This document shows, one piece after another, positions 1-64,000 of a stretch of DNA of 64,000 nt. Made by a program: the position numbers and the translations under genes. Source of the stretch: Selenomonadaceae bacterium (GTDB lineage: Bacteria; Bacillota; Negativicutes; Selenomonadales; Selenomonadaceae). Each line of letters starts with the position of its first letter. Position 1 is the stretch's first letter. The stretch spans positions 1 through 64,000 of the forward strand of contig JAFUXN010000083.1 in assembly GCA_017477125.1 (NCBI GenBank). Direction: 5' to 3'. The notes under the pieces are model-generated. The model ran no database searches. It worked only from the letters and a program-made list of their open reading frames with translations, and was not told the origin of the DNA.

Positions 1-1458
1 GTTATTGCCCTCGTGATGAGCGATCAATCCGACCTCGCCGACGCGCGGCTTGCCCTTCTGCTCGCGAACATCGGGCATCTCAACGCCGTGGTCGAGCGAA
101 TTTCTCAACAAGTGCATGATCGGGTCGCCGATCTCGTCGATAACGGTACGATCGAGCTCGGTTTCCTCGCCTTCGATCGTCAAGTTGATTTCCTTGTTGA
201 GCTCCTTGGTGACGTCGCGAACCATGCGCGGGAATCTGTTAAAGACCTGGCTGACGGGAACCATGCGCACCTTCATGACGATGTTCTGCAGGTCGGTCGT
301 GACGCGATCCATCTGCTCGAGCGTCTCTGTCAATTCGGAAAGGCGATGCGTTTGACCGATCTGCTCGAGCCGAACTTTATTGATGACGAGCTCGCCCATG
401 AGATTCATCAGCGTGTCGAGCTTTTCAATGTCGACGCGGACGGACTGGCTCGCATGAGTTTTCTTTTGAGCGGCGGCGGAAGGAGCCGCGGGTTTGGCGG
501 CGGGCTTGCCGGCAGATGGCGCGGTCGCGGGCGGTTTGGGAGGAGGCGGAGCCGCAGGAGCCGCGAGCGCCGCAGGTGCAGGCGCAGGAGCCGCAGGAGA
601 GGGAGCGGGTGCCGCGGCGGGAGCGGGTGCCGCCGACAGATCAATGACGCTGACTTCAGCCTTCTCGACCTCGGAAATGCTCAACACCGCGTCGGATACT
701 GCCTTCTCCTCGGCGCCGGTAACGAGCACCACATCGAACGAGCGATCAAATTTCTCCTGCTCAAGTTCTTCGGCGGCAGGGATCGACTTGATCACTTCGC
801 CGATCTCGTCGAGCGCATTCATGACCATGTACGACCGCGCGGATTTCAATAAGCACGTCTCGGCAAGCGTAACCTTGAGGTGAACGCCGCGCATGCCGCC
901 CTTTTGAGCCTCGGCAATGACGGCGCGTTCGGTCTCGGCAAGCTCAACTCCGCCGACGCTGACCGGACCCGCGGGAGCCGCCGCCGCGGGAGGAGCATTC
1001 GCCGCCGATTGAGATGCCGCCGCCGTCGGGGGCGCCGCCACTTGAGCGGGAGCGGGTGACGGTTTGCCGCCGCCGCCCTTGAGGATCGACGACAACTTTG
1101 CAACGAGATCGGAGACATCGATCAAGTCTTCGGGATCGCCGTTGCCCACATTGTTGATCATCTGCTCGAGGGAGTCGACGCATTTGAACAGCGTGTCAAT
1201 GATGTCTTCACTGACCTTGAGCTGTTCCTTTCTGAGCATGTCGAGTACATCTTCCATCTCGTGGGTGAGCTCGGCGATCTTGTTGTAGCCCATCGTCGCC
1301 GACATGCCCTTGAGCGTGTGAGCGTTTCGGAAAATGTCGTTGAGGACGGACAAATCCTCGGCATTATCCTCGAGACTCAAAAGTCCGTCGTTTAGCGATT
1401 GGAGATGTTCATGCGACTCATCGAGGAACATCTCCATATACTGAGAGTTATCAGCCAT
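1..1458 (-). CDS. cheA: Chemotaxis histidine kinase CheA (3' part cut by window edge)
   Basis: CheA autophosphorylates on its HPt histidine in response to chemoreceptors and passes phosphate to CheY and CheB. The reading frame stays open for 486 codons from an ATG at 1458 to base 1, so the rest of the ATPase domain and the CheW-like domain lie outside the window. Visible parts are an N-terminal HPt domain with the AHTLKG phosphorylation motif (about residue 45), a long Ala/Pro linker, a CheY-binding-like segment, a second low-complexity linker, the dimerisation region, and the start of the ATPase N box (LLRNSLDHG, then HHEGNN). The gene follows cheB and flhG on the same strand, a typical chemotaxis/flagellar order. 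Identification is firm; only the 3' end is missing. Confidence 0.95.
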   Translation of the reverse strand, partial: MADNSQYMEMFLDESHEHLQSLNDGLLSLEDNAEDLSVLNDIFRNAHTLKGMSATMGYNKIAELTHEMEDVLDMLRKEQLKVSEDIIDTLFKCVDSLEQMINNVGNGDPEDLIDVSDLVAKLSSILKGGGGKPSPAPAQVAAPPTAAASQSAANAPPAAAAPAGPVSVGGVELAETERAVIAEAQKGGMRGVHLKVTLAETCLLKSARSYMVMNALDEIGEVIKSIPAAEELEQEKFDRSFDVVLVTGAEEKAVSDAVLSISEVEKAEVSVIDLSAAPAPAAAPAPSPAAPAPAPAALAAPAAPPPPKPPATAPSAGKPAAKPAAPSAAAQKKTHASQSVRVDIEKLDTLMNLMGELVINKVRLEQIGQTHRLSELTETLEQMDRVTTDLQNIVMKVRMVPVSQVFNRFPRMVRDVTKELNKEINLTIEGEETELDRTVIDEIGDPIMHLLRNSLDHGVEMPDVREQKGKPRVGEVGLIAHHEGNN

Positions 1459-1545
1459 AAACTTGCTTGGCGGTCGGAGCTAACCGGTGGAACTCGACCG
1501 CTCCCTCCCTCCTGTTTTTAATCCCGTTAAAGATTGTTGGTTTCG

Positions 1546-2730
1546 TTACTTCGCTACGGCATCGACAATAGCTTCGGCGATTTGGTTCAACGGACGCACT
1601 TCGTCAGCCAAACCCGCTTCGACCACCGCCTTGGGCATGCCGTACACAACACAACTGGTTTCGTCTTGAGCGATGCTGTAGCCGCCGTTCGCCTTGATCT
1701 TCTTCATGCCCTCGCAACCGTCCGAGCCCATGCCCGTCATGATCACCGATACCAGATCATTCCTGAACTGCGCCACCGAATCAAACAGCACATTGACCGC
1801 GGGGCGATGATTGCCGACGGGCGGCTCCTGGCTCAACACAATTTTTTTGCCGCCGCCCGATGCCGGTTGCACCCTCATATGATAATTGCCGGGCGCGATG
1901 TACACTTGTCCCGGCTTGATAATTTCATCGTTCTCCGCTTCCTTGACGCTGATCGCCGAGATTGAATCCAACCGATCCGCCAACGATTTCGTAAAGCCCG
2001 CAGGCATGTGCTGAACGATCACCACACCGCACGGCAAATTCCCCGGCAAGCGCGTGATCACCGATTGCAACGCTTGAGGTCCGCCCGTCGACGTCCCGAT
2101 CGCCACCAATTTTTTCGACGCCACGCCTCCCGCCGCCACCGTCGCTTTGAGCGCAGAGAGCGGAGTCGTCGGCACCGTCGGGATCACTTTCACCGTCGGC
2201 TTCTGACCCAACTTCAGCCCCGTCCGACGCTGCACCTCGATCCGCTTCATCTTCGGCGGCTCGCTCGGCGTCGACATCAACGGGCGCGGCGTGTACGTCA
2301 ACGGTCTGCCCGCCGCGAACGATCTCGTGCTGCCCACGTGCGCTTGCACCGCCGCTCGACACTTCGCCAATATTTCGTCCTGCACCGTGTCGATCTTTGA
2401 GATTGGACCTCCCGCTTTGCTGATGAAATCGACCGCGCCCAACGCCAACGCTCGGATCGTTTCGTCCGTACCCTGTTGCGTCAAACTGCTGAACATCACC
2501 ACCGGCAACGGGCACTCCTCCATGATTATTGCCAACGCGTCGAGCCCGTCCATCACCGGCATGTTCACGTCAAGCGTCAAGATGTCGGGCTTGAGTTGCC
2601 TGACCTTATCGACTGTGTCTCGTCCGTTTACCGCCGTCCCCGCCACTTCGAAGTCTTTTTGTTTGTTGAACAGATCAGTCAGCACTTTTCTCATGAACGC
2701 AGAGTCGTCAGCAATCAAGACTCGTATCAT
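1546..2730 (-). CDS. cheB: Protein-glutamate methylesterase/glutaminase CheB
   Basis: CheB removes methyl groups from chemoreceptors and deamidates their glutamines, giving adaptation in chemotaxis. An N-terminal receiver domain (residues 1-120) has the acidic pair D8/D9, phosphoacceptor D54 and conserved K105. A linker of about 80 residues leads to the methylesterase domain with a visible catalytic triad: S214 in GTSTGG, H241 in QHMP and D337 in GMGSDG. I chose the ATG at 2730 (protein MIRVLIADDS, 394 aa) because an AAAGG stands nine bases before it; in-frame ATGs at 2739 and 2778 are less well placed. The gene lies 87 bp before cheA and is probably co-transcribed with it. Confidence 0.95.
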   Translation of the reverse strand: MIRVLIADDSAFMRKVLTDLFNKQKDFEVAGTAVNGRDTVDKVRQLKPDILTLDVNMPVMDGLDALAIIMEECPLPVVMFSSLTQQGTDETIRALALGAVDFISKAGGPISKIDTVQDEILAKCRAAVQAHVGSTRSFAAGRPLTYTPRPLMSTPSEPPKMKRIEVQRRTGLKLGQKPTVKVIPTVPTTPLSALKATVAAGGVASKKLVAIGTSTGGPQALQSVITRLPGNLPCGVVIVQHMPAGFTKSLADRLDSISAISVKEAENDEIIKPGQVYIAPGNYHMRVQPASGGGKKIVLSQEPPVGNHRPAVNVLFDSVAQFRNDLVSVIMTGMGSDGCEGMKKIKANGGYSIAQDETSCVVYGMPKAVVEAGLADEVRPLNQIAEAIVDAVAK

Positions 2731-2850
2731 TCGGCTCATCCTTTCTCGTCGACACTCCTTCCCTGTCGACAATTTCACGCTGTATCATTGAAACTTCCAT
2801 TAAACTATTCGCGCGCCGCTTAAAAGTTCCTTCAACACGCCAAAATTTAT

Positions 2851-3762
2851 CTACGAAAAAAGCCGACGCAGGAAATTCTTCCACCCGCGCTTGACTTTGA
2901 TCTCTCGACCCGTCAGCAGATTGTTGGCGAGCGCGATGATGCATTTCGAGGCGGGCGCCGTCGGGCTGTTGACGATGAACGGCATCTGCTTCTTGACCGC
3001 CTCCTGTACCGAGCGATCCTCGAACACATATCCCGCGCATTCGATCGGCACGGTGATTGGTATGTCGAGAAATTTTCGGGACGTCTCGCGGAGCTTGCGC
3101 GTGGCGTCGTCGCTCTCCTTGGGATCGTCGACTCGATTGACCACGATACGAATGTTGCGCTTCTTGGAATTTCGACAGTACATCTTCATGACCGCGAACG
3201 CATCAGAGATCGATGTCGGCTCGTTGGTGGTGACGAGAAGAGTTTCGTCGGCGGCAACTATGAAGTCGAGCACATTGCGCCCGAGCCCCGCGCCGGTGTC
3301 GATCAAAATTATGTCGGCGAGCTTATCGGCGTCGGCGAGCTTATGATGGAGGGCGTTCTTCTCTCGACGGGTGAAGTTGAGGGCGCGCTCGATGCCGCTC
3401 GAGCCCGAGACGTAACTGATACCGAAGGAGGAGTTGATTACGATGTCCGAGAGCTCGACGCCGTCCTCGAGAAGATCGAGCATATTGCGATGGGAGACGC
3501 TGCCGAGGATCACATCGACGTTCGCCATACCGATATCGGCGTCGATGAGCAGAGTGCGTTTATTCATGAGCTGCAGTGCGATGGCGAGATTGACCGCGAT
3601 GTTGGTTTTGCCGACGCCGCCCTTGCCGCTGGTGACGGTGATCACGCGCGTTGAGTGTTTGGCGCCGAACATTGATGCGGGATCGGATACTTGGGTGGTA
3701 TCGGTATCGGACTCTGCCTTGGCAGCTGCTCGTTTCCTCAGGCTTGCCGCTTGATCGGACAT
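2851..3762 (-). CDS. flhG: Flagellar number regulator FlhG (MinD-like ATPase)
   Basis: FlhG (YlxH/FleN) is a MinD-family ATPase that works with the SRP-GTPase FlhF to set flagellar number and position at the cytoplasmic membrane. The 303-aa product begins with the DQAASLRK motif typical of FlhG, the segment that stimulates FlhF, and has the deviant Walker A KGGVGKT at residues 47-53 and the LIDADIGMANVD switch region. The C-terminal end is basic, as in membrane-binding helices of the family. ATG 3762 was chosen over an upstream in-frame ATG because GAGGGGAG sits just before it and the DQA motif starts at residue 3. It is followed by cheB and cheA; a gap of 120 bp after its stop holds no recognisable gene. 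Confidence 0.92.
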   Translation of the reverse strand: MSDQAASLRKRAAAKAESDTDTTQVSDPASMFGAKHSTRVITVTSGKGGVGKTNIAVNLAIALQLMNKRTLLIDADIGMANVDVILGSVSHRNMLDLLEDGVELSDIVINSSFGISYVSGSSGIERALNFTRREKNALHHKLADADKLADIILIDTGAGLGRNVLDFIVAADETLLVTTNEPTSISDAFAVMKMYCRNSKKRNIRIVVNRVDDPKESDDATRKLRETSRKFLDIPITVPIECAGYVFEDRSVQEAVKKQMPFIVNSPTAPASKCIIALANNLLTGREIKVKRGWKNFLRRLFS

Positions 3763-3867
3763 AAAATCTCCCCTCGACTTGAAAGTGATTTTGAAAAAAA
3801 TTATAGCACCGTGCTTGATAAGTTTCAACGAAAAATAGGACTGCGCACATGGCAGTCCTCATCGTCG

Positions 3868-4172
3868 CTCAAAAAATTTATGACGGCTGATAAAATCATC
3901 GAAGCGGAGGAAGGAGTTCGGGCGGATAGAATAAAAAGGGCGCGCCGCCTTCCTCGCCGGCGGGCGCCCCTTCCTTTGGTTGACGTCCCAAAAAATTTAC
4001 GGTGTCTGATAAAATTATCGGGGGCGCGGAAAAGGTTCGGGCGGAAGAAATAAAAAGGGCGCGCCGCCTTCCTCGCCGGCGGGCGCCCGATCCTTTCGCC
4101 GTCTCCCTCAACAGTTGAGCCGCTGACCATGGTGAGGGGCGAGCCGCCCCGTGCGGGAGGCGGGCGCCCTTC
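3868..4172. repeat. Palindromic GC-rich repeat cluster downstream of metF
   Basis: This gene-free stretch holds two near-identical units of about 105 bp (3868-3972 and 3989-4093) and a third hairpin core (4135-4172). Each core has the form GGGCGnGCCGCC, a short loop, then GGCGGGCGCCC, an imperfect palindrome able to form a strong stem, flanked by T-rich or A-rich bases. The same core recurs at 32.5 kb and 43.3-44.3 kb. The cluster begins 10 bp after the metF stop codon, so it may act as a metF terminator or 3' RNA element. Open frames over it are repetitive and do not look like proteins. Confidence 0.85.
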
Positions 4173-4182
4173 TTTTTATCCG

Positions 4183-5028
4183 TCACAGCAGATATTTGAC
4201 GGTCTCGCTGATGCGCCGAGCGACGTAGACGTTGTTCATCACGTAGAGGTGAATGCCCTCGACGCCGTTCGCCAACAGATCAACAATCTGATTCAGCGCG
4301 TAGACGATGCCCGCTTCCCTCAACGCGTCGTCATTATCTCCGTACTTGTCGAGTATCCGACGGAATTTGATCGGCAACGTCGCCCCGCAGATGTTCACCA
4401 TCCGCTCAACCTGCTGCTTCTTGGTCACCGGCATGATCCCCGCCTCGATCGGAACGTCGATACCGATCGCTCGCGCTCGATCTCTGAAGTAGTAGAACGA
4501 GTTATTATCGAAGAACAGCTGCGTGATCAAGCCGTCGACGCCCGCATCAACCTTCTCCTTCAAATGTTTGAGATCGGTATCGAAGTCGGGCGCCTCGGTA
4601 TGAACTTCGGGGTAGCACGCCGCATAAACTTTAAATTTCCGCTCGGTCTGCTGTCGAATGAATCTGATCAGGTCGGCGGCATGAGGAAAATCTTCTTTCG
4701 GCTCGACGTTCGGAACTCGATCGCCCCTCAACGCGAGAATGTCATGAATGTCCGCGCGGTCGAGCTCGATCAACATGTCGGCGACCTCGTCACGCGAGAG
4801 ATTGATGCACGGCAGATGCGCCACCGAGCGACGGTTGTATTTATTCTTGATCGCGGACGCCACCTCGAGCATGCGAGCTCCGGCATTAGCCGACGAGCCG
4901 CCCGCTCCGCACGTCACGCTGATGAACTCCGGCTCGAGATCGGATAACTGATCGAGAGTGTTGTAGATCACATCGACGGGCATGTCTTTGCGCGGCGGGA
5001 ACACTTCAAACGAAAACGGTACGCTCAT
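4183..5028 (-). CDS. metF: Methylenetetrahydrofolate reductase
   Basis: MetF reduces 5,10-methylene-THF to 5-methyl-THF with FAD, supplying methyl groups for methionine synthesis. The 281-aa product has family length and the expected landmarks: SFEVFPPR at the N terminus, the SVTCGAGGSS strand and loop, the HLPCINLSRDE segment, DILALRGDRV, and the ITQLFFDN and GIMPVTKKQQ stretches of the TIM barrel. The ATG at 5028 is preceded by AAGGAG and starts the conserved region, so a longer in-frame start at 5109 is unlikely. A promoter-like pair (TTGCCT, 17 bp, TATAAT) lies just upstream. The downstream side runs straight into the palindromic repeat cluster. Confidence 0.95.
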   Translation of the reverse strand: MSVPFSFEVFPPRKDMPVDVIYNTLDQLSDLEPEFISVTCGAGGSSANAGARMLEVASAIKNKYNRRSVAHLPCINLSRDEVADMLIELDRADIHDILALRGDRVPNVEPKEDFPHAADLIRFIRQQTERKFKVYAACYPEVHTEAPDFDTDLKHLKEKVDAGVDGLITQLFFDNNSFYYFRDRARAIGIDVPIEAGIMPVTKKQQVERMVNICGATLPIKFRRILDKYGDNDDALREAGIVYALNQIVDLLANGVEGIHLYVMNNVYVARRISETVKYLL

Positions 5029-5061
5029 AAAAAATTTCTCCTTCAATTTGTTTGCCAAACC

Positions 5062-5090
5062 ATTATAATGAACCGACAATCGAAAGGCAA
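5062..5090 (-). promoter_or_regulatory. Sigma-70-type promoter for metF
   Basis: On the minus strand a TTGCCT -35 box (5085-5090) and a perfect TATAAT -10 box (5062-5067) are separated by 17 bp, and the metF start codon follows about 34 bp after the -10 box. The same TTGCC(T/G)-17-TATA(A/C)T design is found before the gene at 30534 and before speE. Confidence 0.65.
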
Positions 5091-5114
5091 ATTTTTTGGT
5101 GAGGAGCAATCGAT

Positions 5115-6668
5115 GTGTTGTTGAGCAATAAATTTTATCTGTACGCGACGGAGTTTTTTGCGGGCATGGCGGTGATGGCGGTGGAGCTCGGCGCGGGACG
5201 ACTGCTCGCGCCCTACTTCAGTTCGTCTCAAATCGTTTGGACGATCATCATCGGAACGATTATGATAGCGATGGCGCTCGGCAACGTCTACGGCGGACGG
5301 CTCGCCGATCGCGACGCCAACCCCGCGCTCCTCTACCGACGGATCATCATCGCCGCTCTATGGATCGCCGCGATCCCGTTCGCCGGCAAATACATTATCG
5401 TTCTGATCGCCGGACTGTTGATCACCGCCATCGACACCAATCTGCTGACGTGGGCGGCGTTTCTGTCGTGCATGGCGATCTTCGTTTATCCTTTGTTCCT
5501 GCTCGGCACCGTCACGCCCTGCCTGGTCAAGTACGCAACCGATTCGCTTGACGACAACGGCAAGGTGGTCGGCAACCTCGGCGCATTTCAAACCGTCGGC
5601 TCGATCATCGGCACGTTCATACCGACGTTCATCACGATCCCTGCCGTCGGCACCGCCGTCACCTTCCTGATCTTCTCGAGCATACTGTTGATTATCGGAT
5701 TGGTCTTCTTCATCTTCGAAGGACGGCACAAAAAAATGATCGCCGCATCGACGATCACATTCATTGCGTTGAGCTCGATTGGAGTTTCGAGCGGCTTTGC
5801 GTTTTGGCGACAGGACATCACGCTTGAGGACGAATCGATCTACAATTATCTGCAGGTTCGCGACGACGACCGCCGCACGATCCTGTCGACGAACGTGATG
5901 ATCGGAGTGCAATCGATCCGCGTCAAGGATCGTCCGCTGACGGGCATGTATTACGATTATGCGTTGGCGGCGCCGCTGCTGATCGATCGGTCGGAGATCA
6001 AGGTGCTGGTGCTGGGAATGGGCGCGGGAACGTTCGCCGAACGCTGCCGACATTACTTCCCGCGCTCAACGATCGTGGGCGTGGAGATCGACGAGAAGAT
6101 CACCGACATCGCTCACGAGTATTTTGATCTGCCGTCGGACATTCCGATCGTCACCTACGACGGTCGAGCGTACCTTCAATCGATCGATGAGAAGTTCGAC
6201 GTGATCATGGTCGACGCCTACCAGGACATCACGATCCCGTTTCAGATGAGCTCGACGGAATTTTTTTCGATGGTGCGGGATCACTTGACGCCCGACGGGG
6301 TGATGGTTGTCAATATGAGTTTGAGAGATTTATCGGCGGGCGGCATCACCGCTTGCTTGACCGATACGATCGCCGCCAACTTTGATGACGTACGGACGGT
6401 TGATGTGATCGACGGGACGAATCGGGAAGTGTTTGCGGCTCGCGCGGGCGTCTTGGATCGGTTGAGCGATCGAACGACGGCGATCGGCGACGGCGAACTT
6501 CGAACGTTGATGGTTGAGATCGAAAACAATTGGGCGGCTCCGCGCGGAGGCGATCATGTATTGACGGACGATCGGGCGCCGGTTGAGCTGCTTGGCATGC
6601 GAGCCCTCGACGCCCTTGTCCGAGAACAGATTGATCGTTACCGCGGGCTTGAGTATCGACTGCCGTAG
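5115..6668 (+). CDS. Membrane-fused spermidine synthase-like protein
   Basis: The 517-aa protein combines an N-terminal multi-pass membrane half (roughly residues 1-225, about seven hydrophobic helices) with a C-terminal Rossmann aminopropyltransferase/methyltransferase-like half. The latter shows VLVLGMGAGTFAE (cofactor loop), VGVEIDEKI, and DVIMVDAYQD, in the order seen in SpeE-like enzymes. Such MFS/spermidine-synthase fusions are common in bacteria, but their substrate is mostly unknown. The start is GTG at 5115 with GAGGAG eight bases upstream; an ATG two bases earlier hits a stop at once. It diverges from metF, and its last 31 bp overlap the convergent viperin-like gene. A separate classical speE lies at 45675, so this copy probably has a different role. 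Confidence 0.85.
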   Translation: MLLSNKFYLYATEFFAGMAVMAVELGAGRLLAPYFSSSQIVWTIIIGTIMIAMALGNVYGGRLADRDANPALLYRRIIIAALWIAAIPFAGKYIIVLIAGLLITAIDTNLLTWAAFLSCMAIFVYPLFLLGTVTPCLVKYATDSLDDNGKVVGNLGAFQTVGSIIGTFIPTFITIPAVGTAVTFLIFSSILLIIGLVFFIFEGRHKKMIAASTITFIALSSIGVSSGFAFWRQDITLEDESIYNYLQVRDDDRRTILSTNVMIGVQSIRVKDRPLTGMYYDYALAAPLLIDRSEIKVLVLGMGAGTFAERCRHYFPRSTIVGVEIDEKITDIAHEYFDLPSDIPIVTYDGRAYLQSIDEKFDVIMVDAYQDITIPFQMSSTEFFSMVRDHLTPDGVMVVNMSLRDLSAGGITACLTDTIAANFDDVRTVDVIDGTNREVFAARAGVLDRLSDRTTAIGDGELRTLMVEIENNWAAPRGGDHVLTDDRAPVELLGMRALDALVREQIDRYRGLEYRLP

Positions 6669-7477
6669 AGTTGCGCGTCGAAGGCGTATCGCGCAAAGAC
6701 GTCTTCGAACTTCTCTTCGAGCAGATTGCCGACCACCTTATGACCGTCGCCCGCGTTGTCCAAGAGGTTCCCGCGGTTGTCGATGATGATGTACGCTCTG
6801 ACCAGCGACGACTCCGGCACGCTCTCGCCGCCGTTCCTCTCGTTAAGAGTCAGGAAGCGTTCAAACTCCTCGTCGCTCACCGTCAGATCGAGATTGGAGA
6901 AATTCTTGTTGCGGAAGGGCTTCATCTTCAGGAACTTCCAACGGTCGACGTCAATGAACTTCTCGATATTGATCAGCCGCTCGTTGACGTTGAGCTTGGA
7001 AACGACGGTGTTGAGTTTGATCTTTATGCGCGGATTCAAAGCCCTTGCGCGCTTGACGATGGCGATCAAATCCTCTTGAGACAAAACTTTGGACTTTTGA
7101 TTGCAACAGCCGAGCTCGACCAAAATTTTTTCGTTGACGCTGTCGACCGAGATGCCCAACGTGTCGAGTTTGGAAAAAATATCGGGCGGAGTGATGTTCT
7201 CGTCGAGCAGGAAGGAGCCGTTCGATATCAGCGAGACAGCGGCGCCCGAACGCTTGGCGTAGTCGATCAGCGCGGGGAATTTTGTATAGAGCATGGGCTC
7301 GCCGCCGGCGAAATTGATCCCGGACACCATCTCGGACGCCGACAAGTTATCGATGATCCTTCGCCAGTCCTCGAGCGGGAGGTCTCTGTTACTGCCGAAG
7401 TGAGCGAAGCAGTACCGGCAGCGGTAATTGCAGCGCTCCGTGATGTGAAGATTGACTTTCAAGTTTTTCAAACTCAT
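6638..7477 (-). CDS. Prokaryotic viperin homologue (radical SAM)
   Basis: This 279-aa radical SAM protein resembles viperin/RSAD2 rather than generic radical SAM enzymes. The cluster motif is C16-NYR-C20-RY-C23-F (CxxxCxxC followed by F), then INFAGGEP at 54-61, LISNGSFL, LGISVDSVNE, KLNTVVSKLNVNE, WKFLKMKPF and VPESSLVRAYIIID, each with a clear counterpart in human viperin (for example KINFSGGEP and VPESNQKMKDSYLILD). Viperins convert nucleoside triphosphates to 3'-deoxy-3',4'-didehydro chain terminators, and prokaryotic ones protect against phage. No nucleotide kinase lies beside it. The ATG at 7477 has GGGGG upstream. It sits between a convergent synthase gene and the stump of an Lgt-like gene, which suggests acquisition. 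Family assignment is strong; activity is inferred. Confidence 0.85.
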   Translation of the reverse strand: MSLKNLKVNLHITERCNYRCRYCFAHFGSNRDLPLEDWRRIIDNLSASEMVSGINFAGGEPMLYTKFPALIDYAKRSGAAVSLISNGSFLLDENITPPDIFSKLDTLGISVDSVNEKILVELGCCNQKSKVLSQEDLIAIVKRARALNPRIKIKLNTVVSKLNVNERLINIEKFIDVDRWKFLKMKPFRNKNFSNLDLTVSDEEFERFLTLNERNGGESVPESSLVRAYIIIDNRGNLLDNAGDGHKVVGNLLEEKFEDVFARYAFDAQLYGSRYSSPR

Positions 7478-7543
7478 CTGCCCCCTTCAACTGTCTTTGC
7501 GTCGATTATACTCAACCGAACGGAGACACATTGCAGGGGGCAG
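7478..7543 (-). promoter_or_regulatory. Viperin leader: -10 box and RBS-containing inverted repeat
   Basis: On the minus strand a TATAAT follows GTTGAG about 36 bp before the viperin ATG. AAGGGGGCAG (7478-7487), which contains the ribosome binding site, is the reverse complement of CTGCCCCCT (7535-7543). Transcripts coming from upstream could therefore hide the RBS in a hairpin, while those starting at the local -10 box would lack one arm. No good -35 box is seen. Confidence 0.4.
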
Positions 7544-7549
7544 AAAACT

Positions 7550-7963
7550 TTAACCGTCGAGCTCGCTCGTCATCGCGGACCGTCCAAATCCATGGAACAA
7601 CGGCAATGCCGGTGCTATCAATCGATGTATCGCGCCGATATTTTTATGCGCTCGTTTGGAGAAAATCCAAATCGCCGTCAGCGTCCCGAACAATCCGCCG
7701 TAAAACACATATCCGCTCAACAGAAATTGATTGACGAGCTCGAAGAACGTCGGTTGAGCGAGCGTCGGGAGCACCGTCAAGAAGAACAGCAGCTTGCTCC
7801 CGAGCAGGCAACCGATACCGCCGATTGCAAACATCATCAGAAATTCTTTGAACGTCAGCTCATAATCGTCGAGCCTGAAGAACAGGAATGTCAGTGCCGC
7901 AAAGCTCCCGAGGAACGCCATCACGCTGTACGATGGCAGAACGATATAGATGTACGGGAGCAT
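7550..7963 (-). pseudogene. Truncated Lgt-like membrane protein
   Basis: The 137-aa product resembles the N-terminal half of prolipoprotein diacylglyceryl transferase-like proteins: an N-terminal helix (LPSYSVMAFLGSF), GGIGCLLGSKLL, GYVFYGGLFG, and LPLFHGFGR, after which family members continue with a GCF...GCCYG segment. Here the frame goes SAMTSELDG and stops, and no frame of the remaining 70 bp before the viperin start restores the family sequence. The ATG overlaps the stop of the preceding lipoprotein gene (TAATG), so the two were one operon. The loss of the second half exactly where the viperin leader begins suggests a deletion or insertion junction. A short but functional variant cannot be excluded. 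Confidence 0.6.
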
Positions 7964-8381
7964 TACTTGACAATCCCATATTTGATTTCCTCGCCGTTTA
8001 TGACCAAGCGGAGAGGTCCGGATTCGCAACAACCGCTTACCGAACCGGTCGAGGCATCAACCGCATAAATTTCGCTTCCGTCCTTGCCGATACCCATGCC
8101 TGCCGCCTCGCGTTCCGACATCGTCAAGCCGTAGCACGCATGCAATTCCTGTCGATCGCTGCACGACGAAACGCAACCCTTATTCTTGAAATACAGATTG
8201 TCGACGAAGAGATCGCATCGATCGTTCGACCGTCCGCCGTCGTGCCTTTGATTCGATCAAACTTCTCGCATGATTGAGTACTGCCCTGACTGCCGCAGCC
8301 CGACGCGCACATCATTATGAATCCGAACGTCGACAGCAGGAGCAGCGCGAAGAACTGTTTGACTTTGGTTTTATCGTTCAT
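7963..8381 (-). pseudogene. Frameshifted small lipoprotein
   Basis: The first frame starts at ATG 8381 with a lipoprotein signal (FFALLLLSTFGFIMMCASGC, lipobox ending at the Cys) and runs to CEKFDRIKGTTADGRT. Beyond this it turns Arg-rich and stops at 8124. The neighbouring frame shows a coherent Cys-containing continuation, DRCDLFVDNLYFKNKGCVSSC and then ELHACYGLTMSERE, which stays open to 7963. A single-base shift between about 8205 and 8250 would join them into a protein of about 140 aa with several paired cysteines. No homopolymer lies at the break. The function is unknown. It could be a decayed gene or a sequence error, but two more shifts lie close by. Confidence 0.6.
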
Positions 8382-8414
8382 CGGAATGCACACCTCCCCG
8401 TGTTCCGTCGATGA

Positions 8415-9873
8415 TCATTCATAACGAATTGTAATTTTTATCCCATCATCTCTACCGTTTGTGGTTTTGGCAAAGCTGTTTTGGAATATCAACAGTGCCG
8501 GAAGACCATCTTGAGATTTTATCCGATAGTATCTGCTGACAATCGTATTTCCATCGATGTCCGGTTCATGAATATTGCCATACTCATGATTAAACGGTAT
8601 GGCTTCGTCAACGTAGTAAACATCATGAACGACACCGGGTTCAAAATGCCTGCTTTTTATGCCGCGCGGAGTCATGACAAAATGAGGAGAATCGCTCGAA
8701 GTCAGAATCACGACCTTGTTGTTTTTAAAACCGATTTTCATCGATACGTAGGTGAAAAGGAGCGTACCATCTTGAGTGGTTTCTTGCATTAACGGGTCGC
8801 CCATCTTTTTTATAACCGAATCATAAGCGCCCATACATAATTTTTTTACGTATCTCGGAGACATCGTAACCATGTCGAAACAGGTAATTGGCAATGATCT
8901 GCTCCTCTTCTGACAGATCGTTGAGATCATACTTGGAGCCGTCGAATGCCACGGATTTGTCGATTGCCTCAAACGGCGGACGCTGAATCGAAGGATTGTA
9001 TCTCTCATACAGATGCCACAGTTTATGCGTTCCAATGATACTTTCGAGTATTCCCTTTGTCTCATCGGATTGCATAAAAGCATCGTAGGTTCTTTTCTTC
9101 ATGATCGACATCTGATATGAGCTCGCATTTATTCTCAACGCGTAGACAAAATCCCCTTTGATGTAAAAGGTTTTTTCATTTTGAGAATAACTCTGAGTGA
9201 TATATCCGTCGTCACCGTAAAAACCCAAACGCCTCAAAATGTCTTTTGCCTCATCAAGTCCGCAGCCGTCGATAGCACGAATGGTGTCCGCAAAAAGTAC
9301 CTCGGCGTCTTCGAGCCTCTCGTAAATCGGTCTGGCTTTGATTTCTTTCTTCAATTCATCCAGGTTCTCGCTTCGAAACAGTTTTTTTTCTTCATCGGTG
9401 TTGTTTGAGATATATTTGGGAGTATCAAAATTGAATATGGTCATCGCAAAAGTCATGCCGTCGGTGTCATTATCAGCCCAGATAATGCCGTACGACAGAG
9501 AGTCTTTTTGAAAAAACATGTCACGCGTCGGGTTAAACTCATTGGCAATCAACTGCAGAATTTGAAGATTGGGCGGCGCAATGGCGTTATATCTCTGCAT
9601 GAACTGCTCGGCGTTTATCGATGAACCGGATTGCGTTAAAGCCTTATTGGAGCCTGCCGTTTCCACCAGCTCAATTTCATTCCGATTGCGTCTGCCGCCG
9701 TTTTTTTGTTCAACGGCAGGCTCTTCGAGCGTTTCAATGTCGGAAGTATCGGCGTCGACGTTGCTTCTTCGCGGCGCCACATTCTGTTGACCGGTGTCGA
9801 CAGGCTTATCTTCTCCGCACCCTGTGACGAGCATGCTCGAGATTGCAAGCAACGCAAATGCCTTTTTGAGCAT
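8415..9873 (-). pseudogene. Lipoprotein gene frameshifted at an A7 run
   Basis: The gene starts at 9873 with AGGAGG upstream and a lipoprotein signal (MLKKAFALLAISSMLVTGCG). The body is rich in charged residues and has no domain I recognise. Frame 1 ends at 8821 just after a run of seven A (minus strand; 8841-8847), giving RKKIMYGRL. With six A the protein continues RKKLCMGAYDSVIKKMGDP and runs on to 8415. That C-terminal part resembles the SmpA/BamE-like pattern of small outer-membrane lipoproteins (G.Y..V...MGDP), but this is only suggestive. Full length would be about 485 aa. The run could mark mutation, sequencing error or transcriptional slippage. It overlaps the 3' end of the RTX-like gene by 68 bp. 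Confidence 0.6.
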
Positions 9874-12846
9874 CGTTCAAGACCTCCTCGAAAGCGCCAA
9901 GCTCCTCACTCGACGGCTCGCTGATGATAGCATTGAGCTCATTGTTGCCGCTCGGCTCGTCGCCGCACATGAACCACGGCTCAATGCTGAAGTCGTCGCT
10001 CGCCAATTGACCGCTCGACGAGGAATTTCTCAACGGATAAGCCGTCGTCGACGTGAAGTTATAGGTTTTGGTATTGCCGTCGGCGTCGGTGATCACGATG
10101 TCCTTCTTCGCCGCCTTTTGGATCGTCAGGCTGCCGTTGGCGAAGTGCAGGATCACATTCTTCTTGCCGTCGACCTCCGCACGTATTACCTCGCCGCTCG
10201 TGATTTGGATCGAATCGGTCTTGGGCTTGAACTTGGTGATCACATCGTCGCCGTCGCCCGAACCGAAGTAAAATTTATCGGCGCCGCTGCCTCCGACCAA
10301 TGTATCATCACTCGAGCCGCCGCCGTAGAGTTTACTGCCGCCCTTCGACGCCGTGATCTTATTGTCATTGTCGTTGCCGATGATCGTAACAAATTTTTTG
10401 GTCTTCGAACCGTTGATGTCGGTGACCGTCGACGCATACGGCTTGGCATTGAACGTGCCCGAGAACGGATTTTTGAGCTGAATCTCCGTCATCTTCGAAT
10501 TGTAACTGACATTATCGGGCAGCTCATCGTCGGGCTCGTAATCGTCATAGAGGCTGTCACTCGGCAGGACGATCGAATCGTTGGTGAAGTCCTCATCGCC
10601 ATAGATGCGCGCCGACGTTTGACCCGCCGCGTTGATGATATTGATCGATTGATTTTTGGCATCGACGAGAGTGATCGAGCCGTCGCCGATCTTGAGAATG
10701 ACATTATCGCCGCTGATCGATGAGCCGGTGATATCGACCCCGACGAGCCTGATCCGATCGTCGGTCGCGTCGAAGTTTTGAATGGTGTCGTTGCCGTTGC
10801 CCGATGCGTAGAGGAACAGATCGGCGCCGTCGGAACCGATGAGAGTATCGTGCCCGCGCCCGCCGTACACGCTCGCCACGTAACCCGAGCCCACGGTACT
10901 CGATTGATTGATCTGAATGAGATCGTCGCGAGCAGAGCCGCGCACCAGAAGCCCGTCGCCCGCATAAGCATTGACGGTGTCGAGCCCGCCGCCGGTGTTG
11001 ACCGTGGCGCGCGAGGTGCCGCTTGCGACGGTGAAGGTGTCGTTGCCGATATTGCCTGCGGCGGTCTGATTGTGCTGAACGGTGATCGAGCTGCCCGAAA
11101 CGACGGTGGTCGGCAGGACGCTCGTGGCGGTGTCGTCGGTGAAATCTTCATTGCCGTAGACATGTGAAGTCGTTCGACCCGCCGCGTTGATGATCATGAT
11201 CGCATTGCCTCGAGCGTCGGGCACTTTGATTGATCCTTCGCCGATATTGAGAATGACATCGTTGCCGCTGAGCGACGAGCTGTCGACATCGCAATGCGTC
11301 AATCTGATCCGATCGGAAGTCGTGTCGAAGTTCCGAAGGATATCATTGCCGTCGCCGTCGGCGTAGAGAAATACATCGGCGCCGCTCGAGCCGATCAAAG
11401 TATCGTCGCCGCGTCCGCCGTAGACGGTTGCGACATCGCCCGAACTGCTGATGCTCGTCTGATTGTTGAGCTGAATGAGCTCGTCGCGAGCGCTGCCGAC
11501 CACGAGCAATTGATCGCCCGCATAAGCGTTGACGGTGTCATAGCCGCCCATCGTGTTGATCGTCGCATTGCGGGTGCCGCTCGTCACGACGAAAGTATCA
11601 TCGCCGAGATTGCCGGCGTATGCGTCGCTGTCGCTGACGTAAATCGAGCCGCCGACAATGTTATCGACGGGCAGGACGGTGGTGGAAGTGTCGTCAACAA
11701 AGTCCTCGGTCTCATAGACGCGGGAGGTCGTCCAACCTGCGGCGTTGGTGATGGTGATCTCCTTGTCCTTGGCATTGCGAATTCTGATCGAGCCGTCGCC
11801 GATGGTGAAGATCACATCGTTGCCGCTGATCGACGAGCTCGTGATGTTGCCGCTCGAAATTCTGATCCGATCCGCCGACGTGTTGAAATTATTGATGGTG
11901 TCGTTGCCGTCGCCCGCCGCGTAGAGGAACACTTCCGATCCGTTCGACGCGATGAGAGTGTCGTGCCCGCCGGCGGTGTTGAGCGTGGTTCGAGTGGTGC
12001 CGCTCGCGACGATGAAAGTGTCGTCGCCGAGATTGCCCGCGTACGCTTGACTGCTGTGCGCGTAGATCGTATCGGCGAGCTCCCCATCGGAATAATTCTT
12101 TGCAAACCACCTCATCATTGTGTAACCGACATAATCATATACATCTCCACCGCCAACAATATATTTCAATCCGTATTGTATGGAAGCGGGCAGAGATTCA
12201 AAGTAGGGGATGTTGGCTCCCAACGCCAACTCGGACAGCTCATTGTGATCGTCATGTTGATCGTCGAAGGACGTCCGAGATCATTTGAGACCGTCCACCT
12301 CACAGGCTCATAGCCATTGCTTTTTATGAACGATAAATTTATTGTGTTGGTGCTTGCCCTCCCGTCAGAAAAATTAACCCCGAGCGACTCTTGGATCAAA
12401 GCAAGAGACTCGGGAACCCACCAATTATAGAGCGCTTTGACGACGCGCTTCTGCTCGTTGATATAGTTTTGAGGAGTGTAGTCGTATGCTTTACCAACCT
12501 GATCGTTCGTCTGCTCGTGATAAGTGATGTTGAACGTCAAGCCGTTGCGCGTAAACGAATTGTATTGAGCGTCGGTGAGATTGACCGCCGCCGTCGCCTC
12601 GGGAATGATCGATTTAGCGGTCTTGGTCGTCGTGCCGCCCGCATCGGAACCCGTGATCGCTCCCGTGTCCTCGTTGTTGCGTCGAACGCCCGACGCTTCC
12701 TCACCCGTTTGATAACTGTTGCTAAGCACGTTGTAATTCTCGATGCCGAACTGCCGCAGCGCTTGCGTCACCGCCTCCGTTCCCGTCGTCGACGATGTTG
12801 TGAGCAACTCGACGAACCGCCTGATGGTTCCCACCGGTGTGGACAT
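9806..12846 (-). pseudogene. Frameshifted RTX-like calcium-binding repeat protein
   Basis: An ATG at 12846 (AAAGGAGAG upstream) opens a frame beginning MSTPVGTIRRFVELL and running to about 12235. The long second frame, one base out of phase, reads ELALGANIPYFESLPASIQ and continues to 9806. A single missing base near 12255-12262 accounts for the break. The second part holds about three long imperfect repeats of about 190 residues, each with GNLGDDTF, GGxDT, YGGRGDDTLIGS and GDGNDTI motifs, typical of secreted calcium-binding beta-roll proteins exported by type I systems. There is no signal peptide, as expected for that route. The N-terminal 230 residues are unfamiliar. Whether the shift is real or an error is unresolved. 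Confidence 0.65.
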
Positions 12847-12916
12847 AAACATCTCTCCTTTCATAACCAAAGTTCGTTTGATTGTGTTTGATTGCGTCTT
12901 TGATTATATCAGAAGC

Positions 12917-12953
12917 GAAAAAAAAAATGTAGCCCTGCAAGCGACATTTTTTT
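12917..12953 (-). terminator. Terminator after the DUF499 gene
   Basis: A-rich AAAAAAATGT (12920-12929) and ACATTTTTTT (12943-12952) form a stem around a 13-base loop, with T runs on both sides. It sits 18 bp beyond the stop of the DUF499 gene and could also serve the opposite strand. Confidence 0.5.
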
Positions 12954-12970
12954 TAGCTGACAAAAAAAGT

Positions 12971-15900
12971 TCAGCGCTCGAACCGAATGGTCTTCGCCTT
13001 CAATTGTTGAGCGTTGTCGGCGAGCGCTTTACGTTCGGGCTCGGGTATTCCGTTCGGCACCCGACTCTCGATCACAAATTCCAATTTCACCTCCGCATCG
13101 TCCAAGCTCATCAGTATCTCAACGATCTCGTCCATGCACCGCTCGACGTCTCGTCGCGCTCGATCGATTCCTACGTCCAACGTCACGGTGAACCTCGTCG
13201 GATCGGGCTCAACATATTCTTCCGTTTCATCGATCGGCTCCGGCTCCTCCGTCGTGTCGTCAACCGTCACATCATCGTCCGCGCGGAGTTGAGCTTCAGC
13301 CTCCTCTCGTCGCACCACCAGCTCATCAAGCGATCCGATCTCGATCGACTGCCCGAATCTCAAATCCGCATATTCGCCCGTAAGCTCGTCAAAGTGATCC
13401 GCCAGCCCGAAAAATCCCTCGAGCACCCCCTCGCGCACCGCGTCCATCAACACCTTACGATCATACAGCCGCGGCGCATACAGATATTGAGTAAAGTACT
13501 CCCACAGATCGCGCAACGTCACCCGCGGCGATCGCTTGAATAAATGCTTGTCAAGCTCGTTCGACAGCGTCCCCGCCGAGTAGGTTCGCACCACCGTTTC
13601 GAAATCCGTCAGCCTCTTGGTCAACGCATCGATGTTATTCATTTGCGCACACTGCAGATCAATCGCGCGCCAATCGATCTCCCGATCCGTCTCCTCTATC
13701 AACGTCGGCTCGATCAACATGCAATACGCCATCGATATCTGCGTCTTCACGCTCTTGTCGAGATCGTTGACGTTCTTCTCAACCTCCTCGATCTGCTTGC
13801 GATCAAGATTGCGATCCTCCCGCTCGTCCGATAACTTTGTCCACGCCATCAGCCGACGTTGCAACTTCTTCAGCGAATCGATGCCCGCCTTCTCGCCCGC
13901 CAAGAACAACAGCATATTTTTGTTTCGACGGATCGTCCCGTCCTTGCATTGGCTCAATATCCGCTCCGTCGCCTTGAAATATTCCGCCTGCGTCCGTCGA
14001 GCGAACGGCAACGACGGCGGCGTCACTATCAACTGCACATACGGTTCATCGGGTACCTTCGAAGGCTCGACGGTGATGAGCTTCTTCTTGAACAAATGGC
14101 TGACGTTGATTTCTTTCTTGATCCGCTCGACCAGATACCAATCGACATCGTCCGCGCTGATGTTCTGCTCGAGCTGCTCCGCCACCTTCCTCAACGTCGG
14201 GCGATTGTCGAACCAACTGTGCGTCTCATTCGAGTACATGTATATCAGATTGCTCTTCAACGTAACCAGCATGTCTCTGAACTTCGACGAGCTCTCGGAC
14301 GGCATCAACACCCCCAACATGATCTGTTTCTGATCGAGCCCGCGCACGTTTTGCCCTCGAGCCGTCGGCGCACTCCCCATGAAGATCGTTCGCGTCAACC
14401 GTCGCGCCACCTGCATCTGCAGTTTTTGAGCGTCGTTCTCCAAGCGTCGCGGCTCCGAATCCTTGCCGTCGATCTCGCTGTTGATGATCGCCGACCAATT
14501 GCTCGGCAGATACCTCACCAGTTCATTGCTCACGTCCGACTCGCTCAACGGGATCGACCCGGGCATGATCATCGGGTGCTTGTCGCGGTACGCCCACAGC
14601 TTGTGCACGATCTTCGCCATCAATTGAAGTACGCCCCTCGTCTTCTGAAACGTCTCGATCGTCGCCCAACGCTCATACAACAGATCAAACAGTTGAGGAT
14701 GAATCGGATAGCACGCCTTCAGCCGATTGACATACCGAACCTCGCGCGTTTGGATCGGAAACGTCTGCTTGCCCTTCCGATACATCGTCGCAAACGCCGC
14801 GCATATCTCGTCGCGCTCCTTCTCTCGACGACACGGTTGAAACAATCGGCGCCGCACGATCTCAAAACTCTCATGCGCCTCGACGGGACTCCACACCGAT
14901 TGCAACCGTCCGAAATGCTTCTCGATCGTTCGAAGGACTTCCCGACCGCCGTCGCCCTCTCCGATCTCAATGTCCGATTGCGGCAACGATACTACCAACA
15001 TGCTCCTCGCGCTCAACTTAACCGCTTCCGCCAACTCATGCAGGAAGTTGATGAAAGCATCGTACCTGCCGCTCGCGATGTTCGCCTCGGTGTATAACTT
15101 CTTGCCGTACTCAACCAGCTCGTCCATCAAGATCAAGCACGCCCCGCAACCGTCGAGGAATAATCGCAATGCACTCGTGCCCGGCGATACTCCCTTCTCG
15201 TCGTTCAATTGTATGTGCTCGCGATAGAGATCAAACTTCCCCGCCGCTCGAGCCAACTGCGAAAATATCTCGCCCATCAACGTATGCGCCTGCACGCCCT
15301 CGAGCTCGGCAATGTCCTTCGCGCGTTCGGTGTTGAGGTCGGTGCCCACCACCACCGCGATGCAAATGTCCTCGGGCATGTCTTTGATCTGCGCGTCGAT
15401 CAACAAGTCCTGCACGCTCTTGTCGACCTTCAACGGATTGTACCGACGGTTGAACAGATGATACAGCGCCATCATCGAATGCGTTTTGCCGCCGCCGAAC
15501 GACGTCTTGACTTCGATGATCGGCTCGCCGTCGCCGTTGACCAACCGATCGATCGCCTCCATCAACAGCCGACGCATGCCCGCCGTCATGTACGTTCGAT
15601 TGAAAAACTCCGTCGCGTCCTGATATTCCGATCGAGTGCTCATGCCCGCCGCCACCTGCGCCAGATCGGCGGCGAAATCCGATTGCTTGCTCGTGCCGTT
15701 GCGGACGTCGGCGTTGGGCTCCATGATCTCACACCAGCTCGGGTAATCGCCCTCGACTTGGAAGAACAATTGATCGTCGTCGTCGGGCGTATCGATCGGG
15801 TGTTGAGCTTGAAAGCGTTGAAGTTGAGCGCGGAGCTCTTTGGCAGCCTCCTCGTCGATCGGATTACAGAACAACGACATGGTATCGAGCGCGCGCATGA

Positions 15901-16267
15901 CGTACGCATCGTTGAACTTATCGAGCTCGGTATGCGCCCAACAGTTTCGGATCGTCACCAGCTCGCCGAGCCAAGCCTTCTGCGCGTCGCTCATCTTATC
16001 GCGGAAGAGCTCCCGCCAATTCTTATTGATGACGATCGAACACAGCGGCACGTCCATGGCATTGGTGAACGTCTCGTAATTGCCGGCGCGGGGCAGGTTG
16101 CGACGTTGATCGGGCATCAGCACGTCGAGCACGCCGCGTTGCCACCAGTCCGCTCGATAATACTTCGACAGCGTTTGACCGACGAAGCCGGCGAGCAAAG
16201 GCAGCAGCGTGTTGTTCATCGCGCGCCCGACCGTCTCATGGTTCTCTCTCAAATTGTCATTGCTCAT
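12971..16267 (-). CDS. HEPN-DUF499 ATPase of a putative anti-phage module
   Basis: This 1098-aa protein matches the COG1483/DUF499 ATPase family found in defence islands beside DUF1156 methyltransferases. The N terminus (about residues 1-150) looks like a Swt1-type HEPN domain, with R107-N-C-W-A-H112 matching the RxxxxH catalytic motif of HEPN RNases. The ATPase part has TSFGGGKTHS (Walker A, K261) and LILMDELVEYGKK (Walker B). The long middle and the acidic linker before the C-terminal 80 residues have no domain I can name. ATG 16267 overlaps the hepT stop by 11 bp and is chosen because the conserved sequence begins there. It is the last gene of an operon after the DUF1156 gene, mntA and hepT. 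The role in phage defence is inferred from family context. Confidence 0.85.
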   Translation of the reverse strand: MSNDNLRENHETVGRAMNNTLLPLLAGFVGQTLSKYYRADWWQRGVLDVLMPDQRRNLPRAGNYETFTNAMDVPLCSIVINKNWRELFRDKMSDAQKAWLGELVTIRNCWAHTELDKFNDAYVMRALDTMSLFCNPIDEEAAKELRAQLQRFQAQHPIDTPDDDDQLFFQVEGDYPSWCEIMEPNADVRNGTSKQSDFAADLAQVAAGMSTRSEYQDATEFFNRTYMTAGMRRLLMEAIDRLVNGDGEPIIEVKTSFGGGKTHSMMALYHLFNRRYNPLKVDKSVQDLLIDAQIKDMPEDICIAVVVGTDLNTERAKDIAELEGVQAHTLMGEIFSQLARAAGKFDLYREHIQLNDEKGVSPGTSALRLFLDGCGACLILMDELVEYGKKLYTEANIASGRYDAFINFLHELAEAVKLSARSMLVVSLPQSDIEIGEGDGGREVLRTIEKHFGRLQSVWSPVEAHESFEIVRRRLFQPCRREKERDEICAAFATMYRKGKQTFPIQTREVRYVNRLKACYPIHPQLFDLLYERWATIETFQKTRGVLQLMAKIVHKLWAYRDKHPMIMPGSIPLSESDVSNELVRYLPSNWSAIINSEIDGKDSEPRRLENDAQKLQMQVARRLTRTIFMGSAPTARGQNVRGLDQKQIMLGVLMPSESSSKFRDMLVTLKSNLIYMYSNETHSWFDNRPTLRKVAEQLEQNISADDVDWYLVERIKKEINVSHLFKKKLITVEPSKVPDEPYVQLIVTPPSLPFARRTQAEYFKATERILSQCKDGTIRRNKNMLLFLAGEKAGIDSLKKLQRRLMAWTKLSDEREDRNLDRKQIEEVEKNVNDLDKSVKTQISMAYCMLIEPTLIEETDREIDWRAIDLQCAQMNNIDALTKRLTDFETVVRTYSAGTLSNELDKHLFKRSPRVTLRDLWEYFTQYLYAPRLYDRKVLMDAVREGVLEGFFGLADHFDELTGEYADLRFGQSIEIGSLDELVVRREEAEAQLRADDDVTVDDTTEEPEPIDETEEYVEPDPTRFTVTLDVGIDRARRDVERCMDEIVEILMSLDDAEVKLEFVIESRVPNGIPEPERKALADNAQQLKAKTIRFER

Positions 16268-16658
16268 GTTGATCTCCTTGGTCGTAAATGATTGCTTCCT
16301 CCTCGAGCTCCGCGCGGAGGCTCCGACATCTCGCATTGAGCTCCGGCACCTCTTTGCGCATGATCGTCCACAAACTCTTCTTCTTGACGGAAGCATAATC
16401 ATGGAAAATCCGATTGCGCAACCCAATAATCTGACGCCACGGCACATTGGTATGCACGGCTTTAAATTCTTTCGTCAGCTTGTTGACGTGCTCACCGATT
16501 TGCCCAACATAAAATGCACAGGCATCAAAGACCGTCCGATGTTCTTGAATGTCAAACCGATCGTAGTCGTCATCGAAAGCCATCAACGCATTCTCGATCG
16601 CATCGCAGTAGAACACGATCCACTTGAGCATGTCCTTATCATTGAGCGTATCCGTCAT
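16257..16658 (-). CDS. hepT: HepT-like HEPN ribonuclease toxin
   Basis: The 133-aa product belongs to the HepT/DUF86 family: an all-helical HEPN protein with the catalytic motif R81-NRIF-H86-D-Y88 (RX4HXY). HepT cleaves RNA and is held in check by its nucleotidyltransferase partner MntA, which adds AMP to the tyrosine of this motif. The gene overlaps mntA by 20 bp and the DUF499 gene by 11 bp, showing translational coupling within one operon. Finding this pair between a DUF1156 methyltransferase and a DUF499 ATPase suggests that it guards, or is a component of, the surrounding defence cassette. Confidence 0.9.
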   Translation of the reverse strand: MTDTLNDKDMLKWIVFYCDAIENALMAFDDDYDRFDIQEHRTVFDACAFYVGQIGEHVNKLTKEFKAVHTNVPWRQIIGLRNRIFHDYASVKKKSLWTIMRKEVPELNARCRSLRAELEEEAIIYDQGDQHEQ

Positions 16659-16938
16659 AGATCAGTACCTCGTTCTCCTGCATGTATCGACGCGATCTCT
16701 CACGAACGTCGGCGCGATCAATCAACGAGATCGGCACCCCCAAACTGTCTTCGAGATCGATGTACACTCCGCCATATTCCCAACCATGGAACTCGCCGCC
16801 CTCGATGCAAAGATCAACATCGGATTGCTCGTCCGCCTCCCCGCGCGCGTACGACCCGAACAACCACATTCGATCGATCTTGTAGTGCTCGCAGATCGGA
16901 CGCACTCGCTCTTTGATCTCCTCTATCGTCAACATCAT
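16639..16938 (-). CDS. mntA: MntA-like minimal nucleotidyltransferase antitoxin
   Basis: This protein of about 99 aa is a minimal nucleotidyltransferase with the GSX10DXD motif: G28-S29, then D40 and D42. In characterised pairs MntA AMPylates the HepT active-site tyrosine and neutralises it. The start at 16938 follows GGGGGTGACG; a second ATG at 16935 is equally possible, while longer in-frame starts run into the preceding DUF1156 gene. It begins 16 bp after that gene's stop and overlaps hepT by 20 bp. The GSYARGEADEQSDVDL stretch and pairing with HepT make the call secure. Confidence 0.9.
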   Translation of the reverse strand: MMLTIEEIKERVRPICEHYKIDRMWLFGSYARGEADEQSDVDLCIEGGEFHGWEYGGVYIDLEDSLGVPISLIDRADVRERSRRYMQENEVLIYDGYAQ

Positions 16939-16954
16939 CGTCACCCCCAATCGA

Positions 16955-19660
16955 TCACATGTCAAGCGTCTGCTGCTCCTGAGGTCGTTCCGCCTTCGCA
17001 CGCTCCTGCCTCAAGACCGTCAGGATCAGCTCCCACACCTCGACGATCCGCGCGTAACCCTGCGCCTCCTCCGTCCAATGCTTCTGATCCGTTATGTTAT
17101 ACATTCGATAGGACAGCCGTTTCACCGCATCCAACTTATCCCCGTGCTTGATCAACAAGTTCTTCACCGTGTACTCCACGCCCTCCTCGAGCAACCAGTA
17201 AACCGTTCTCTGCATCAACGACCACACGCAACTGCCCGCGTCCTCATCCGTCAGCTCCTCCCGATTGAGCAGTCGAACGATGCCGCGCCCCGACTCGATC
17301 ACTCGCGCATCGCGCAGCCTCGTCAACGACACGTTCTTGGCAGTCGACAACAGTTGCGCCGACCCGAATTTGATCTCGTCCCAACCCGTCTGCTGATACA
17401 GCGCCACGCAGAATTTCGATTCGTTGTCGAGCTCGGTATCTTGACTGTTGAGGAAGTCTTCGAGACCTTTGTTGATCAGCATCAACGCACTTCGAACGTC
17501 GATCAACCGTCCGTCGCCTCGACGCACCTCCGAATATCGAGAGTAGATTTCCATGCCGGGACCGATCGCCGCTTGCGACATGTCCACGGGCGACAAGTTT
17601 GCACTCTGCAGACGCTCGAGCTTCCCGCCCAACTCAAAGCTCAACTGTTGGAAGAAACGGTTGTAGCCGCAGGGCTCCTTGGGCGCGGGCGGCTTGCGAC
17701 ACACTATCACTATCGATGTCGACAGCGAATTTGTATCCATCGCGACTGATCTGGACATCATTTCAGTCCGAACGGGCCACGTCCCGACGATGATAAAGCC
17801 CGCGTCGATGATCGACCGCAACAAAGTCTCCCAACCCGCCGACAATCGATCGTCGTCAGCCTTGGCATCGTCCTGTTTATAAGCGTAGTAGATCGAGATC
17901 GGATAATCGACCGTCGACGCATCATAAATATTTTTGAGCGCCACACGCATGCCGTCCTCGAAAAACTTCCGCGCGGAGTCCTTGCCGCCATGTCGATAGG
18001 GATTGGAGATCAATTCTTCGTCCTTTGGAGGGCTCATTCTCATCAGCAGTCGCGGATAAATTTTTCGGATCGAGCGACGTAACCACACATAAAAAAAATC
18101 CGATAGGTCGGCATAGCTGACGTTATCATAATAGGGCGGATCGGTCGAAATGAGTACATTCTCCATCTTTATACCCTTCAACACATCCCCCTGATCAGCC
18201 GTCCCGATTATTTTTCTGTTGAAGGAATATGCTTCCGAACTCAACGTTCGGAGCATATTCTTTAAAAGGACATCGAGAGAACCGGAAGATGATGAAAAAG
18301 GATTGCCTTCAGCGAAATCCCAAACCATAGGGATTGATTGTCTGGCAAAGAGATCTACAGGACATTCGACATCCGCTCTCCAACGACCGAGTGAGTTACA
18401 GACATTGGCGAGTTTGTCAATGGCGAAGGCGAGGTAGGTGGTGACGGCATTGGCATATTCTTTATCGTCGGTATCAACAATGACTTCATCTCTGACGGTT
18501 GAGATCAGATCGCTGAAGGTCGTCAGCGCCGTCAACTGCCTGTTTGTAAAGAGTTGATGAAATTCATTGAAGCCATACAGAGAAACGTTTGCTCTCGCTT
18601 TGCCGCAAAGTTCTCCCTCGGGATAATCTTCGGGCTTGGGAACGTCGGCGGCTCTCACGTGCTCGTCGTTGGGCTCGAGATATATCCTGCCGCCCTTGCC
18701 CTCGGCAACGATCGCCATCAATCGAGTGCCCAACCGTCCCGCCTTGCCCGCCGCTCGTATGTGCTCAAACTTGATCACCGAGCCGCAGTGAATGCATTGC
18801 GCTCCCGACCGACTTATCGTCCCGTCGAACGCCTTGCCGCCCTTCTCGAGCTTCTCAACCTCAAACCTGAAATCGTTGCCTTCGATGATCGGGCGCACGC
18901 TGACGTTCTGCTTCTTCGACAGCACAAACGAATGCACCAGCGGCGTCGTGCAACCGCACACGGGATTATTGCATTGAACGGTGCGCGCCCAAATCCACGC
19001 GATCACCGTTGCCTGCCGACCGTCGACCGCAACCGTCGGGTACATCGAGCCGATCCGTTCTGCCGCCAATGCCTTCAGCCTTCGACCGTAATACTCGACA
19101 TCAACAGCGAGCCCTTGAGCGCCATGCCAATCGGTATCGTTGCCGAATGTCTCATGAGCGTTCGGATTGCGCGGAGGTTGATCCTTGAATCGCGCGGGCA
19201 GTTCGATCATCGACTTGTTGATCAGCACGGCGACGGGGTTGAGATCGGTGGCGTGGGCGTGCAGCCCCAACCGTTGAGCCTCGAGCGGGATCGTCCCGCC
19301 GCCCGCAAACGGATCGAGCACGTGCGGCAATGCGTCGCCGGCGCTCAACTTCATCTCCTTCATCGCTCGACCGAGCACTTCTGCGTTCGACGAGTTCTCC
19401 CATTGCACCAGCTCGACCATGAGCTTGAACAGTTGATCGCGCTTCTGCTCTTGGAGCTCAACGGTCGGATACAGATCGGGACGATCGAACGGGTCATCGA
19501 CGATCGACGCAAACAAAACGGCGCGAGCGGTTGCCAACGGACGTCGCGCCCACCATAAATGAAGCGTCGAAGGGTGTCCGTGGCGTATCGATTTCTCTCT
19601 TGCCGACGCCTTGTTAATCTCCTCCAGCGGGATCGCCGCCTCTATCAGTTTCCTCGCCAT
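16955..19660 (-). CDS. DUF1156 adenine-specific DNA methyltransferase
   Basis: The 901-aa protein matches the COG1743/DUF1156 family. The conserved N terminus (IPLEEINKASAREKSIRHGH, then LHLWWARRPLATARA) is followed by the SAM-binding motif VLDPFAGGGT (114-122), a probable zinc ribbon with paired cysteines in CNNPVCGC and CIHCGS, and the catalytic DPPYYDN motif at 507-513. Such enzymes are predicted to methylate DNA amino groups and mark self DNA in defence modules with DUF499 ATPases. The start at ATG 19660 is preceded by GGAGGAG at good distance; the upstream TTG would place the RBS inside the gene. It is first in the four-gene operon ending at 12971. No helicase, nuclease or DUF3780 gene is nearby, so the module is compact. 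Confidence 0.87.
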   Translation of the reverse strand: MARKLIEAAIPLEEINKASAREKSIRHGHPSTLHLWWARRPLATARAVLFASIVDDPFDRPDLYPTVELQEQKRDQLFKLMVELVQWENSSNAEVLGRAMKEMKLSAGDALPHVLDPFAGGGTIPLEAQRLGLHAHATDLNPVAVLINKSMIELPARFKDQPPRNPNAHETFGNDTDWHGAQGLAVDVEYYGRRLKALAAERIGSMYPTVAVDGRQATVIAWIWARTVQCNNPVCGCTTPLVHSFVLSKKQNVSVRPIIEGNDFRFEVEKLEKGGKAFDGTISRSGAQCIHCGSVIKFEHIRAAGKAGRLGTRLMAIVAEGKGGRIYLEPNDEHVRAADVPKPEDYPEGELCGKARANVSLYGFNEFHQLFTNRQLTALTTFSDLISTVRDEVIVDTDDKEYANAVTTYLAFAIDKLANVCNSLGRWRADVECPVDLFARQSIPMVWDFAEGNPFSSSSGSLDVLLKNMLRTLSSEAYSFNRKIIGTADQGDVLKGIKMENVLISTDPPYYDNVSYADLSDFFYVWLRRSIRKIYPRLLMRMSPPKDEELISNPYRHGGKDSARKFFEDGMRVALKNIYDASTVDYPISIYYAYKQDDAKADDDRLSAGWETLLRSIIDAGFIIVGTWPVRTEMMSRSVAMDTNSLSTSIVIVCRKPPAPKEPCGYNRFFQQLSFELGGKLERLQSANLSPVDMSQAAIGPGMEIYSRYSEVRRGDGRLIDVRSALMLINKGLEDFLNSQDTELDNESKFCVALYQQTGWDEIKFGSAQLLSTAKNVSLTRLRDARVIESGRGIVRLLNREELTDEDAGSCVWSLMQRTVYWLLEEGVEYTVKNLLIKHGDKLDAVKRLSYRMYNITDQKHWTEEAQGYARIVEVWELILTVLRQERAKAERPQEQQTLDM

Positions 19661-19744
19661 GCCATCACTCTCCTCCAAAAAAATTATCGCCCGCCGCCCG
19701 CCCTGCTGTTCAATCGTTGTAATGTCCCTTGCAGGATTTGATAA

Positions 19745-20269
19745 CTATGGTATCATTTTCGATTTTGTTCGGGTGAGAAGGTGGTATTCTCCATTGATCA
19801 ATGCCTCCATTTCTGCATCACTCACGACTATAGCATTGCCGGCGCGGATATCGGCTTCGCTCTCATCGAGCTCGACGAGGTACTTGGCGTTGTTGAAAGC
19901 CTTGAACGGCGACTTGGTCTTGATCTCCTCGACGAAGTAGTTCCACTCTTCGGGGGTGAGGTCAACGGTGTCGATGCCGGGCGACTTATCGCCGCACGGG
20001 ACGTAGGGATACTGAGGCGTTTCGAACTCGCGCGGCGGGTTGGTGATCTTGGTGAGGATTTTTGCTCGACGGAGTGCGTCCAATGGAGATTTTGTTTTGA
20101 GCTCCTCAACGAAGTAGTGCCACTGTTGGGGCGTGATAATGACGGTGTCGACGCCCGGGACTTTGGTAAAATCCTCGAGCTCCTTCTCGGTGACGGTGAT
20201 GAGCTTGCTGCCCTCGACGGGCTGCTCGACGTTCTCGATCGGTTGATTGTTCATTACGTTCGGTTTCAT
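19745..20269 (-). CDS. Unknown protein with an internal duplication
   Basis: I do not recognise this 174-aa protein. It contains two copies of a unit of about 35 residues: PGVDTVIITPQQWHYFVEEL with KTKSPLDALRRAKIL, and PGIDTVDLTPEEWNYFVEEI with KTKSPFKAFNNAKYL, near residues 38-72 and 96-130. There is no signal peptide or membrane segment. AGGAGG stands well placed before ATG 20269. It lies 84 bp upstream of the DUF1156 gene and 32 bp downstream of a RelE-like gene, all on the minus strand, so it may belong to the defence operon or to the toxin-antitoxin locus. Its acidic, Trp-containing repeats could be protein-binding modules, but that is a guess. Confidence 0.65.
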   Translation of the reverse strand: MKPNVMNNQPIENVEQPVEGSKLITVTEKELEDFTKVPGVDTVIITPQQWHYFVEELKTKSPLDALRRAKILTKITNPPREFETPQYPYVPCGDKSPGIDTVDLTPEEWNYFVEEIKTKSPFKAFNNAKYLVELDESEADIRAGNAIVVSDAEMEALINGEYHLLTRTKSKMIP

Positions 20270-20301
20270 GTTGATATCCTCCTGAAAAAATTATTTCACC
20301 C

Positions 20302-20580
20302 TCAAATATAACCGTGTTTTGCCAAACGTTGTTCGGCATCTATATAAACTTCATCGTCCGCGCGCATTCCTACAATGACAACAATCATCTTTGTTTCGAT
20401 TCTGACCAAACGATAGACAATGCGGATTCCCGAAGCCTTAAGTTTGATCTTAAAATTGCCGGCGAGTTTGCCTCCGAGAGGATGCCCGTAACCTCCTTCT
20501 GTGGTTGGCAACGGATTTTGACTGACCTTATCTATTGCCTTGTTGACTTGAGCAATCTGACTGCCGTCGAGGTTTTTCAT
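20302..20580 (-). CDS. RelE/ParE-type toxin
   Basis: The 92-aa protein has the pattern of RelE-superfamily mRNA interferases: a helical N terminus (QIAQVNKAIDKVSQNP), a central KLAGNFKIKLKASGIRIVYRLVR strand pair with conserved basic residues, and a final strand ending in VGMRADDEVYIDAEQRL. These toxins cut mRNA on ribosomes when their labile antitoxin is lost. The gene follows a putative antitoxin gene by 38 bp on the same strand, antitoxin first as usual. AAGGAC precedes the ATG. The pair sits upstream of the DUF1156 cassette, a common place for such modules. Confidence 0.8.
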   Translation of the reverse strand: MKNLDGSQIAQVNKAIDKVSQNPLPTTEGGYGHPLGGKLAGNFKIKLKASGIRIVYRLVRIETKMIVVIVGMRADDEVYIDAEQRLAKHGYI

Positions 20581-20618
20581 GTCCTTTTTGACCTCGGAAA
20601 AGAATTCTACTGCTCAAC

Positions 20619-20930
20619 TCATTCGATTTCAACGTCTCCGACCGCATCTAAATCCGATTGTTTAACTCCGAGCTCCTTGAAAAACTTCTCGGCAGGGATC
20701 AGTTTGTTTGAATCAAGAGTAGCCCAACGTTCTTGCGCGATTTCCGACAGACGTTCGTCTTCGATGAGTTCGACAAGTGCTTCGTGCATGGCGGCAGTTA
20801 TGACGACAAACTTAGTCTTATCGACTTCGACAGCCGCCGGTCGATTGGTACGTTTAGCGATGTCAAACGCCGCCCTGACTTCGTTGAGATCGAAATCTTC
20901 ATCATCAACGGGTTGCATGATCGGTTGCAT
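20619..20930 (-). CDS. Antitoxin of the RelE-type pair (Phd-like)
   Basis: The 103-aa acidic product sits directly upstream of the RelE-like toxin and has the layout of a prevent-host-death type antitoxin: a short beta region with RPAAVEVDKTKFVVITAAMHEAL (cut here for length by its core VVITAAMHEAL) followed by helices rich in Glu and Leu that would wrap the toxin. It likely represses its own operon as well. A strong GAGGAGGA lies seven bases before ATG 20930. The gene starts 17 bp after the cupin gene's stop, so the three may be co-transcribed. The antitoxin assignment rests mostly on position and general pattern. Confidence 0.65.
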   Translation of the reverse strand: MQPIMQPVDDEDFDLNEVRAAFDIAKRTNRPAAVEVDKTKFVVITAAMHEALVELIEDERLSEIAQERWATLDSNKLIPAEKFFKELGVKQSDLDAVGDVEIE

Positions 20931-20947
20931 GCTGATGTCCTCCTCAA

Positions 20948-21475
20948 TTATTTCAACGACGCGTAGAAAGTTTCATCGACGGGCTCAAGCCACTCGGTAG
21001 TGACCTCGTCGCCGACCTGCATGATCGAAAGATGTTGCATCAAAGTGCCCGGCGCCGCCCCATGCCAATGCTTCACGCCCTCGGGGATCGTCGCGACCAC
21101 GCCCGGGATCAGTTCCTGCGGCTCCTCGCCCCACAGTTGATAATACCCGCGCCCCGACTCGGGAACCAGTATCTGACACGACCCATGATGAATGTGCCAG
21201 AAGGTGTGCGCACCGCGCGTGAAGGTCACGTTGCCGACCGAGATCGAATCATGGGCAAGCGGCGCATAGAAGGTGCGCCCCGTAAAATATTTTTCGTAGG
21301 CGACGTTCGGCTTGCCGATCGGATAAATCGTTCCGAGCTTCTGCTTCTTGAGCTGCTTCTCAACTTGCTCGACGGGCGGATAATCGGAATCGGCAGCGCT
21401 CGCCGTCGAACTCAAATTCATCAGCCCCAAGCTCGCAACCGCCAAACCGATCGCCATGATCTTCTTCAACTTCAT
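20948..21475 (-). CDS. Secreted cupin-domain protein
   Basis: The 175-aa product has a clear signal peptide (MKLKKIMAIGLAVASLGLMN, with a probable cut after ASA) and a single cupin barrel. The metal-binding motif is visible as HTFWHIHHG with a downstream acidic/Tyr position and a second half containing GVKHWHGAAP. These patterns fit cupins related to carboxymuconolactone-decarboxylase-associated proteins, of unknown substrate. It would act in the periplasm. The gene diverges from the atp operon across a gap of 111 bp. A TATAAT-like box (reverse strand, 21511-21516) lies upstream of its start. Confidence 0.8.
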   Translation of the reverse strand: MKLKKIMAIGLAVASLGLMNLSSTASAADSDYPPVEQVEKQLKKQKLGTIYPIGKPNVAYEKYFTGRTFYAPLAHDSISVGNVTFTRGAHTFWHIHHGSCQILVPESGRGYYQLWGEEPQELIPGVVATIPEGVKHWHGAAPGTLMQHLSIMQVGDEVTTEWLEPVDETFYASLK

Positions 21476-21586
21476 TTCGGATCGCTCCTCGCAAAAAATA
21501 TTTTTCTCCTATTATAAGTCACCGCGGCGTCGACGGCTACAATTTTTTTGAAGGGATTTTCATTTCGATGTCGAAAGGCGATCTTT

Positions 21587-21982
21587 ATGAGAGACATAAT
21601 CCTGACGTCATTCAGACGGGTGAAGAAATTTTTGGCAGCAGTGAGTCTGCTGATGGTGATAAACTTGACGGCGAACGGGCGTGCGGATCTGCTCGGCGCA
21701 GTGCTCATCGGCTACGTGTTGGCGGCGTTTTATATTGCGTCGACGGCGATGAGGCTCGAATCGATCTCAACGCTCAATCAATCGGCAGCGAAACGTCGAT
21801 GGCTGATCGGTCTGGCGCTTCGATTGCTGATGGTGTTCGTCGTGTTTAATGTCGCCGTGCATTTGTCAACGGAAATCTTCTTCACCTCCGCGCTGAGCTT
21901 CCTGCTCTTCTACGGCGCCGCATTGCTCGGACTGATCATGACCTCGTACCGCCAAAAGCTCTTCGACGACGACAAAGATTGA
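21587..21982 (+). CDS. atpI: ATP synthase protein I
   Basis: AtpI is a small membrane protein encoded ahead of the F0 genes and thought to help assemble the c-ring. The 131-aa product shows four hydrophobic helices (FLAAVSLLMVINL, LLGAVLIGYVLAAFY, LLMVFVVFNVAV, ALSFLLFYGAALLGL) and a charged tail, the usual AtpI layout. I chose ATG 21587, which follows GAAAGGCG; an in-frame ATG at 21548 would add an unlikely basic stretch. It starts the operon, 33 bp before atpB. The family is poorly conserved, so position and topology carry most of the assignment. Confidence 0.85.
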   Translation: MRDIILTSFRRVKKFLAAVSLLMVINLTANGRADLLGAVLIGYVLAAFYIASTAMRLESISTLNQSAAKRRWLIGLALRLLMVFVVFNVAVHLSTEIFFTSALSFLLFYGAALLGLIMTSYRQKLFDDDKD

Positions 21983-22015
21983 TCTCTCGAGTTTGATCGG
22001 AAGGGAGGTGATTAT

Positions 22016-22687
22016 ATGCATGAAGTTGGCGTGCGCGAAACCGTGCATTGGTTTGGTTTGACGTTCAACATAGAGACACTGCACATGACGTGGCTCACAA
22101 TGATCATCGTCGGAGTGATCGCCTGCCTCGCCGTTCGAAACTTGAAAGCGGTACCGACGGGCTGGCAGAACTTTGTCGAGATGGTGATCATGTGGCTGCA
22201 CGATCAGATCGATGCGATGATGGGCTCGAGAGGACGCTTCCTCGCTCCGTTCATCGTAACCTTATTCTTGTTCATACTGACGTCAAACCTGTTGGGATTG
22301 GTGCCGACGATGGCATCACCGACGAATGATCTCAACACGACGCTCGGGCTCGCGCTGCTGGTGATCGTCATGGTTCACGTGCTCGGGCTCTACTTCAAGG
22401 GCACACATTACATCGCGCACTTCTTCCAACCGGTGCCGGTGTTCGTCATCATCAACGCGATCGAGGAGATCGCAAAACCAATCACGCTTGCCTTCCGTCT
22501 ATTCGGAAACATCTTGGCGGGCGAAATATTAATCATCGTGCTGCTGAAGCTCATGCCGATCTGGATGCCGATACCGTCAGTGCTGTGGTTGGCGTTCAGT
22601 ATATTTATCGGCGGAGTGCAGGCAGTTATTTTTACGATGTTATCAACGGCGTATCTCGCGAATGCGATCAAGGAATCCAATGAATAA
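22016..22687 (+). CDS. atpB: ATP synthase F0 subunit a
   Basis: Subunit a forms the proton half-channels beside the c-ring. The 223-aa protein has the expected five to six helices, with the essential arginine in ITLAFRLFGNILAGE and the family marker SNLLGLVP. A strong GGAGG lies before the ATG. It follows atpI and precedes atpE by 21 bp, the standard order. Length is typical of Firmicutes. No unusual residues were noted around the arginine helix. Confidence 0.96.
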   Translation: MHEVGVRETVHWFGLTFNIETLHMTWLTMIIVGVIACLAVRNLKAVPTGWQNFVEMVIMWLHDQIDAMMGSRGRFLAPFIVTLFLFILTSNLLGLVPTMASPTNDLNTTLGLALLVIVMVHVLGLYFKGTHYIAHFFQPVPVFVIINAIEEIAKPITLAFRLFGNILAGEILIIVLLKLMPIWMPIPSVLWLAFSIFIGGVQAVIFTMLSTAYLANAIKESNE

Positions 22688-22708
22688 AATTTTAGGAGGC
22701 AATTGATA

Positions 22709-22960
22709 ATGGAACATGCAATCATGGCAGCGGCAGCATTGCTCGGCGCAGGAATTACGATGGGACTGGCAGCAATCGGAGCGGGCGTCGGCGACGGACT
22801 CGTTACGAGCAAATTCATCGACGGCATCACGCGTCAGCCGGAAGCGAAGAACACTCTGTTCACGAACACGCTGATCTCGGTCGGTCTGATTGAGGCAATG
22901 GCGATCATCGCGACGGTCGTTGCGCTCATCATGCTCTACGCCAACCCGTTGATCGGATAA
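22709..22960 (+). CDS. atpE: ATP synthase F0 subunit c
   Basis: The 83-aa hairpin protein forms the rotor ring. Helix 1 carries GLAAIGAGVGDG, the loop RQPEA is canonical, and the ion-binding carboxylate E62 lies in LIEAMAI of helix 2. Compared with Na+-translocating c subunits, the glutamine of the GxGQG position is replaced by D29, and the Ser/Thr after the glutamate are A63 and M64, so the Na+ signature is absent and proton coupling is more likely. AGGAGG precedes ATG 22709. A TTG six bases upstream is in frame but too close to the RBS. Confidence 0.95.
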   Translation: MEHAIMAAAALLGAGITMGLAAIGAGVGDGLVTSKFIDGITRQPEAKNTLFTNTLISVGLIEAMAIIATVVALIMLYANPLIG

Positions 22961-23000
22961 ATTTCTATCGACGTATGCTCATTAAGAGAGGTGAGACACT

Positions 23001-23504
23001 TTGATAGAGATCAATGCGACGATCCTGGCGCAGATTCTCAACTTTGTGATCCTGGTGATCTTCTTGCGTGCGGTGGCGTATAAGCCGGTGTGTCGACTGC
23101 TCGAACAGCGCTCGCAAAAAATCCAAAGCGACATCAACAAGGCGGAAGCAGATCGTCGGGAGGCGCAAGAGACGTTGGCGCAGTATCGTCAGAAACTGCA
23201 GGAGGCGAACGTTCGGGCGCAAGAGATCATCGATAATGCGGAGAAGACCGCTCGCGACGCGCACGACGCCAAAGTTCTCGAGACGAAACGAGACGTTGAG
23301 CAGATCAAGAAGACGGCGCAGGAGGAAATCCAACGCGAACGCAATCAAGCGATGGAGCAGATGAGGTCTGAAGTAGTGGCGCTGAGTTTGCTCGCGGCGG
23401 GCAAAGTGATCGGCAAGAGCATCGACAACAAGGAGAACGAGCGGCTCATCAACGACTTCATCAATCAGCTCGACAAAGAAAAGCTCGGTGATCTGTCATG
23501 CTGA
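23001..23504 (+). CDS. atpF: ATP synthase F0 subunit b
   Basis: Subunit b is the peripheral stator: a single N-terminal membrane helix (ILAQILNFVILVIFLRAVAY) and a long charged coiled coil reaching the delta subunit. The 167-aa product fits this throughout, with heptad-like Ala/Arg/Glu repeats from about residue 35 to 130. Translation appears to start at TTG 23001 with GAGAGGTGA upstream; the next in-frame ATG would remove the membrane helix. Its end overlaps the start of atpH by 7 bp, so the two are translationally coupled. Confidence 0.94.
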   Translation: MIEINATILAQILNFVILVIFLRAVAYKPVCRLLEQRSQKIQSDINKAEADRREAQETLAQYRQKLQEANVRAQEIIDNAEKTARDAHDAKVLETKRDVEQIKKTAQEEIQRERNQAMEQMRSEVVALSLLAAGKVIGKSIDNKENERLINDFINQLDKEKLGDLSC

Positions 23505-24043
23505 ACTTGCAATTGGCGTTGAAGTATTCGACGGCGATATTCGAGATCGCCAAGGAAGAAGGCAAGCTGGTGCCGTACGGCGAGGAGCTGGCGACGGTTC
23601 GCAACGAACTGTTCAGCGTGCCGGAGGCTCGCTCGTTCTTCCAAAATCCGAACGTGTTGCCGGTTGCCAAGAAGGAGCTCATCACGAAATGTTTCAAGGG
23701 TGAGCTGTCGCCGATCGTGTTCAATTTCCTGATGCTGTTGGTCGACAAGAGACGCATGGGAATATTTGAGGCGATCGAGGACGAGTATCGGCGGCTGTCG
23801 AATCGGGAGCGCGGGATATTGATCGCGGACGTGACGACGGCGCGCCCGTTGACGAAGGGTCAGCAGACGAAACTTCAAAAGAAACTCGAATCGCTCAGCG
23901 GCAAGAAGATCCAATTCCGTCTGCACCGGGACGAGGAGATAATCGGCGGAGTGATCGTCAAGATCGGAGACAAGAGGATCGACGGCAGTGTGCGCGGACG
24001 GCTTGAGGCGCTGCGTTCTCAACTGGCGTTTGGTGAGCGATAA
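23498..24043 (+). CDS. atpH: ATP synthase F1 subunit delta
   Basis: Subunit delta links the b stalk to the top of the alpha3beta3 head. The 181-aa protein begins LALKYSTAIFEIAKEEG, the conserved N-terminal helix pair, and ends with the family C-terminal strand and helix (GGVIVKIGDKRIDGSVRGRL). Its length is typical. The ATG overlaps the atpF stop region by 7 bp, and atpA follows after 25 bp with a GAGAGGTGA leader. Confidence 0.95.
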   Translation: MLNLQLALKYSTAIFEIAKEEGKLVPYGEELATVRNELFSVPEARSFFQNPNVLPVAKKELITKCFKGELSPIVFNFLMLLVDKRRMGIFEAIEDEYRRLSNRERGILIADVTTARPLTKGQQTKLQKKLESLSGKKIQFRLHRDEEIIGGVIVKIGDKRIDGSVRGRLEALRSQLAFGER

Positions 24044-24068
24044 CCATCAAGAGAGGTGAAAACCTTAC

Positions 24069-25610
<1,542 letters not shown>

Positions 25611-25624
25611 GGCGGTGAATTGAC

Positions 25625-27917
<2,293 letters not shown>

Positions 27918-27935
27918 CTGAAGGGAGCGATATAA

Positions 27936-28370
27936 ATGGCGACCATTCGACTTGAGGTAGTCTCGCCGGATCGACAGGTATGCGATCGAGAGATCGGAAT
28001 GTTGATCGTAAGGTCGACGGGCGGCGAGTTGGGAATACTGCCGCGGCATGCTCCGTTGGTGACGGGCTTGGTTCCGCACGTGATGAGGATCAAGAAGGGG
28101 CCGGGCAGCGGCGAAGAAGAAGTGATGGCGATCGGCGGCGGCTTCATGGAAGTGACGCCGGAGAAGATCACGGTGCTGGCGTCGGCGGCGGAGGAGCCGC
28201 AAGAAATTGACGTGGCTCGAGCGCAAGCGGCGTATCAGAGAGCGAAGCAGAGGATCGAGGCGTACAAGACGGCGCCGAAGGATTCAGCGAGCATCGACAT
28301 AGATCGGGCGCAGTTGGCGTTGGCGCGAGCGATGGCTCGTCTGTCGGCGACGAAGAATCCGATCGCTTGA
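27936..28370 (+). CDS. atpC: ATP synthase F1 subunit epsilon
   Basis: Epsilon couples gamma to the c-ring and can inhibit ATP hydrolysis with its C-terminal helices. The 144-aa product has the beta-sandwich domain (VVSPDRQV, GELGILPRHAPLVTGL) and a helical C terminus rich in Ala and Arg, as in the full-length form. GGGAGCG precedes the ATG. It is the last gene of the operon and is followed by a clear intrinsic terminator at 28397. Confidence 0.96.
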   Translation: MATIRLEVVSPDRQVCDREIGMLIVRSTGGELGILPRHAPLVTGLVPHVMRIKKGPGSGEEEVMAIGGGFMEVTPEKITVLASAAEEPQEIDVARAQAAYQRAKQRIEAYKTAPKDSASIDIDRAQLALARAMARLSATKNPIA

Positions 28371-28396
28371 ACGATAATATCAACGGCAATTAAAAG

Positions 28397-28427
28397 AGCC
28401 GTCGGCGTGAAAACCGGCGGCTTTTTT
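28397..28427 (+). terminator. Terminator of the atp operon
   Basis: AGCCGTCGG and CCGGCGGCT form a 9-bp stem (one G-T pair) around a short loop, followed by TTTTTT, 26 bp after the atpC stop. The A-rich left side makes it usable from the convergent gene at 28468 as well. Confidence 0.85.
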
Positions 28428-28467
28428 GGTTGATGATGTTTCGATTGATTGATGGTCGATGAGAAAT

Positions 28468-29298
28468 TTATTTGGCGATGGCTTTGAAGGCGGCGGCTTG
28501 AGCGGTCATGCCGCGCTCGGACGCAAGACGCTCGATAGACGAGGCGCCGAAGAATCCGTCGATCTCCGGAACGTTCTTGATCACGTACGCCGCATCTTCG
28601 GGATCGGCGATCGGTCCGCCGTGGCAGATAACCATGATGTCATTGCGAACCTCGCGCCCCGCTTTGATGATCGCTCTGATCTTCTCACAGCAGTCGTCGA
28701 GAGTTACGGCGGTCTCTGCTCCAATCGAGCCCTTCGTCGTCAAGCCCATATGCGCCACAAGAATATCGGCGCCCGCTTCTGCCATCGCACGCCCCTGCTC
28801 GGGATCAAACACGTAAGGGCACGTCAACATGTCAAGCTCATGAGCCGTCCGAATCATGTCGACCTCGAGCCCGTAGCCCATGCCCGTCTCCTCGAGATTG
28901 GCGCGGAACTTGCCGTCGATCAAGCCGACCGTCGGGAAGTTCTGCACGCCGTTGAAGCCCTGCTCCTTCAATTGCTTGAGGAATATCTCCATCACACGGA
29001 AGGGATCGGTGCCGCACACGCCCGCCAGTACCGGCGTCTTCTTGACGATCGGCAGAACCTCTTGACCCATCTCTTGCACGATCTTGTTGGCGTCGCCGTA
29101 CGCAAGCAAGCCCGACAGAGAACCGCGTCCCGCCATCCGAAACCGCCCCGAGTTGTAGATGATGAGCATGTCGACGCCCGCCTTCTCACTGCACTTGGCG
29201 GTGATGCCCGTGCCCGCGCCCACGCCGACGAGGATTTTGCCCGCCGCCACCTGCGCACGGAAGTCGTCCATGATTTGCGCTCTGGTCTTCTTCAACAT
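28468..29298 (-). CDS. TIM-barrel protein of the PEP hydrolase-like family
   Basis: The 276-aa product matches the PF09370 TIM-barrel family (PEP hydrolase-like, also called TIM-barrel signal transduction protein): [53 protein letters not shown] and [15 protein letters not shown]. In plants the equivalent domain is fused to the UPF0261 domain in the Tm-1 resistance protein. Here the UPF0261 partner is the adjacent gene upstream, 15 bp away. The true reaction is not established. ATG 29298 has GGAGG upstream, better than an in-frame codon at 29313. Confidence 0.85.
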
Positions 29299-29313
29299 TA
29301 CAATCGCCTCCAA

Positions 29314-30534
29314 TTATTTCTTCTCGATGAGTTCAATCAGTTTGCGTGCCGCCGTCAGCGCGAAGTCTTTATCGTTGATGTTGTTGTCGAGCTCGACGAT
29401 CTCAACGTTGGGATTGTCGATCCCATGCTCGATCGTGTCAAACAGCACTCGACGTTCCTCAACGCCTTCGAACGGTTGACCCTCCACATCGATCATCGAC
29501 ACGCCGCGCTTGGGGAGCAGTACCGTCATCGGCACTTGCGCCGCGTTCCATTTAGACGCCAACGCCTCTCCGATCTGTTTGTTCTCGTCAACCGTCGTTC
29601 GCATCAACGTCACCGTCGGGTTGTGCTTGTAAAGATTCCGCGCGGAAAATTGTTGCGGCACGGTGTCGATCGGTCCGAAATTGACCATGTCGCATGCTCC
29701 GACCGAAACGACTTGCGGCACTTTCTTATTAATCGCCGCCTCGCAACGAGCCTGCCCCGCGTTGAGCACTCCGCCGACGATCTCATCAGCCCACTCGGTC
29801 GTCGTCAGATCGAGCACGCCCGCGAAGAATCCTTCGTTGATCAACGAGTCCATCGTCTTGCCGCCCGTGCCCGTCGCATGAAATACCAGCACCTCATAGC
29901 CGTTGCGCTCGAGATACTCTTTCGCCGCGTCAACGCAAGGAGTCGTCACGCCGAACATCGATGCCGCGATCAACGGTTTGCTCGCCGACGTATCGACCTT
30001 CAATCGCGTGCGCCCTTCGACCATGCCAGCGATCGCCAACACCGCGTTACTGAAGATCATCTTCGAGATTTTGTTGAGCCCCGCCACGTCGACTATCGAC
30101 GGCATCATCACGATATCGCTCGTGCCAACGTACTGCGACACGTTGCCCGATGCCATCGTCGATACCATCACCTTCGGAACGCCGATCGGCAACGCGCGCA
30201 TGGCGGGAGTGACCAACGACGTACCACCCGATCCGCCGAATGAAATGATCCCGTCAAATTTTCCCTGACGATAAAGTTCCGGCACGAGTTTCTCCATGCC
30301 TTTCGACAGAGTTTCGGTTGCGAGCGCCCGATCTTTGCGCTCGACGATCGCCTTGATGTCTTGCCCGACCGCCGCCGCGATCTCCTCATTGCCGATGTCG
30401 ACGGAGAACGCAGGCTCAAACACTCCGGTATGGATCATGAACGGCTTGATGCCGAGCTCTTCGACGAGTCCCTTGACGTACGCAAATTCGCGCCCCTTCG
30501 TGTCGAACGTCCCGGCTATCGCGATTGTCTTCAA
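29314..30534 (-). CDS. UPF0261 (Tm-1-like) protein
   Basis: About 406 aa of the UPF0261/Tm-1 family: the N-terminal ATP-binding-like domain starts TIAIAGTFDTKGREFAYVKG, with IISFGGSGGTSLVTPAMRAL and MVSTMASGNVSQYVGTSDI, and the C-terminal half holds FHATGTGGKTMDSLI. The best start is TTG 30534, with GGAAGGTG seven bases upstream; a GTG at 30543 lies too close to the RBS. A promoter with a perfect TATAAT stands at 30566-30594. It is coupled to the TIM-barrel gene that follows and presumably makes a two-protein complex equal to the fused plant Tm-1. Function in bacteria is unknown. Confidence 0.85.
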   Translation of the reverse strand: MKTIAIAGTFDTKGREFAYVKGLVEELGIKPFMIHTGVFEPAFSVDIGNEEIAAAVGQDIKAIVERKDRALATETLSKGMEKLVPELYRQGKFDGIISFGGSGGTSLVTPAMRALPIGVPKVMVSTMASGNVSQYVGTSDIVMMPSIVDVAGLNKISKMIFSNAVLAIAGMVEGRTRLKVDTSASKPLIAASMFGVTTPCVDAAKEYLERNGYEVLVFHATGTGGKTMDSLINEGFFAGVLDLTTTEWADEIVGGVLNAGQARCEAAINKKVPQVVSVGACDMVNFGPIDTVPQQFSARNLYKHNPTVTLMRTTVDENKQIGEALASKWNAAQVPMTVLLPKRGVSMIDVEGQPFEGVEERRVLFDTIEHGIDNPNVEIVELDNNINDKDFALTAARKLIELIEKK

Positions 30535-30565
30535 TGTGCTCACCTTCCTTCTCATCGTTGAACTC

Positions 30566-30594
30566 ATTATATCAATCGAGCCGAGCGGCGGCAA
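30566..30594 (-). promoter_or_regulatory. Promoter before the UPF0261 gene
   Basis: Minus-strand TTGCCG (30589-30594), a 17-bp spacer and TATAAT (30566-30571). It lies between the terminator of the upstream AraC-type regulator gene and the UPF0261 start, so the enzyme pair has its own transcription unit. Confidence 0.65.
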
Positions 30595-30626
30595 TGTGTT
30601 GAGAACTTCAATTGTCACCTTCGGGC

Positions 30627-30670
30627 AAAAAAAATTTGTGTTCGGCTCCGCGCGGAGAACCTGAACACAA
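30627..30670 (-). terminator. Terminator after the AraC-fusion regulator
   Basis: TTGTGTTC pairs with GAACACAA around an inner CTCCGCGCGGAG palindrome, followed on the minus strand by eight T. It begins directly after the regulator's stop codon. The inner palindrome is one copy of the frequent 10-mer TCCGCGCGGA. Confidence 0.85.
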
Positions 30671-30671
30671 G

Positions 30672-31823
30672 TCATATATCATATTGAAATTCCTTCGGCG
30701 TCCGCCCGATGAATTGCTTGAACGTCTTGGAGAACTGCGGATAATTGTCATAGCCGACCATCGACGCCACTTCATGACAGCGGTATTTTTTTTGCCTCAA
30801 CAATTCCGTTGCCTTGTCCAATCGTCGGCGCAACAGGTAATCGCTGAATGTCAGCCCCACCTCTCTTTTGAACGACGTGCTCAAGTACGACGGCGAAAAC
30901 TTTACTGTCGCCGCCAACTCACGCAACTCGAGCGGCTCGGCATAATGATCTTCGACGAATTGCTTGATGAATTCGATCGCGCCCAAAATGTCGACAGTAG
31001 TATGATCATCGCCGCCTTTGAACGTTTTGACGGCATCGAGAATCGAACGCTCCATCGGAATGCGATCGAACGTCGAGCCGCCGATATAACCCTGACAATC
31101 GGCATTGCGATAGAGGTAATTCATATCGACGGGGCTGTTGACGGCGCCGGCATAAATCATTCGGACCACATCGGGCTTAAGCGCGCGGCAGACGCGGAAA
31201 ATTTTTTCGACCAAACGACCGGCCTCGTCAAGCGTGATGTAAGTCTTTGCGCCTAGAAATCCGCCCTTCGTCAAGCCCAGATGAACGCATATCACATCGG
31301 CGCCGGCATCGAGCATGCGACGCGCCTCGTCGACGTTGGTCACGAACGCTGCCGTGAACAGATCGAAATGCCGCGCCATCTTGATCGCCGCAACTTCTCG
31401 ATCAAAGGTATTGCCCTCCGCCTCGAGCGCCTCACGAAAATTGCCGTCGATGAGAGCAACCGTCGGGAAGTTGACGATGCCCGAAAATCCGTTGCGTTTG
31501 ATCTCGCTGATGTAATCGTAGAGATTGATGAACGGATCGCCCGCCATCAGCCCGAAGATCAGAGGCACGTCCCGCACGATCGGAAAAATTTCGCGGCAAC
31601 CGAGCGTCATCACTTGTTCGTTATTATTGCCGTAGCATAGATAATTGCTGAGCGAACTGCGCCCCATGATCCTGTATCGCCCCGCGCTCAACGCAAGCAA
31701 AAGATCGGCGCCTCCAAGCGCGGCAAACTTCGCGGTCAAGCCCGAGCCTACCGCTGCGCCTATGATGTGCCCTTTGTCTTTGAGCTCCATGCGGAGCCTC
31801 GATAAAATTTCGTTGCGTTCCAT
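30672..31823 (-). CDS. AraC-family regulator fused to a PEP hydrolase-like TIM barrel
   Basis: The 383-aa protein joins a full TIM barrel of the same family as the enzyme at 28468 (GAAVGSGLTAKFAALGGAD, LLLALSAGRYRIMGRSSLS, VICVHLGLTKGGFLGAK) to an AraC-type pair of helix-turn-helix motifs at about residues 285-383 (LRELAATVKFSPSYLSTSFK and HEVASMVGYDNYPQFSKTFK). The barrel probably binds the ligand or substrate of the downstream enzymes and controls their transcription. It starts 1 bp after comEA and ends at a strong terminator; the UPF0261 and TIM-barrel genes follow as a likely target. The architecture is clear; the ligand is unknown. Confidence 0.87.
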   Translation of the reverse strand: MERNEILSRLRMELKDKGHIIGAAVGSGLTAKFAALGGADLLLALSAGRYRIMGRSSLSNYLCYGNNNEQVMTLGCREIFPIVRDVPLIFGLMAGDPFINLYDYISEIKRNGFSGIVNFPTVALIDGNFREALEAEGNTFDREVAAIKMARHFDLFTAAFVTNVDEARRMLDAGADVICVHLGLTKGGFLGAKTYITLDEAGRLVEKIFRVCRALKPDVVRMIYAGAVNSPVDMNYLYRNADCQGYIGGSTFDRIPMERSILDAVKTFKGGDDHTTVDILGAIEFIKQFVEDHYAEPLELRELAATVKFSPSYLSTSFKREVGLTFSDYLLRRRLDKATELLRQKKYRCHEVASMVGYDNYPQFSKTFKQFIGRTPKEFQYDI

Positions 31824-31824
31824 A

Positions 31825-32436
31825 TCAAACCCTTATGCGGCTTTTGAGTTTCTCGAATTTCTTTTGACCGATGCCGCTCACATTTTGAATCTCGTCGATC
31901 GATTTGAAACCGCCGTTGAGCTGACGGTAATCGATGATGCGTTGTGCCATCGAAGGACCGATGCCCGGTAAGGTGTCGAGCTCCTCAACGCCCGCCGTGT
32001 TGATGTTCACCACGCCGCCCGTCGACGCTCCGCCGCCGCCCGAATGATCGTTTGAGGCTCTGCTCGGCTCGACCGACTTCATCACGAGCTTCTCGGGCAC
32101 GCGAATGTGTTGACCGTTGGAAATTTGATCAGCCATGTTGATGGCGTCGGTGTCGGCGGTGGGGAGCAGACCGCCCGCCGCATTGACCGCATCAGCCAAA
32201 TGGAGGTCACTGCCGTTGAGCTCAATCATGCCCGGGCTGTTGACCGCGCCCGTCACGTACACAAAAATCTTGCCGACGGTCGGCGCGCTTGCTCGCTCGT
32301 CGTCAACACGATCCGCTCGCTCAACGCCCGCGTCGAGCCGCACAATTTCTTCGCTCGTCGTCGCGTACATCGTCCCGACGATTGCCGTCAATGCTATCGC
32401 CAGCACCACGATCATCTGCTTCTTGAACATCGGCAT
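31825..32436 (-). CDS. comEA: Competence DNA-binding protein ComEA
   Basis: ComEA binds incoming double-stranded DNA on the outer face of the cytoplasmic membrane during transformation. The 203-aa product has an N-terminal membrane anchor (MIVVLAIALTAIVGTMYA), an SLBB domain (VTGAVNSPGMIEL to IRVPEKL), a Gly/Ser linker, and a C-terminal double helix-hairpin-helix (NINTAGVEELDTLPGIGP, then IQNVSGIGQKKFEKL). ATG 32436 has GGGAGGTGA just upstream. It is followed at once by the AraC-fusion gene. comEC and comEB are not in the window. Its presence gives weight to the idea that the repeated 10-mer could be an uptake signal. Confidence 0.9.
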   Translation of the reverse strand: MPMFKKQMIVVLAIALTAIVGTMYATTSEEIVRLDAGVERADRVDDERASAPTVGKIFVYVTGAVNSPGMIELNGSDLHLADAVNAAGGLLPTADTDAINMADQISNGQHIRVPEKLVMKSVEPSRASNDHSGGGGASTGGVVNINTAGVEELDTLPGIGPSMAQRIIDYRQLNGGFKSIDEIQNVSGIGQKKFEKLKSRIRV

Positions 32437-32520
32437 GGCGTCACCTCCCGAGATAATCACTGATAAAAAAAGTAGCGCGTCGCCGTCTCGTCGCGGGACG
32501 GACGCCGCGCTTTTTTGGTT

Positions 32521-32905
32521 GGCGTCCCACAATGTTTTTCAGCCCCTAAAATTTTTGGGGTATCAATCGGGAGGGGCGAGCCGCCACGCGAGTAGGCGGG
32601 CGCCCATCCTTTCACCGTCGACCCAAAAATTTTGTCGCCCTCCAATCGTTGAGCCGCACACCTGGCATTGGGGCGAGCCGCCGCGCGAATAAGCGGGCGC
32701 CCCTATCTTTCCCCGCGCCCCAAAAATTTTGTCGCCCTCCAATCTTTGAGCCGCACATCGAGGATTGGGGCGAGCCGCCACGCGAACCGGCGGGCGCCCC
32801 ATTCTTTCACCGCACCTCAAACTTTTGCCGCCCACCAATCGTTGAGCTACACACCGAGCATTGGGGCGAGCCGCCGCGCGAACTGGCGGGCGCCCCCAAT
32901 TTTAT
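32521..32905. repeat. Four-copy palindromic repeat array downstream of serA
   Basis: The gap of 485 bp between comEA and serA holds four hairpin cores of the GGGGCGAGCCGCC / GGCGGGCGCCC type, centred near 32590, 32685, 32785 and 32880, with a period of about 97 bp. The spacers share CAAAAATTTTGTCGCCCTCC and AATCGTTGAGCCGCACA. The array ends 17 bp from the serA stop codon. A related hairpin (GCGTCGCCGTC region) precedes it near 32480. There is no gene here. Confidence 0.88.
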
Positions 32906-32921
32906 CCGTCCCCCGACGAGC

Positions 32922-34508
32922 TCACACCGAATAGAAGTTCACGACCTTTGCATCGAAGATCACATCGAGCGCTTTCACCTCGTTCAACACGTCCATCGGT
33001 ATATCGTTGTCGATCGTCAGCACCATCAGATTGCGCCCTCGGATTTCCGTCTTGCCCACTTGCATGCCCGAGATGTTGATCCCGCGCTTGCCCATCAACG
33101 TCCCTATCGTACCAATCACGCCCGGGCAATTGATGTGCGGACATACCAACAGCCGCTCGTGGGGATCGACATCGACGCGGAAGTTATCAATCTCAACAAT
33201 CCGCCCCTCCGCTCCGAACAGCGTCCCCTTCACCGTGCAACTCGCGCCCTTCGAATGCGCCGTCACCGTGATCAGATTCGCAAAGTCCGAGCTCTCCTTG
33301 TGCTTCACCTCTGTGATCTTGATCCCGCGCTCCTTGGCGAGCATCGGCGCGTTTACGTAGTTCACTTCTTTTTCGAGCACGGGATTGAGCATGCCCTTGA
33401 CCACCGCCGTCGTCAGCAGCCCCGTATTGACCTCGGTGATCTCGCCGTTGTATGTCACCTCGAGCTTCTTGATCGCTCCTTCGGCGAGCGCACAGATCGT
33501 TCCGCCCAACCGTTCAGCCAAGTGGAGATACGGCGCGATGATCCTCATCACCTGTTGAGACACCGACGCCATGTTCACCGCCGTCGACACCGGTTCACCG
33601 TTGAGCGCCGCGCGGATCCCTTCTGCGACGTCGAGCGACACGCCAATCTGCGCCTCAATGGTCGACGCTCCCAAATGCGGAGTCAGCACCACATTTTTGC
33701 TCCCGATCAACGGGTGATCGCTCGGAATCGGTTCGTCGACAAACACATCGATCGCCGCGCCCGCCACAATTCCTTCGTTGAGCGCCGTCGCCAAATCCTG
33801 TTCGTTGATGATCCCTCCGCGCGCACAATTGATCAGACGCACGCCCGACTTCATGCGCTTCATCTGCGGCATCGCGATCATGTTTTTGGTATCGGGAGTC
33901 AACGGCATGTGCACCGTGATGAAGTCCGAGCTCTCGATCAGCTCGTCGAACGCGCCTACCTTGACGCCCAGATCATTCGCACGCTCCTCACTCAGATACG
34001 GATCATATCCGATGACCTTCATGCCGAACGCGATCGCTCGTTTCGCAACGCCCGCTCCGATCCGCCCCATGCCGATCACTCCGAGCGTCTTGCCCTTGAG
34101 CTCCACGCCCACAAATTTCTTACGATCCCAACGCCCTTCGTGCACGCTCTGATTCGCCGCCGGGATATGCCTCGACATCGACAGCATCATCGCCAACGTG
34201 TGTTCGGTCGCCGCGATCGTGTTGCCGCCCGGCGAGTTGATCACTATGATCCCGCGCGCCGTCGCCGCATTCAGATCAATGTTGTCGACGCCCACGCCCG
34301 CTCGCCCTATGATCTTCAACTTCTCCGCACGCTCGATCACGTCGGCGCTCACCTTCGATGCCGATCGAACCATCAACGCATCGTAATCCGCAATGATCTC
34401 GAGCAGCTCCTCATGGCTGATCTTGTCTCGCACGTCAACTTCAAACTCCGCGCGCAGAAGCTCAATGCCCTTCGCCGAAATGCCGTCGACCGCCAAAATT
34501 TTTTTCAT
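32922..34508 (-). CDS. serA: D-3-phosphoglycerate dehydrogenase
   Basis: SerA oxidises 3-phosphoglycerate to phosphohydroxypyruvate, the first step of serine synthesis; serC for the next step is at 55412. The 528-aa long form has the NAD-binding GMGRIGAGVAKRA, the catalytic RGGIINEQDL arginine region, DVFVDEP and TPHLGAST with the active-site His, an intervening ASB domain, and a C-terminal ACT domain (CPHINCPGVIGTIGTLMG). ATG 34508 is placed six bases after GGAGAG; the earlier ATG is adjacent to the RBS. The gene is followed by a palindromic repeat array. Confidence 0.96.
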   Translation of the reverse strand: MKKILAVDGISAKGIELLRAEFEVDVRDKISHEELLEIIADYDALMVRSASKVSADVIERAEKLKIIGRAGVGVDNIDLNAATARGIIVINSPGGNTIAATEHTLAMMLSMSRHIPAANQSVHEGRWDRKKFVGVELKGKTLGVIGMGRIGAGVAKRAIAFGMKVIGYDPYLSEERANDLGVKVGAFDELIESSDFITVHMPLTPDTKNMIAMPQMKRMKSGVRLINCARGGIINEQDLATALNEGIVAGAAIDVFVDEPIPSDHPLIGSKNVVLTPHLGASTIEAQIGVSLDVAEGIRAALNGEPVSTAVNMASVSQQVMRIIAPYLHLAERLGGTICALAEGAIKKLEVTYNGEITEVNTGLLTTAVVKGMLNPVLEKEVNYVNAPMLAKERGIKITEVKHKESSDFANLITVTAHSKGASCTVKGTLFGAEGRIVEIDNFRVDVDPHERLLVCPHINCPGVIGTIGTLMGKRGINISGMQVGKTEIRGRNLMVLTIDNDIPMDVLNEVKALDVIFDAKVVNFYSV

Positions 34509-34646
34509 GCTCATCTCTCCAACATAAAATTTATTTCAAGCACACGCCCATGGATTATACATCAACTCTCAACGATCGGCGAATAAAAAATGCCGCGCGT
34601 CATTGCGCACGGCGTTATGTGTATGGGATGAGATTAGTTGTTCTCG

Positions 34647-35048
34647 TCAGTCAAGATTATCCGAAGTGCCGTATCCGAAGATCTCATCGATGCGATTGCG
34701 AGCCAGCGCTCTGACTTCGTCGTCGATGAACATGTGCGCCACACCCAACGCGAACATCAATCCCGCCGCGTCGTCCGTGTAGCCTATGACGGGGATCATA
34801 TCGGGAATAAGATCGAACGGCAAAATAAACATTCCCAGCGCACCGTAGACCGCCGCCCTCACTCTCATCGGACAGTTGGGCTTCTGCGCCACGTAGTAGA
34901 GCAACAGCGCCTCATAGATCAGAGTGAGCCCGGCGCTCTTCACGCAACCCGTCACCTTGTCCCACAAACCCGACTCGCTGTAATTGCCGCGGTACCTGTC
35001 CAAATCCTCGGCGGACTTTAGTTCATCAAGGTCATTAACGTTTGCCAT
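34647..35048 (-). CDS. DUF1232 small membrane protein
   Basis: The 133-aa product carries the DUF1232 pattern: a helix pair around LIYEALLLYYVAQ and AAVYGALGMFILPFDLIPDMIPVIGYTDDAAGL. The FDLIPDxIPxxGxxDD core is the family marker. These proteins are predicted membrane-associated and have no known function. ATG 35048 was chosen for spacing after GAGGAG. It follows the secreted protein gene at 35070 closely, so the two may be co-transcribed. Confidence 0.82.
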   Translation of the reverse strand: MANVNDLDELKSAEDLDRYRGNYSESGLWDKVTGCVKSAGLTLIYEALLLYYVAQKPNCPMRVRAAVYGALGMFILPFDLIPDMIPVIGYTDDAAGLMFALGVAHMFIDDEVRALARNRIDEIFGYGTSDNLD

Positions 35049-35069
35049 ATCCATTCTCCTCTCAAGCAT

Positions 35070-35417
35070 TTAATATCTCGCGTAGAAAACATTGTCGAAC
35101 ACGGTCAGATACTCGTTGGATTTCTCTCGCCTCCATTTCCGAGCGCCATGAAATCTCTTGCCGGTGACATTTGAACGATATTCGGTGCCGCGCTCATCAA
35201 CCGACAAAACATTGATGGCGGCAACGAGAACCGTATCGCTCTGACGACTTATCTCGATCGAATTTCTGTCGATGTAGAAAGCTGTACCGTCATGCCCCCA
35301 CACGAGCGGGAAATTCCTGTCGCCGTTCCAGTACTCGGGATAAGGCTGCCTCGCCTGCGCGATCGAGCCCAGGCTCAACACGCACAGCAACGCGAGGACA
35401 AACATGACCCTCCTCAT
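35070..35417 (-). CDS. Small secreted protein of unknown function
   Basis: A 115-aa protein with a signal peptide (MRRVMFVLALLCVLSLGSIA, cut likely after AQA). The mature part, about 92 residues, reads like a compact beta-rich domain (DGTAFYIDRNSIEISRQ, VLVAAINVLSVDE, EYLTVFDNVFYARY), similar in style to the surface-adhesin-like small exported proteins of Negativicutes, but I cannot name a family. GGAGG precedes the ATG. No lipobox or sorting signal is seen. Confidence 0.7.
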   Translation of the reverse strand: MRRVMFVLALLCVLSLGSIAQARQPYPEYWNGDRNFPLVWGHDGTAFYIDRNSIEISRQSDTVLVAAINVLSVDERGTEYRSNVTGKRFHGARKWRREKSNEYLTVFDNVFYARY

Positions 35418-35557
35418 TGCAATCGACCTCCTTCGAATTGAACACTAACTATGGTATAAAATCTTCAACGCGACGCTCGAAAATCCTTCTTCGCGTTCGG
35501 CATTATAATGCACAGCCTTCATGATTTTGTCGCCCGACGAGTGACATTTTTTGGATC

Positions 35558-35584
35558 AAAAAAGGAGCTCCGCGCGGAGCCCCC
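35558..35584 (-). terminator. Terminator after the decarboxylase beta gene
   Basis: On the minus strand GGGGCTCCGCGCGGAGCTCC forms a perfect GC-rich stem followed by T residues, 25 bp after the oadB-like stop. Its core is again TCCGCGCGGA. Confidence 0.85.
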
Positions 35585-35608
35585 AATCATTTGCATCTCA
35601 ATCGAAAT

Positions 35609-36739
35609 TTATTTCAACATCGCAAGCATGGTGCCGGCAGCCACCGCCGTGCCGATAACGCCCGCGACATTCGGACCCATCGCATGCATCAGCAGGAAGT
35701 TGCCCGGCTTTGCTCTCATGCCCTCGACCTGCGACACGCGCGCCGCCATCGGAACCGCACTCACGCCCGCAGAGCCGATCAACGGATTGACTTTGCCGCC
35801 CGTCATCTTGCACATGATCTTGCCGAAGATCACGCCGCCCGCCGTGCCGCCGATAAACGCCACCAGACCCAAGCAGATGATCAAAATCGTGTCGGCTCTC
35901 AAGAAGTCGTGCGCGTTCATCGTCATGCCCGTGCCCGTCGCCAGGAAGATCGTCACGATGTTGCACAACGAGTTCTGCGCCGTATCCGACAGACGATCCG
36001 TCACGCCCGACTCTCTGAACAGATTACCGAGCATCAAGCAGCCGAGCAGCGCCGCAATCGGCGGAAGCAACAGGCTGATGAAAATCGTCGAGACGATCGG
36101 GAACATCACGCGCTCGAATTTCGTCACGGGACGCAGCTCTTGCATTTCGATCTCTCGCTCCGCCTTGGTCGTCAACGCGCGCATCACCGGCGGTTGGATC
36201 AACGGCACCAGCGACATGTATGAGTACGCCGCCACCGCGATCGCGCCCAACAAGTGCGGCGCCAGTTTTGTCGACAGATAGATCGACGTCGGACCGTCCG
36301 CGCCGCCGATGATTCCGATCGCCGCCGCTTCCTTCACGTCGAAACCTACCAACATCGCTCCGACCAGCGCAACGAATACTCCGATCTGCGCCGCCGCTCC
36401 CAACAACAATGTCGAAGGACGAGCCAGCAACGGGCTGAAGTCTGTCATCGCGCCGATGCCCAAGAAGATCAGCGGAGGAAATATCTCATACTTGATGCCG
36501 AAGTTGATCGCCAGCATCAAATTCATCTCGTCGAAGAAGCCCGTGCGCGGGAAATTCGCCAGAATACAACCGAACGCGATCGGTCCGAGCAACAGCGGCT
36601 CGAACTCCTTGACGAATGCCATGTACAAAAGCAGAAGTCCGACGGCAATCATGATTCCGTTGCCGAGTGTAAATGAGTAAAAGCCGCTGTCGAGCCACAC
36701 CGACTCGAGCGAAACGGCGAATGCATTAAATAATTCCAA
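35609..36739 (-). CDS. oadB: Na+-translocating decarboxylase beta subunit
   Basis: The beta subunit of the OadB/MmdB/GcdB family decarboxylates carboxybiotin and pumps Na+ out across the membrane. The 376-aa protein is very hydrophobic with about eleven helices and shows the family regions GIGAMTDFSPLLARP, GIIGGADGPTSIYL with the functionally important aspartate, and NPLIGSAGVSAVPMAARV. Which carboxylate is used (oxaloacetate, methylmalonyl-CoA or glutaconyl-CoA) depends on the alpha subunit, which is not in the window. The gamma-type gene lies 25 bp upstream, and a strong terminator follows. Confidence 0.92.
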   Translation of the reverse strand: MELFNAFAVSLESVWLDSGFYSFTLGNGIMIAVGLLLLYMAFVKEFEPLLLGPIAFGCILANFPRTGFFDEMNLMLAINFGIKYEIFPPLIFLGIGAMTDFSPLLARPSTLLLGAAAQIGVFVALVGAMLVGFDVKEAAAIGIIGGADGPTSIYLSTKLAPHLLGAIAVAAYSYMSLVPLIQPPVMRALTTKAEREIEMQELRPVTKFERVMFPIVSTIFISLLLPPIAALLGCLMLGNLFRESGVTDRLSDTAQNSLCNIVTIFLATGTGMTMNAHDFLRADTILIICLGLVAFIGGTAGGVIFGKIMCKMTGGKVNPLIGSAGVSAVPMAARVSQVEGMRAKPGNFLLMHAMGPNVAGVIGTAVAAGTMLAMLK

Positions 36740-36764
36740 TGAGAATGCTCCTTTCGTCGAGAAT

Positions 36765-37118
36765 TTAATGTGTCAAGCGCGTGTTCGGATAGGTAACCGA
36801 ATGCTCCCAAGCGTGGTTGTTGTGAACGGGGCGAATGGAATGTATTTGACCGACAGAATAACCGTAAGTGCTGATCGCCGCGCAGATCACCGCAATGACC
36901 TCCTCGGGAATGCCCTCCTCAACGGGTTGCTCGACAACGGGCGGCGGAGGAGGCGGCGCGACAGCCTTGGGCTCTTCGGCGGGAGTTTCCTTGACTTTGG
37001 TGGGATCGCAGTAGTGAATGAGCCTGATTAGGAAGCTCAACGAAACGAGCACGATGAACACGATCGTCATGTTGATCAGCATGATTACGAACGGGTTAGT
37101 CGTCACGGGTTGATCCAT
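36765..37118 (-). CDS. oadG: Na+ pump decarboxylase gamma (OadG-like) subunit
   Basis: The 117-aa protein has a single N-terminal membrane helix (VIMLINMTIVFIVLVSLSFL), a Pro-rich linker with a PPPPPP run and a C-terminal IPEEVIAVICAAISTYG segment, the usual OadG/MmdD form that stabilises the alpha-beta complex. It is directly followed by the beta gene. No biotin carrier or carboxyltransferase gene adjoins it, so this is a two-gene fragment of the usual operon. Confidence 0.8.
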   Translation of the reverse strand: MDQPVTTNPFVIMLINMTIVFIVLVSLSFLIRLIHYCDPTKVKETPAEEPKAVAPPPPPPVVEQPVEEGIPEEVIAVICAAISTYGYSVGQIHSIRPVHNNHAWEHSVTYPNTRLTH

Positions 37119-37340
37119 TTTTTACATCACCTCAATTAGATTCGACAATCTTATTAATCATAGCGCGCTCGAAAAAAATTGCAAGCCCTTGAACGTAAAA
37201 ATTTTGGGCGTCGGCAGGACGGCTTCGATCGTCGACGAAATTTCGAGCGAGTTGAGTTCAGCTATTCGGTCAACAAATACGTCTAATAGGTACACGATTT
37301 GAGAGGCGGATTGTGCTAAAATCATGGTGAGGTGAGAGAG

Positions 37341-37718
37341 GTGGACAATCGAGAGAATTACATCAGAGAAGTGCAGTGCATCGGATTGAGGATCGCATAC
37401 TTCCGCAAGCTGAGGAGAATGACGCAAGCGGACTTGGCGCAGGCGGTGCACATCAACAAAAATTATCTGTCGCACATCGAGAGCGGGTCGGCGAGCAAAG
37501 TGATCTCACTGCCGTTGCTGATCATGATCTCGAAGGCGCTCGACGTGGATTTGCCGATCTTGGTCGACATTGACGACCTTGAGGGTTCCAAGCGCGAGAT
37601 ACAGAAGCAGTTCAACGACATTAGGGAGCTGTTTGAGGAGATGAAGCAATTCAATGATGAGCTCGACGCGATGATGACGAATATGACGTCACTTGAGAAG
37701 TCGGCGGCGGAGCAATGA
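37341..37718 (+). CDS. XRE-family regulator of the Hsp70-like operon
   Basis: The 125-aa product has an N-terminal Cro/CI-type helix-turn-helix (GLRIAYFRKLRRMTQADLAQ followed by HINKNYLSHIESG) and a C-terminal acidic helix (KQFNDIRELFEEMKQFNDEL) likely for dimerisation. I place the start at GTG 37341 after AGGTGA; GTG 37332 is an in-frame alternative. It is the first of four closely spaced genes on the plus strand and probably regulates them. A TAAAAT box lies about 30 bp upstream without a clear -35. Confidence 0.83.
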   Translation: MDNRENYIREVQCIGLRIAYFRKLRRMTQADLAQAVHINKNYLSHIESGSASKVISLPLLIMISKALDVDLPILVDIDDLEGSKREIQKQFNDIRELFEEMKQFNDELDAMMTNMTSLEKSAAEQ

Positions 37719-37730
37719 CGGGAGGAAAGT

Positions 37731-38381
37731 ATGGACGAGCATGAGACATTGACGGCGCGTCGCCTGAACAAGGCGCGGGAGGAAGTACAAGAATTGCGCG
37801 GGCGATTGAAAGGCATGCTTTCGAAGATCGATCAACGGTCGAAGAAACTTATGTCGGAGATCGAAGGGCTCCGCGCTGAGAATCGTCGGCTCGAGCAGGA
37901 GAAGAGCAGTCTGCAGGGAACGCTCAAGCGCGTGCGGGAGCAATCGGCTCAACGGTTCGAACGCGGTTGGGAATTATTTCAACGGTATCAAGAGGTGGGC
38001 GCGCATGCTCGGCAGATATTGCAGACGGGCGTGTTTGCTCACGAAGATGATTTCACGTCGTTCATCTGCGGCGGTGCTCAACCGAAATCGCTCGCAACGT
38101 TGTGGGACGTGACAAACGAATGCATGAGGAGCGGGCGGCGTGAGGACGCTGAAATTCTGTGGGACATCTTTGAGTACTGTGTTGAGCTGGTGAACTCGAC
38201 GAAGGAGAAAGACATTTATGCGATCCTGCAAGTGGATGAGGGCGATCAATTTGATTCGGACTTCCAAACGGAGGGACCGCGCAGTCGGGCGCAAGGCAAA
38301 GTGATCGAGGTGTACCTTCGGGGGTATCGGAACAACTACAACGGTGACGTGATCAGGAAGAGCGTCGTGCGCGTGGGTTGA
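37731..38381 (+). CDS. Coiled-coil protein preceding the Hsp70-like gene
   Basis: A 216-aa protein whose first 75 residues form a charged coiled coil (LNKAREEVQELRGRLKGM, MSEIEGLRAENRRLEQEK), followed by a compact domain of about 130 residues (FTSFICGGAQPKSLATLWDV, EDAEILWDIFEYCVELVN) that I do not recognise. The layout, with a coiled coil in front of a small domain and an Hsp70-like gene next door, recalls GrpE-type exchange factors, but no GrpE motif is visible. GGAGG precedes the ATG; 12 bp separate it from the regulator and 13 bp from the Hsp70-like gene. Confidence 0.7.
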   Translation: MDEHETLTARRLNKAREEVQELRGRLKGMLSKIDQRSKKLMSEIEGLRAENRRLEQEKSSLQGTLKRVREQSAQRFERGWELFQRYQEVGAHARQILQTGVFAHEDDFTSFICGGAQPKSLATLWDVTNECMRSGRREDAEILWDIFEYCVELVNSTKEKDIYAILQVDEGDQFDSDFQTEGPRSRAQGKVIEVYLRGYRNNYNGDVIRKSVVRVG

Positions 38382-38394
38382 GGGAGGATGATTG

Positions 38395-41385
38395 ATGATG
38401 ATTGAGTTGCCGAAGAACAGACCGTCGAGGCTGAGCGCGGTGCGGGTGAACAAAATACAGTTTAACCACATCTTTACGGACTCGGCGGTGGCGATGGGCG
38501 AGAAGATCGCTCGTGACCTTGCGGCGTTGAAGGACGACATTGCGCCCGTCGCCGACAAGCGCTTCGTCCTGTTTAAGAACAAAAAGGTTTGGTTCGACAG
38601 AGAAGTCTCGGGGCTCTTCCCCCGCATGGAGGACAGAGACCTGCCCGTCTTTCAGTGTAATTCTTCCTTTGACAATCGAGCGATCAAGAATTTTAAATGC
38701 TTTGAGCGTGAGGGATTTAAATTTTCCTTTTTAACTTTTCAGGAGGTCGAAAAGACTTTTGGAAAAGGCAAAGGAAATCCCTATCTGGACGGTTCGGGCA
38801 ATTTAACCTTCTGCAAAAACGTAAGCCACAGAAGTAATATCATCGTAGGAATAAAAGAAGGGTCTGATTGTAGCTACTGGTATGATGCCAGCAATAACTG
38901 CCGTCGGGGAAATGAATGCGGAAACTGCCCGGGGAACTGTACTTACACAGCGACGTTGGTGCCGATCTATCGGTTGAGGGGGAAGAACGCGGCAGCGATG
39001 AGCTACTTCGATTCCTTCTTCTCTTGGATCAAGCTCGGACTGATGCCCGAAGGTTTGAAAGCCAGACAGGAGAAATTTTTCAGCGATCTCATCAACGATT
39101 ACCCGACGCTCGAGGAGTATATCACCGTCGAGGACGAGACGATCACTTTCGACAGCGCACACTTCTCCGCCGACGTCCTCAGTGGCGCCTTCACCGAAAC
39201 CGTCTTCGGCTACGACTTCGACATCAAGGGAACTCTCAACGCCGTGCTCGACGGCTCCAAACAATACTCCGGCTCGGTCGGCGCGCTCAAAACCGAACTG
39301 CTCAATTGCGATCACAAGCGCGCCAACATCCAGCCCTACGACGAACGCATCTTGACCGACATCAACAGAGGGCACTGGGATTTGTTTGAGCCCGCTCGCG
39401 AAGGCGACATCGAAATCGATCTCCCTCAAGATGAAATGCTGGTCGCGCGCCCGCCGCAGATGGACGTCCGCTTGCATGGACTGTGCGCGATCGATTTCGG
39501 TACCAAGTCGACGATCGTGGTGTGTCGAGACGGCGACGCTCGCATGTTGAGGATCGGCAAGGGCGATTACTCCAAAGCTCCTACCATGAAGGATTTCGAG
39601 AACCCGACCGCCATCGAGCTCCGCGATATCAACTCGTTCCTCGACGCCTACCGTGCGCGCGTCGGTCGTCCGTTCACCGAATGGGATCAGGTCACCGTCA
39701 GCCACCAAGCCGCCGAGGCGATCTTCAAAGCCGACGTCGGCAGTTCCGTTTATAATTCGGTGTTCAACGAGCTCAAGCAGTGGGCGAAGGACGAGCAGAG
39801 TTATCCGATCCTCAAAGACCTGTCGGGAGTCACGCAGGACATCAAGCCCTACCTCGAGACGCAATCGATAGACGGCGGCGATTTCGATCCGATCGAGCTC
39901 TACGCATATTATCTGGGTCTCTACATCAACAATATGCACCACAAAATTTATCTCGATTACATCTTGTCATACCCCGTCAACTATCGGAAGGACGTGCGCG
40001 AGCACATCAGAGCGAGTTTCGAGCGCGGGTTGAGGAAATCGTTGCCGCCCGCGTTGCAAGCCGACGAGCAGATGATGAAACACTTCAGAGTGTACCTTGG
40101 AGCGAGCGAGCCGGCGGCGTATGCGATCAGTGCGCTTGAATGTTTCGGGCTCGAGCCCAAACGGATCGGCGATAAGATTGCGTACGGCGTATTCGACTTC
40201 GGCGGAGGCACGACCGATTTCGATTTCGGCATCGAGTACATTCCCGAGAACAAGCGTCGAAACTTCGTCATTGATCAGTTCGGGTTCAACGGTGATATAT
40301 TGCTCGGCGGCGAGAACATTCTCGAGCTGCTTGCCTATGAAGTCTATAAAGACAACATCGACATCATGCGCAAAAATAAAATACCGTTCGCGTTGCCGCC
40401 GGGCTGTGAGCTGTTCGCGGGAGCAGAGACATTGGTCAGTCGAACGAAAGATGCGTCGTCGCACATGAACAATCGGATATTGGCGGAGAAGCTCCGTCCG
40501 ATCTGGGAGCACACCGACGAGATCAAAAGTTTCGGCGAGGACGCCATGCCCGTCACGCTGTTCTCGAGGGCTAAGAACAACGACAGTTACACGCTCGGTG
40601 TCAAGCTCAACGTTGATGTCAAGAGGTTGGAGAAGCGGATTGAAGAGCGCATACGTGTGGGCGTCGAAAACTTTTTCCAATCGATGTACAGCGCATTCGA
40701 GGGCAAGGCGGTCTATCCGATCCACATCTTCTTGGCGGGCAACTCGTGCCGCTCGGCAGTGGTCAAGACGCTGTTCGACGAGTTCATCAAGCAGGAGGAG
40801 GGCAAGCTGGCGGAGAATATCAAAGCCGACAGCGGTCAGGACAAGGACACGTCGGGGACATTCATCTTGCACCAACCGTTGGGCATGGGTGACGAGGCTT
40901 CGGCGCTCGATCCGTCGATGCTCGATCGTCAACGGACGGGCAAGACGGGCGTGGCGTTCGGATTGTTGCGCTGTCGAAAAGGCGGCAAGGACATCAAGAT
41001 CAACAACAAGAACGTGGATCGAGACGACGAGGTGAAGTTCCAATACTTCTTGGGCGACGCGGGCGCGGACGGGCAGACGTTCACGGTGCGTATCGGGCGA
41101 GAGGTGAAGTATGGAGAATGGGCGTACTTCACGAGCGCCGACGAAGCTGACTTTGAAATCTACTACACGACGACGCCGCGGGCATTGAAGAATAATTTGC
41201 CGATCGAGCAGGTGTCAATGGTGCGTTGCGTGCTCGACGATGAGGACGTGTCGGAAGATGATGATGCGGGCGTGTACGTGAGGAAGGTCGACCCGAACAC
41301 GATCGAATATGCGGCAGGCTCTGAAGATGATTTCAAGGGCGAGTTCAAGGGGAAAATTTATCGGCAGAAATTATCGCAGGTGTGA
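38395..41385 (+). CDS. Large Hsp70/actin-fold ATPase with a Cys-rich N-terminal module
   Basis: A 996-aa protein whose C-terminal two thirds carries an Hsp70-type nucleotide-binding fold: phosphate-1 loop AIDFGTKST (365-373), phosphate-2 loop DFGGGTTDF (601-609) and the adenosine motif FLAGNS (779-784). A typical Hsp70 substrate-binding domain is not evident. The first 360 residues are unfamiliar and include a cysteine cluster C159, C169, C175, C178 and C182, a possible metal site. The DNA from about 38640 to 38950, which encodes this cluster, is clearly more AT-rich than both flanks. GGGAGG precedes ATG 38395. It is the core of a four-gene operon. It resembles large Hsp70-like proteins of uncharacterised stress or conflict systems; function unknown. 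Confidence 0.8.
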   Translation: MMIELPKNRPSRLSAVRVNKIQFNHIFTDSAVAMGEKIARDLAALKDDIAPVADKRFVLFKNKKVWFDREVSGLFPRMEDRDLPVFQCNSSFDNRAIKNFKCFEREGFKFSFLTFQEVEKTFGKGKGNPYLDGSGNLTFCKNVSHRSNIIVGIKEGSDCSYWYDASNNCRRGNECGNCPGNCTYTATLVPIYRLRGKNAAAMSYFDSFFSWIKLGLMPEGLKARQEKFFSDLINDYPTLEEYITVEDETITFDSAHFSADVLSGAFTETVFGYDFDIKGTLNAVLDGSKQYSGSVGALKTELLNCDHKRANIQPYDERILTDINRGHWDLFEPAREGDIEIDLPQDEMLVARPPQMDVRLHGLCAIDFGTKSTIVVCRDGDARMLRIGKGDYSKAPTMKDFENPTAIELRDINSFLDAYRARVGRPFTEWDQVTVSHQAAEAIFKADVGSSVYNSVFNELKQWAKDEQSYPILKDLSGVTQDIKPYLETQSIDGGDFDPIELYAYYLGLYINNMHHKIYLDYILSYPVNYRKDVREHIRASFERGLRKSLPPALQADEQMMKHFRVYLGASEPAAYAISALECFGLEPKRIGDKIAYGVFDFGGGTTDFDFGIEYIPENKRRNFVIDQFGFNGDILLGGENILELLAYEVYKDNIDIMRKNKIPFALPPGCELFAGAETLVSRTKDASSHMNNRILAEKLRPIWEHTDEIKSFGEDAMPVTLFSRAKNNDSYTLGVKLNVDVKRLEKRIEERIRVGVENFFQSMYSAFEGKAVYPIHIFLAGNSCRSAVVKTLFDEFIKQEEGKLAENIKADSGQDKDTSGTFILHQPLGMGDEASALDPSMLDRQRTGKTGVAFGLLRCRKGGKDIKINNKNVDRDDEVKFQYFLGDAGADGQTFTVRIGREVKYGEWAYFTSADEADFEIYYTTTPRALKNNLPIEQVSMVRCVLDDEDVSEDDDAGVYVRKVDPNTIEYAAGSEDDFKGEFKGKIYRQKLSQV

Positions 41386-41386
41386 C

Positions 41387-41923
41387 ATGAAAAAATATTT
41401 GATAGAGATCGAAGGCGGGCGCATTTGGACGAACGAATATGACGGCGCTCGATTCAAACTGATGAGACCGTACGGCGAGAAGAGCCAGGCGTGCGAGGAA
41501 TATGTTGACTACTGCGATTGGTTTCAAGAAAAATTTGGGCGCGAGTCGGACGTGTGCTTGCTCTGCTCCGATGAGGCGGCTCGCGATGTTTATGAGAAGC
41601 TCGTTGAGATGTTGGGAGGCGGGCGCTCAACGTGGACGGACGATGAGGTTGCGAAGTTCCTTGGTTGGCATCGAGACAAGATCGAACCGCCGCCCGTCGA
41701 GCCTGCCGTTGATGATCGGCTCGAAGATCAGATCGATAATGGGATCGACGATCCGATCGATGACGCTCCGATCAATGAACCGAGCGATGAGCCGAGCGAT
41801 GAGCCGATCGATGAGGAGCGCAAAGATGAGCGGCAACTGCCTCGGGCGAATGCTTATGATCTGCAACGGCTCATAAGTCAGAGGTTGGACGGGCAGTGTG
41901 CCAAGGTCGCCTCTCGAAAATAA
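41387..41923 (+). CDS. Acidic protein ending the Hsp70-like operon
   Basis: A 178-aa protein starting one base after the Hsp70-like stop codon. The first 95 residues form a possible small domain with four cysteines (SQACEEYVDYCDWF, SDVCLLCSDEAA); then comes a long acidic repeat of Asp, Glu, Pro and Ile (residues about 105-150, DDPIDDAPINEPSDEPSDEP), and a short basic tail. I do not recognise it. The tight coupling to the Hsp70-like gene suggests a partner or client-binding adaptor. A terminator follows after 5 bp. Confidence 0.7.
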   Translation: MKKYLIEIEGGRIWTNEYDGARFKLMRPYGEKSQACEEYVDYCDWFQEKFGRESDVCLLCSDEAARDVYEKLVEMLGGGRSTWTDDEVAKFLGWHRDKIEPPPVEPAVDDRLEDQIDNGIDDPIDDAPINEPSDEPSDEPIDEERKDERQLPRANAYDLQRLISQRLDGQCAKVASRK

Positions 41924-41928
41924 TAAAA

Positions 41929-41957
41929 GGGACTCCGCGCGGAGCCCCAATTTTTTT
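41929..41957 (+). terminator. Bidirectional terminator between the Hsp70 operon and mtaD
   Basis: GGGACTCCGCGCGGAGCCCC forms a near-perfect stem, followed by AATTTTTTT on the plus strand and by TTTTATT on the minus strand. The core is a copy of TCCGCGCGGA. Confidence 0.85.
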
Positions 41958-41969
41958 GCCGCCGTCGGC

Positions 41970-43247
41970 TCAATTGCCGGTCAAGCGTTTGAAGCAGGCA
42001 TTGAACTCGGCGATGATCTTTTCCTCGTCGAGCGTCTTCAATTGACGTCCCTCCATCAGCACTTGACCGTCGACGATCACCGTGTCCGCCGACGACGATT
42101 GAGCCGAGTACGCCAACAGCGAGATCGGATTGTAATTCGGTTGCCAATCCGCGCCGCTCATGTCCCACAACACGATATCTGCCTTGAGCCCCTCGCGCAG
42201 CTCGCCCACGTCCTTGAGCCCGATCGCCTTCGCACTGTTGAGCGTGCCGAGTTTGAGCGTCTCGAGCGCTGGTATCGACAACGGATCCATCGTCGACACC
42301 TTGCTCAACAACGTCGCCAATCTGATCTCCTCAAGCATGTCGAGATTGTTGTTGCTCGATGCGCCGTCGGTGCCCACGCCTACCACCAGCCCCCGCTCGA
42401 TCAATTTACGGATCGGACAGATGCCGCTCGAGATTTTCATGTTCGAGCCCGGGTTGTGTGCCACGCGTACCTTCTTTTCGACCATCAGATCGATCTCCGC
42501 ATCGCTCAAGTGCACGCAATGAGCCGCCAACATTCCCAGATCGAGCAGCCCCGTCTCGTTGACCACCTCGAACGGGCGCTTGCCATGCTCCTTGAGGCAA
42601 CCGTTGATCTCGTCGAGCGTCTCATTCATGTGCATGTGGATTTCCGCGCCGCACTTCGACGCCGTATCCGCGATCTTCTTCAGATAATCGAGCGGGCAGG
42701 TGTAGACGGCATGCGGTCCGAACATCACCGTCACTCGTCCGTTCGCCTTCCCATGCCATTCGTTGAACAGCGCCGTCCCCGCGTCCAATCTCCTGTCGCC
42801 GTCGAAGATGCCTATCAGCCCTTGACACAGCACGCCGCGCATGCCGCTCTCGTCAACGACCTTCGCAACCTCCTCCATGCATGGTCCGTACATGTCGGCG
42901 AACGCCGTCGTCCCCGACTTGATCATCTCGACCGCCGCCAACGCCGCGCCCCAATAAATGTCGGCGCGCTCCATCTTCGCCTCGATTGGCCAGATATGAT
43001 TGTTGAGCCAATCCATCAACGCAAGGTCGTCGGCATAACTCCTCAACAACGTCATCGACGCATGGGTGTGCGCATTGACCAGTCCCGGCGTCGCAAATTT
43101 GTTCCGACCGTCAATGATAGTCGCGTCGGCGCTCTCGCCAACCGATCCGATCGTTGCGATCCGATCGTCGACGATCAAAATGTCGGCAACATCAACCGAG
43201 CCTTCCGCGCAGAGCACCTTCGCGCCCTTGATCAAAATCTTGCTCAT
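41970..43247 (-). CDS. mtaD: 5-methylthioadenosine/S-adenosylhomocysteine deaminase
   Basis: A 425-aa amidohydrolase that deaminates methylthioadenosine or S-adenosylhomocysteine to the inosine forms. The metal site is visible in PGLVNAHTHASM, the central H-M-H-M-N-E (EIHMHMNETL), LAAHCVHLSD and GVGTDGASSNNNLD, which matches the family closely. ATG 43247 with GGAG upstream is the start; the longer frame extends into the repeat array and is not coding. Close by are ahcY (44345) and speE (45675), all acting on SAM products, so substrate recycling is the likely role. Confidence 0.92.
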   Translation of the reverse strand: MSKILIKGAKVLCAEGSVDVADILIVDDRIATIGSVGESADATIIDGRNKFATPGLVNAHTHASMTLLRSYADDLALMDWLNNHIWPIEAKMERADIYWGAALAAVEMIKSGTTAFADMYGPCMEEVAKVVDESGMRGVLCQGLIGIFDGDRRLDAGTALFNEWHGKANGRVTVMFGPHAVYTCPLDYLKKIADTASKCGAEIHMHMNETLDEINGCLKEHGKRPFEVVNETGLLDLGMLAAHCVHLSDAEIDLMVEKKVRVAHNPGSNMKISSGICPIRKLIERGLVVGVGTDGASSNNNLDMLEEIRLATLLSKVSTMDPLSIPALETLKLGTLNSAKAIGLKDVGELREGLKADIVLWDMSGADWQPNYNPISLLAYSAQSSSADTVIVDGQVLMEGRQLKTLDEEKIIAEFNACFKRLTGN

Positions 43248-43292
43248 CAAAACAATCTCCTGCCTAAAAAATTTAGTTCGCATTAAAGAGGT

Positions 43293-44340
43293 CGGGCGCA
43301 CCGCCCGCTCAGTAGGCGGACGCGCCCTCTTCCTCACTGATGCCCTTAAAGTATCGGTCGAGCTCAAAAAATTTATCGATGGTTGAAGAAGAAGGGCGAG
43401 CCGCCCCATTAGGGAGGCGGGCGCCCCTTTTTCCTCCGTCACCCCAACCGTTGAGACGCCGACCACGATCAGGGCGAGCCGCCCCCATCGGGAGGCGGGC
43501 GCCCGATTTTTTCACCCGTCACCCCAACCGTTGAGCCGTCGACCATGATCAGGACGAGCCGCCCCCATCGGGAGGCGGGCGCCCTTTTTTTCATCGTTGC
43601 CCCAACCATTGTGCCGCTGACCATGAGCAGGGCGAGCCGCCCCATTCGGGAGGCGGGCGCCCATTTTTTACACCGTTACCCCAACCGTTGAGCCTCCGCT
43701 TATGATCAGGGCGAGCCGCCCCATGCCGAGGCGGGCGCCCTAAATTTCACCGTCGCCCCAACCGTTGAGCCTCCGCTTATGATCAGGGCGAGCCGCCCCA
43801 TTCGAGAGGCGGGCGCCCGATTTTTTCACCGTCGCCCCAACCGTTGTGCCGCTGATCATGATCAGGGCGAGCCGCCCCCATCGAGAGGCGGGCGCCCTTT
43901 TTCCACTGTCGCCCCAACCGTTGAGCCGCTGGTCATGAGCAGGGCGAGCCGCCCCCATCGAGAGGCGGGCGCCCTTTTTTACACCGTTACCCCAACCGTT
44001 GAGCTTCTGATCATGATCAGGGCGAGCCGCCCCATTATGGAGGCGGTCGCCCGATTTTTCACCGTCGCCCCAATCGTTGAGCTTCTGATCATGGGCAAGG
44101 CGAGCCGCCCCCGTCGAGAGGCGGTCGCCCATTTTTTCATCGTCGCCCCAATCGTTGAGCTATAGACCATGGGCAGGGCGAGCCGCCTCGAGCGAGAGGC
44201 GGGCGCCCCTTTTTCCACCGTCGCCCCAACTGTTGAGCTTCTGATCATAATCAGGGCGCGCCGCCCCATCGGTAGGCGGGCGCCCTTTTTTACATCGTCG
44301 CCCCAACCGTTGCGCTTTGATTTTTTCCACCGTCGCCCTA
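43293..44340. repeat. Thirteen-copy palindromic repeat array downstream of ahcY
   Basis: The 1.1-kb gap between mtaD and ahcY is almost wholly a tandem array of about 78-bp units. Each has the core GGGCGAGCCGCCCC, 5-7 bases, GGAGGCGGGCGCCC, then a T run and the linker CACCGTCGCCCCAACCGTTG AGC with a variable TGATCATGATCAG tail. Cores lie near 43393, 43471, 43550, 43628, 43707, 43784, 43864, 43941, 44020, 44098, 44177 and 44252, plus a diverged first copy at 43293. Cores and linkers are both conserved, so it is not a CRISPR array. It ends 4 bp from the ahcY stop codon. Open frames inside are repeat translations. Confidence 0.92.
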
Positions 44341-44344
44341 CCGA

Positions 44345-45583
44345 TTAAAACTCAAGGTACGCACGCTGCTCCTCGGTCAACTCATCTATCTTCACGCCCA
44401 TCGATTCAAGTTTGAGCTCCGCTATCTTCTTGTCGATCTCCTCGGGGATCACATATACCTTATTCTCGAGCTTGCCATGATTGTGCAAGATGTACGACAC
44501 ACTGAAGAACTGCACCGCGAACGACAAATCCATGATCTCCGCCGGATGCCCGTCGCCCGACGCCAGATTCACCAGCCGCCCCTCCGCCAACAGATATATC
44601 TTCCGACCGTCGGGCTGCAGGAACTCCTCAACATTGTTGCGCACCCGCCGACGCGACACCGACATTTCCTCAAGCTCAGGAATGTTCACCTCAACATCGA
44701 AGTGCCCCGCGTTGGCGAGCAACACTCCGTTCTTCATCGACGGGTAATGACGCCCGACGATCACATCTTTGTCGCCCGTCAACGTCAGGAACACGTCGCC
44801 GATCTTCGCCGCCTCGTCCATCGGCATCACTCTGAAACCGTCAAACACCGCTTCGATCGCTTTGATCGGATCAACTTCCGTCACCACCACGTTCGCGCCC
44901 AAGCCTTTGGCTCTCATCGCCGCGCCCTTGCCGCACCAGCCGTAGCCCGCGATCACCACCGTCTTGCCCGCCACCACCAGATTGGTCGTGCGCATGATCC
45001 CGTCCCACGTCGATTGACCAGTCCCGTACCGATTATCGAACAGATATTTGCAGTACGCATCGTTCGCAGCAATCATCGGGAACTCGAGCTCGCCGCGCTT
45101 CGCCAACGCATGCAATCTCTTGACGCCCGTCGTCGTCTCCTCCGAGCCGCCTATGATCCGATTGAGCACATCGCGCCTCTTGGTATGGATCATGCTCGTG
45201 AGATCGCCGCCGTCGTCGATGATGATATCAGGCTCAAAATCGAGCGCGCGGCTCAGATAATCGTCGTACTCCTCCATCGTGCAGCCGTGCACGGCATAGA
45301 CAAGGATGCCCGCCTCGGCGAGAGCCGCCGCCACATCATCTTGCGTCGACAACGGATTGCAACCGGTGAGCACAATTTCCGCTCCCGCCCGCTTGAACAC
45401 TTCGACCATGTAAGCGGTCTTCGCCTCGACATGCAGAGTGACCGCCAACCGCTTGCCCGCCAGCGGCTTCGACACGCTGAACTCGCGATCGATCGCCGAC
45501 ATCACCGGCATAAAATTTTTGACCCAATCGATCTTGTCTCGACCGCTCGGCGCCAAGTTGATATCCCTAATAATTGATTGCAT
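44345..45583 (-). CDS. ahcY: Adenosylhomocysteinase
   Basis: AhcY splits S-adenosylhomocysteine into adenosine and homocysteine, relieving inhibition of methyltransferases. The 412-aa product has the family motifs: LHVEAKTAYM, DDGGDLTSMIHT, NRYGTGQSTWDGI, the NAD-binding GYGWCGKGAAMRAKGLGA, NAGHFDVEV and a C-terminal region ending in EEQRAYLEF. Its length matches the short prokaryotic type without the 40-residue insert. ATG 45583 has GGGAGG upstream; ATG 45586 is closer to it. The promoter overlaps that of divergent speE. Right after the stop begins the 13-copy repeat array. Confidence 0.96.
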   Translation of the reverse strand: MQSIIRDINLAPSGRDKIDWVKNFMPVMSAIDREFSVSKPLAGKRLAVTLHVEAKTAYMVEVFKRAGAEIVLTGCNPLSTQDDVAAALAEAGILVYAVHGCTMEEYDDYLSRALDFEPDIIIDDGGDLTSMIHTKRRDVLNRIIGGSEETTTGVKRLHALAKRGELEFPMIAANDAYCKYLFDNRYGTGQSTWDGIMRTTNLVVAGKTVVIAGYGWCGKGAAMRAKGLGANVVVTEVDPIKAIEAVFDGFRVMPMDEAAKIGDVFLTLTGDKDVIVGRHYPSMKNGVLLANAGHFDVEVNIPELEEMSVSRRRVRNNVEEFLQPDGRKIYLLAEGRLVNLASGDGHPAEIMDLSFAVQFFSVSYILHNHGKLENKVYVIPEEIDKKIAELKLESMGVKIDELTEEQRAYLEF

Positions 45584-45614
45584 CATGATTCCTCCCATCG
45601 GATTATCGGCGCAT

Positions 45615-45644
45615 ATTTTAACAGTTTGCCTGCCGACATTGCAA
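45615..45644 (-). promoter_or_regulatory. Promoter for ahcY
   Basis: Minus strand TTGCAA (45639-45644), an 18-bp spacer and TAAAAT (45615-45620), about 30 bp before the ahcY start. It overlaps the divergent speE promoter, so polymerase binding at the two would compete. Confidence 0.55.
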
Positions 45645-45654
45645 GTGATATACT
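45626..45654 (+). promoter_or_regulatory. Promoter for speE
   Basis: TTGCCT (45626-45631), a 17-bp spacer and TATACT (45649-45654). The speE start at 45675 gives a leader of roughly 14 bases. It shares bases with the ahcY promoter on the other strand. Confidence 0.65.
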
Positions 45655-45674
45655 CGACCGAAGGAGTGATGGCG

Positions 45675-46535
45675 ATGGAGTTATGGTTTTCTGAACTGCA
45701 CACGCCCGGAGTGAAGCTGTCGATCAAAGTTGAGCGGCAACTGTTCAGCGCGACGAGCGAGTTTCAACGGATAGACATATTCGAGTCGAAGGACTTCGGG
45801 CGATTTCTGATCCTCGACGGTTGCATGATGCTGACCGAAAAGGACGAGTTCATCTATCACGAGATGATCACGCACGTGCCGATGTGCGTCAACCCGTCGA
45901 TCAAAAACGTACTGCTGATCGGAGGAGGCGACGGCGGCACGGCTCGAGAGTTACTGAAATACTCGACGGTTGAGACGATCGATCTGGTCGAGATTGATGA
46001 GATGGTCATCGAGGCATGTCGGGAGTATCTGCCGCAGACGGCGATCGGGCTCGACGATCGGCGCGTGACGATCCACATTGAGGACGGGCTCAAGTTCGTA
46101 CGTCGATGCGTTGATGCTTACGATCTGATCGTCGTCGATTCGACCGATCCGTTCGGTCCGGGCGAAGGTCTCTTCACCAAAGAGTTCTACGGCAATTGTT
46201 TCAAGGCACTCCGCGCGGACGGGATCATGGTCAATCAGCATGAAAATCCGTTCTACGTCAACGATGCGATCGCCATGCAACGGGCTCATAAGCGGATCGT
46301 CTCATCGTTCCCGATCAGTCGCGTGTATCAGTTGCACATTCCGACATATCCGTCGGGGCATTGGCTGTTCGGATTTGCCTCGAAGGCGCGCCACCCGATC
46401 AACGATGCGGACTTCGACGGTTGGGATCGATTGGGGATCGCGACGAGATACTACAATACGAAATTGCATCGCGGCTCGTTTTCGTTGCCGAATTACGTTG
46501 AGGAGTTATTGAGAGACGTCGAGCCGGAGGAGTGA
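45675..46535 (+). CDS. speE: Spermidine synthase
   Basis: SpeE transfers aminopropyl from decarboxylated SAM to putrescine, giving spermidine and methylthioadenosine. The 286-aa protein starts MELWFSELHTPGVKLSIKVE and shows the family motifs FGRFLILDGCMMLTEKDEF, YHEMITHVP, LIGGGDGGTARELLKY, DLVEIDEMVIE and DSTDPFGPGEGLF, with the catalytic aspartates in place. ATG 45675 is eight bases after AAGGAG. It is divergent from ahcY. The product MTA is the substrate for the mtaD gene nearby. Confidence 0.95.
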   Translation: MELWFSELHTPGVKLSIKVERQLFSATSEFQRIDIFESKDFGRFLILDGCMMLTEKDEFIYHEMITHVPMCVNPSIKNVLLIGGGDGGTARELLKYSTVETIDLVEIDEMVIEACREYLPQTAIGLDDRRVTIHIEDGLKFVRRCVDAYDLIVVDSTDPFGPGEGLFTKEFYGNCFKALRADGIMVNQHENPFYVNDAIAMQRAHKRIVSSFPISRVYQLHIPTYPSGHWLFGFASKARHPINDADFDGWDRLGIATRYYNTKLHRGSFSLPNYVEELLRDVEPEE

Positions 46536-46540
46536 TGACG

Positions 46541-46903
46541 ATGACGATGCTCGAAATGATTTTGATCAACGGTTTCTGCTCAGGAGGAGCGAGCGGAGCA
46601 TTGGCGTGGCTGTTCGCGTTCAACGGCGTCGGCAAAATACTCGGCGGCGATCTCTCGCTCGAAACCGCGCTGTTGATGTTGGTGTGCACGCTGATGTTTG
46701 TGTTCGTCTATCAGATCGATCAGAAGGACACTCGACGAAAATATAATTTTGAGAAGCACGTTCGGACGTCGGACTACTACGATCCGACGCTCGATGTGGA
46801 CTCGCGCAAGTCGCTGGAGGATTTCAAGCAGCGCCCCGACGCGTCGAGCGAATACATCAACTATGCTCCCAAGGAGACGGCGGATCAGTATCGGCACTTG
46901 TGA
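46541..46903 (+). CDS. Small membrane protein of unknown function
   Basis: About 120 aa with two hydrophobic helices (MILINGFCSGGASGALAWLF and LETALLMLVCTLMFVFVY) and a soluble charged tail containing a DYYDPTLDVDSR stretch. I do not recognise a family. The gene overlaps or abuts the speE stop; ATG 46541 has the best RBS spacing, ATG 46535 and GTG 46532 are alternatives. It lies between speE and the SIR2-like gene, 13 bp before the latter, so the three may be one operon. Confidence 0.65.
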   Translation: MTMLEMILINGFCSGGASGALAWLFAFNGVGKILGGDLSLETALLMLVCTLMFVFVYQIDQKDTRRKYNFEKHVRTSDYYDPTLDVDSRKSLEDFKQRPDASSEYINYAPKETADQYRHL

Positions 46904-46916
46904 GGAGGTTTGACGA

Positions 46917-48128
46917 GTGGTCGACAGAAGGATCACGGCGCTGCTCGGAGCGGGCGCCACGCTCGACATCGGCGGGCTCGACGCTCGATTGCTCACCGCT
47001 TATCTGATCGAACGCAATGAACTGATCGGGAAGATACATTCGACATTGACATCGCTCGACGGGATTAGACACGTCAGTTTCGAGGACATCATGAACGGCG
47101 TTGAGGTTTTGGTGTCGATGAAGATGAGCGGCTCGACGTCGTTGAACGCATTCGCCGACGTCAATCGGGAGTTTGAGAGATTTTCGTTGGCGCAATTGGC
47201 GGAGGCGCACTTGGAACTGTTGAACAGTGCGGGCGATAAGATATACGAGTACGAACAGAAATTCATTCGGGCGAGGAGCCGCAACTTCTTCGTCGATGCG
47301 ATGAATTATGCCGCCGACAAGTTGCCGTGGGACGTCGTCACTTTGAACTATGACACGTGTTTGAATCAAATTTTTGAAGGCAGGTACGTCGACGGATTTG
47401 GAGAGCCCGAGCCTGTGATGAGCCTTGAATCCGATTACGATCTTGCCGGCAGATTTCAACCGAGTCTGTTGAGGGACGCGGGCGAGCGATCGCGGATCAT
47501 GCATCTGCACGGTTGCATCTACTTCGCTCAAGCGATCCCCGAAGACGATCCAAACAAGCATGCGCTGCTCGAATCGGAGTTCGACGCTTACAAATACACG
47601 AGCTATGAGCGGGCGAAATCTCATTGGCAGATCAGTTTTGGCGTGGTCGACAGGAACCAGGCGGGCGACATACTGTTCAACGATCCGATGTTGATTGGGA
47701 CGAAGAAGCCCGATAAATTATTGTTTGCGTACCCTTATGCGGCGTACCTCTGCGAGTTGCAGAATGCGTTGGTCAACAACAGCGGGCTGCTGATAGCGGG
47801 CTACTCGTGCAATGACGTGTACCTGAACAATTTGCTGATCCGAATGACGGAGATGCATGGTTCGGGGCGTCGGATCGTGATCATCAATCGATATGACACG
47901 TCGAAGGTCGGCAAGGCGCATTTGGTGACGGACAATGAATTTCGGGTGTTTGCTCATCTGATGAACGACGCTTATGCCGAGCCGATGAATTTTGATCGCG
48001 ACGAGTGGTTTGAGCATGGAGCGGGCTCATTTGTGTCGACGGACGGTTGCGTTCGAATTTACTTCAACGGGTTGCGAGATGCGATGATCAATCACTGGGA
48101 CGAGATCATAAAATTTTTGAGTGAGTAG
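46917..48128 (+). CDS. SIR2-like domain protein
   Basis: A 403-aa protein with a SIR2-like Rossmann fold of the defence type: LLGAGATLDIGG near residues 9-20 for the NAD-binding loop, VVTLNYDTCLNQIF around 140 with the asparagine and aspartate, IMHLHGCIYFAQ near 197 with the catalytic histidine, and LLIAGYSCNDVYLNNLLI near 295. SIR2 domains in standalone bacterial genes often degrade NAD+ during phage infection and act with a sensor partner; none is obvious here. No C-terminal effector domain is seen. GTG 46917 has GAGGAGG upstream. Family call by motif; a defence role is inferred. Confidence 0.78.
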   Translation: MVDRRITALLGAGATLDIGGLDARLLTAYLIERNELIGKIHSTLTSLDGIRHVSFEDIMNGVEVLVSMKMSGSTSLNAFADVNREFERFSLAQLAEAHLELLNSAGDKIYEYEQKFIRARSRNFFVDAMNYAADKLPWDVVTLNYDTCLNQIFEGRYVDGFGEPEPVMSLESDYDLAGRFQPSLLRDAGERSRIMHLHGCIYFAQAIPEDDPNKHALLESEFDAYKYTSYERAKSHWQISFGVVDRNQAGDILFNDPMLIGTKKPDKLLFAYPYAAYLCELQNALVNNSGLLIAGYSCNDVYLNNLLIRMTEMHGSGRRIVIINRYDTSKVGKAHLVTDNEFRVFAHLMNDAYAEPMNFDRDEWFEHGAGSFVSTDGCVRIYFNGLRDAMINHWDEIIKFLSE

Positions 48129-48149
48129 GGGGCGATTGCCATCAAAGAC

Positions 48150-49046
48150 TTGACGCTGATGAAAATCGACGAGCTGATCGAGAGGTACCCGACGCTCGAA
48201 TGTTGCCGACGCTCGATCGAATATGCGCTCGAGCTGATGATCGGATCGATCAGAACGGGAGGGAAGTTGATAACATGCGGCAACGGAGGCAGTGCTGCCG
48301 ACGCTCAACACATCGTGGGCGAGCTGATGAAGGGCTTTATCCTGCCGCGACCGATCGAGCGGTTTGCTCCGCTGATCTCCGCGCGGATCGATCAAAAATT
48401 TCCGTCGCATGCAGAATATCTCAAGAGTAATTTGCAAGGAACGATCCCTGCGATCTCGTTGGTGGGAGAGACTGCGTTGATGACGGCGTATTCGAACGAC
48501 AAGGCGCCCGATCTGATCTTCGCTCAACAGTTATTGGGTTTGGGGCGAGCGGGCGATGTGTTGATAGCGATCTCGACGTCGGGCAACTCGGCGAATGTGA
48601 TCTACGCGCTTGAGGTGGCGGCGGCGATGAACATCAAGACGATCGGGCTGACGGGACGGACGGGCGGCAAGATGGCGTCGATAGTCGACGTATCGATCAA
48701 TGCGCCGGCTGATCACGCTCACACGATCCAAGAATTTCATCTGCCGATCTATCATGCGCTGTGCCTTGCGCTCGAAGCGGAGTTCTTCTCTGTGGTGACA
48801 CGGAAAAAATATGCATACAGCTATAACGTGTGCGATCAGCCTGACGAAGACATATTCCACAGGCAGTGCGCGGCGCTGGTGAAGCACATTCCCGGACTTG
48901 AGCCCGAGCGCCTCTTACAGGACGTTGATGGTACTCTTATCCAAATCTATCAACACAAGCGTGGAGAGATCAAAGTTGTTAATGATCGCGATACTTGGGC
49001 ATTGTACATCGACAGCGATTTCGACATTGATCCGTACTTCGAATGA
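48150..49046 (+). CDS. GmhA-like SIS protein with an extra C-terminal domain
   Basis: Residues 1-210 form a SIS domain of the phosphoheptose isomerase type: LITCGNGGSAADAQHIVGEL, FPSHAEYL, ALMTAYSNDK, LIAISTSGNSANVIYALE, GLTGRTGGKMA and HTIQEFHLPIYHALC. GmhA makes D-glycero-D-manno-heptose 7-phosphate for LPS. Unlike usual GmhA (about 195 aa), it continues with an 85-residue domain (YNVCDQPDEDIFHRQCAALV, DVDGTLIQIYQHKRGE, YIDSDFDIDPYFE) that is repeated as a separate gene next door. The start is uncertain: TTG 48150 or ATG 48159, neither with a good RBS; a GGGGG stands further upstream near a possible ATT start. Confidence 0.8.
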   Translation: MTLMKIDELIERYPTLECCRRSIEYALELMIGSIRTGGKLITCGNGGSAADAQHIVGELMKGFILPRPIERFAPLISARIDQKFPSHAEYLKSNLQGTIPAISLVGETALMTAYSNDKAPDLIFAQQLLGLGRAGDVLIAISTSGNSANVIYALEVAAAMNIKTIGLTGRTGGKMASIVDVSINAPADHAHTIQEFHLPIYHALCLALEAEFFSVVTRKKYAYSYNVCDQPDEDIFHRQCAALVKHIPGLEPERLLQDVDGTLIQIYQHKRGEIKVVNDRDTWALYIDSDFDIDPYFE

Positions 49047-49068
49047 CGCTTGAACAGGAATGCTCCCA

Positions 49069-49314
49069 ATGAAAGAGTATGCTTATAACTATTCGATTTG
49101 CAACCAACCCGACGAGGACATATTCCACAGGCAGTGCGCGGCGCTGGTAAAACACATTCCCGGACTTGAGCCCGAGCGCCTGTTGCAGGACGTTGATGGT
49201 ACTCTTATCCAAATCTACCATCACAGGCGCGGTGACTTGTTGGTTTGGAATGACATGCAGGTGGGCGGAGTTTATATTGAGAGCGACTTCGACATCGAGC
49301 CATACTTTGAGTGA
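49069..49314 (+). CDS. Standalone copy of the SIS-protein C-terminal domain
   Basis: An 81-aa protein almost identical over its centre to the C-terminal domain of the preceding SIS protein (CNQPDEDIFHRQCAALVKHI and DVDGTLIQIY are shared), while the ends differ (WNDMQVGGVYIESDFDIEPYFE). The DNA of the shared stretch is also nearly identical over about 110 bp, so duplication or conversion was recent. The family is unknown to me. ATG 49069 is chosen because homology begins there; its RBS is weak, so it may be translated by coupling. Confidence 0.6.
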   Translation: MKEYAYNYSICNQPDEDIFHRQCAALVKHIPGLEPERLLQDVDGTLIQIYHHRRGDLLVWNDMQVGGVYIESDFDIEPYFE

Positions 49315-49397
49315 CGCCCGAGCGTAATTTGTTTTTTGATTGACAAGCGGCGATCGATGGTCGATAATGAGTAATCCCAATTGAGAGGAGCAACATC

Positions 49398-50621
49398 ATG
49401 GATTTCAGTCGTTACCTCAAACAATATCCCGATGCCGACGGTCGGTTCGGCAAATACGGCGGCGCGTACCTGCCCGAGCAATTGATCCCGGCGTTCAAGG
49501 AGATCACTCACGCCTACCAAACGATCTGCCACTCGTCGGACTTCATCAACGAGCTCCGTCGAATCCGTAAGGAGTTTCAAGGTCGCCCGACGCCCGTCTA
49601 TCACTGCAAAACTCTGTCGCGCAAACTCGGCAGCTGTCAGATTTACCTCAAGCGCGAGGATTTAAATCACACCGGCGCGCATAAGCTCAACCATTGCATG
49701 GGCGAAGGTCTGTTGGCTCAATTCATGGGCAAGAAGAGGATCATCGCAGAGACCGGCGCGGGTCAACATGGCGTGGCGTTGGCTACCGCCGCGGCGTTCT
49801 TCGGGCTCGACTGCACGATCTACATGGGCGAAGTCGACATCGCAAAGCAAGCTCCCAACGTCGCGCGCATGAAGATTCTCGGCGCGGAAGTCGTCCCGGT
49901 TTCGACGGGGCTCAAGACGTTGAAGGAAGCGGTCGATGCGGCGTTCGAAGATTACCTGCAGAACTACGAGACGACAATCTATTGCATAGGCTCCGCCGTC
50001 GGACCGCACCCGTTCCCGATGATGGTTCGCGATTTTCAATACGTGGTGGGCGTCGAGGCGCGTGAGCAGTTCCAAGAGATGATGGGTTTCCTGCCCGACG
50101 TGGTGACGGCGTGCGTGGGCGGCGGTTCGAACTCGATCGGATTCTTCCTGCCGTTCGTCAATGATCCCGTCGACATAGTGGGCGTTGAGCCGCTTGGTCG
50201 AGGCAAGGAGATGGGCGATCACGCGGCGTCGATGAGCTACGGCACCGAGGGCGTGATGCATGGCTTCGACAGCATCATGTTGAAGGACGCCGAGGGAAAT
50301 CCCGCGCCGGTGTACTCGATCGCGAGCGGTTTGGATTATCCGTCGGTCGGACCCGAGCACGCGTTCCTGCGCGACGTCGGTCGAGTGAAGTACGAAGTGG
50401 CGAGCGACGAGGACGCGGTCGATGCGTTCTTCAAACTGTCGAGGTACGAGGGCATAATCCCCGCGCTCGAGAGTTCGCATGCGGTGGCGTACGCGATGAA
50501 GTTGGCGAAGCAGATGGGCACGGGCTCGATCCTGGTCAATTTGAGCGGGCGCGGCGACAAAGATTTGGATTATGTGATCGATCATTACGGCTACGGTGAG
50601 AAATATGCCGACTTCGATTGA
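49398..50621 (+). CDS. trpB: Tryptophan synthase beta chain
   Basis: TrpB condenses indole with serine to tryptophan using PLP. The 407-aa product has [13 protein letters not shown], the PLP lysine K96 in NHTGAHKLN, the indole tunnel region [20 protein letters not shown], the phosphate loop [10 protein letters not shown], and [13 protein letters not shown]. No trpA or other trp gene lies beside it, so it is a standalone copy, perhaps for indole salvage. GAGAGGAG precedes the ATG. The unknown gene at 50605 overlaps its end by 17 bp. Confidence 0.93.
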
Positions 50622-51189
50622 GACTCCAAGCGTCGCGATCGAGGAGATCAGATCGGCGATCAACGCTCGGGATCGTGATCGATTGACGGAGCGGATCGAT
50701 CTAAAATCGTTCATCGATCTCGGCTACGACGATGCGATTGATCAGTTGGCGCTCAACTGTGATCGGTTTCATCAAAAATATCCCGACGATCTGTTGTTCA
50801 AGTTCGGCGCGACGGCGTTGCGGGTGTACAACGCGATGTTCCGTTCGGTGCACATCGGATTGATCACGCGTGTCATTCAATCGTACTTCGAGGAGAAGTT
50901 TGACTCGCCGCCGCCGTTCTCGTCCGATCCGATCGGCTGTTGCTCACATCATTTTGATCGACTGGTCGGAGCGATCCGTTCGGAGATCGTTGAGGAGGAG
51001 CGCGACGACGTAACGGTCGAGCTCCGCGCGGAACTGATCGGGACGTTGAGGATCAGATTGGAGACGGCATTGGTCGACGGACGCCGACGAGTGATCAAGA
51101 TCGCCAACGCCGACGAGCTTGTTGAGCCGATCGTCGACATCGCCGAAAGGGTTTGGCCCCGCGAATGGGATCGCGGCATTCAACTGTAA
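50605..51189 (+). CDS. Hypothetical protein coupled to trpB
   Basis: A 194-aa protein beginning within the last 17 bp of trpB, with GGTGAG as RBS. The N-terminal [20 protein letters not shown] pattern, followed by [11 protein letters not shown], is reminiscent of DUF2939-type proteins, in which a helix counts residues of a small domain; the rest is helical and charged ([26 protein letters not shown]). There is no signal peptide. A terminator follows directly. Only the general style is recognised; the function is unknown. Confidence 0.6.
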
Positions 51190-51198
51190 AAAATATTA

Positions 51199-51223
51199 TC
51201 CGCCCTCGAGCGGAATTTTTTTT
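51199..51223 (+). terminator. Terminator after the trpB operon
   Basis: TCCGC CCTCGA GCGGA forms a short stem-loop, followed by eight T after AA. It lies 9 bp after the stop of the gene at 50605. Confidence 0.75.
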
Positions 51224-51248
51224 GGGCGTGGTATACATTTCGATCGGC

Positions 51249-51277
51249 TTGACAATATTAGGTTATGATTATAGTAT
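51249..51277 (+). promoter_or_regulatory. Promoter of the kor operon
   Basis: A perfect TTGACA (51249-51254) is followed after 17 bp by TAGTAT (or after 15 bp by TATAGT), about 35 bp before the korD start. It is a strong -35 with a weaker -10. Confidence 0.55.
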
Positions 51278-51312
51278 CTATGAGCAATTTATTAGAGCCG
51301 GAGGCTTGAACT

Positions 51313-51522
51313 ATGAAAGCAGAGTTTACGATCAAGAGCGAGCGCTGCAAGGGCTGCGGCATCTGCGTGGCGTTTTGTCCCAAGCAGATACTCGCGCTCG
51401 ACCCGCTCGGCAAAATTTACGTCGCCGACCAAGAGAAGTGCATAGGTTGCGGGCAATGTGAGCTGCGTTGTCCCGACTATGCGATCTTCGTCGACAGAGT
51501 GAAGGAGGCGGGCGCGAAATGA
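51313..51522 (+). CDS. korD: 2-oxoacid:ferredoxin oxidoreductase, ferredoxin subunit
   Basis: A 69-aa protein with two [4Fe-4S] motifs, CKGCGICVAFCP (cysteines 12, 15, 18, 22) and CIGCGQCELRCP. It passes electrons between the TPP-dependent subunits and ferredoxin. Its ATGA end overlaps the start of korA, so the two are coupled. The order D-A-B-C is normal for these operons, but here a foreign gene separates B and C. Confidence 0.9.
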   Translation: MKAEFTIKSERCKGCGICVAFCPKQILALDPLGKIYVADQEKCIGCGQCELRCPDYAIFVDRVKEAGAK

Positions 51523-52667
51523 GTGAAGCGCGATTGATGCAAGGCAATGAAGCGGTCGCCGAGGGAGCATTGATGGCGGGCGTGAGATTTTTTGGCGGAT
51601 ACCCGATCACGCCGTCGACGGAGATAGCCGAGGGCATGGCGAAGATGTTGCCGAAAGTTGGCGGCACGTTTATCCAAATGGAAGACGAGATCGCGAGCAT
51701 GGGCGTAGTATTGGGAGCGTCGCTGGCGGGGCGCAAGGTGTTGACGGCGTCGTCGGGACCGGGCATCAGTTTGAAGCAGGAGCTGATCGGATATGCGGCG
51801 GCGGCTGAAATCCCGGTGGTGATCGTAAATGTTCAGCGCGTTGGACCTTCGACGGGGCAACCGACGGCGCCGAGCCAAGGCGATGTGATGCAAGCACGAT
51901 GGGGGACGCATGGAGATCACCCGATCATCGCATTGAGCCCGTGGAGCGTGCGAGAGGCATTCGAGTTGGCGGTGCGGAGCGTGAACCTGGCGGAGCAATT
52001 CCGCACGCCGGTGATCCTGTTGATGGACGAGATCGTTGGGCACTTGCGTGAGAAGGTTGAGCTGCCCGACGCGGTTGAGATATATCCTCGTCGCAAGCCG
52101 AAGAAGACGCGGGCGGAAGGTTATGAGCCGTATGCGCCCGATGATGATCTGGTGCCGAACATAGCGGATTTCGGCGACGGGTATCATATTCATGTGACGG
52201 GCTTGATTCATGACGAGACGGGATTCCCTGTCGGCAGCCCGAAGGTGACGGAGGACGCGATCAATCGATTGCACCAAAAGATCGAGCGGGCGGCAGATGA
52301 GATCGTCAAGGTCGAAGAGCTGTTCATGGACGATGCGGAATATGCGGTGGTGTCGTTCGGCGGGACGGCGCGGACGGTCTATGAGGCGGTACGAGAAGCT
52401 CGGGAGCGCGGCATCAAAGTCGGCATGCTGAGGCTGATAACGATCTGGCCTTTCGCCGATAAAGCGATTTATGATTTGGCGTCGAGGGTCAAAGGGATAT
52501 TGATGGTCGAGCTCAACTACGGGCAGTTGGTGAATGAAGTGCGTCGGGCGGCGAATGGTCAATGTCGAGTCGATTTGTGCGCGAAGTACAACATGCAGAT
52601 ATTCGAGCCGGAGGAGATCGGCGAAGCGATCGATCGAATGGTAGCGGAGGTGAGCGGCAATGATTGA
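51519..52667 (+). CDS. korA: 2-oxoacid:ferredoxin oxidoreductase, alpha subunit
   Basis: The 382-aa subunit begins RLMQGNEAVAEGALMAGVRF, continues FFGGYPITPSTEIAEGM and SSGPGISLKQELIGYAA, and holds the C-terminal transketolase-like domain. The enzyme interconverts 2-oxoacids with acyl-CoA, CO2 and reduced ferredoxin; 2-oxoglutarate is the most likely substrate, though branched-chain oxoacids are possible. ATG 51519 overlaps the korD stop. It overlaps korB by 8 bp. Confidence 0.92.
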   Translation: MSEARLMQGNEAVAEGALMAGVRFFGGYPITPSTEIAEGMAKMLPKVGGTFIQMEDEIASMGVVLGASLAGRKVLTASSGPGISLKQELIGYAAAAEIPVVIVNVQRVGPSTGQPTAPSQGDVMQARWGTHGDHPIIALSPWSVREAFELAVRSVNLAEQFRTPVILLMDEIVGHLREKVELPDAVEIYPRRKPKKTRAEGYEPYAPDDDLVPNIADFGDGYHIHVTGLIHDETGFPVGSPKVTEDAINRLHQKIERAADEIVKVEELFMDDAEYAVVSFGGTARTVYEAVREARERGIKVGMLRLITIWPFADKAIYDLASRVKGILMVELNYGQLVNEVRRAANGQCRVDLCAKYNMQIFEPEEIGEAIDRMVAEVSGND

Positions 52668-53484
52668 GCGCAGCTACGAAAAATATTTCCGTCGGAACCG
52701 CCTGCCGCACTTATGGTGTCCGGGCTGCGGCAACGGCATAGCGATGAAGGCGATCGTGCAAGCGATCGAGGGCAAGGACGGTTGGACGCAGGACAATACG
52801 ATCATCGTGTCGGGGATCGGGTGTTCGTCTCGAGCGTCGGGCTACATGGATTTCGACACTCTGCACACCGCGCATGGTCGAGCGATCCCGTTTGCGACGG
52901 GTATCAAGTTGGCGCGTCCCGAGCTCAACGTGGTGGTGATCACGGGCGACGGAGACTGCACGGCGATCGGTGGCGGTCACTTCATTCATGGTTGTCGACG
53001 GAACATCGATCTGACGGTGGTGCTGTTCAACAATAACATCTACGGAATGACGGGCGGTCAAGCGTCGCCGATGACTCCGATAGGGAAGCGGGCGACGACG
53101 GCTCCGTACGGTTCTGTTGATCGAGTGTTTGACGCATGCAATCTGGCGCAAGCGGCGGGCGCGACGTACGTGGCGAGGTCGACGGCGTTCCACGTTCAGC
53201 ACCTGGTGAAGATGATTCGCGAGGGGCTCGACAACAAGGGATTCTCGTTTATAGAGGCGCTGGTTCAATGTCCGACGGCGTACGGTCGGCGCAACAAGTT
53301 GGGCGATCCTGCAGAGATGATGGCGTGGATGAGGGACAACGCGATGATGAAGGCGGCGTGGGACAAGCTGCCGGAGGAGAAGCGTCCCGAAGGGAAGTTC
53401 CCGATCGGATTGTTCTACCAATCGGAGGCGATCGACTACGATACCGCATATGATCATGTGATCGACATTGCGGGCGGGCGTTGA
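52660..53484 (+). CDS. korB: 2-oxoacid:ferredoxin oxidoreductase, beta (TPP) subunit
   Basis: The 274-aa TPP-binding subunit with LWCPGCGNGIAMKAI, GIGCSSRASGYMDFDTLHT, the GDGDCTAIGG...NN thiamine motif and NNNIYGMTGGQASP. It forms the active site with the alpha subunit. The gene overlaps korA by 8 bp. Normally the gamma subunit gene would follow at once; instead a gap of 23 bp leads into an FkbM methyltransferase gene. Confidence 0.93.
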   Translation: MIERSYEKYFRRNRLPHLWCPGCGNGIAMKAIVQAIEGKDGWTQDNTIIVSGIGCSSRASGYMDFDTLHTAHGRAIPFATGIKLARPELNVVVITGDGDCTAIGGGHFIHGCRRNIDLTVVLFNNNIYGMTGGQASPMTPIGKRATTAPYGSVDRVFDACNLAQAAGATYVARSTAFHVQHLVKMIREGLDNKGFSFIEALVQCPTAYGRRNKLGDPAEMMAWMRDNAMMKAAWDKLPEEKRPEGKFPIGLFYQSEAIDYDTAYDHVIDIAGGR

Positions 53485-53507
53485 AAAAAATCCTGGGAGG
53501 AGATTCC

Positions 53508-54672
53508 ATGAGAGATTTTGTCAAATTTGTTTCGGATATGCACAGCAATCGATACGCCGTCACGATCAATAAGATCCTCAATGAGGGGGGGGGGTTGCGC
53601 ATTCTTCTCTCTCAACGTGACACCGTACCTGCTGTCGATTGTTCAGTCTCTGCGAGCTCAAAGGTTTAACATCAAATGCATAGTGACGATCTTTCCGTCG
53701 ACCATCGAAAATACTTCCGGCATCGACATTGTTTCGATCAAAGACTTTGCATCGATTAAGCCCGAGCCCGAATACGTGCTTGTCTTCGACGGTTGGGGCA
53801 GCGATTTTAAATTGGCGTCGCATTTTATCAAGAGTAGCGCACCCATCATTTCGCTCGCCGATCAATCAAAAGTCCATTGGATGGCGACGCATTATGATTA
53901 CTACATGAGCCATATGCCCGACATCTACGAGGTCTACAATTCGTTACGTGATGTGGAAAGTCGGCGAGTGTTCTGCGGTTTCTTGATGGCGCGAATTTCC
54001 GGCAAGCTTGGCGACGCTGTTTATGCCGATACTCCTCAATATATTTGTGAGGGATTCATTCCGCGTCCCGGAAGCATCGTTATTGACGGCGGTGCTTGCG
54101 ACGGAGCTACTGCGCCTCGTTTTATCGAACGCGGTTGCAAAGTCATCGGCTTTGAGATGGACAAGAAAAATTTTGAGCTCGCCGCCGCTCTGGGTAAGCA
54201 ACTGAATTTCACCGTCGAAAATCTTGGGCTCGGCTCGTCAAATCGCGAAATAAGTTACACTCACGTCGAAGGAAATATTGGCGCGAGCCATCTCAACGCT
54301 CAAGGCAATGATATTGCCAAGATCGTCACGCTCGATTCGTACGCCGCGGAGCATAATCTGCCGAGCATCGACTTTATAAAACTCGATGTTGAGGGTGCTG
54401 AGCTCGATGTTCTTAAAGGTGCGGCACAATCGATCAAGAAGTGGAAACCCAAGCTGGCGCTTAGTGCCTACCATAAGATTGAAGACCCATGGGAGCTGTT
54501 GAGATTTGTAAGATCGTTGCGTCCGGACTACGAGTTTGCGTTCAGGCACTACGCTTACACTCGGGCAGATGTTCCATTCCTCATCAACGAAAACACTGAA
54601 AGGCTTTACGCCTCGCTCGGTGTGGAGTGCAAGATTCCCTCGCTGCAGGAAGGTGTCCTGTTCTGTCGTTGA
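53508..54672 (+). CDS. Phase-variable FkbM-family methyltransferase, out of frame at a G10 tract
   Basis: ATG 53508 has GGGAGGAG upstream and codes MRDFVKFVSDMHSNRYAVTI..NEGGG, then the frame fails after the G tract at 53585-53594 and stops at 53669. With nine G instead of ten, GAG GGG GGG GGT TGC leads into CAFFSLNVTPYLLSIVQS and a frame that stays open to 54672, a 387-aa protein. Its C-terminal half is an FkbM-type SAM methyltransferase (IVIDGGACDGATAPRFIERG, VIGFEMDKKN, DFIKLDVEGAELDVL). The N-terminal half is not recognised. FkbM enzymes often O-methylate surface sugars. The codon use is more AT-rich than the kor genes. The sequenced state is OFF; length change of the tract would switch it ON. 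Confidence 0.85.
53585..53594 (+). repeat. Poly-G tract (10 G), slippage-prone
   Basis: Ten consecutive G near codon 26 of the FkbM gene. Nine (or six, or twelve) would restore the long frame. Poly-G tracts of this length near the 5' end of surface-glycan methyltransferases and glycosyltransferases are the classical slipped-strand phase-variation switch in Campylobacter. Confidence 0.9.
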
Positions 54673-54709
54673 AAATTGATTGCATTCGAGTATACATCGA
54701 AATGAAGTC

Positions 54710-54737
54710 TTGACAATCGATCGCCGTTGAGTATAAT
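54710..54737 (+). promoter_or_regulatory. Promoter for korC
   Basis: Perfect TTGACA (54710-54715), a 16-bp spacer and perfect TATAAT (54732-54737), 78 bp before korC. It lets the gamma subunit be made despite the inserted gene. Confidence 0.8.
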
Positions 54738-54814
54738 GCAAACTATGAGGAATGAGTTATAGTTCATATCAGGCAAGCGACATAGAAGCAGAGATTTTGT
54801 AGGAGGAACCGACG

Positions 54815-55339
54815 ATGAGAAGACAGATGAGACTTTCAGGATCAGGCGGACAAGGAGTCATCACGGCAGCGATCATCTTGGCGGAAGCAGCCGTATCGGA
54901 AGGGAAGCAAGCGGTGCAGTCTCAGTCCTACGGACCGGAGGCGCGCGGCGGAGCATCGAAGTCTGAAGTCATCATCGACGATGGAACGATCTTTCACCCG
55001 CATGTCAAACACCCCGATTGCGTGTTGGCAATGACGCAGAAGGCGGCGGACAAATACTTCGCGGATATGGATCCGAACGGAGTGCTGGTGTTGGATTCGG
55101 ACTTGGTGCCGAGTGTGCCGGACGTGAAGAACGTGGTGCAGATTCCGATCACCAAGCTCGCGGTTGAGAAGGTGGGCAAGGCTCTGTTCGCAAACATCGT
55201 GGCATTGGGAGCGCTGGTAAAATTGACGAAGATCGTTGAGCTCGATACGATCAAACGTTCGGTCGCCAATCGCGTTCCGCCCTCGACGGTTGAGAAGAAT
55301 ATGTACGCACTGCAGCTCGGTTATGATGCGGTCGCGTGA
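54815..55339 (+). CDS. korC: 2-oxoacid:ferredoxin oxidoreductase, gamma subunit
   Basis: The 174-aa subunit begins MRRQMRLSGSGGQGVITAAI, the gamma-subunit signature, and continues QSYGPEARGGASKSEVIIDD. It completes the KorABCD complex. AGGAGG precedes the ATG. It is separated from korB by 1.33 kb carrying the FkbM gene but has its own strong promoter and a good terminator. Confidence 0.92.
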   Translation: MRRQMRLSGSGGQGVITAAIILAEAAVSEGKQAVQSQSYGPEARGGASKSEVIIDDGTIFHPHVKHPDCVLAMTQKAADKYFADMDPNGVLVLDSDLVPSVPDVKNVVQIPITKLAVEKVGKALFANIVALGALVKLTKIVELDTIKRSVANRVPPSTVEKNMYALQLGYDAVA

Positions 55340-55359
55340 TTGATAAACGGCATAAAAAG

Positions 55360-55392
55360 AACCGCTTGCGTCAAACGGCGCAGGCGGTTTTT
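55360..55392 (+). terminator. Terminator after korC
   Basis: AACCGCTTGCG (55360-55370) pairs with CGCAGGCGGTT (55379-55389), one G-T pair, then T residues. It lies 20 bp after the korC stop and could also serve convergent serC in part. Confidence 0.85.
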
Positions 55393-55411
55393 GATTGCCT
55401 TCGTATTAAAT

Positions 55412-56506
55412 TCAGTGGGCGCGGCGGAAGCGAGACATGAAGTCAGCCAACGCCTCTGCTCCCTCGAGCGGCATGGCGTTGTAGATCGAGGCGCGCATGC
55501 CACCAACCAAGCGATGACCCTTCACGCCGACCAGACCCTCATCGGCAGCCTCGACCGTAAATTGCTTCTCGAGTTCCTCCGTCGGCAGGCGGAACGTCAC
55601 ATTCATGAATGATCGACTGTTCGGCTCCGCATGTCCCCGATAGAAACCGTCCGACCCGTCGATCACATCGTAAAGCAGTTTCGCCTTCCGAGCATTGCGC
55701 TCCGCCATCGACGCCAGCCCGCCTTGCTCCATGATCCATCGCACGACCTTGCCGACCATGTAGATGCTCCACACCGGCGGAGTGTTGTACATCGAGTTTT
55801 TCTTGATGAATGTATCGTAGCGGAGCATCGTCGGTAAATCCGCGCGGATGTTCTCAACCATCGATCGCCGAACCACTACCACCACCACGCCCGCAGGTCC
55901 CAAATTCTTCTGAACGCCCGCGTAGATCAGATCGAACTTATTGAACGCCAACGGTCGGCTCAGCATGTCGCTCGACATGTCCGCGATCAACGGCACCGAT
56001 ACCTCGGGGATATAATGAAACTCCGTCCCGTAGATCGTGTTGTTATAGCAGATGTGAAGGTACGCCGCCGACGGATCGATCGACAGCTCATCTTGCGTCG
56101 GCACTCGACGGAAATTTTCTTCCTTGCTCGACGCCGCGATCGATCCCACGCCCAGCGTCGCCGCCTCCTTGTACGCGTTCGACGAGAACACTCCGCTCAA
56201 CACGTACGCGCCTTTGCGCTCGACCGTCGCGAAGTTCATCGGGATCATCGCGAACTGCAACGACGCTCCCCCTTGAATGAACAGCACATCATAATCGTCG
56301 CCCAACCCCATCAGCGTCAGGATGTCCGCTTTGATCCGATTGTGCAACCGATCGTACGTCGGCGACCGATGACTGATCTCCATCATCGACATGCCCGTGC
56401 CCTCGTAGTTGAGCAGTTCAGTCTGCGCCGATTTCAATACATCGAGCGGCAACGTCGCCGGTCCCGGTCCGAAGTTATATACTCGACCAAATTCAAATCG
56501 CTTCAA
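55412..56506 (-). CDS. serC: Phosphoserine aminotransferase
   Basis: SerC makes phosphoserine from phosphohydroxypyruvate, the step after SerA. The 364-aa PLP enzyme shows [45 protein letters not shown], the PLP lysine in [12 protein letters not shown], and the C-terminal [26 protein letters not shown] precedes ATG 56506. It is convergent with korC and divergent from copA. Confidence 0.95.
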
Positions 56507-56606
56507 TCATAAAACCTCCCTCGCGAATATTTTAGCGTCGACCGTCGCCTTTTGCAAGCGGCAGGATTTTTTTTGTCCTCAACGAAATCAAACGCGGGTG
56601 ATTCAA

Positions 56607-59156
56607 ATGAAGATCAGTTTCAATGTCACGGGTATGAGTTGTTCGGCGTGCTCGGCTCGCGTCGAAAAGGCGGTCGGCAAACTCGTCGGCGCCGATAACG
56701 TCAGCGTCAATCTCCTAACCAACTCCATGCAGGTCAACGTCGACGGCTCCATTTCAAACGATCAGATCATCAACGCCGTCGTCGATGCAGGATACGGCGC
56801 ATCGCTCAAAGCTCCCGCTCAATCGAAGACCGTCGAGCGATCCGCTCAACCGACCGTTGAGGACGAGATCGAATCAATGCGTCGGCGGCTGATGTGGTCG
56901 ATCGCTTTCCTGATCCCTACCGTCTACATCGCCATGCATTCGATGCTCGGGTTGCCGACTCCGCGCGGAATCGTCGAGACGTTTGACGGCGTCGAAAACG
57001 CGGTGACGTTTGCCTTCGCTCAATTCCTGCTCGTGCTGCCGATCATGTACCTCAACCGCAAGTATTACGTCAACGGCTTCACCAATCTGTTCCGCGGCGC
57101 GCCAAACATGGACAGCCTCGTCGGGCTCGGCTCGATGGCGGCGGCGGCGTTCGGAGCCTTCGCGCTGTTTCGGATCGGCTACGGGCTCGGACACGGTGAG
57201 CTTTCGATCGTCGAGGAGTACAGCCGCAATCTCTACTTCGAATCGGCGGGCATGATCGTCACGCTCATCACCGTCGGCAAATACCTCGAGGCTCGAGCCA
57301 AGGGCAAAACATCTGCCGCCGTCGAGAAATTACTAAAACTCGCGCCCAAGAAGGCGTCGGTCGTTCGCGACGGTCGAGAGCTCGAGATCGATGCCGCCGA
57401 TCTGATCGTCGGCGACGAGATCATCGTCAGACCCGGCGAGATCATTCCCGTCGACGGCACCATCATCAGCGGGCAGTCGAGCGTCAATGAGTCGGCGATC
57501 ACCGGCGAGCCGATCCCCGCGCCCAAATCCGTCGGCGACCGTTTGACCGGCGGCACTCTCAACGTCGACGGCTTACTTAAATTCAAAGCGTCGGCGGTCG
57601 GCTCCGATACCACGCTCAGCAAGATCATCGAGCTCGTTGAGGAGGCATCGGCATCGAAGGCGCCCATCGCCAAGCTCGCCGATAAAATCTCAGGCATCTT
57701 CGTCCCGACCGTCATCGTCATCGCGTTGAGCGCCGGAGCGATCTGGTTGGCAAGCGGCGCCACCGTCGAGTTTGCCTTCTCGATCGCCATTTCGATCCTG
57801 GTGATCAGTTGTCCTTGCGCGTTGGGGCTGGCGACGCCCGTTGCGATCATGGTCGGGACGGGCAAGGGCGCCGAGAACGGTATTTTAATAAAGTCGGGCG
57901 AAGCTCTCGAGACCGCGCATGCGATCGATGTGGTGGTGCTCGACAAGACGGGGACGATCACCGAGGGGCGTCCGCGCGTGACCGATGTGTTCACCGTTGA
58001 CAACATTTCGAGCGACGAGTTCATGTCGATCGCCGCGAGCCTCGAGCAGGGCAGCGAACACCCGTTGGCGAAAGCGATCACTGCGTTGACGCTCGACCGT
58101 CGAACCGTTGAGAACTTCAAAGCGATCTTCGGGCGGGGCGTCGAGGGAACGATCGGAGGGAAAAATTATTGCGCGGGCAGCCGAAAGTTCTTCGTTGAGA
58201 AAAATATCGGCGTCGGCACCGTCGATGAACTGATTGATAAGTTGTCGGCGGAGGGCAAGACGCCTTTGCTGTTCGCTTGCAACCGAAGGCTGATTGGATT
58301 GATGGCGGTCGCCGACGAGATCAAATCGACATCGAAGGCGGCGATCGATGAGCTCAAGGGCATGGGGATTGACACGGTGATGTTGACGGGCGATAATGAA
58401 CGGACGGCTCGAGCGGTCGCCGCGACGGTCGGCATCGATAAGGTGATCGCCGGCGTGCTCCCCGAAAACAAGTCGGCGGAGATCGAACGGTTACAATCGA
58501 GCGGGAGGCGCGTGGCGATGATCGGCGACGGCATAAACGACGCGCCCGCACTCATGAAATCCGATCTGGGCATTGCGATCGGAGCGGGCACCGACGTGGC
58601 GATCGAATCGGCAGACGCGGTGTTGATCAAAAACGATCTGCTTGACGCGGTCGGAGCGATCAAGTTGAGCCGCGCCGTCCTTCGGAACATCAAGCAGAAT
58701 TTGTTTTGGGCGTTCGCTTACAACGTCATTTGCATACCGTTGGCGGCGGGCGTGTTCTATCCTGCGTTCGGGCTCAAGCTGTCGCCGATGATAGGAGCGG
58801 CGGCGATGTCGATGTCGAGCGTGTGCGTGGTGCTCAATGCTCTGCGGTTGAGAATGTTTTCGATCGATCGGACGGTCGGCTCGGCGGTCGCGGTCGACGA
58901 GACAAGTATAAATTTCGGCTCGATAACGGGCGAGGAGGAGGAAATTCAAATGGCAACGACTACGTTGAAGATTGAGGGCATGATGTGCAAGCATTGCGTG
59001 AAGCACGTGCACGACGCGTTGGCGGCGATGGACGGAGTGACGGCGGTGGACGTGAGCCTCGAGAAGAACTCGGCGGAGGTGACGGCGGATCGAGAGATAT
59101 CGACCGAAGAGTTCTCAAAGGTGATCGCCGATGCCGGCTATGAGCTCGTAAGCTGA
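56607..59156 (+). CDS. copA: Cu+-exporting P-type ATPase with CopZ-like C-terminal domain
   Basis: An 849-aa P1B-type ATPase. An N-terminal heavy-metal domain (GMSCSAC, C12 and C15) precedes the transmembrane core with S401-CPC metal site (402-404), phosphorylation motif DKTGT starting at D446, and hinge GDGINDAP at 640-647. After the last helices a linker leads to a second heavy-metal domain with GMMCKHC (C794, C797). N- and C-terminal metal domains together are unusual. ATG 56607 follows a weak GGGTG. The segment before the last domain contains GAGGAGGAGG eight bases before an ATG, so CopZ may also be made alone. A terminator follows. Confidence 0.93.
58950..59156 (+). CDS. copZ: Possible separate CopZ copper chaperone from an internal start
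   Basis: Within the copA frame, ATG 58950 (M782 of CopA) is preceded by a very strong AGGAGGAGG and starts a complete heavy-metal-associated domain of 68 aa ([20 protein letters not shown] with the GMMCKHC site, ending GYELVS). This is the full length of ordinary CopZ chaperones. It looks as if a copA-copZ gene pair lost the copA stop codon but kept the copZ ribosome binding site. Separate production is inferred from the RBS only. Confidence 0.5.
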
Positions 59157-59189
59157 TCACTCTCAAGAACATCGTCGACAAAAAAATTG

Positions 59190-59227
59190 GGAGCCGCCAC
59201 CCCCTCGCGGGGCAACGGCTCCTTTTT
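59190..59227 (+). terminator. Terminator after copA
   Basis: GGAGCCG and CGGCTCC enclose an inner CCCC/GGGG stem and are followed by TTTTT, 33 bp after the stop. Confidence 0.85.
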
Positions 59228-59252
59228 GAGTGTAAAAAAAATATTTCTGTTG

Positions 59253-60268
59253 TCAATAGGCGACTTCATGTTTGACGCGGTCATGCTCCTCCGACCGCTT
59301 GGAGTTGTTCCATGAATTGATATCTCCGGTGAGATACACCTGTCAGTGGACTGTTTCTTGCTCCGTAGAGCGAGCGTGTTCAGTCTCTGCATTCAAGTAG
59401 ATCACATCAAAATCCAATATCCTCGAGCGATGTTTTCTAAGTCGAGCTCGCATTGATTCAGCCGCCCGACCGCAATGATCCGCAAGGTATCTCGCCGCCG
59501 CCTTCGTCGACTCAAACACCATCTCCACGCCGCCGCCAACGAGCTTCACTGCCTTCATTCGTTCGCGACGAGCCGCCTCGAGATTCTTCGAGCCGCGAGC
59601 AGATATGTTTGTGTGGTCGCGATTCTTCATCTGCTCGCTCTTGGTCACGTATCGAAGGTTCCGATAGTCGTTGTTGTGAGAATTTCTGTCGCGATGATCA
59701 ACCTCATATCCGTCCGGCTTATCGCCAAGCCAGCATTCGGCAACAACGTGAGCAATCGAAACGCGTTTGACCTTGCCTTTGAGGTTCACCCAAGTAAAGT
59801 AGTAGCCGACGCTCGAATGATGCATGTCCAAGACGATGCGGCTTTGCTTTTTAGACTTCACATTTCTGAAGATGGTACCGTTACTGTTGACCTCATAGAG
59901 GAATTGCAATGATTTGATCTTCCTGAACTCAAGATTTGAGCCTTCACTCATCCCTTGATACCCTCCCGATTATTATTTTACTTCTGCGCCGCGTCGGCGG
60001 CACCGGTCGAGAGAACTCCGTCAAAACGGATTTACGCTACTTTGCGGGCATCTCTACCCGTTATGCGTCTGATGCGTTCAAACTTCGGTCCGCGCAACTC
60101 GTAATTCAGATCGATCTTGCCGTCCGCGCACCCGACCACCTCAATCTTCTTGAGCGGCTCCGTCGTCCGCTCCCGTACGTAATCGACATAGTGTTGAGTC
60201 TCTTGCTCCGTCACGTCCTCGAGCCCGATCACCACTACCTCGACGCCGTCTACCACCCTGCCATTCAT
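59253..60268 (-). CDS. NrdD-like small protein gene, split by a group I intron
   Basis: Exon 1 (60268-60056) codes MNGRVVDGVEVVVIGLED to FERIRRITG; exon 2 (59336-59253) codes YLTGDINSWNNSKRSEEHDRVKHEVAY and a stop. Joined, they give 98 aa with the FERIRRITGYL...NxxKRxEEHDRVKH pattern of the small proteins annotated as anaerobic ribonucleoside-triphosphate reductase (NrdD C-terminal-like). Unspliced, exon 1 runs seven codons into the intron and stops. The third of three tandem ATGs (60268) is best spaced from AAGGGAG. It lies 57 bp downstream of prfA. Its biochemical role is unclear. The match of both halves, in register, to one family is the main support. Confidence 0.8.
59337..60055 (-). mobile_element. 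Group I intron with HNH endonuclease gene
   Basis: A 719-bp insert. The 5' exon ends CGGGT and pairs with GCCCG (60049-60045), giving P1 with the required U-G pair at the splice site. The adjoining GAGAT (60054-60050) pairs with ATCTC of exon 2 (59335-59331), giving P10. TCCG/CGGA (60030-60017) forms P2. GTTC (60016-60013) pairs with GAAC for P3. The R-like GCAGAGACTGAACAC (59390-59376) and S-like AAGAAACAGTCC contain P7, GACTG (59385-59381) with CAGTC (59353-59349). GCTC-TACG-GAGC (59371-59360) is P8. The last intron base is G. Elements were read by eye and not folded by computer. Confidence 0.85.
59343..59951 (-). CDS. HNH homing endonuclease of the group I intron
   Basis: The 202-aa protein has an N-terminal NUMOD4-like part (FLYEVNSNGTIFRNVKSKKQ), an HNH nuclease centre (VDHRDRNSHNNDYRNLRYVT, then SEQMKNR), and a C-terminal NUMOD-type DNA-binding helix region (MVFESTKAAARYLADHCG). 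Such enzymes cut intron-less alleles and cause intron homing. The 3' end of the gene overlaps the catalytic core of the intron (P7-P8), and its stop lies six bases before the 3' splice site. The start at 59951 is preceded by GGGAGGGTATCAAGGG. It is the only obvious mobility gene in the window. Confidence 0.88.
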   Translation of the reverse strand: MSEGSNLEFRKIKSLQFLYEVNSNGTIFRNVKSKKQSRIVLDMHHSSVGYYFTWVNLKGKVKRVSIAHVVAECWLGDKPDGYEVDHRDRNSHNNDYRNLRYVTKSEQMKNRDHTNISARGSKNLEAARRERMKAVKLVGGGVEMVFESTKAAARYLADHCGRAAESMRARLRKHRSRILDFDVIYLNAETEHARSTEQETVH

Positions 60269-60325
60269 CATCATCACTCCCTTCGAACGGCGAAATTCTA
60301 TCATGACTCGCCCCGCATTTTCAAA

Positions 60326-61396
60326 TCAGCCGTTGACTGCCGACAACCTCTTAGACTGATCTGCAGTGATCAGCGCCGATATTATTTCGTCGATCTCGCC
60401 GTTTAAGATCGCATCGATTTTGTGTAACGTGAGACCGATTCGATGATCCGTCACTCGCCCTTGCGGGAAGTTGTATGTCCTGATCCGCTCCGATCGATCG
60501 CCCGACCCGACTTGGTTCTTCCGATCCGCCGCGATCGCATCAGACTGCTCGCGCCTCGCTTGATCCAACACGCGCGCGCGCAGGACTTTCATCGCCTTCT
60601 CCTTGTTCTTGAGCTGCGACTTCTCGTCTTGGCATTGAACGACGATCCCCGTCGGCAAATGCGTGATCCTTATCGCCGTCTCCGTCCTGTTGACGTACTG
60701 CCCGCCCGCTCCCGACGCGCAATACGTGTCGATCCTCAAGTCGTTCGGATTGATCTCAACGTCGACCTCTTCAGCCTCGGGCAACACCGCCACCGTCACC
60801 GCCGACGTGTGGATTCGACCGCCCGACTCCGTCACCGGTATGCGCTGCACTCGATGCGTCCCGCTCTCATACTTCAATCGACTGTACGCGCCCGCGCCCT
60901 CGACCGTGAACGATATCTCCTTGAAGCCGCCGATGCTCGTCGGGCTCGCCTCAACGATGTCCGTCCGCCAGCCCTGCCGATCCGCATATCGAGTGTACAT
61001 GCGAAAGAGATCGCCCGCAAACAGCGCCGCCTCCTCGCCGCCCACGCCTCCTCTGATCTCAACGATCACATTGCGCTCATCGTTGGGGTCCTTCGGCAGC
61101 AGCAGGATCGGAAACTCCCGCTCAAGCTCGTCGCGTTCTCGTCGAAGTTCCGACAACTCATTGCCGATCATCGAATGCAGATCGTCATCGTCCGCCTCCT
61201 CGAGCAGCAATCGATCTTCCTCGATGTCGGCAACGATCCGCTTGTACGATTGAAACTTCGAAACGATCGGCTCGAGCGACGAGTGTTCGCGATTGATTTT
61301 GGTGAAGCGCTCGACGTCGGCGATCACCGACGGGTCGCCCAACATCGATTCGAGCTCCAAATATCTGTCCTCGATCGATTGCAGTTTATCGACCAA
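60326..61396 (-). CDS. prfA: Peptide chain release factor 1
   Basis: RF1 ends translation at UAA and UAG. The 356-aa protein has the GGQ catalytic motif in [20 protein letters not shown] (about residue 230), the codon-recognition region with [17 protein letters not shown], and [17 protein letters not shown] at the C terminus. The start appears to be TTG 61396, six bases from the sufU stop. Downstream lies the intron-split gene. Length and motifs are standard. Confidence 0.95.
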
Positions 61397-61402
61397 TGCC
61401 GC

Positions 61403-61831
61403 TCACCTCTCGATCGACGTCAACAACGTGTGCCAAGCCAGCGTAGCGCACTTCACTCGCGCCGGCATCGTCGAGATGTTTTTGAGCGTCGCCGCCTCGT
61501 CGAGCTCCGCCTCCAACAGATCGTCGTCGGTCACCTTGCCCTTGATCATGTCGATGAACAATGTCGCCAGCCGTTTCGCGTCGTCGACCTCGCGCCCTTT
61601 GAGCAACTCGATCATCATGTCGGTCGACGCTTGGCTGATCGCGCAACCCGCTCCGTTGAACGCCGCATCGATGATCTTCCCGTCGGCAACCTCGAGCTCG
61701 AGCGTGATCTCGTCGCCGCAACTCGGATTGTGCCCGCGCTCAACGCTCGTCGCATGCTCCAAATGCCGACGATTATCCGTCGAACGGGAGTGCTCGGCAA
61801 TGAGCTCGGTGTAAATGTTTTCAAGGGTCAA
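61403..61831 (-). CDS. sufU: Fe-S cluster assembly protein SufU
   Basis: The 142-aa product is an IscU-like zinc/iron-sulfur protein that accepts sulfur from SufS. The three conserved cysteines are seen in NPSCGDEI, GAGCAISQAS and VKCATLAWHTL. I take TTG 61831 as start (TLENIYTELIAEHSRS), with GGAAGGTG upstream, overlapping sufS by 11 bp. The insertion between the second and third cysteine is of SufU type rather than IscU. Paired with sufS, it forms the minimal SufSU machine. Confidence 0.9.
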   Translation of the reverse strand: MTLENIYTELIAEHSRSTDNRRHLEHATSVERGHNPSCGDEITLELEVADGKIIDAAFNGAGCAISQASTDMMIELLKGREVDDAKRLATLFIDMIKGKVTDDDLLEAELDEAATLKNISTMPARVKCATLAWHTLLTSIER

Positions 61832-63056
61832 GGCGCAACACCTTCCTAACTTTCTTGAGCGCGTCGACCAGTCGATCAATGTCGTCGGTCGTGTTGTAAA
61901 AATAAAAGCTCGCTCGACACGTCGCCGTCTGCTTGAGATATTTCGTCAACGGTTGAGCGCAATGATGCCCCGCGCGGATCGCCACGCCCTCGAGATCCAA
62001 AATGGTCGACACGTCATGCGGGTGCACGTCCCGAACGTTGAACGCGATGATGCCCGTCTTGCGATCGAGCACCGATTGATCGCAACCGTAGAGCTCGATG
62101 AAGGGCAGTTCTCTCAAACGCGGCAACGCATAATCGAGCAGTTGACGTTCAATCGATTCGATCCGATCAAAGCCGACGGTCTCAATGTAATCGATGGCGG
62201 CGGTCAAGCCCGCGGCGCCCCCGACATTTTGAGTGCCCGCCTCGAATTTTTGAGGCAACTCGGCATAAGTGGTCGACTGCTCCTCAACGTACTCAATCAT
62301 ATCGCCGCCCGACAGGAACGGAGGCATGGCGTCAAGCAATCGCTCGCGACCGTAGAGCACGCCGATACCCATGGGGCTGAGCATCTTATGACCGCTGAAC
62401 GCAAAGAAATCGGCGTCGAGCGCCCGAACGTCGACGGGAATATGCGGCGTCGATTGAGCGCCGTCGACAACGATCACCGCGCCGACCGCATGAGCTTTGT
62501 CGGCGATCGCTCTGACGTCGTTCTTGAGCCCCAGGACGTTCGAAACGTGAGTGACCGCGACGATTTTGGTTCGATCGGAAATCTTTTGATCGATGTCGGA
62601 ATCATTGAGAGTGCCGTCGGCGTTGAGGTAAATGTATTTGAGATTGGCGCCGACCGATTGAGCAACGCGCTGCCACGGAACCAAATTGCTGTGGTGTTCG
62701 CTGACGGTGATAACAATGTCGTCGCCGCTCTTGACGTTGGTCAAGCCGTAGGAGTAAGCGACGAGGTTGAGCGACTCGGTGGCGTTCTTGGTGAAAATGA
62801 TCTCGGCGGGCGACGGCGCGTTGATGAATTTGGCGACGCGCGCGCGAGCGGTCTCATAGATGTCGGTGGCGCGGATTGAAAGTTGGTAAGCGCCGCGATG
62901 AGGATTGGCATTGCAGCCGCCGTAGTAGCCGCAGATCGATCGCACAACGGACTCGGGCTTTTGGGTGGTGGCGCTGTTGTCGAGGTAGACGATGGGCTTA
63001 CCGTTCATCGTCCGATTGAGGATCGGGAAGTCGCGCAGAAAATTTTTATCGGTCAT
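61821..63056 (-). CDS. sufS: Cysteine desulfurase SufS
   Basis: SufS takes sulfur from cysteine with PLP and passes it to SufU. The 411-aa protein has YLDNSATTQKP, NPHRGAYQLS, TKNATESLNLVAYS, VSEHHSNLVPWQ, the PLP lysine in AFSGHKMLSPMGIGVLYG, and the catalytic cysteine in IRAGHHCAQPL. It begins 3 bp after the GT9 gene and overlaps sufU by 11 bp, so GT9-sufS-sufU-prfA probably share a transcript. Confidence 0.95.
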   Translation of the reverse strand: MTDKNFLRDFPILNRTMNGKPIVYLDNSATTQKPESVVRSICGYYGGCNANPHRGAYQLSIRATDIYETARARVAKFINAPSPAEIIFTKNATESLNLVAYSYGLTNVKSGDDIVITVSEHHSNLVPWQRVAQSVGANLKYIYLNADGTLNDSDIDQKISDRTKIVAVTHVSNVLGLKNDVRAIADKAHAVGAVIVVDGAQSTPHIPVDVRALDADFFAFSGHKMLSPMGIGVLYGRERLLDAMPPFLSGGDMIEYVEEQSTTYAELPQKFEAGTQNVGGAAGLTAAIDYIETVGFDRIESIERQLLDYALPRLRELPFIELYGCDQSVLDRKTGIIAFNVRDVHPHDVSTILDLEGVAIRAGHHCAQPLTKYLKQTATCRASFYFYNTTDDIDRLVDALKKVRKVLRLDP

Positions 63057-63059
63057 CGA

Positions 63060-64000
63060 TCAAACTCCTTTGAGGAAAATATTTTTGACGGCGTCGACGA
63101 CGGTCTCAACGTCGATCTGATTGATGCAATGGGCGAACGGTTTCGAGCAATGCCCGACGCAATCGTCGAGCGCATGGTCGGGCTGAAGGATCACATGCCC
63201 TTCGCCGAACGGACGAGTGCGAGACGCGCCGTCGATGAAATTACGATCGCCGTCGGAGGGAACATTATTAATCTCGACGCACCTCATGCCGCAGGTCGCC
63301 GCCAGATGCATGGCGCCGGTGTTATTGCCGACGTAAATCGACGCTCGAAAGCAGAGTGCCGCCGATTGTCTCAACGTCAAGCGGTCGGTGAGATCGATCG
63401 TCGTTCCGCGCGGAGTGTGCTCGACGATGTGAGCGGCAATTTGAGAAGCGTCGCGCCCGCCGACGATCACAAAGCGCAGATCGTCCCGCCAATCATGCAA
63501 TCGATTGACCAGCGCCGCGAAACTTTCTCGAGCCCAAATGCGATGCGGAGCGGTCGCCGACACGCCGAGGACGATCAATTTACAATCGCCGTCGATGTGA
63601 TCTCTCAACAGTCGATCGATCGTCGAATGATCTTCCGTCGACACAAACAGTTGAGGCTGACGGTCGACAACGAGATCGCCGATCCGATCGAGCATCACCA
63701 ACCCGCGCTCAACCTCATGTCGGAGCGAACGATCGTCAACGGCGTCGGTCAAGAGCAGATCAAAATTTTTATTGGAGCGCGCCTTATTGTCGTTGACACG
63801 TTCGGAATAAGCGATGCGACGGGCGGCACGGCTGAAGAAGAGCAGAAATGTCGCGCCGTAAAGATCGACGTCCCAAGTCGGCAGGAGCGCGGCATCGAAA
63901 GCGTTGATGTTGAGCTCGTCAAGAATGTCGTCGACAAACTTTCGAGCGTTGAGCATGCGGGCGCGCAGGGTGCCGACGTTCCTCTTCCAATCGAAAGGCT
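63060..64000 (-). CDS. GT9-family glycosyltransferase (heptosyltransferase-like), 5' end outside the window
   Basis: The frame is open from 63060 to the edge at 64000 without a stop, so the true start lies beyond the window; an internal ATG at 63956 is unlikely to be it. The visible 313 residues hold the family signatures SRAARRIAYSERV, LIVLGVSATAPHRIWARESF, LRFVIVGGRDASQIA, LTLRQSAALCFRASIYVGNN and TGAMHLAATCGMRCVEI. GT9 enzymes add heptose or related sugars to LPS core, fitting a diderm cell and the GmhA-like gene at 48150. The C-terminal part holds several cysteines (CVGHCSKPFAHC), which is less usual. Confidence 0.88.
   Translation of the reverse strand, partial: PFDWKRNVGTLRARMLNARKFVDDILDELNINAFDAALLPTWDVDLYGATFLLFFSRAARRIAYSERVNDNKARSNKNFDLLLTDAVDDRSLRHEVERGLVMLDRIGDLVVDRQPQLFVSTEDHSTIDRLLRDHIDGDCKLIVLGVSATAPHRIWARESFAALVNRLHDWRDDLRFVIVGGRDASQIAAHIVEHTPRGTTIDLTDRLTLRQSAALCFRASIYVGNNTGAMHLAATCGMRCVEINNVPSDGDRNFIDGASRTRPFGEGHVILQPDHALDDCVGHCSKPFAHCINQIDVETVVDAVKNIFLKGV

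Follow-up and report, generated by a model that had tools for sequence, protein, structure and literature searches.

An Hma-type methylase–ATPase operon with a HepT/MntA pair and without the HmaA helicase in a Selenomonadaceae bacterium

The stretch of DNA analysed here (the window) comprises 64,000 nucleotides of a Selenomonadaceae bacterium (assembly GCA_017477125.1, contig JAFUXN010000083.1, positions 1 to 64,000 of the forward strand). On its minus strand, read from 19660 to 12971, four intact open reading frames (ORFs) follow one another in the order HmaB, MntA, HepT and HmaC, and the evidence supports a defence-type operon in which a class I HepT/MntA pair is combined with a methylase and an ATPase bearing a HEPN domain. 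The preferred reading, held with evenly balanced confidence, is that this is a helicase-less variant of the anti-phage system Hma [Type-1 BREX-related (BR)] in which the response would probably be RNA cleavage and growth arrest. The pair occupies the hmaB–hmaC junction, which is a cassette slot that in related operons repeatedly holds other toxin–antitoxin (TA) or effector genes.

As described by Payne et al. (2021; PMC8565338), Hma is encoded by three genes in one operon, for a helicase, a methylase and an ATPase. Systems of this kind were named Type-1 BR in a 2026 BREX survey (PMC12839542), which also treats HEPN, HEPN–MNT fusions, Schlafen and PIN as auxiliary effectors at loci of BREX and related systems.

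Operon layout and protein families

The features were assigned from ORF calls, profile matches and motifs as follows.

16955..19660, minus strand: HmaB-type DUF1156 DNA methyltransferase, 901 amino acids (PF06634, PADLOC HmaB, motifs)
16639..16938, minus strand: MntA-type minimal nucleotidyltransferase, 99 amino acids, predicted AMPylating antitoxin (PF01909, GSX10DXD)
16257..16658, minus strand: predicted HepT-type HEPN ribonuclease toxin, 133 amino acids (PF01934, RX4HXY)
12971..16267, minus strand: HmaC-type DUF499 AAA+ ATPase, 1098 amino acids, with an N-terminal Swt1-like HEPN domain (PF18731, PADLOC HmaC)
19683..19712, minus strand: promoter-like site directly 5' of hmaB (weak consensus, 9/12 matches)

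The gene content and order proposed in the initial annotation were confirmed. MntA and HepT overlap by 20 bp and HepT and HmaC by 11 bp, just as that annotation had it; the coupling by overlap does not extend to hmaB and mntA, which are separated by a 16-bp gap. No minus-strand promoter-like site was found between the one at 19683..19712 and hmaC; the eight promoter-like sites observed in the region are not significant when compared with 5.0 in shuffled sequences.

HmaB matched Pfam DUF1156 (PF06634) with E = 8e-28 and the PADLOC HmaB profile with 952 bits over residues 3–900 of 901. Motif I (DPFAGGGT, at 116) and motif IV (DPPYY, at 507) are intact, and no PDB entry reached E 0.1 in a sequence search. 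The order of motif I, a variable region and DPPYY suggests an amino-methylase. On the methylase chemistry two of the cited papers are at odds (m5C versus N6-adenine).

In HmaC, residues 21–138 correspond to HEPN_Swt1 (PF18731; E = 1e-20) and residues 177–1097 to the PADLOC HmaC profile (794 bits). The protein carries the HEPN motif R107-NCWA-H112 and GGGKT at 258; the HEPN sequence, RNCWAHTEL, has no tyrosine at the HxY position. The AlphaFold model (mean pLDDT 83.8, pTM 0.57) was aligned over residues 176–687 with BrxC of Acinetobacter BREX (9zll_D) at Z = 17.4 and 4.1 Å over 436 residues using VIA-align, ahead of ORC/Cdc6 at Z = 13.3. The modelled core would accordingly count as BrxC-like in the sense of a common fold, which is not proof of function. 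The whole model had no Foldseek match at E 0.001 or better and the sequence no PDB match at E 0.1 or better. The motif R107-x4-H112 had been pointed out as a particular feature of this ATPase; it is present, but its being unusual was ruled out, since 72 of the 77 HmaC N-terminal extensions in the surveyed Hma loci have it and an N-terminal HEPN domain is reported on Type-1 BR ATPases of 1370 taxa (PMC12839542). The fusion of HEPN to a DUF499 ATPase had already been noted in 2013 (PMC3710099).

HepT matched the HepT-like family PF01934 (E = 9e-16) with an intact R81-x4-H86-x-Y88, and MntA matched NTP_transf_2 (PF01909; E = 5e-12) with an intact GSx10DxD at 28, so that the identities originally given to both proteins stand. 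In the PDB sequence search MntA matched 1wot_A, a 'putative minimal nucleotidyltransferase' (E = 1e-6); for HepT no entry reached E 0.1. The NCBIfam scores (HepT 26.6 bits, MntA 40.4 bits) are both below the 60-bit cut-offs of NF047751 and NF047752, which places the two proteins, as judged from sequence, as relatives outside these narrow equivalogs. The combination of a PF01934 HEPN protein with RX4HXY and an upstream adjoining PF01909 MNT with GSX10DXD points to a class I HepT/MntA pair. With these motifs, class I is a demonstrated RNase/AMPylator pair in Shewanella oneidensis; MntA adds three AMPs to the RX4HXY tyrosine, blocking the RNase, and class II partners (PF05168) are without the RX4H motif (PMC7641770).

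Within the genus, a HepT match was present in 29 of 66 genomes. All 11 of the loci examined outside the window have an MntA neighbour, and neither hmaB nor hmaC was found near them within the fetched 1.5 kb. Among the genus matches listed, identity peaked at 40%, in an alignment of 55 residues, and was 39% for the closest good match. Because HepT–MntA pairs in the genus are common, stand-alone and at most 40% identical among the matches listed, the window pair was probably recruited from this common stand-alone stock.

Like Hma (PMC8565338), the window has full-length HmaB and HmaC, with B preceding C; unlike Hma, it has no HmaA helicase, and MntA and HepT stand between B and C. It shares with Type-1 BR systems (PMC12839542) the DUF1156 methylase and the DUF499 ATPase with its N-terminal HEPN and BrxC-like core and differs from them by having no helicase-nuclease effector; the window also has separate MNT and HEPN genes between methylase and ATPase, which are not among the auxiliary effectors named in the accessible portion of that survey. 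The Swt1/Abi2-family HEPN fused to a DUF499 AAA+ domain in an R-M-like operon recalls the DUF499/methylase/helicase operons of 2013 (PMC3710099), except that those have a separate helicase subunit and none was seen in the window. Compared with class I HepT/MntA (type VII; PMC7641770), the families, the motifs, the antitoxin-first order and the overlap of the genes are the same, whereas the window pair is embedded in a defence operon and lies below both NCBIfam cut-offs. In contrast to BREX, with which it shares the BrxC-like fold of HmaC, the operon is without PglZ (no match to this phosphatase among the four operon proteins in Pfam and PADLOC). A stand-alone DUF3780 was likewise not matched among the four proteins (Pfam, NCBIfam and PADLOC), which sets the operon apart from the Type-2 BR systems to which DUF3780 is assigned (PMC12839542). 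The initial annotation had expected DUF3780 and extra helicases as companions, an expectation that does not hold: DUF3780 belongs to Type-2, and the normal third gene, missing here, is HmaA. The strong PADLOC matches of HmaB and HmaC and the missing HmaA went beyond that annotation.

Several further features surround the operon. Upstream, window positions 19745-20269 encode a 174-residue protein that has no Pfam family above cut-off and in which a segment around W-x-Y-F-V-E-E-[LI]-K-T-K-S-P occurs twice. Positions 20302-20930 hold two genes (103 and 92 amino acids) that form a TA-like set with a weak ParE-like match (E = 0.055). On the 3' side of hmaC, positions 9806-12870 encode an 807-residue protein with Gly/Asp-rich repeats that are RTX-like by eye (Pfam: DUF6383 only) and a 234-residue ORF with a sub-threshold flagellinolysin match. 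A family of intergenic tandem repeats with periods of 78–119 bp occurs at window positions 3870-4096, 32573-32896 and 43393-44312 and on locus L016 from ~19290 to 20000, at the end of contig C91 of this genome; their GC-rich inverted core, with runs of T behind it, resembles, by eye, repeated hairpin or terminator elements.

The missing helicase and a second methylase gene

HmaA was absent from the operon and from the whole assembly of the window genome (G000; 2.9 Mb, 91.5% complete) in searches with a single query and with a 12-row profile, by which a copy hidden nearby or elsewhere in the assembly was ruled out; it could lie in the unrecovered ~8.5% of the genome. As a control, the 12-row profile matched at E below 1e-200 in seven of the nine other genomes given [G005, G014, G015 (partial), G019, G020, G034 and G058], and G010 and G038 gave distant helicases only. 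The genus has eight genomes with hmaB and hmaC (G000, G005, G010, G014, G015, G019, G020 and G034), two of which lack HmaA: G000 and G010, the latter with intact hmaBC. Where the sequence extends 6 kb or more upstream of hmaBC, 58 of 62 loci have hmaA: it is on the same strand in 57, and L091, where it had been missed since the hmaB ORF starts too early, makes the 58th; the hmaBC loci without it are the window, L021 (G010), L081 and L240. Because HmaA was searched for and not found, the window is not classed as a complete Hma member.

A second hmaB in the same genome (contig C91; L016 16470-19169) is 85% identical to that of the window (16955-19660), and the homology is confined to the gene and its ribosome-binding site. 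Identity is 86–100% over residues 1–350 and 89–100% over 655–901; it falls to 70, 52 and 32% over residues 351–400, 401–450 and 451–504, and is 78–82% over 505–604 and 68% over 605–654. The mosaic suggests a changed or swapped target-recognition region. The overall dN/dS between the copies is ~0.25. No hmaC, MNT or HepT was found within the 831 bp 3' of the C91 gene, where the contig ends in repeats; a clear ParE toxin (L016 16163-16636; E = 1e-9) lies immediately upstream of it. Solitary hmaB-type genes in matching neighbourhoods were also seen in L025 and L026 (G038 and G058), with no hmaA or hmaC around them in the 18 kb fetched, and are possibly conserved orphan methylases.

The junction between hmaB and hmaC

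Loci with hmaB were collected from named genomes (80) and from further genomes, and stretches around them were annotated with profiles. Removal of two duplicates and, for weak HmaB scores, of 13 out of 144 loci left 131 Hma loci. In 108 of these hmaB and hmaC are on one strand, with a gap of <100 bp in 71, 100–250 bp in two and at least 250 bp in 35. MNT genes are inside the operon in seven of the 131 loci, five of them among the 108 hmaB–hmaC pairs, window included, and are placed as follows.

Between hmaB and hmaC: the window, L048 (Acidiferrimicrobium), L060 (Rubrobacter), L103 (Pseudomonadota MAG; MNT only) and L222
Directly 3' of hmaB, at the contig end: L044
Between hmaA and hmaB: L219

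The MNT is accompanied by a PF05168 HEPN protein in L048, L060 and L219. In L222 the HEPN partner is weak, the profile match (22 bits) being to no more than a partial ORF; the window alone among the MNT-carrying Hma loci has a PF01934 HepT partner. Since PF05168 partners lack RX4H (PMC7641770), the window pair would fall in the better-proven class, unlike those of L048, L060 and L219. Each gene of the L048 series hmaB–mnt–hepn–hmaC overlaps the next, as read from the junction sequences. The initial annotation had named the absence of HepT/MntA from all related loci as the outcome that would speak against it; instead, MNT is found inside six other Hma operons, in four of them with a PF05168-type HEPN partner, one being the partial ORF just mentioned. 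A HepT remnant after the L103 MNT looked likely by eye but was not significant (E = 0.05; no match in a second search), and an apparent HmaB–MNT fusion in L222 was set aside as it sits behind a frame change in hmaB.

A profile of 17 MNTs (mostly genus stand-alone pairs, four from other slots and one from the window) found no MNT–HEPN pair in 779 kb of flanks and only a CBASS-type SMODS protein in L059. With interval totals of 68 kb for hmaB–hmaC and 87 kb for hmaA–hmaB, the binomial probabilities (3e-6 for seven of seven MNTs in operon intervals, 9e-7 for six of seven at the hmaB–hmaC place) serve as a guide only, as loci were treated as independent and some profile seeds came from the slot itself. 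On a quick HmaB tree (131 proteins, LG+G4) the seven MNT rows need about six changes, six being forced by well supported branches; MNT has therefore been repeatedly gained or exchanged at Hma loci rather than inherited once. HmaA is present in five of the six MNT-carrying loci other than the window (L103 has only 2.5 kb upstream), which rules out replacement of HmaA by HepT as a general rule.

The survey of the other cargo took in 36 non-window loci whose gap is at least 250 bp, weak-score loci included, and 34 of them supplied its 73 same-strand ORFs. AAA_21 was matched by 11 ORFs, PIN by four, MNT and Schlafen AlbA_2 by three each and HEPN, MqsA, MqsR and YhcG nuclease by two each; some of these loci are near copies (L215/L216; L234/L237/L245 are alike by ORF sizes). 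Same-strand flank ORFs served for comparison: of the 259, 145 were drawn at random, and no family occurred in more than three of these. The 25 flank families listed out of 105 include TIR_2 (three), MqsA (two), AbiEii (one) and SMODS (one); PIN, AAA_21 and NTP_transf_2 are not among these 25, and each could occur once. Gene types seen at the junction comprise PIN, MqsRA with SecB, DUF433/DUF5615, Phd with HNH, AAA_21 and Schlafen.

Ten plasmid records were examined out of 59 with a match, and none of the ten contained an MNT or HEPN above 60 bits. Thermus plasmid pVV8 (T. thermophilus HB8) has HicAB between hmaB and hmaC and hmaA nearby on the opposite strand; on the plasmids of Gloeocapsa and Chlorohelix a four-helix-bundle gene lies between hmaB and hmaC. 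At the pVV8 locus (L262 6794-15960), which is in a culturable host, a Fic gene overlaps the start of hmaB, hmaA is inverted upstream and two HTH genes accompany HicAB before the HEPN-bearing hmaC; it would lend itself well to testing the slot idea. A search of open-access articles, including the text of PMC12839542, brought up no report of an MNT–HEPN or other TA cassette at the hmaB–hmaC junction.

Mode of action and alternative explanations

In the proposed mechanism HmaB would methylate a site in host DNA, probably at N6-adenine, and so mark self, and HmaC, as a BrxC/ORC-like AAA+ protein, would likely sense, or load onto, foreign DNA that is unmodified. Because HmaA is gone, the HEPN RNases are plausible effectors; the response would most likely be RNA cleavage and growth arrest through the HEPN domain of HmaC itself, with HepT as a back-up RNase. 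MntA would normally silence HepT via AMP on Y88 of RX4HXY, and HmaC or phage attack would release HepT from this brake. That modification status controls RNA cleavage, as had been suggested initially, is a reasonable guess. The helicase-less reading draws on the HmaB and HmaC matches, the BrxC-like model, the intact motifs, the gene overlaps, the recurrent MNT at the junction, the proven class I pair of S. oneidensis and the absence of HmaA, which is also missing beside the intact hmaBC of G010; counted against it is that HepT is no regular replacement for HmaA, and the sequences gave no sign of a contact of HmaC with HepT or MntA.

The main rival, which is possible although on balance doubted, makes HepT–MntA a passenger or guard addiction module that landed in the junction and has no role in phage sensing; it would stabilise the defence operon or kill the cell once the operon was lost or shut off. 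A passenger role is possible because stand-alone pairs are so common in the genus, and the junction accepts many unrelated TA and effector types (PIN, MqsRA, DUF433/DUF5615, Phd with HNH, AAA_21, Schlafen and HicAB). The overlap with hmaC and the concentration of MNTs at the junction rather than in the flanks suggest instead that co-expression matters, although both would also fit a guard.

It is improbable that the locus is a decaying Hma system in which hmaA has been lost, hmaBC persists as a modification or remnant module and HepT–MntA prevents its deletion. The absence of HmaA from G000 and likewise from G010, the second hmaB with no adjoining hmaC before the contig end and the broken hmaB and partial HmaA of the genus mate G015 would agree with decay, but none of the window's four ORFs is broken, their motifs are conserved and the dN/dS of the hmaB copies is ~0.25 overall. 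Far less probable still is that MntA AMPylates mainly the HEPN domain of HmaC, one antitoxin restraining both RNases, as might be read from L103 (an MNT between hmaB and a HEPN-hmaC with RNSWAH, no HEPN gene being detected beside it): the window HmaC lacks the HxY tyrosine to which AMP is attached in HepT, a HEPN-HmaC is found without an MNT at most Hma loci, and L103 may hold the non-significant HepT remnant.

An extension of the helicase-less reading, put forward as rather unlikely speculation, is that the junction is a socket for interchangeable cassettes under a BrxC-like ATPase, into which here an AMPylation-gated RNase came in place of the lost helicase-nuclease, with methylation status as the trigger. 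If this were true, a DNA-degrading defence would have been turned into an RNA-cleaving abortive one. The trigger of HepT/MntA has been termed an open question (PMC7641770), and confirmation would provide a candidate physiological trigger for this very abundant TA pair. It would also mean that swappable effectors can be under the control of DUF499 (BrxC-like) ATPases and that signalling in Hma and BREX-related systems could be tested by cassette exchange.

Follow-up and report, generated by a model that had tools for sequence, protein, structure and literature searches.

The locus lies on the forward strand of a 64,000-nt stretch of DNA (the whole of which is referred to as the window), which comes from the 2.9-Mb assembly of a rumen Selenomonadaceae genome. 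Four ORFs follow one another on the same strand with nearly no spacing (37341-41923), the gaps between the genes for an XRE-type regulator, a coiled-coil protein, an ATPase of 996 aa and an acidic protein, D, being 12, 13 and 1 bases, respectively; D thus starts two bases after the ATPase stop, and the tight four-gene set of the original prediction is borne out. The features are as follows:

37341..37718, + strand: XRE-type regulator, 125 aa, with HTH and short coiled-coil tail (Pfam HTH_3, 4.9e-11; PADLOC HTH_VI, 2e-13)
37731..38381, + strand: predicted GrpE-like nucleotide-exchange factor, 216 aa, with N-terminal coiled coil and C-terminal GrpE-type domain (hhalign, Pfam)
38280..38378, + strand: putative GrpE signature, EGDQFDSDFQ...QGKVIEVYLRGYRNNYNGDVIRKSVVRV (by alignment to GrpE)
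38395..41385, + strand: Hsp70/actin-fold ATPase, 996 aa from the second ATG (hhalign to Hsp70; PDB profile search)
38419..39186, + strand: N-terminal module of ~250 aa, residues 9-264, a candidate client-recognition domain (own HMM, E 2e-75)
39475..40944, + strand: Hsp70-type nucleotide-binding domain, residues ~361-850, with motifs IDFGTKST, FDFGGGTTD and FLAGNS
40945..41382, + strand: C-terminal domain, residues 851-996, conserved in the family and not alignable to the DnaK substrate-binding domain
41387..41923, + strand: acidic protein D, 178 aa, with N-terminal domain, acidic low-complexity linker and C-terminal helix with QCxxV (alignment)
41929..41957, no strand: hairpin terminator (hairpin 41929-41948), common to the operon and the convergent gene 41970-43247

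The coding by this operon is real, as the pN/pS ratios indicate (ATPase, ~0.29; coiled-coil gene, ~0.42; D, ~0.6), and all four frames are intact. The record of a relative, Quinella sp. 1Q5, carries the same gene, and its sequence also turns up in a genome belonging to the genus of the window. On one side, the operon is flanked by oadG/oadB and, on the other, by a convergent gene of the amidohydrolase type (gene names assigned by eye). The terminator had been credited to the operon alone; because T-runs flank the hairpin on both sides, it serves both of the convergent genes. Further downstream, a tandem array of ~12 copies of a 78-bp repeat (43393-44312) separates the two neighbouring genes; each copy contains a terminator-like arrangement, with T-runs after a GC-rich inverted repeat. 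A clean empty site upstream of oadG was considered and rejected: the flank is different in every relative, and the borders of an island cannot, therefore, be drawn. No toxin, immunity, WYL, mobility or defence gene is present beside the window operon, and Rfam gives no match to a structured RNA at it. A phage origin was also tried and rejected, as phage records gave no match, and viral contigs two weak ones of 25% only.

The assignment of the first gene to the XRE regulators is supported by its match to HTH_3. The gene is peculiar to this locus: none of its kind was found next to homologous cassettes, a WYL regulator being present in some of these. A palindrome at 37235-37246, ACGAAATTTCGA, was evaluated as a candidate operator for the XRE protein and discarded, being only at chance level.

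The ATPase and its GrpE-like partner

That the third gene encodes an Hsp70/actin-fold ATPase, as originally proposed, is confirmed by profile-profile comparison (hhalign): the family profile matches the Hsp70 alignment with Prob 98.2 and E 6e-14 over residues ~364-799, i.e. across the whole nucleotide-binding domain (NBD). Moreover, a profile of 19 relatives finds DnaK structures in the PDB (E 0.001) via the phosphate-2 motif. No Pfam family matches the 996-aa protein, which is absent from the PF00012 matches of the genome; NCBIfam returns DnaK/HscA at E 0.05-0.2 only, and PADLOC has no model for it. When the C-terminal domain is compared with the DnaK substrate-binding domain using sequence profiles, the result is a Prob of 0.3; a C-terminus of this type was accordingly rejected, in agreement with the earlier statement that a normal substrate-binding domain is lacking. 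The same holds for DnaJ: the HPD motif of a J-domain is absent from all cassette proteins, and a search of the neighbours for a J-domain also found none.

The N-terminal region had been described as a 360-aa Cys-rich segment. However, Cys140, Cys159, Cys169 and Cys175 are each present in just one of nine close orthologues, and are, therefore, largely private to the window copy; a Cys-rich metal-binding N-terminus was ruled out on these grounds. Cys305 is widely kept (16/19). The real feature of this region is the module of ~250 aa, which evolves faster than the NBD (47-55% identity, as against 74-76%). It is single in most long members, tandem in two (L014 and L015) and not detected by its HMM in the solo paralogues of ~800 aa; a derivation from Hsp70 or GrpE was considered and dropped, as it gave no signal. 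The two ATPases with tandem modules have 1234 and 1282 aa (L014 8001-11705 and L015 5187-9035, respectively), and in both loci an unrelated extra gene lies between the GrpE-like gene and the ATPase. The window genome itself contains a second, very divergent ATPase of the family beside a 390-aa protein (L047 9085-11949, contig 32), and, on contig 65 (L004), a further Hsp70 adjoins a protein of ~362-376 aa with a faint GrpE match.

The coiled-coil protein is, at the level of profile comparison, a divergent GrpE. A profile from which the coil had been omitted matches the GrpE alignment with Prob 94.5 and a score of 51.7 (hhalign; Prob 94-96 overall), set against a maximum of 21.6 in 100 column shuffles and a value of 12.2 for the reversed profile. 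The consensus of the last 35 residues of the family, GDxFDSxxH...SRxQGxVxxVxLxGYRNxxxGKIIxKSxVxV, resembles GxxFDPNxHxA...GTIxxELQKGYxxxGRVIRPSMVKV of GrpE, to which the signature in the window protein was also aligned. GrpE is, moreover, the sole Pfam family matched by several members, albeit each time below the cut-off (12.0-13.1 bits for the window protein and 18.9 for the best congener, the cut-off being 25.8), and PF01025 weakly matches the homologous genes of relatives. Coiled-coil matches cover residues ~8-90, and PADLOC yields generic coiled-coil matches only. The assignment rests on profile-profile comparison, because the whole-PDB search with the full profile was swamped by myosin-type coils, and that with the coil-free profile gave nothing at E below 0.3. 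The earlier view that the operon has no recognisable GrpE was, consequently, wrong, and the operon has a predicted nucleotide-exchange factor of its own.

The two genes are closely linked. Among 44 distinct GrpE-like genes in the loci retrieved, 39 directly precede an ATPase gene and 41 have one within two genes downstream, two of the three exceptions running off their contigs; this count is partly biased, as the GrpE-like profile was built from genes beside ATPases. For this reason, 300 genomes of the class were searched reciprocally using only the GrpE-like profile. Matches were obtained in 28 genomes, representing 12 genera, and 12 of the 13 informative new loci carry the ATPase (broken in one), a result that reduces the bias without removing it. 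There are also ATPases without a GrpE-like gene (the solo type of ~800 aa; L048, L049, L051 and L090). At L048 (4993-5832), a pure coiled-coil protein without a GrpE domain sits where the GrpE-like gene would be.

The ATPase was found in 6 of 398 sampled genomes of the phylum; it is patchy among relatives (26/60) and common in the window's genus, with several copies per genome. It extends over several genera of the family, three other Negativicutes families and one further family within the phylum; in other phyla, the pair is carried by two plasmids, namely, pYH12207-1 of Acinetobacter piscicola and a Helicobacter plasmid from a cat. Broken ATPase genes occur in two relatives (L019 and L176). 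The assemblies are mostly draft MAGs of ~60-100% completeness, and gene calls outside annotated records were made with a simple custom caller.

The six-gene cassette and its neighbourhoods

In many loci, the pair opens a longer cassette with the order GrpE-like gene, ATPase (in one or two copies), HerA-like gene, c12, small coiled protein and D. The HerA-like ATPase (~1065 aa) carries an insert rich in Ser/Thr/Asn/Gln and matches the CedD, HerA and PADLOC mad8 models, and c12 (~300 aa) has an N-terminus that is moderately hydrophobic and rich in Gly/Ala/Ser. D, for which PADLOC has no model, is represented by ten distinct genes: the nine from elsewhere all follow c12, eight of them, in the loci that reach far enough, visibly in the order ATPase-HerA-c12-small, and the window D is the only copy directly behind the ATPase. 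The HerA-like, c12 and small-protein genes are absent between ATPase and D in the window, and a search for HerA in the window genome gave no match at E 1e-20. The ATPase tree places the window as sister (100/99) to a set of ten rows, of which two are HerA-linked; HerA-linked rows are also found outside this clade, and the HerA label requires five changes over the tree. At least five other members of the clade persist as GrpE-ATPase without HerA. On the simplest reading of these patterns, the window and several relatives would have lost the middle genes, and the window alone would have kept D.

The exact set of four genes was seen nowhere else, the XRE gene being restricted to this locus and every D from elsewhere being preceded by genes missing from the window. 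The four genes, which had been taken as the unit, appear to be a reduced form of the six-gene cassette. In one relative (G006), a HerA-c12 pair without an Hsp70 lies just 3' of oadB, the gene that flanks the other side of the window operon (L130).

The genes around the relatives include types associated with conflict. A second branch of the pair, the VgrG branch, precedes an AHH nuclease, an Imm11 immunity gene, a VgrG-like protein and further Hsp70s, the AHH nuclease and Imm11 being directly behind the ATPase. Most of the nuclease-linked copies are of this branch; the window belongs to the HerA branch. Loci of the VgrG branch comprise L056-L059, L064, L071-L074, L087, L088 and L092; the cluster also holds a protein of ~975-1040 aa with a weak SrfB match, and the contractile sheath PF04984 was found in none of nine genomes with this branch. 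Genes for a WHH nuclease and SUKH immunity come after the pair on the Helicobacter plasmid, and its companions on the Acinetobacter plasmid are a WYL regulator, HerA, HEPN, dynamin and a recombinase. All six of the WYL-type genes detected by profile among the ~970 genes examined lie no more than six genes from the pair, and one is split in two frames.

HerA relatives without the pair occur in E. coli with an LHH nuclease, SUKH immunity and dynamins, and in Exiguobacterium with an annotated HNH nuclease and an SMI1/KNR4 gene. A HerA relative in Photobacterium adjoins DUF2357 and Csm6 genes. On the E. coli plasmid pTW10590_133 (L117 4490-12889), two dynamin-family genes, a hypothetical gene, the HerA-like ATPase, the LHH nuclease and SUKH stand in a row, a possible HerA-linked toxin locus.

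It is because WYL regulators, nuclease-immunity pairs, HEPN, dynamins and plasmids accompany the relatives that a role in conflict is favoured. The notion of a conflict or sensing system built on an Hsp70 engine is in keeping with these neighbours (WYL, AHH-Imm11, WHH-SUKH, HEPN, dynamin, HerA and plasmids), although the four-gene unit in which it was framed does not stand. The four genes together match no characterized system in Pfam, NCBIfam or PADLOC, so that the kind of match named beforehand as refuting the original prediction did not turn up.

Proposed function and alternatives

Our preferred reading, to which we would give a probability of roughly 0.55, is that the operon encodes a dedicated motor, composed of a GrpE-like and an Hsp70-like protein, that operates with D under the control of the XRE protein, and that it is a reduced version of a six-gene conflict cassette. 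By association with the neighbourhoods of its relatives, the pair probably acts in conflict as a client-specific remodelling motor. The N-terminal module would bind one specific client, be it a toxin, an effector or an invader component; ATP binding and hydrolysis would change the conformation of this client, and the GrpE-like protein would reset the ATPase through ADP release, without a J-protein. In complete cassettes, the HerA-like motor and hydrophobic c12 may receive the client or hand it over, probably at a membrane. For the window operon, the XRE protein is probably a repressor that restricts expression, and D would act as the remaining client or adaptor. Weighing against this reading are the lack of toxin, immunity, WYL and mobility genes beside the window copy, a GrpE similarity below the Pfam cut-off in each single sequence, the ATPases without a GrpE-like gene and the predominance of the VgrG branch among nuclease-linked copies. 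A bolder version is altogether more tentative: the complete cassette may represent a class of conflict machine not described so far, with a private, J-protein-free GrpE-Hsp70 pair that drives or resets a HerA-type motor and a protein active at membranes, so as to deliver or neutralize a specific client, the window being the minimal version with chaperone motor and D under XRE control.

The alternative that fares best, albeit still an unlikely one, is an anti-phage or anti-plasmid sensor, whereby the N-terminal module would recognize an invader protein, the Hsp70 cycle would amplify the signal, HerA and c12 (or D) would serve as effector, and XRE or WYL proteins would silence the system. The rapid evolution of the module is consistent with this, as are the WYL regulators, HEPN and plasmid carriage among relatives, the Photobacterium HerA relative beside DUF2357 and Csm6, and the matches of the HerA-like protein to the mad8 and HerA models. 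However, PADLOC has no model for the ATPase or D and sees only a coiled coil in the GrpE-like protein, the window copy has no defence genes alongside, and the nuclease and immunity pairs indicate toxin systems operating between bacteria.

Purifying selection, the several copies per genome in the window's genus and a solo ~800-aa type that has no evident conflict neighbours would all suit a specialized housekeeping chaperone pair serving a native client of that genus; we regard this as improbable, given the patchy presence among relatives, the plasmid homologues in other phyla, the repeated gain or loss of partner genes and the conflict-type neighbours. There is a similarly small chance that the window operon, deprived of HerA, c12 and the small protein, is a decaying remnant that no longer works: the missing middle genes, the genome without a HerA match and the broken ATPases of two relatives point that way, but the intact frames, the low pN/pS and the clade members that persist without HerA argue against it. 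Least credible is a distant SrfABC-type virulence operon (SrfA, ~1000-aa SrfB and SrfC, which form a complex; PMC6950479), as membership of SrfB, suggested by an operon with a protein of similar size and by a dynamin GTPase in some relatives, was dropped when PF07520 failed to match the window ATPase, touching weakly other proteins of the VgrG clusters only.

The preferred reading, a dedicated motor derived from a conflict cassette, has partial precedents. With DnaK-GrpE, the operon shares an Hsp70 NBD and a GrpE-type exchange factor in adjacent genes, but it has no DnaJ and no recognisable substrate-binding domain, it has an extra N-terminal module, and its relatives are associated with HerA, VgrG-like or toxin genes instead of heat-shock genes. 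Hsp70 and GrpE genes have been recruited to the GAP1-N2 GTPase-centric conflict systems (Kaur et al. 2020, PMC7159879), and to that extent an Hsp70 with GrpE in a conflict system is common to both; here, though, the partners are HerA, c12 and D, or VgrG and nuclease-immunity pairs, and no GAP1-N2 or DnaJ-fused protein was recognized by searches that were not specific for the name GAP1-N2. The HerA-like ring ATPase of the full cassette is shared with HerA-based defence loci (anti-phage HerA models, mad8 of MADS), from which the cassette differs in the Ser/Thr/Asn/Gln-rich insert and the upstream GrpE-Hsp70 pair, and the window in having no HerA. In polymorphic toxin systems, finally, the relatives find a parallel for their AHH, WHH and LHH nucleases with Imm11 or SUKH immunity, whereas the window is without a toxin pair; the main text of Zhang et al. 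2012 on these systems (PMC3482391) mentions no chaperone. The literature searched, which did not extend to most subscription journals, yielded no description of GrpE-Hsp70 together with HerA, c12 and D. Pairs of Hsp70 and GrpE are thus known from other conflict systems, and it is their combination with HerA, c12 and D that is apparently new.

As general chaperones, Hsp70 machines usually serve many clients. The identification of a GrpE gives what had been a vague coiled-coil operon a precise biochemical hypothesis, and the cassette is directly testable, being compact and having plasmid-borne relatives in bacteria that can be cultured. Overall, we conclude that this is probably a mobile system of six genes used in conflicts with rivals or invading DNA, of which the window appears to hold a cut-down copy. 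If so, bacterial conflict systems would have adopted the Hsp70 cycle as a dedicated motor, in the form of a private Hsp70, with a GrpE of its own, that has repeatedly been coupled to HerA motors, VgrG-like spikes and nuclease-immunity pairs, sometimes on plasmids.

Follow-up and report, generated by a model that had tools for sequence, protein, structure and literature searches.

Slipped-strand phase variation is a textbook mechanism, familiar from Campylobacter, Neisseria and Helicobacter. In the phase-variable loci of Campylobacter, poly-G/C tracts lie inside coding genes and are mostly 9-10 long (PMC6321876), and a survey of 99 genomes found poly-G/C tracts to be generally under-represented, with no Selenomonas or Veillonella named in its text (PMC2831843). 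Within the open-access literature we found no paper pairing 'phase variation' with Selenomonadaceae and none joining 'phase variation', 'homopolymeric' and Selenomonas, an absence that is not proof of novelty, and the text of the genome paper on Quinella makes no mention of phase variation or methyltransferases (PMC9585023). The mechanism is known; the lineage and scale described below are apparently unreported in the literature searched.

We analyzed a 64,000-nucleotide stretch (the window) on contig 43 of a 2.9 Mb metagenome-assembled genome (MAG) of 154 contigs, a short-read-type sequence whose homopolymer counts may be off. A first-pass annotation of this window had pointed to a tract of ten G that puts an FkbM methyltransferase gene out of frame. 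Taken together, the sequence evidence makes it very probable that this tract acts as a contingency (phase-variation) switch, one of about 44 loci that would together randomise genes for surface glycans, flagellin-type modification and restriction-modification.

The ten G are confirmed; they follow codon 25 of 387, in the 5' part of the coding sequence, and are within the length range (at least about 8) looked for in a switch tract (Table 1). The ATG at 53508, with the Shine-Dalgarno-like CCTGGGAGGAGATTCC upstream, opens a frame that ends after 53 residues at a stop at 53667-53669, while the post-tract frame, one base off this start frame, stays open for 358 codons up to the TGA at 54670-54672. 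From ATG to stop the gene measures 1162 nt, i.e., 387 codons plus one nucleotide, and the earlier claim that nine G would restore a 387-aa methyltransferase holds. The post-tract frame scores 66.6 bits against the PF05050 profile (cut-off 22.7) and 73.2 bits against TIGR01444 (cut-off 37.7), bearing out the assignment of the out-of-frame product to the FkbM methyltransferases, and has PDB 2py6 as a remote solved relative. A SAM-binding-type motif (DGGACDG) and a VEGAE motif are intact in this frame, and the N-terminal ~190 residues lie outside the coverage of the domain models. SAM-dependent O-methyltransfer is predicted from the family match and motifs, and the family and gene company point to a surface sugar as the most likely substrate of the enzyme when ON.

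Table 1. Coordinates of the FkbM gene, its tract and the neighboring kor genes in the window
Feature	Position	Strand	Evidence or remark
korD, ferredoxin subunit	51313..51522	+	4Fe-4S Pfam hits; upstream neighbor
korA, 2-oxoacid:acceptor oxidoreductase alpha subunit	51516..52667	+	POR_N 5.8e-66; NF006412 1.7e-163
korB, beta subunit	52660..53484	+	NF007207 1.6e-94, below cut-off; adjoins korC in most relatives
Shine-Dalgarno-like sequence GGGAGGAGATTC ahead of ATG 53508	53494..53505	+	seen in sequence
FkbM start frame	53508..53669	+	ATG, 25 codons, tract, out-of-frame read to stop; 53-aa OFF product; N-terminus homologous to intact FkbM relatives
G10 homopolymer tract, proposed switch	53585..53594	+	aligns with 'KIP' just ahead of relatives' first beta strand
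Remainder of FkbM methyltransferase	53596..54672	+	358 codons + stop; out of register with start frame; PF05050 3.9e-18, TIGR01444 2.9e-20, PDB 2py6 1.4e-16
Consensus sigma-70 promoter TTGACA-16-TATAAT, between FkbM and korC	54710..54737	+	12/12 match; predicted
korC, gamma subunit	54815..55339	+	POR PF01558 1.2e-38; TIGR02175 above cut-off; downstream neighbor

The downstream frame is also open 5' of the tract, as far back as a TTG at 53518, and on purely mechanical grounds the gene might pass as intact. When the 26 ATG-frame residues were compared with the N-termini of 25 intact FkbM relatives, the mean best ungapped score was 46.0, against 9.7 +/- 1.9 (highest 20.2) for shuffled controls. 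The TTG reading of the downstream frame reached 6.7, compared with 8.4 +/- 1.6 for its shuffles, and this start, which would leave the gene ON, was rejected because its N-terminus scores like shuffled sequence. Since the ATG-frame N-terminus is homologous to intact relatives and the TTG reading is not, we take the frame break to be genuine and to sit within a real gene, with matches to intact relatives on either side. The alignment sets KIPCGFF of the relatives against GGGCAFF here, the tract standing in place of KIP, and a change in length by one unit shifts the downstream coding sequence into or out of frame, with real coding sequence on both sides. Codon-position differences relative to a paralogue on contig 41 (0.40, 0.30 and 0.58) reflect old coding constraint only, the divergence between the two copies being too great to test for selection.

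The gene order is korD-korA-korB-FkbM-korC, as previously described, with the kor subunits themselves in the sequence D-A-B-C and the FkbM ATG 23 bp past the end of korB. The label 'inside the kor operon' is correct by position, but the functional importance of this setting is probably slight. Across relatives the korB-korC gap is mostly 6-9 bp, and FkbM stands between the two genes only here among 27 genomes; because the insert is absent from relatives and korC comes with a consensus promoter of its own, the kor setting is probably incidental for the switch. Other FkbM copies adjoin suf genes, parB-DUF4446, gatB, an MreB gene, a ClpX-type AAA gene, recJ, a NifS-type aminotransferase gene and M23 peptidases, and since these neighbors are unrelated, the subfamily is scattered close to housekeeping genes instead of being bound to kor. 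The korB-korC junction is itself a recurrent place of insertion (loci L109, L116, L119 and L127), holding a deoC-like gene in one genome (G034, L127) and inserts of 180-280 bp in others, two of which have a duplicated korC start. Elsewhere in the window, we observed a tandem partial duplication at 48150-49314, involving a SIS-domain protein whose C-terminal part (HRQCAALVKHIPGLEPERLLQDVDGTLIQIY...) recurs in the next small ORF (49060-49314), as well as an HNH-type homing endonuclease-like ORF on the minus strand (59343-59951) adjoining a copper-ATPase-like gene.

A long G run in one 64-kb window is unremarkable by shuffling, as dinucleotide shuffles of the window average 0.63 matches to GGGGGGGG (G8) and the observed 3 were reached by 7 of 100; we accordingly rejected the lone G10 as sufficient proof of a switch. 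Across the whole genome, we counted 44 separate G/C runs of at least 9 versus only 4-5 runs of 7-8, the latter being what is left room for when the 44 tracts account for 174 of 180 seven-mers. Within 323 kb sampled around tracts, runs of four, five and six numbered 748, 98 and 3, with none of seven or eight, followed by 15-16 of 9 (one 9-run being counted twice in overlapping loci), 20 of 10, 8 of 11 and one of 15; such sampling enriches the counts at 9 and above and does not cause the gap at 6-8. Extrapolation of the decay from n4 to n5 gives 0.3 expected runs of at least 9. Independent draws from the base composition (iid) give about 34 such runs, which by itself speaks against phase variation, but they also give about 426 runs of 7-8, and for this reason the informative feature is the gap at 6-8, not the bare tract count.

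Codon scoring, in which a few assignments may be wrong, places 15 of the 44 tracts in the ON state and 29 in the OFF state, fitting the one-third expected of random frames, and in 12 of the 44 the coding strand shows C. Both mutS and mutL were found in the genome, so that mismatch-repair loss was rejected as the cause of the many tracts and slippage would receive no boost from it, a point against phase variation. Two-colour sequencing yields poly-G at read ends. Contigs 39, 47 and 153 open with a poly-G/C run (up to 15) or no more than 2 bases short of one, either because mixed lengths broke the assembly or through a sequencing artefact; this enrichment (3 contig ends versus 0.07 expected) was set aside as evidence for mixed tract lengths, given the two-colour alternative. 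Internal tracts with coding sequence on both flanks are not read-end artefacts.

Nearly all genes that carry tracts were searched against Pfam, each by its longer piece. This returned five FkbM methyltransferases, the window's included, along with glycosyltransferases (GT2, GT8, GT10 and GT92), LicD twice, WbqC, a fucosyltransferase-like protein, an NAD epimerase and a formyl transferase. Further matches were to AMP-binding (amino acid adenylation), SDR, KAS III, ATP-grasp, transketolase N and RTX repeat domains, an MmeI-like restriction-modification protein, an HNH protein and a HATPase_c-type ATPase, and several tract genes had no Pfam match. Nine poly-G/C tracts form a single cluster within 22 kb of contig 14 (L051, L052), in genes for AMP-binding, KAS III, SDR, formyltransferase, N-acetyltransferase-like and FkbM proteins, an arrangement suggestive of a locus for sugar/acyl modification of the flagellin type. 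The AMP-binding, KAS III, SDR, formyltransferase and FkbM classes also figure in the core phasomes of Campylobacter (PMC6321876). Seven flagellin hits were obtained genome-wide, and contigs 65, 92 and 122 each hold one of them together with at least one tract gene. A separate arrangement was observed on contig 55 (19998-20008, L065), where a C11 tract lies at codon 912 of the MmeI-like protein, after all five MmeI domains and ahead of 313 codons in another frame, making a switch of specificity or of a fused part possible. A search of IMG/VR viral contigs returned no relative of FkbM, and a search of viral contigs for other tract lengths of the HNH gene returned only remote relatives.

Close records come from ruminants and are MAGs that bear the label Selenomonadaceae or Veillonellaceae. 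Runs of G9 or longer occur in 41 of the 41 genus genomes examined (4 to 370 overlapping 9-mers), compared with 0-20 overlapping 9-mers in 23 class outgroups; the largest set belongs to genome G003, whose 370 overlapping G9 matches are four times those of the MAG studied here (G000). At one aligned site, about 308-328 codons ahead of the stop, 12 FkbM copies of the genus, including the contig 41 paralogue, carry a poly-C tract whose length is 7, 8, 9, 10, 12, 13 or 14. Tract length differs in this way between homologues from related species, with 10 copies OFF and 2 ON and the N- and C-terminal parts intact or recognisable in each. The window's G10 site is without a homologous tract in those 12 copies, and a second close paralogue just beyond the window (contig 43:65334-66386) carries G9 at a third site. 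As these tracts lie at different sites, the FkbM family appears to have gained switches more than once, the window's tract at a site of its own; the FkbM tree is too weakly resolved for counting such gains. More tentatively, and with somewhat less than even confidence, we suggest that this rumen-type Selenomonadaceae genus combines a poly-G/C phasome at least as large as that of Campylobacter with a dispersed FkbM subfamily whose copies have landed next to housekeeping genes such as kor, suf, par, gat, mre and recJ, its tracts gained independently at different sites and in either base, so as to form scattered, individually switched surface-modification cassettes.

The first-pass reading of slipped-strand phase variation is supported by the 44 tracts with their gap at 7-8, by the tracts in all 41 genus genomes, by the C7-C14 site in 12 FkbM relatives and by Campylobacter-like gene classes. 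Under such a mechanism, DNA polymerase slippage during replication would add or remove a G in the tract (an interrupted version of which would take a form such as GGGGAGGGG), and one tract length in three would join the Shine-Dalgarno-led start frame to the downstream frame to give the full FkbM methyltransferase. The sequenced state, with 10 G, would be OFF and yield the short peptide. Each cell lineage would either add a single methyl group to a surface sugar or leave it off, and some 44 switches could generate very many surface forms in one population. From these patterns we infer slippage in living cells, its reversibility and the substrate. In this gut-type bacterium, remote from the pathogens known for such switches, random on-off switching probably affects many surface-modifying genes.

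That the tract is instead fixed in frame in the population, with the enzyme always made and the count of ten a consensus error, is very improbable. The sequence is a MAG in many contigs, homopolymers are the commonest place for a miscount and in three contigs an end falls no more than 2 bases from a tract, but random mistakes would not produce 44 runs at lengths 9-11 and leave lengths 7-8 almost empty, nor do they account for a C7-C14 site common to 12 separately assembled relatives, and in-frame tracts amounting to one-third indicate varying frames, not a fixed ON state. Still harder to credit is a recent fixed frameshift in a dying pseudogene. The gene is OFF as sequenced, as are 10 of the 12 poly-C relatives, but the OFF copies all retain both halves open and homologous and the catalytic motifs are intact; a 10-G tract is inherently unstable, and a fixed state is unlikely for this reason.

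Programmed slippage, in which RNA polymerase or the ribosome slips at G10 and a fraction of full enzyme comes from the same DNA, is unlikely, if less so than the two preceding explanations. Long homopolymers do permit transcriptional or ribosomal slippage, and slippage has been mentioned for the poly-A of Buchnera (PMC2831843), but it explains neither the differing lengths and the two frame states at one site among relatives nor why the family has tracts at two different sites, made of different bases; a slippage leak could occur on top of phase variation. We consider it distinctly unlikely that the tract serves to tune the 2-oxoacid oxidoreductase through polarity, the OFF state lowering korC by way of a long untranslated message. 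FkbM does lie between korB and korC, and about 1 kb goes untranslated when it is OFF; against this, korC has its own predicted promoter (recorded as 73 bp past the start of the FkbM stop zone), the insert is missing in relatives and other family copies stand beside unrelated genes.

If switching by tract length is indeed what these loci do, many 'pseudogenes' or frameshifts in such MAGs would be switch states, and dozens of switches would exist in an uncultured ruminant-gut genus of another phylum, in much the same classes of genes as in Campylobacter. This would suggest that the trait tracks host-gut life (phage and immune pressure, crowding) and not pathogenicity. Compared with the FkbM family (PF05050, TIGR01444; PDB 2py6), the gene is alike in its domain match over cut-offs and its intact motifs, and differs in the ~190-residue N-terminal part outside the models and in its proposed switching by a tract. 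Quinella and other rumen Selenomonadaceae (PMC9585023) are possible relatives and share a probable ruminant origin and many surface-glycan and flagellar genes. The Campylobacter parallel drawn in the first-pass annotation stands for mechanism and function class, but not for lineage (PMC6321876). Both phasomes consist of poly-G/C tracts, mostly 9-10, within coding genes, and the classes common to both are SAM-dependent methyltransferase, formyl transferase domain, 3-oxoacyl-ACP synthase, ATP-grasp, short-chain dehydrogenase and sugar transferase (PMC6321876). Unlike Campylobacter, the present genome belongs to another phylum (a Selenomonadaceae-type Bacillota with a GC content of ~54% versus ~30%) and has mutS/mutL, 12 of its 44 tracts are runs of C on the coding strand versus 5% in Campylobacter, and it holds 44 tracts of at least 9 where C. 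jejuni has a median of 20 of at least 7 (PMC6321876).

Follow-up and report, generated by a model that had tools for sequence, protein, structure and literature searches.

The stretch of DNA analysed here (64,000 nucleotides at its full length, hereafter the window) comes from a Selenomonadaceae genome and carries on its minus strand a small gene that is divided by a 719-nt insert between codons 71 and 72. The two halves are in register only once these 719 nt are removed, and the joined exons then form 98 uninterrupted codons. Features of the locus are listed below in window coordinates, in the direction of transcription.

60056–60268, minus strand: exon 1 of the gene for a putative small glycyl-radical subunit; 213 nt, 71 codons, ending ...FERIRRITG; homologous to uninterrupted genes (loci L003-L016)
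59337–60055, minus strand: probable group I intron; 719 nt with a terminal G; missing from orthologues, with covariation over 31 related introns
60045–60049, minus strand: 3′ strand of P1, GCCCG, pairing with the exon end CGGGU (60060-60056), with U-G at the splice site; same pairing in relatives
60034–60038, minus strand: 5′ strand of P3, AGCGU, pairing with 59377-59373; the first in-frame TAA starts at its last base
59961–60015, minus strand: helix UUCUCUCGA/UCGGGAGGG enclosing a further hairpin, in the region of P4/P5 or P6; covariation over 31 introns
59343–59951, minus strand: ORF of an HNH homing endonuclease inside the intron, 202 aa; Pfam HNH_3, E=2e-11
59373–59385, minus strand: 5′ strand of P7, GACUG (59385-59381), and 3′ strand of P3, ACGCU (59377-59373)
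59360–59371, minus strand: P8 hairpin, GCUC-UACG-GAGC
59349–59353, minus strand: 3′ strand of P7, CAGUC
59253–59336, minus strand: exon 2 (YLTGDINSWNNSKRSEEHDRVKHEVAY, then stop); 84 nt including the stop codon; purifying selection in intron-bearing alleles
59180–59222, minus strand: terminator-like hairpin and T run directly 3′ of exon 2, read from the sequence

Without splicing, translation would stop at a TAA codon that lies in frame 22 nt inside the insert; the resulting 78-aa product would end in ITGRDARKVA and lack the remainder of the radical loop. The gene is flanked by prfA and a copper ATPase gene, neither of which was seen next to small genes at other loci. These immediate neighbours gave no sign of a prophage, and a prophage origin of the gene was rejected.

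The similarity of the small protein to NrdD is confined to the final residues of the latter, among them the R-x-x-G-Y-L glycyl-radical motif. Its Pfam and NCBIfam matches were to NrdD only (Pfam NRDD, 7e-7, profile end 533-562), with no sequence relation to the radical domain of pyruvate formate-lyase (PFL), and the radical-loop residues of Prevotella copri NrdD (PDB 8p23) align with it at E=1e-8. The intron junction is located directly after the codon of the glycyl-radical glycine. AlphaFold predicts the radical loop of the protein with low confidence (mean pLDDT 64), and a Foldseek search of the predicted structure against the PDB gave no significant match. In other parts of the phylum, stand-alone small genes are sparse but present. 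Eight Selenomonadaceae encode paralogues of the small protein (L162-L169) that have its N-terminal domain only, lack the radical loop and mostly end in RAVNN.

Intron core and endonuclease gene

The insert combines the U-G pair in P1, the terminal G and a covariation-backed P3/P7/P8 core with pseudoknot topology, which are distinguishing features of group I introns. In addition, the GAGAU preceding the 3′ strand of P1 pairs with AUCUC of exon 2 to form P10. The complement of the intron's own P3′ strand is present in 29 of the 31 type A introns (the HNH-encoding type, described below), compared with a mean of 4.8 and a maximum of 12 after shuffling, and their P3 strands pair by compensatory change across an ORF of ~600 nt. 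Two forms of P7, GACUG/CAGUC and GACUA/UAGUC, are represented among these introns. Upstream of the HNH ORF lies a 10-bp helix with 99.7% canonical pairs over 31 introns, against 70% when permuted, and the covarying helices located between P3 and P7 are compatible with an assignment to either P4/P5 or P6.

The Rfam model RF00028, which is a detection aid and not a defining trait, gave no match in the window, either at the gathering cut-off or at E<=10, so that the match anticipated in a preliminary description of this DNA is absent. At E<=1, no group I match was obtained at these introns over 14 relatives. The same model matches the T4 nrdD intron (control, E=5e-27), which indicates that it misses the intron family described here. 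Other elements named in the preliminary description were recovered: the exon and insert boundaries proved exact to the base when re-read, P1, P10, P3, P7, P8 and the final G are present in the sequence, and the gene within the insert that was thought to encode an HNH enzyme and to overlap the core has the Pfam match given above. The last HNH codons run through P7-P3′-P8-P7′ of the ribozyme core, and the catalytic HNH motif (DH...NN..NL) is legible in the sequence.

Introns in Quinella and viral contigs

The genus Quinella comprises rumen bacteria. Among genus relatives, uninterrupted genes were found at 14 loci, and these orthologues read ...RRITGYL... throughout; homologues ending naturally at ITGRDARKVA, which the preliminary description had set against such intron-less relatives, were not found. 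An insert is present at exactly the same codon in ~20 Quinella genomes. One syntenic place beside mscS occurs in three states in relatives (empty, with an HNH intron and with an ORF-less intron); the window copy lies not there but next to prfA. Inserts of type A, to which the window intron belongs, are about 660-740 nt long and contain the HNH ORF, while those of type B are 203-391 nt long, lack an ORF and show group IA motifs like those of the T4 nrdD core (the subgroup was assigned by eye), with P7 as GCAUA/UAUGC and GCUUA/UAAGC. Two unlike intron types thus occupy one site in different Quinella. Only intron-bearing copies of the small gene were found in 14 of the 36 relatives, most genus genomes being incomplete MAGs; the window genome has two intron-less copies as well (C33, C36).

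Two side observations concern other introns. At L041, L048, L051, L053 and L056, C or G replaces U at the 5′ splice site, the change in the glycine codon being silent. The window's own genome also contains an IStron-like element (L069, G000:C57, 1656-2906 and 3053-3384, minus strand), in which an RF00028 intron lies beside a TnpB-like ORF in an apparent phage tail gene.

Relatives of the HNH enzyme occur both in viral contigs and in Quinella introns, and the named genomes with such relatives include Quinella sp. 1Q5 and 2Q5. In the HNH tree, one group (support 97/92) unites the window sequence with 14 of its 15 relatives from Quinella or Selenomonadaceae; L042 is nearest to the window, and the remaining relative (L041) falls among viral sequences. 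Viral contigs carry the same HNH-type intron in nrdD, at the same codon or 1 nt further, and some carry it in a short NrdD-like frame (L031). Judging from these sequence comparisons, the HNH intron is likely to have moved between phages and hosts, in one direction or the other. The intron-less alleles represent possible targets of the HNH enzyme.

In intron-bearing alleles, the median dN/dS is 0.12 for the exons joined in frame and 0.03 for exon 2 taken separately (simple Nei-Gojobori counts over pairs that are not independent). Since exon 2 lies beyond stop codons, it could hardly be selected unless joined to exon 1, which is the best available argument for splicing; on this basis we infer that the intron is spliced in the cell. 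The main support for regarding the insert as a group I intron thus comes from intron-less alleles, covariation and the selection acting on exon 2, and not from Rfam; this evidence also favours the earlier proposal that a small NrdD-like chromosomal gene requires splicing. In the window genome, which has two intron-less copies and a full-length NrdD, splicing of the window copy need not be vital.

A candidate two-piece class III ribonucleotide reductase

Class III ribonucleotide reductase (RNR) is described as a single chain, NrdD, with a glycyl radical of its own and NrdG as its activator. The chromosomal NrdD of 26 genus genomes stops just past the zinc finger, typically as ...CPHCHRKE..GTFHI.RL. 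A hidden intron with a loop exon downstream of the truncated nrdD was considered and rejected, as no radical-loop exon was present in the flanks fetched for these genes. An alignment showed both the zinc finger and the cysteine of the finger loop (MGCRT) to be retained in the large NrdD chain of the window genome. This genome also encodes a full-length NrdD (C27), in a neighbourhood of phage-like appearance. Neither a class I nor a class II RNR was found in any of 21 genus genomes, among them that of the window. The same result was obtained for two single-contig (closed) genomes, G106 and G116, in which both a truncated NrdD and the small gene are present.

The gene order is truncated nrdD, small gene, nrdG (the latter recognised by eye from its radical-SAM start) in four other Selenomonadaceae, with an overlap of 14 nt between the small gene and nrdG in three of them. 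The small gene adjoins or overlaps nrdG, again recognised by eye, in two further relatives; in Quinella itself it is found beside neither nrdD nor nrdG. Within a sample of the class, a stand-alone small gene is present in 22/22 genomes with truncated NrdD and absent in 36/68 others (Fisher p=2e-6, uncorrected for kinship, with counts read from tables by the author). A two-piece class III RNR is the simplest account of the truncated NrdD, the apparent lack of class I and II enzymes and the nrdD-small gene-nrdG order, and the small gene most likely encodes its radical subunit, as far as can be judged from sequence and gene context. Neither a split NrdD nor an intron at the radical site was found in the open-access literature (subscription journals were outside the scope of the search), and in a word search the Quinella genome paper (PMC9585023) yielded neither introns nor RNR.

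Several further peculiarities of nrdD genes were recorded. The frame of a second, otherwise full NrdD (L105, G007:C116) stops exactly after KFERLRRITG and is therefore probably interrupted at the same site. The truncated NrdD proteins of L144, L145, L146, L153 and L161 have cysteine-rich ends (DNCC, ASCCD, NCCTE, ASCCE and NCFCC), which recall the redox tails of class I and II RNR. Large nrdD frames of 943-1149 aa contain an in-frame, intein-like insert of ~350 aa near profile position 270 (G007:C19, G010:C15, G015:C67, G016:C6, G017:C65, G031:C122 and G032:C439). RF00028 group I introns are located in or beside the large nrdD of several Quinella (G011:C148, G023:C61, G034:C7 and G062:C2).

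Proposed mechanism, alternatives and known systems

We consider it about 87% probable that the locus consists of a mobile HNH group I intron placed directly after the radical-glycine codon of a stand-alone class III RNR radical subunit. The transcript would fold into a ribozyme, with GTP attacking at the U-G pair of P1, and the exons would be joined at GGU|UAU to encode the 98-aa protein. The small protein would then receive the glycyl radical from NrdG and dock on the large NrdD, which in these bacteria retains the thiyl-cysteine barrel and the zinc finger, its own radical loop having been lost. By cutting intron-less alleles at the conserved codon, the HNH enzyme would allow the intron to spread. 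Both the endonuclease activity and the action of the radical in trans are presumed here. Points against this reading are the negative RF00028 scans, the intron-less copies and additional full-length NrdD of the window genome, the weak AlphaFold model with no PDB match, the C or G at the 5′ splice site of some relatives and the incompleteness of most genus genomes.

The role of the small protein may be different even if the intron is real: like YfiD/GrcA, it could be a spare part that repairs oxygen-cleaved NrdD, and not an obligate subunit. Many other class members do encode a full-length NrdD plus a stand-alone small protein, and the prediction of spare parts for other glycyl radical enzymes (PMC8683613) can be cited for such a role. 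However, NrdD is encoded without a radical loop in 26 Quinella genomes, and no other RNR was found in the two closed genomes of the family, so we regard the repair function as unlikely.

It is very unlikely that the window copy is a pseudogene, destroyed by an HNH insert that is never spliced out, with the work done by its two intron-less paralogues. The intact state of these paralogues and the silence of Rfam on the insert speak for such a reading, but exon 2 is intact and under strong purifying selection across intron-bearing alleles, 14 genus genomes yielded interrupted copies only, and the RNA core is maintained by covariation. Joining by ribosome bypassing or by an intein, instead of RNA splicing, would also explain why the reading frames of the two halves match only once the insert is removed. 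The early in-frame TAA, an HNH ORF that is not fused to exon 1, and the conserved group I core with its P1 and P10 guides make joining at the level of translation or protein so improbable as to be practically negligible.

A further idea, which we judge rather unlikely, is that in part of Quinella the intron-interrupted gene could be the sole gene from which the radical subunit of class III RNR is made. A GTP-dependent ribozyme would then be an obligatory gate on the synthesis of DNA precursors, and splicing may regulate it by nucleotide supply.

If the radical loop is indeed a separate protein, the architecture of this essential enzyme would be new, and radical transfer from one protein to another could be tested in a natural setting. 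Unlike introns at the radical codon, together with one syntenic locus that has empty alleles, provide a clean case for the study of intron site choice. The locus also suits the study of introns at sites that the host cannot lose and of passage between phage and chromosome, and its introns constitute a group I family invisible to Rfam's standard model.

The closest parallel is the T4 nrdD (sunY) intron with I-TevII, which likewise combines a group I intron, a homing endonuclease and a class III RNR gene, and whose group IA core motifs are resembled by the type B Quinella introns. However, the T4 intron is a phage and not a chromosomal intron, encodes a GIY-YIG enzyme and sits near nrdD codon 180, far from the radical loop; on account of this position it was rejected as a same-site homologue. 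In phages, nrdD is frequently interrupted (PMC3653736, PMC12363816). Group I introns split it there as well, with splicing backed by metatranscriptomes, but the interrupted gene is that of a full-length phage NrdD. Group I introns of bacterial protein genes are known in flagellin, recA and nrdE (Hausner et al., PMC3984707) and in dsrA (PMC4853749). The former three likewise interrupt bacterial protein genes and show partial phage kinship; the introns described here differ from them in their stand-alone radical-subunit host, in the presence of two types at one codon across the genus and in being negative for RF00028.

With regard to the enzyme, the loop of Prevotella copri NrdD (PDB 8p23) is the C-terminus of a single chain of 743 residues, unlike the separate small protein. 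The split class II RNR NrdJa/NrdJb (PMC9669993) is likewise composed of two chains, but it is B12-dependent, has no glycyl radical and is cut elsewhere. Spare-part radical proteins had, as of 2021, been validated only for PFL, others being predicted (PMC8683613). The protein concerned, YfiD/GrcA, is likewise small, duplicates the radical loop of its large partner enzyme and serves PFL in trans, whereas the Quinella protein would serve NrdD, has another N-terminal extension and has a partner that is permanently without the loop.
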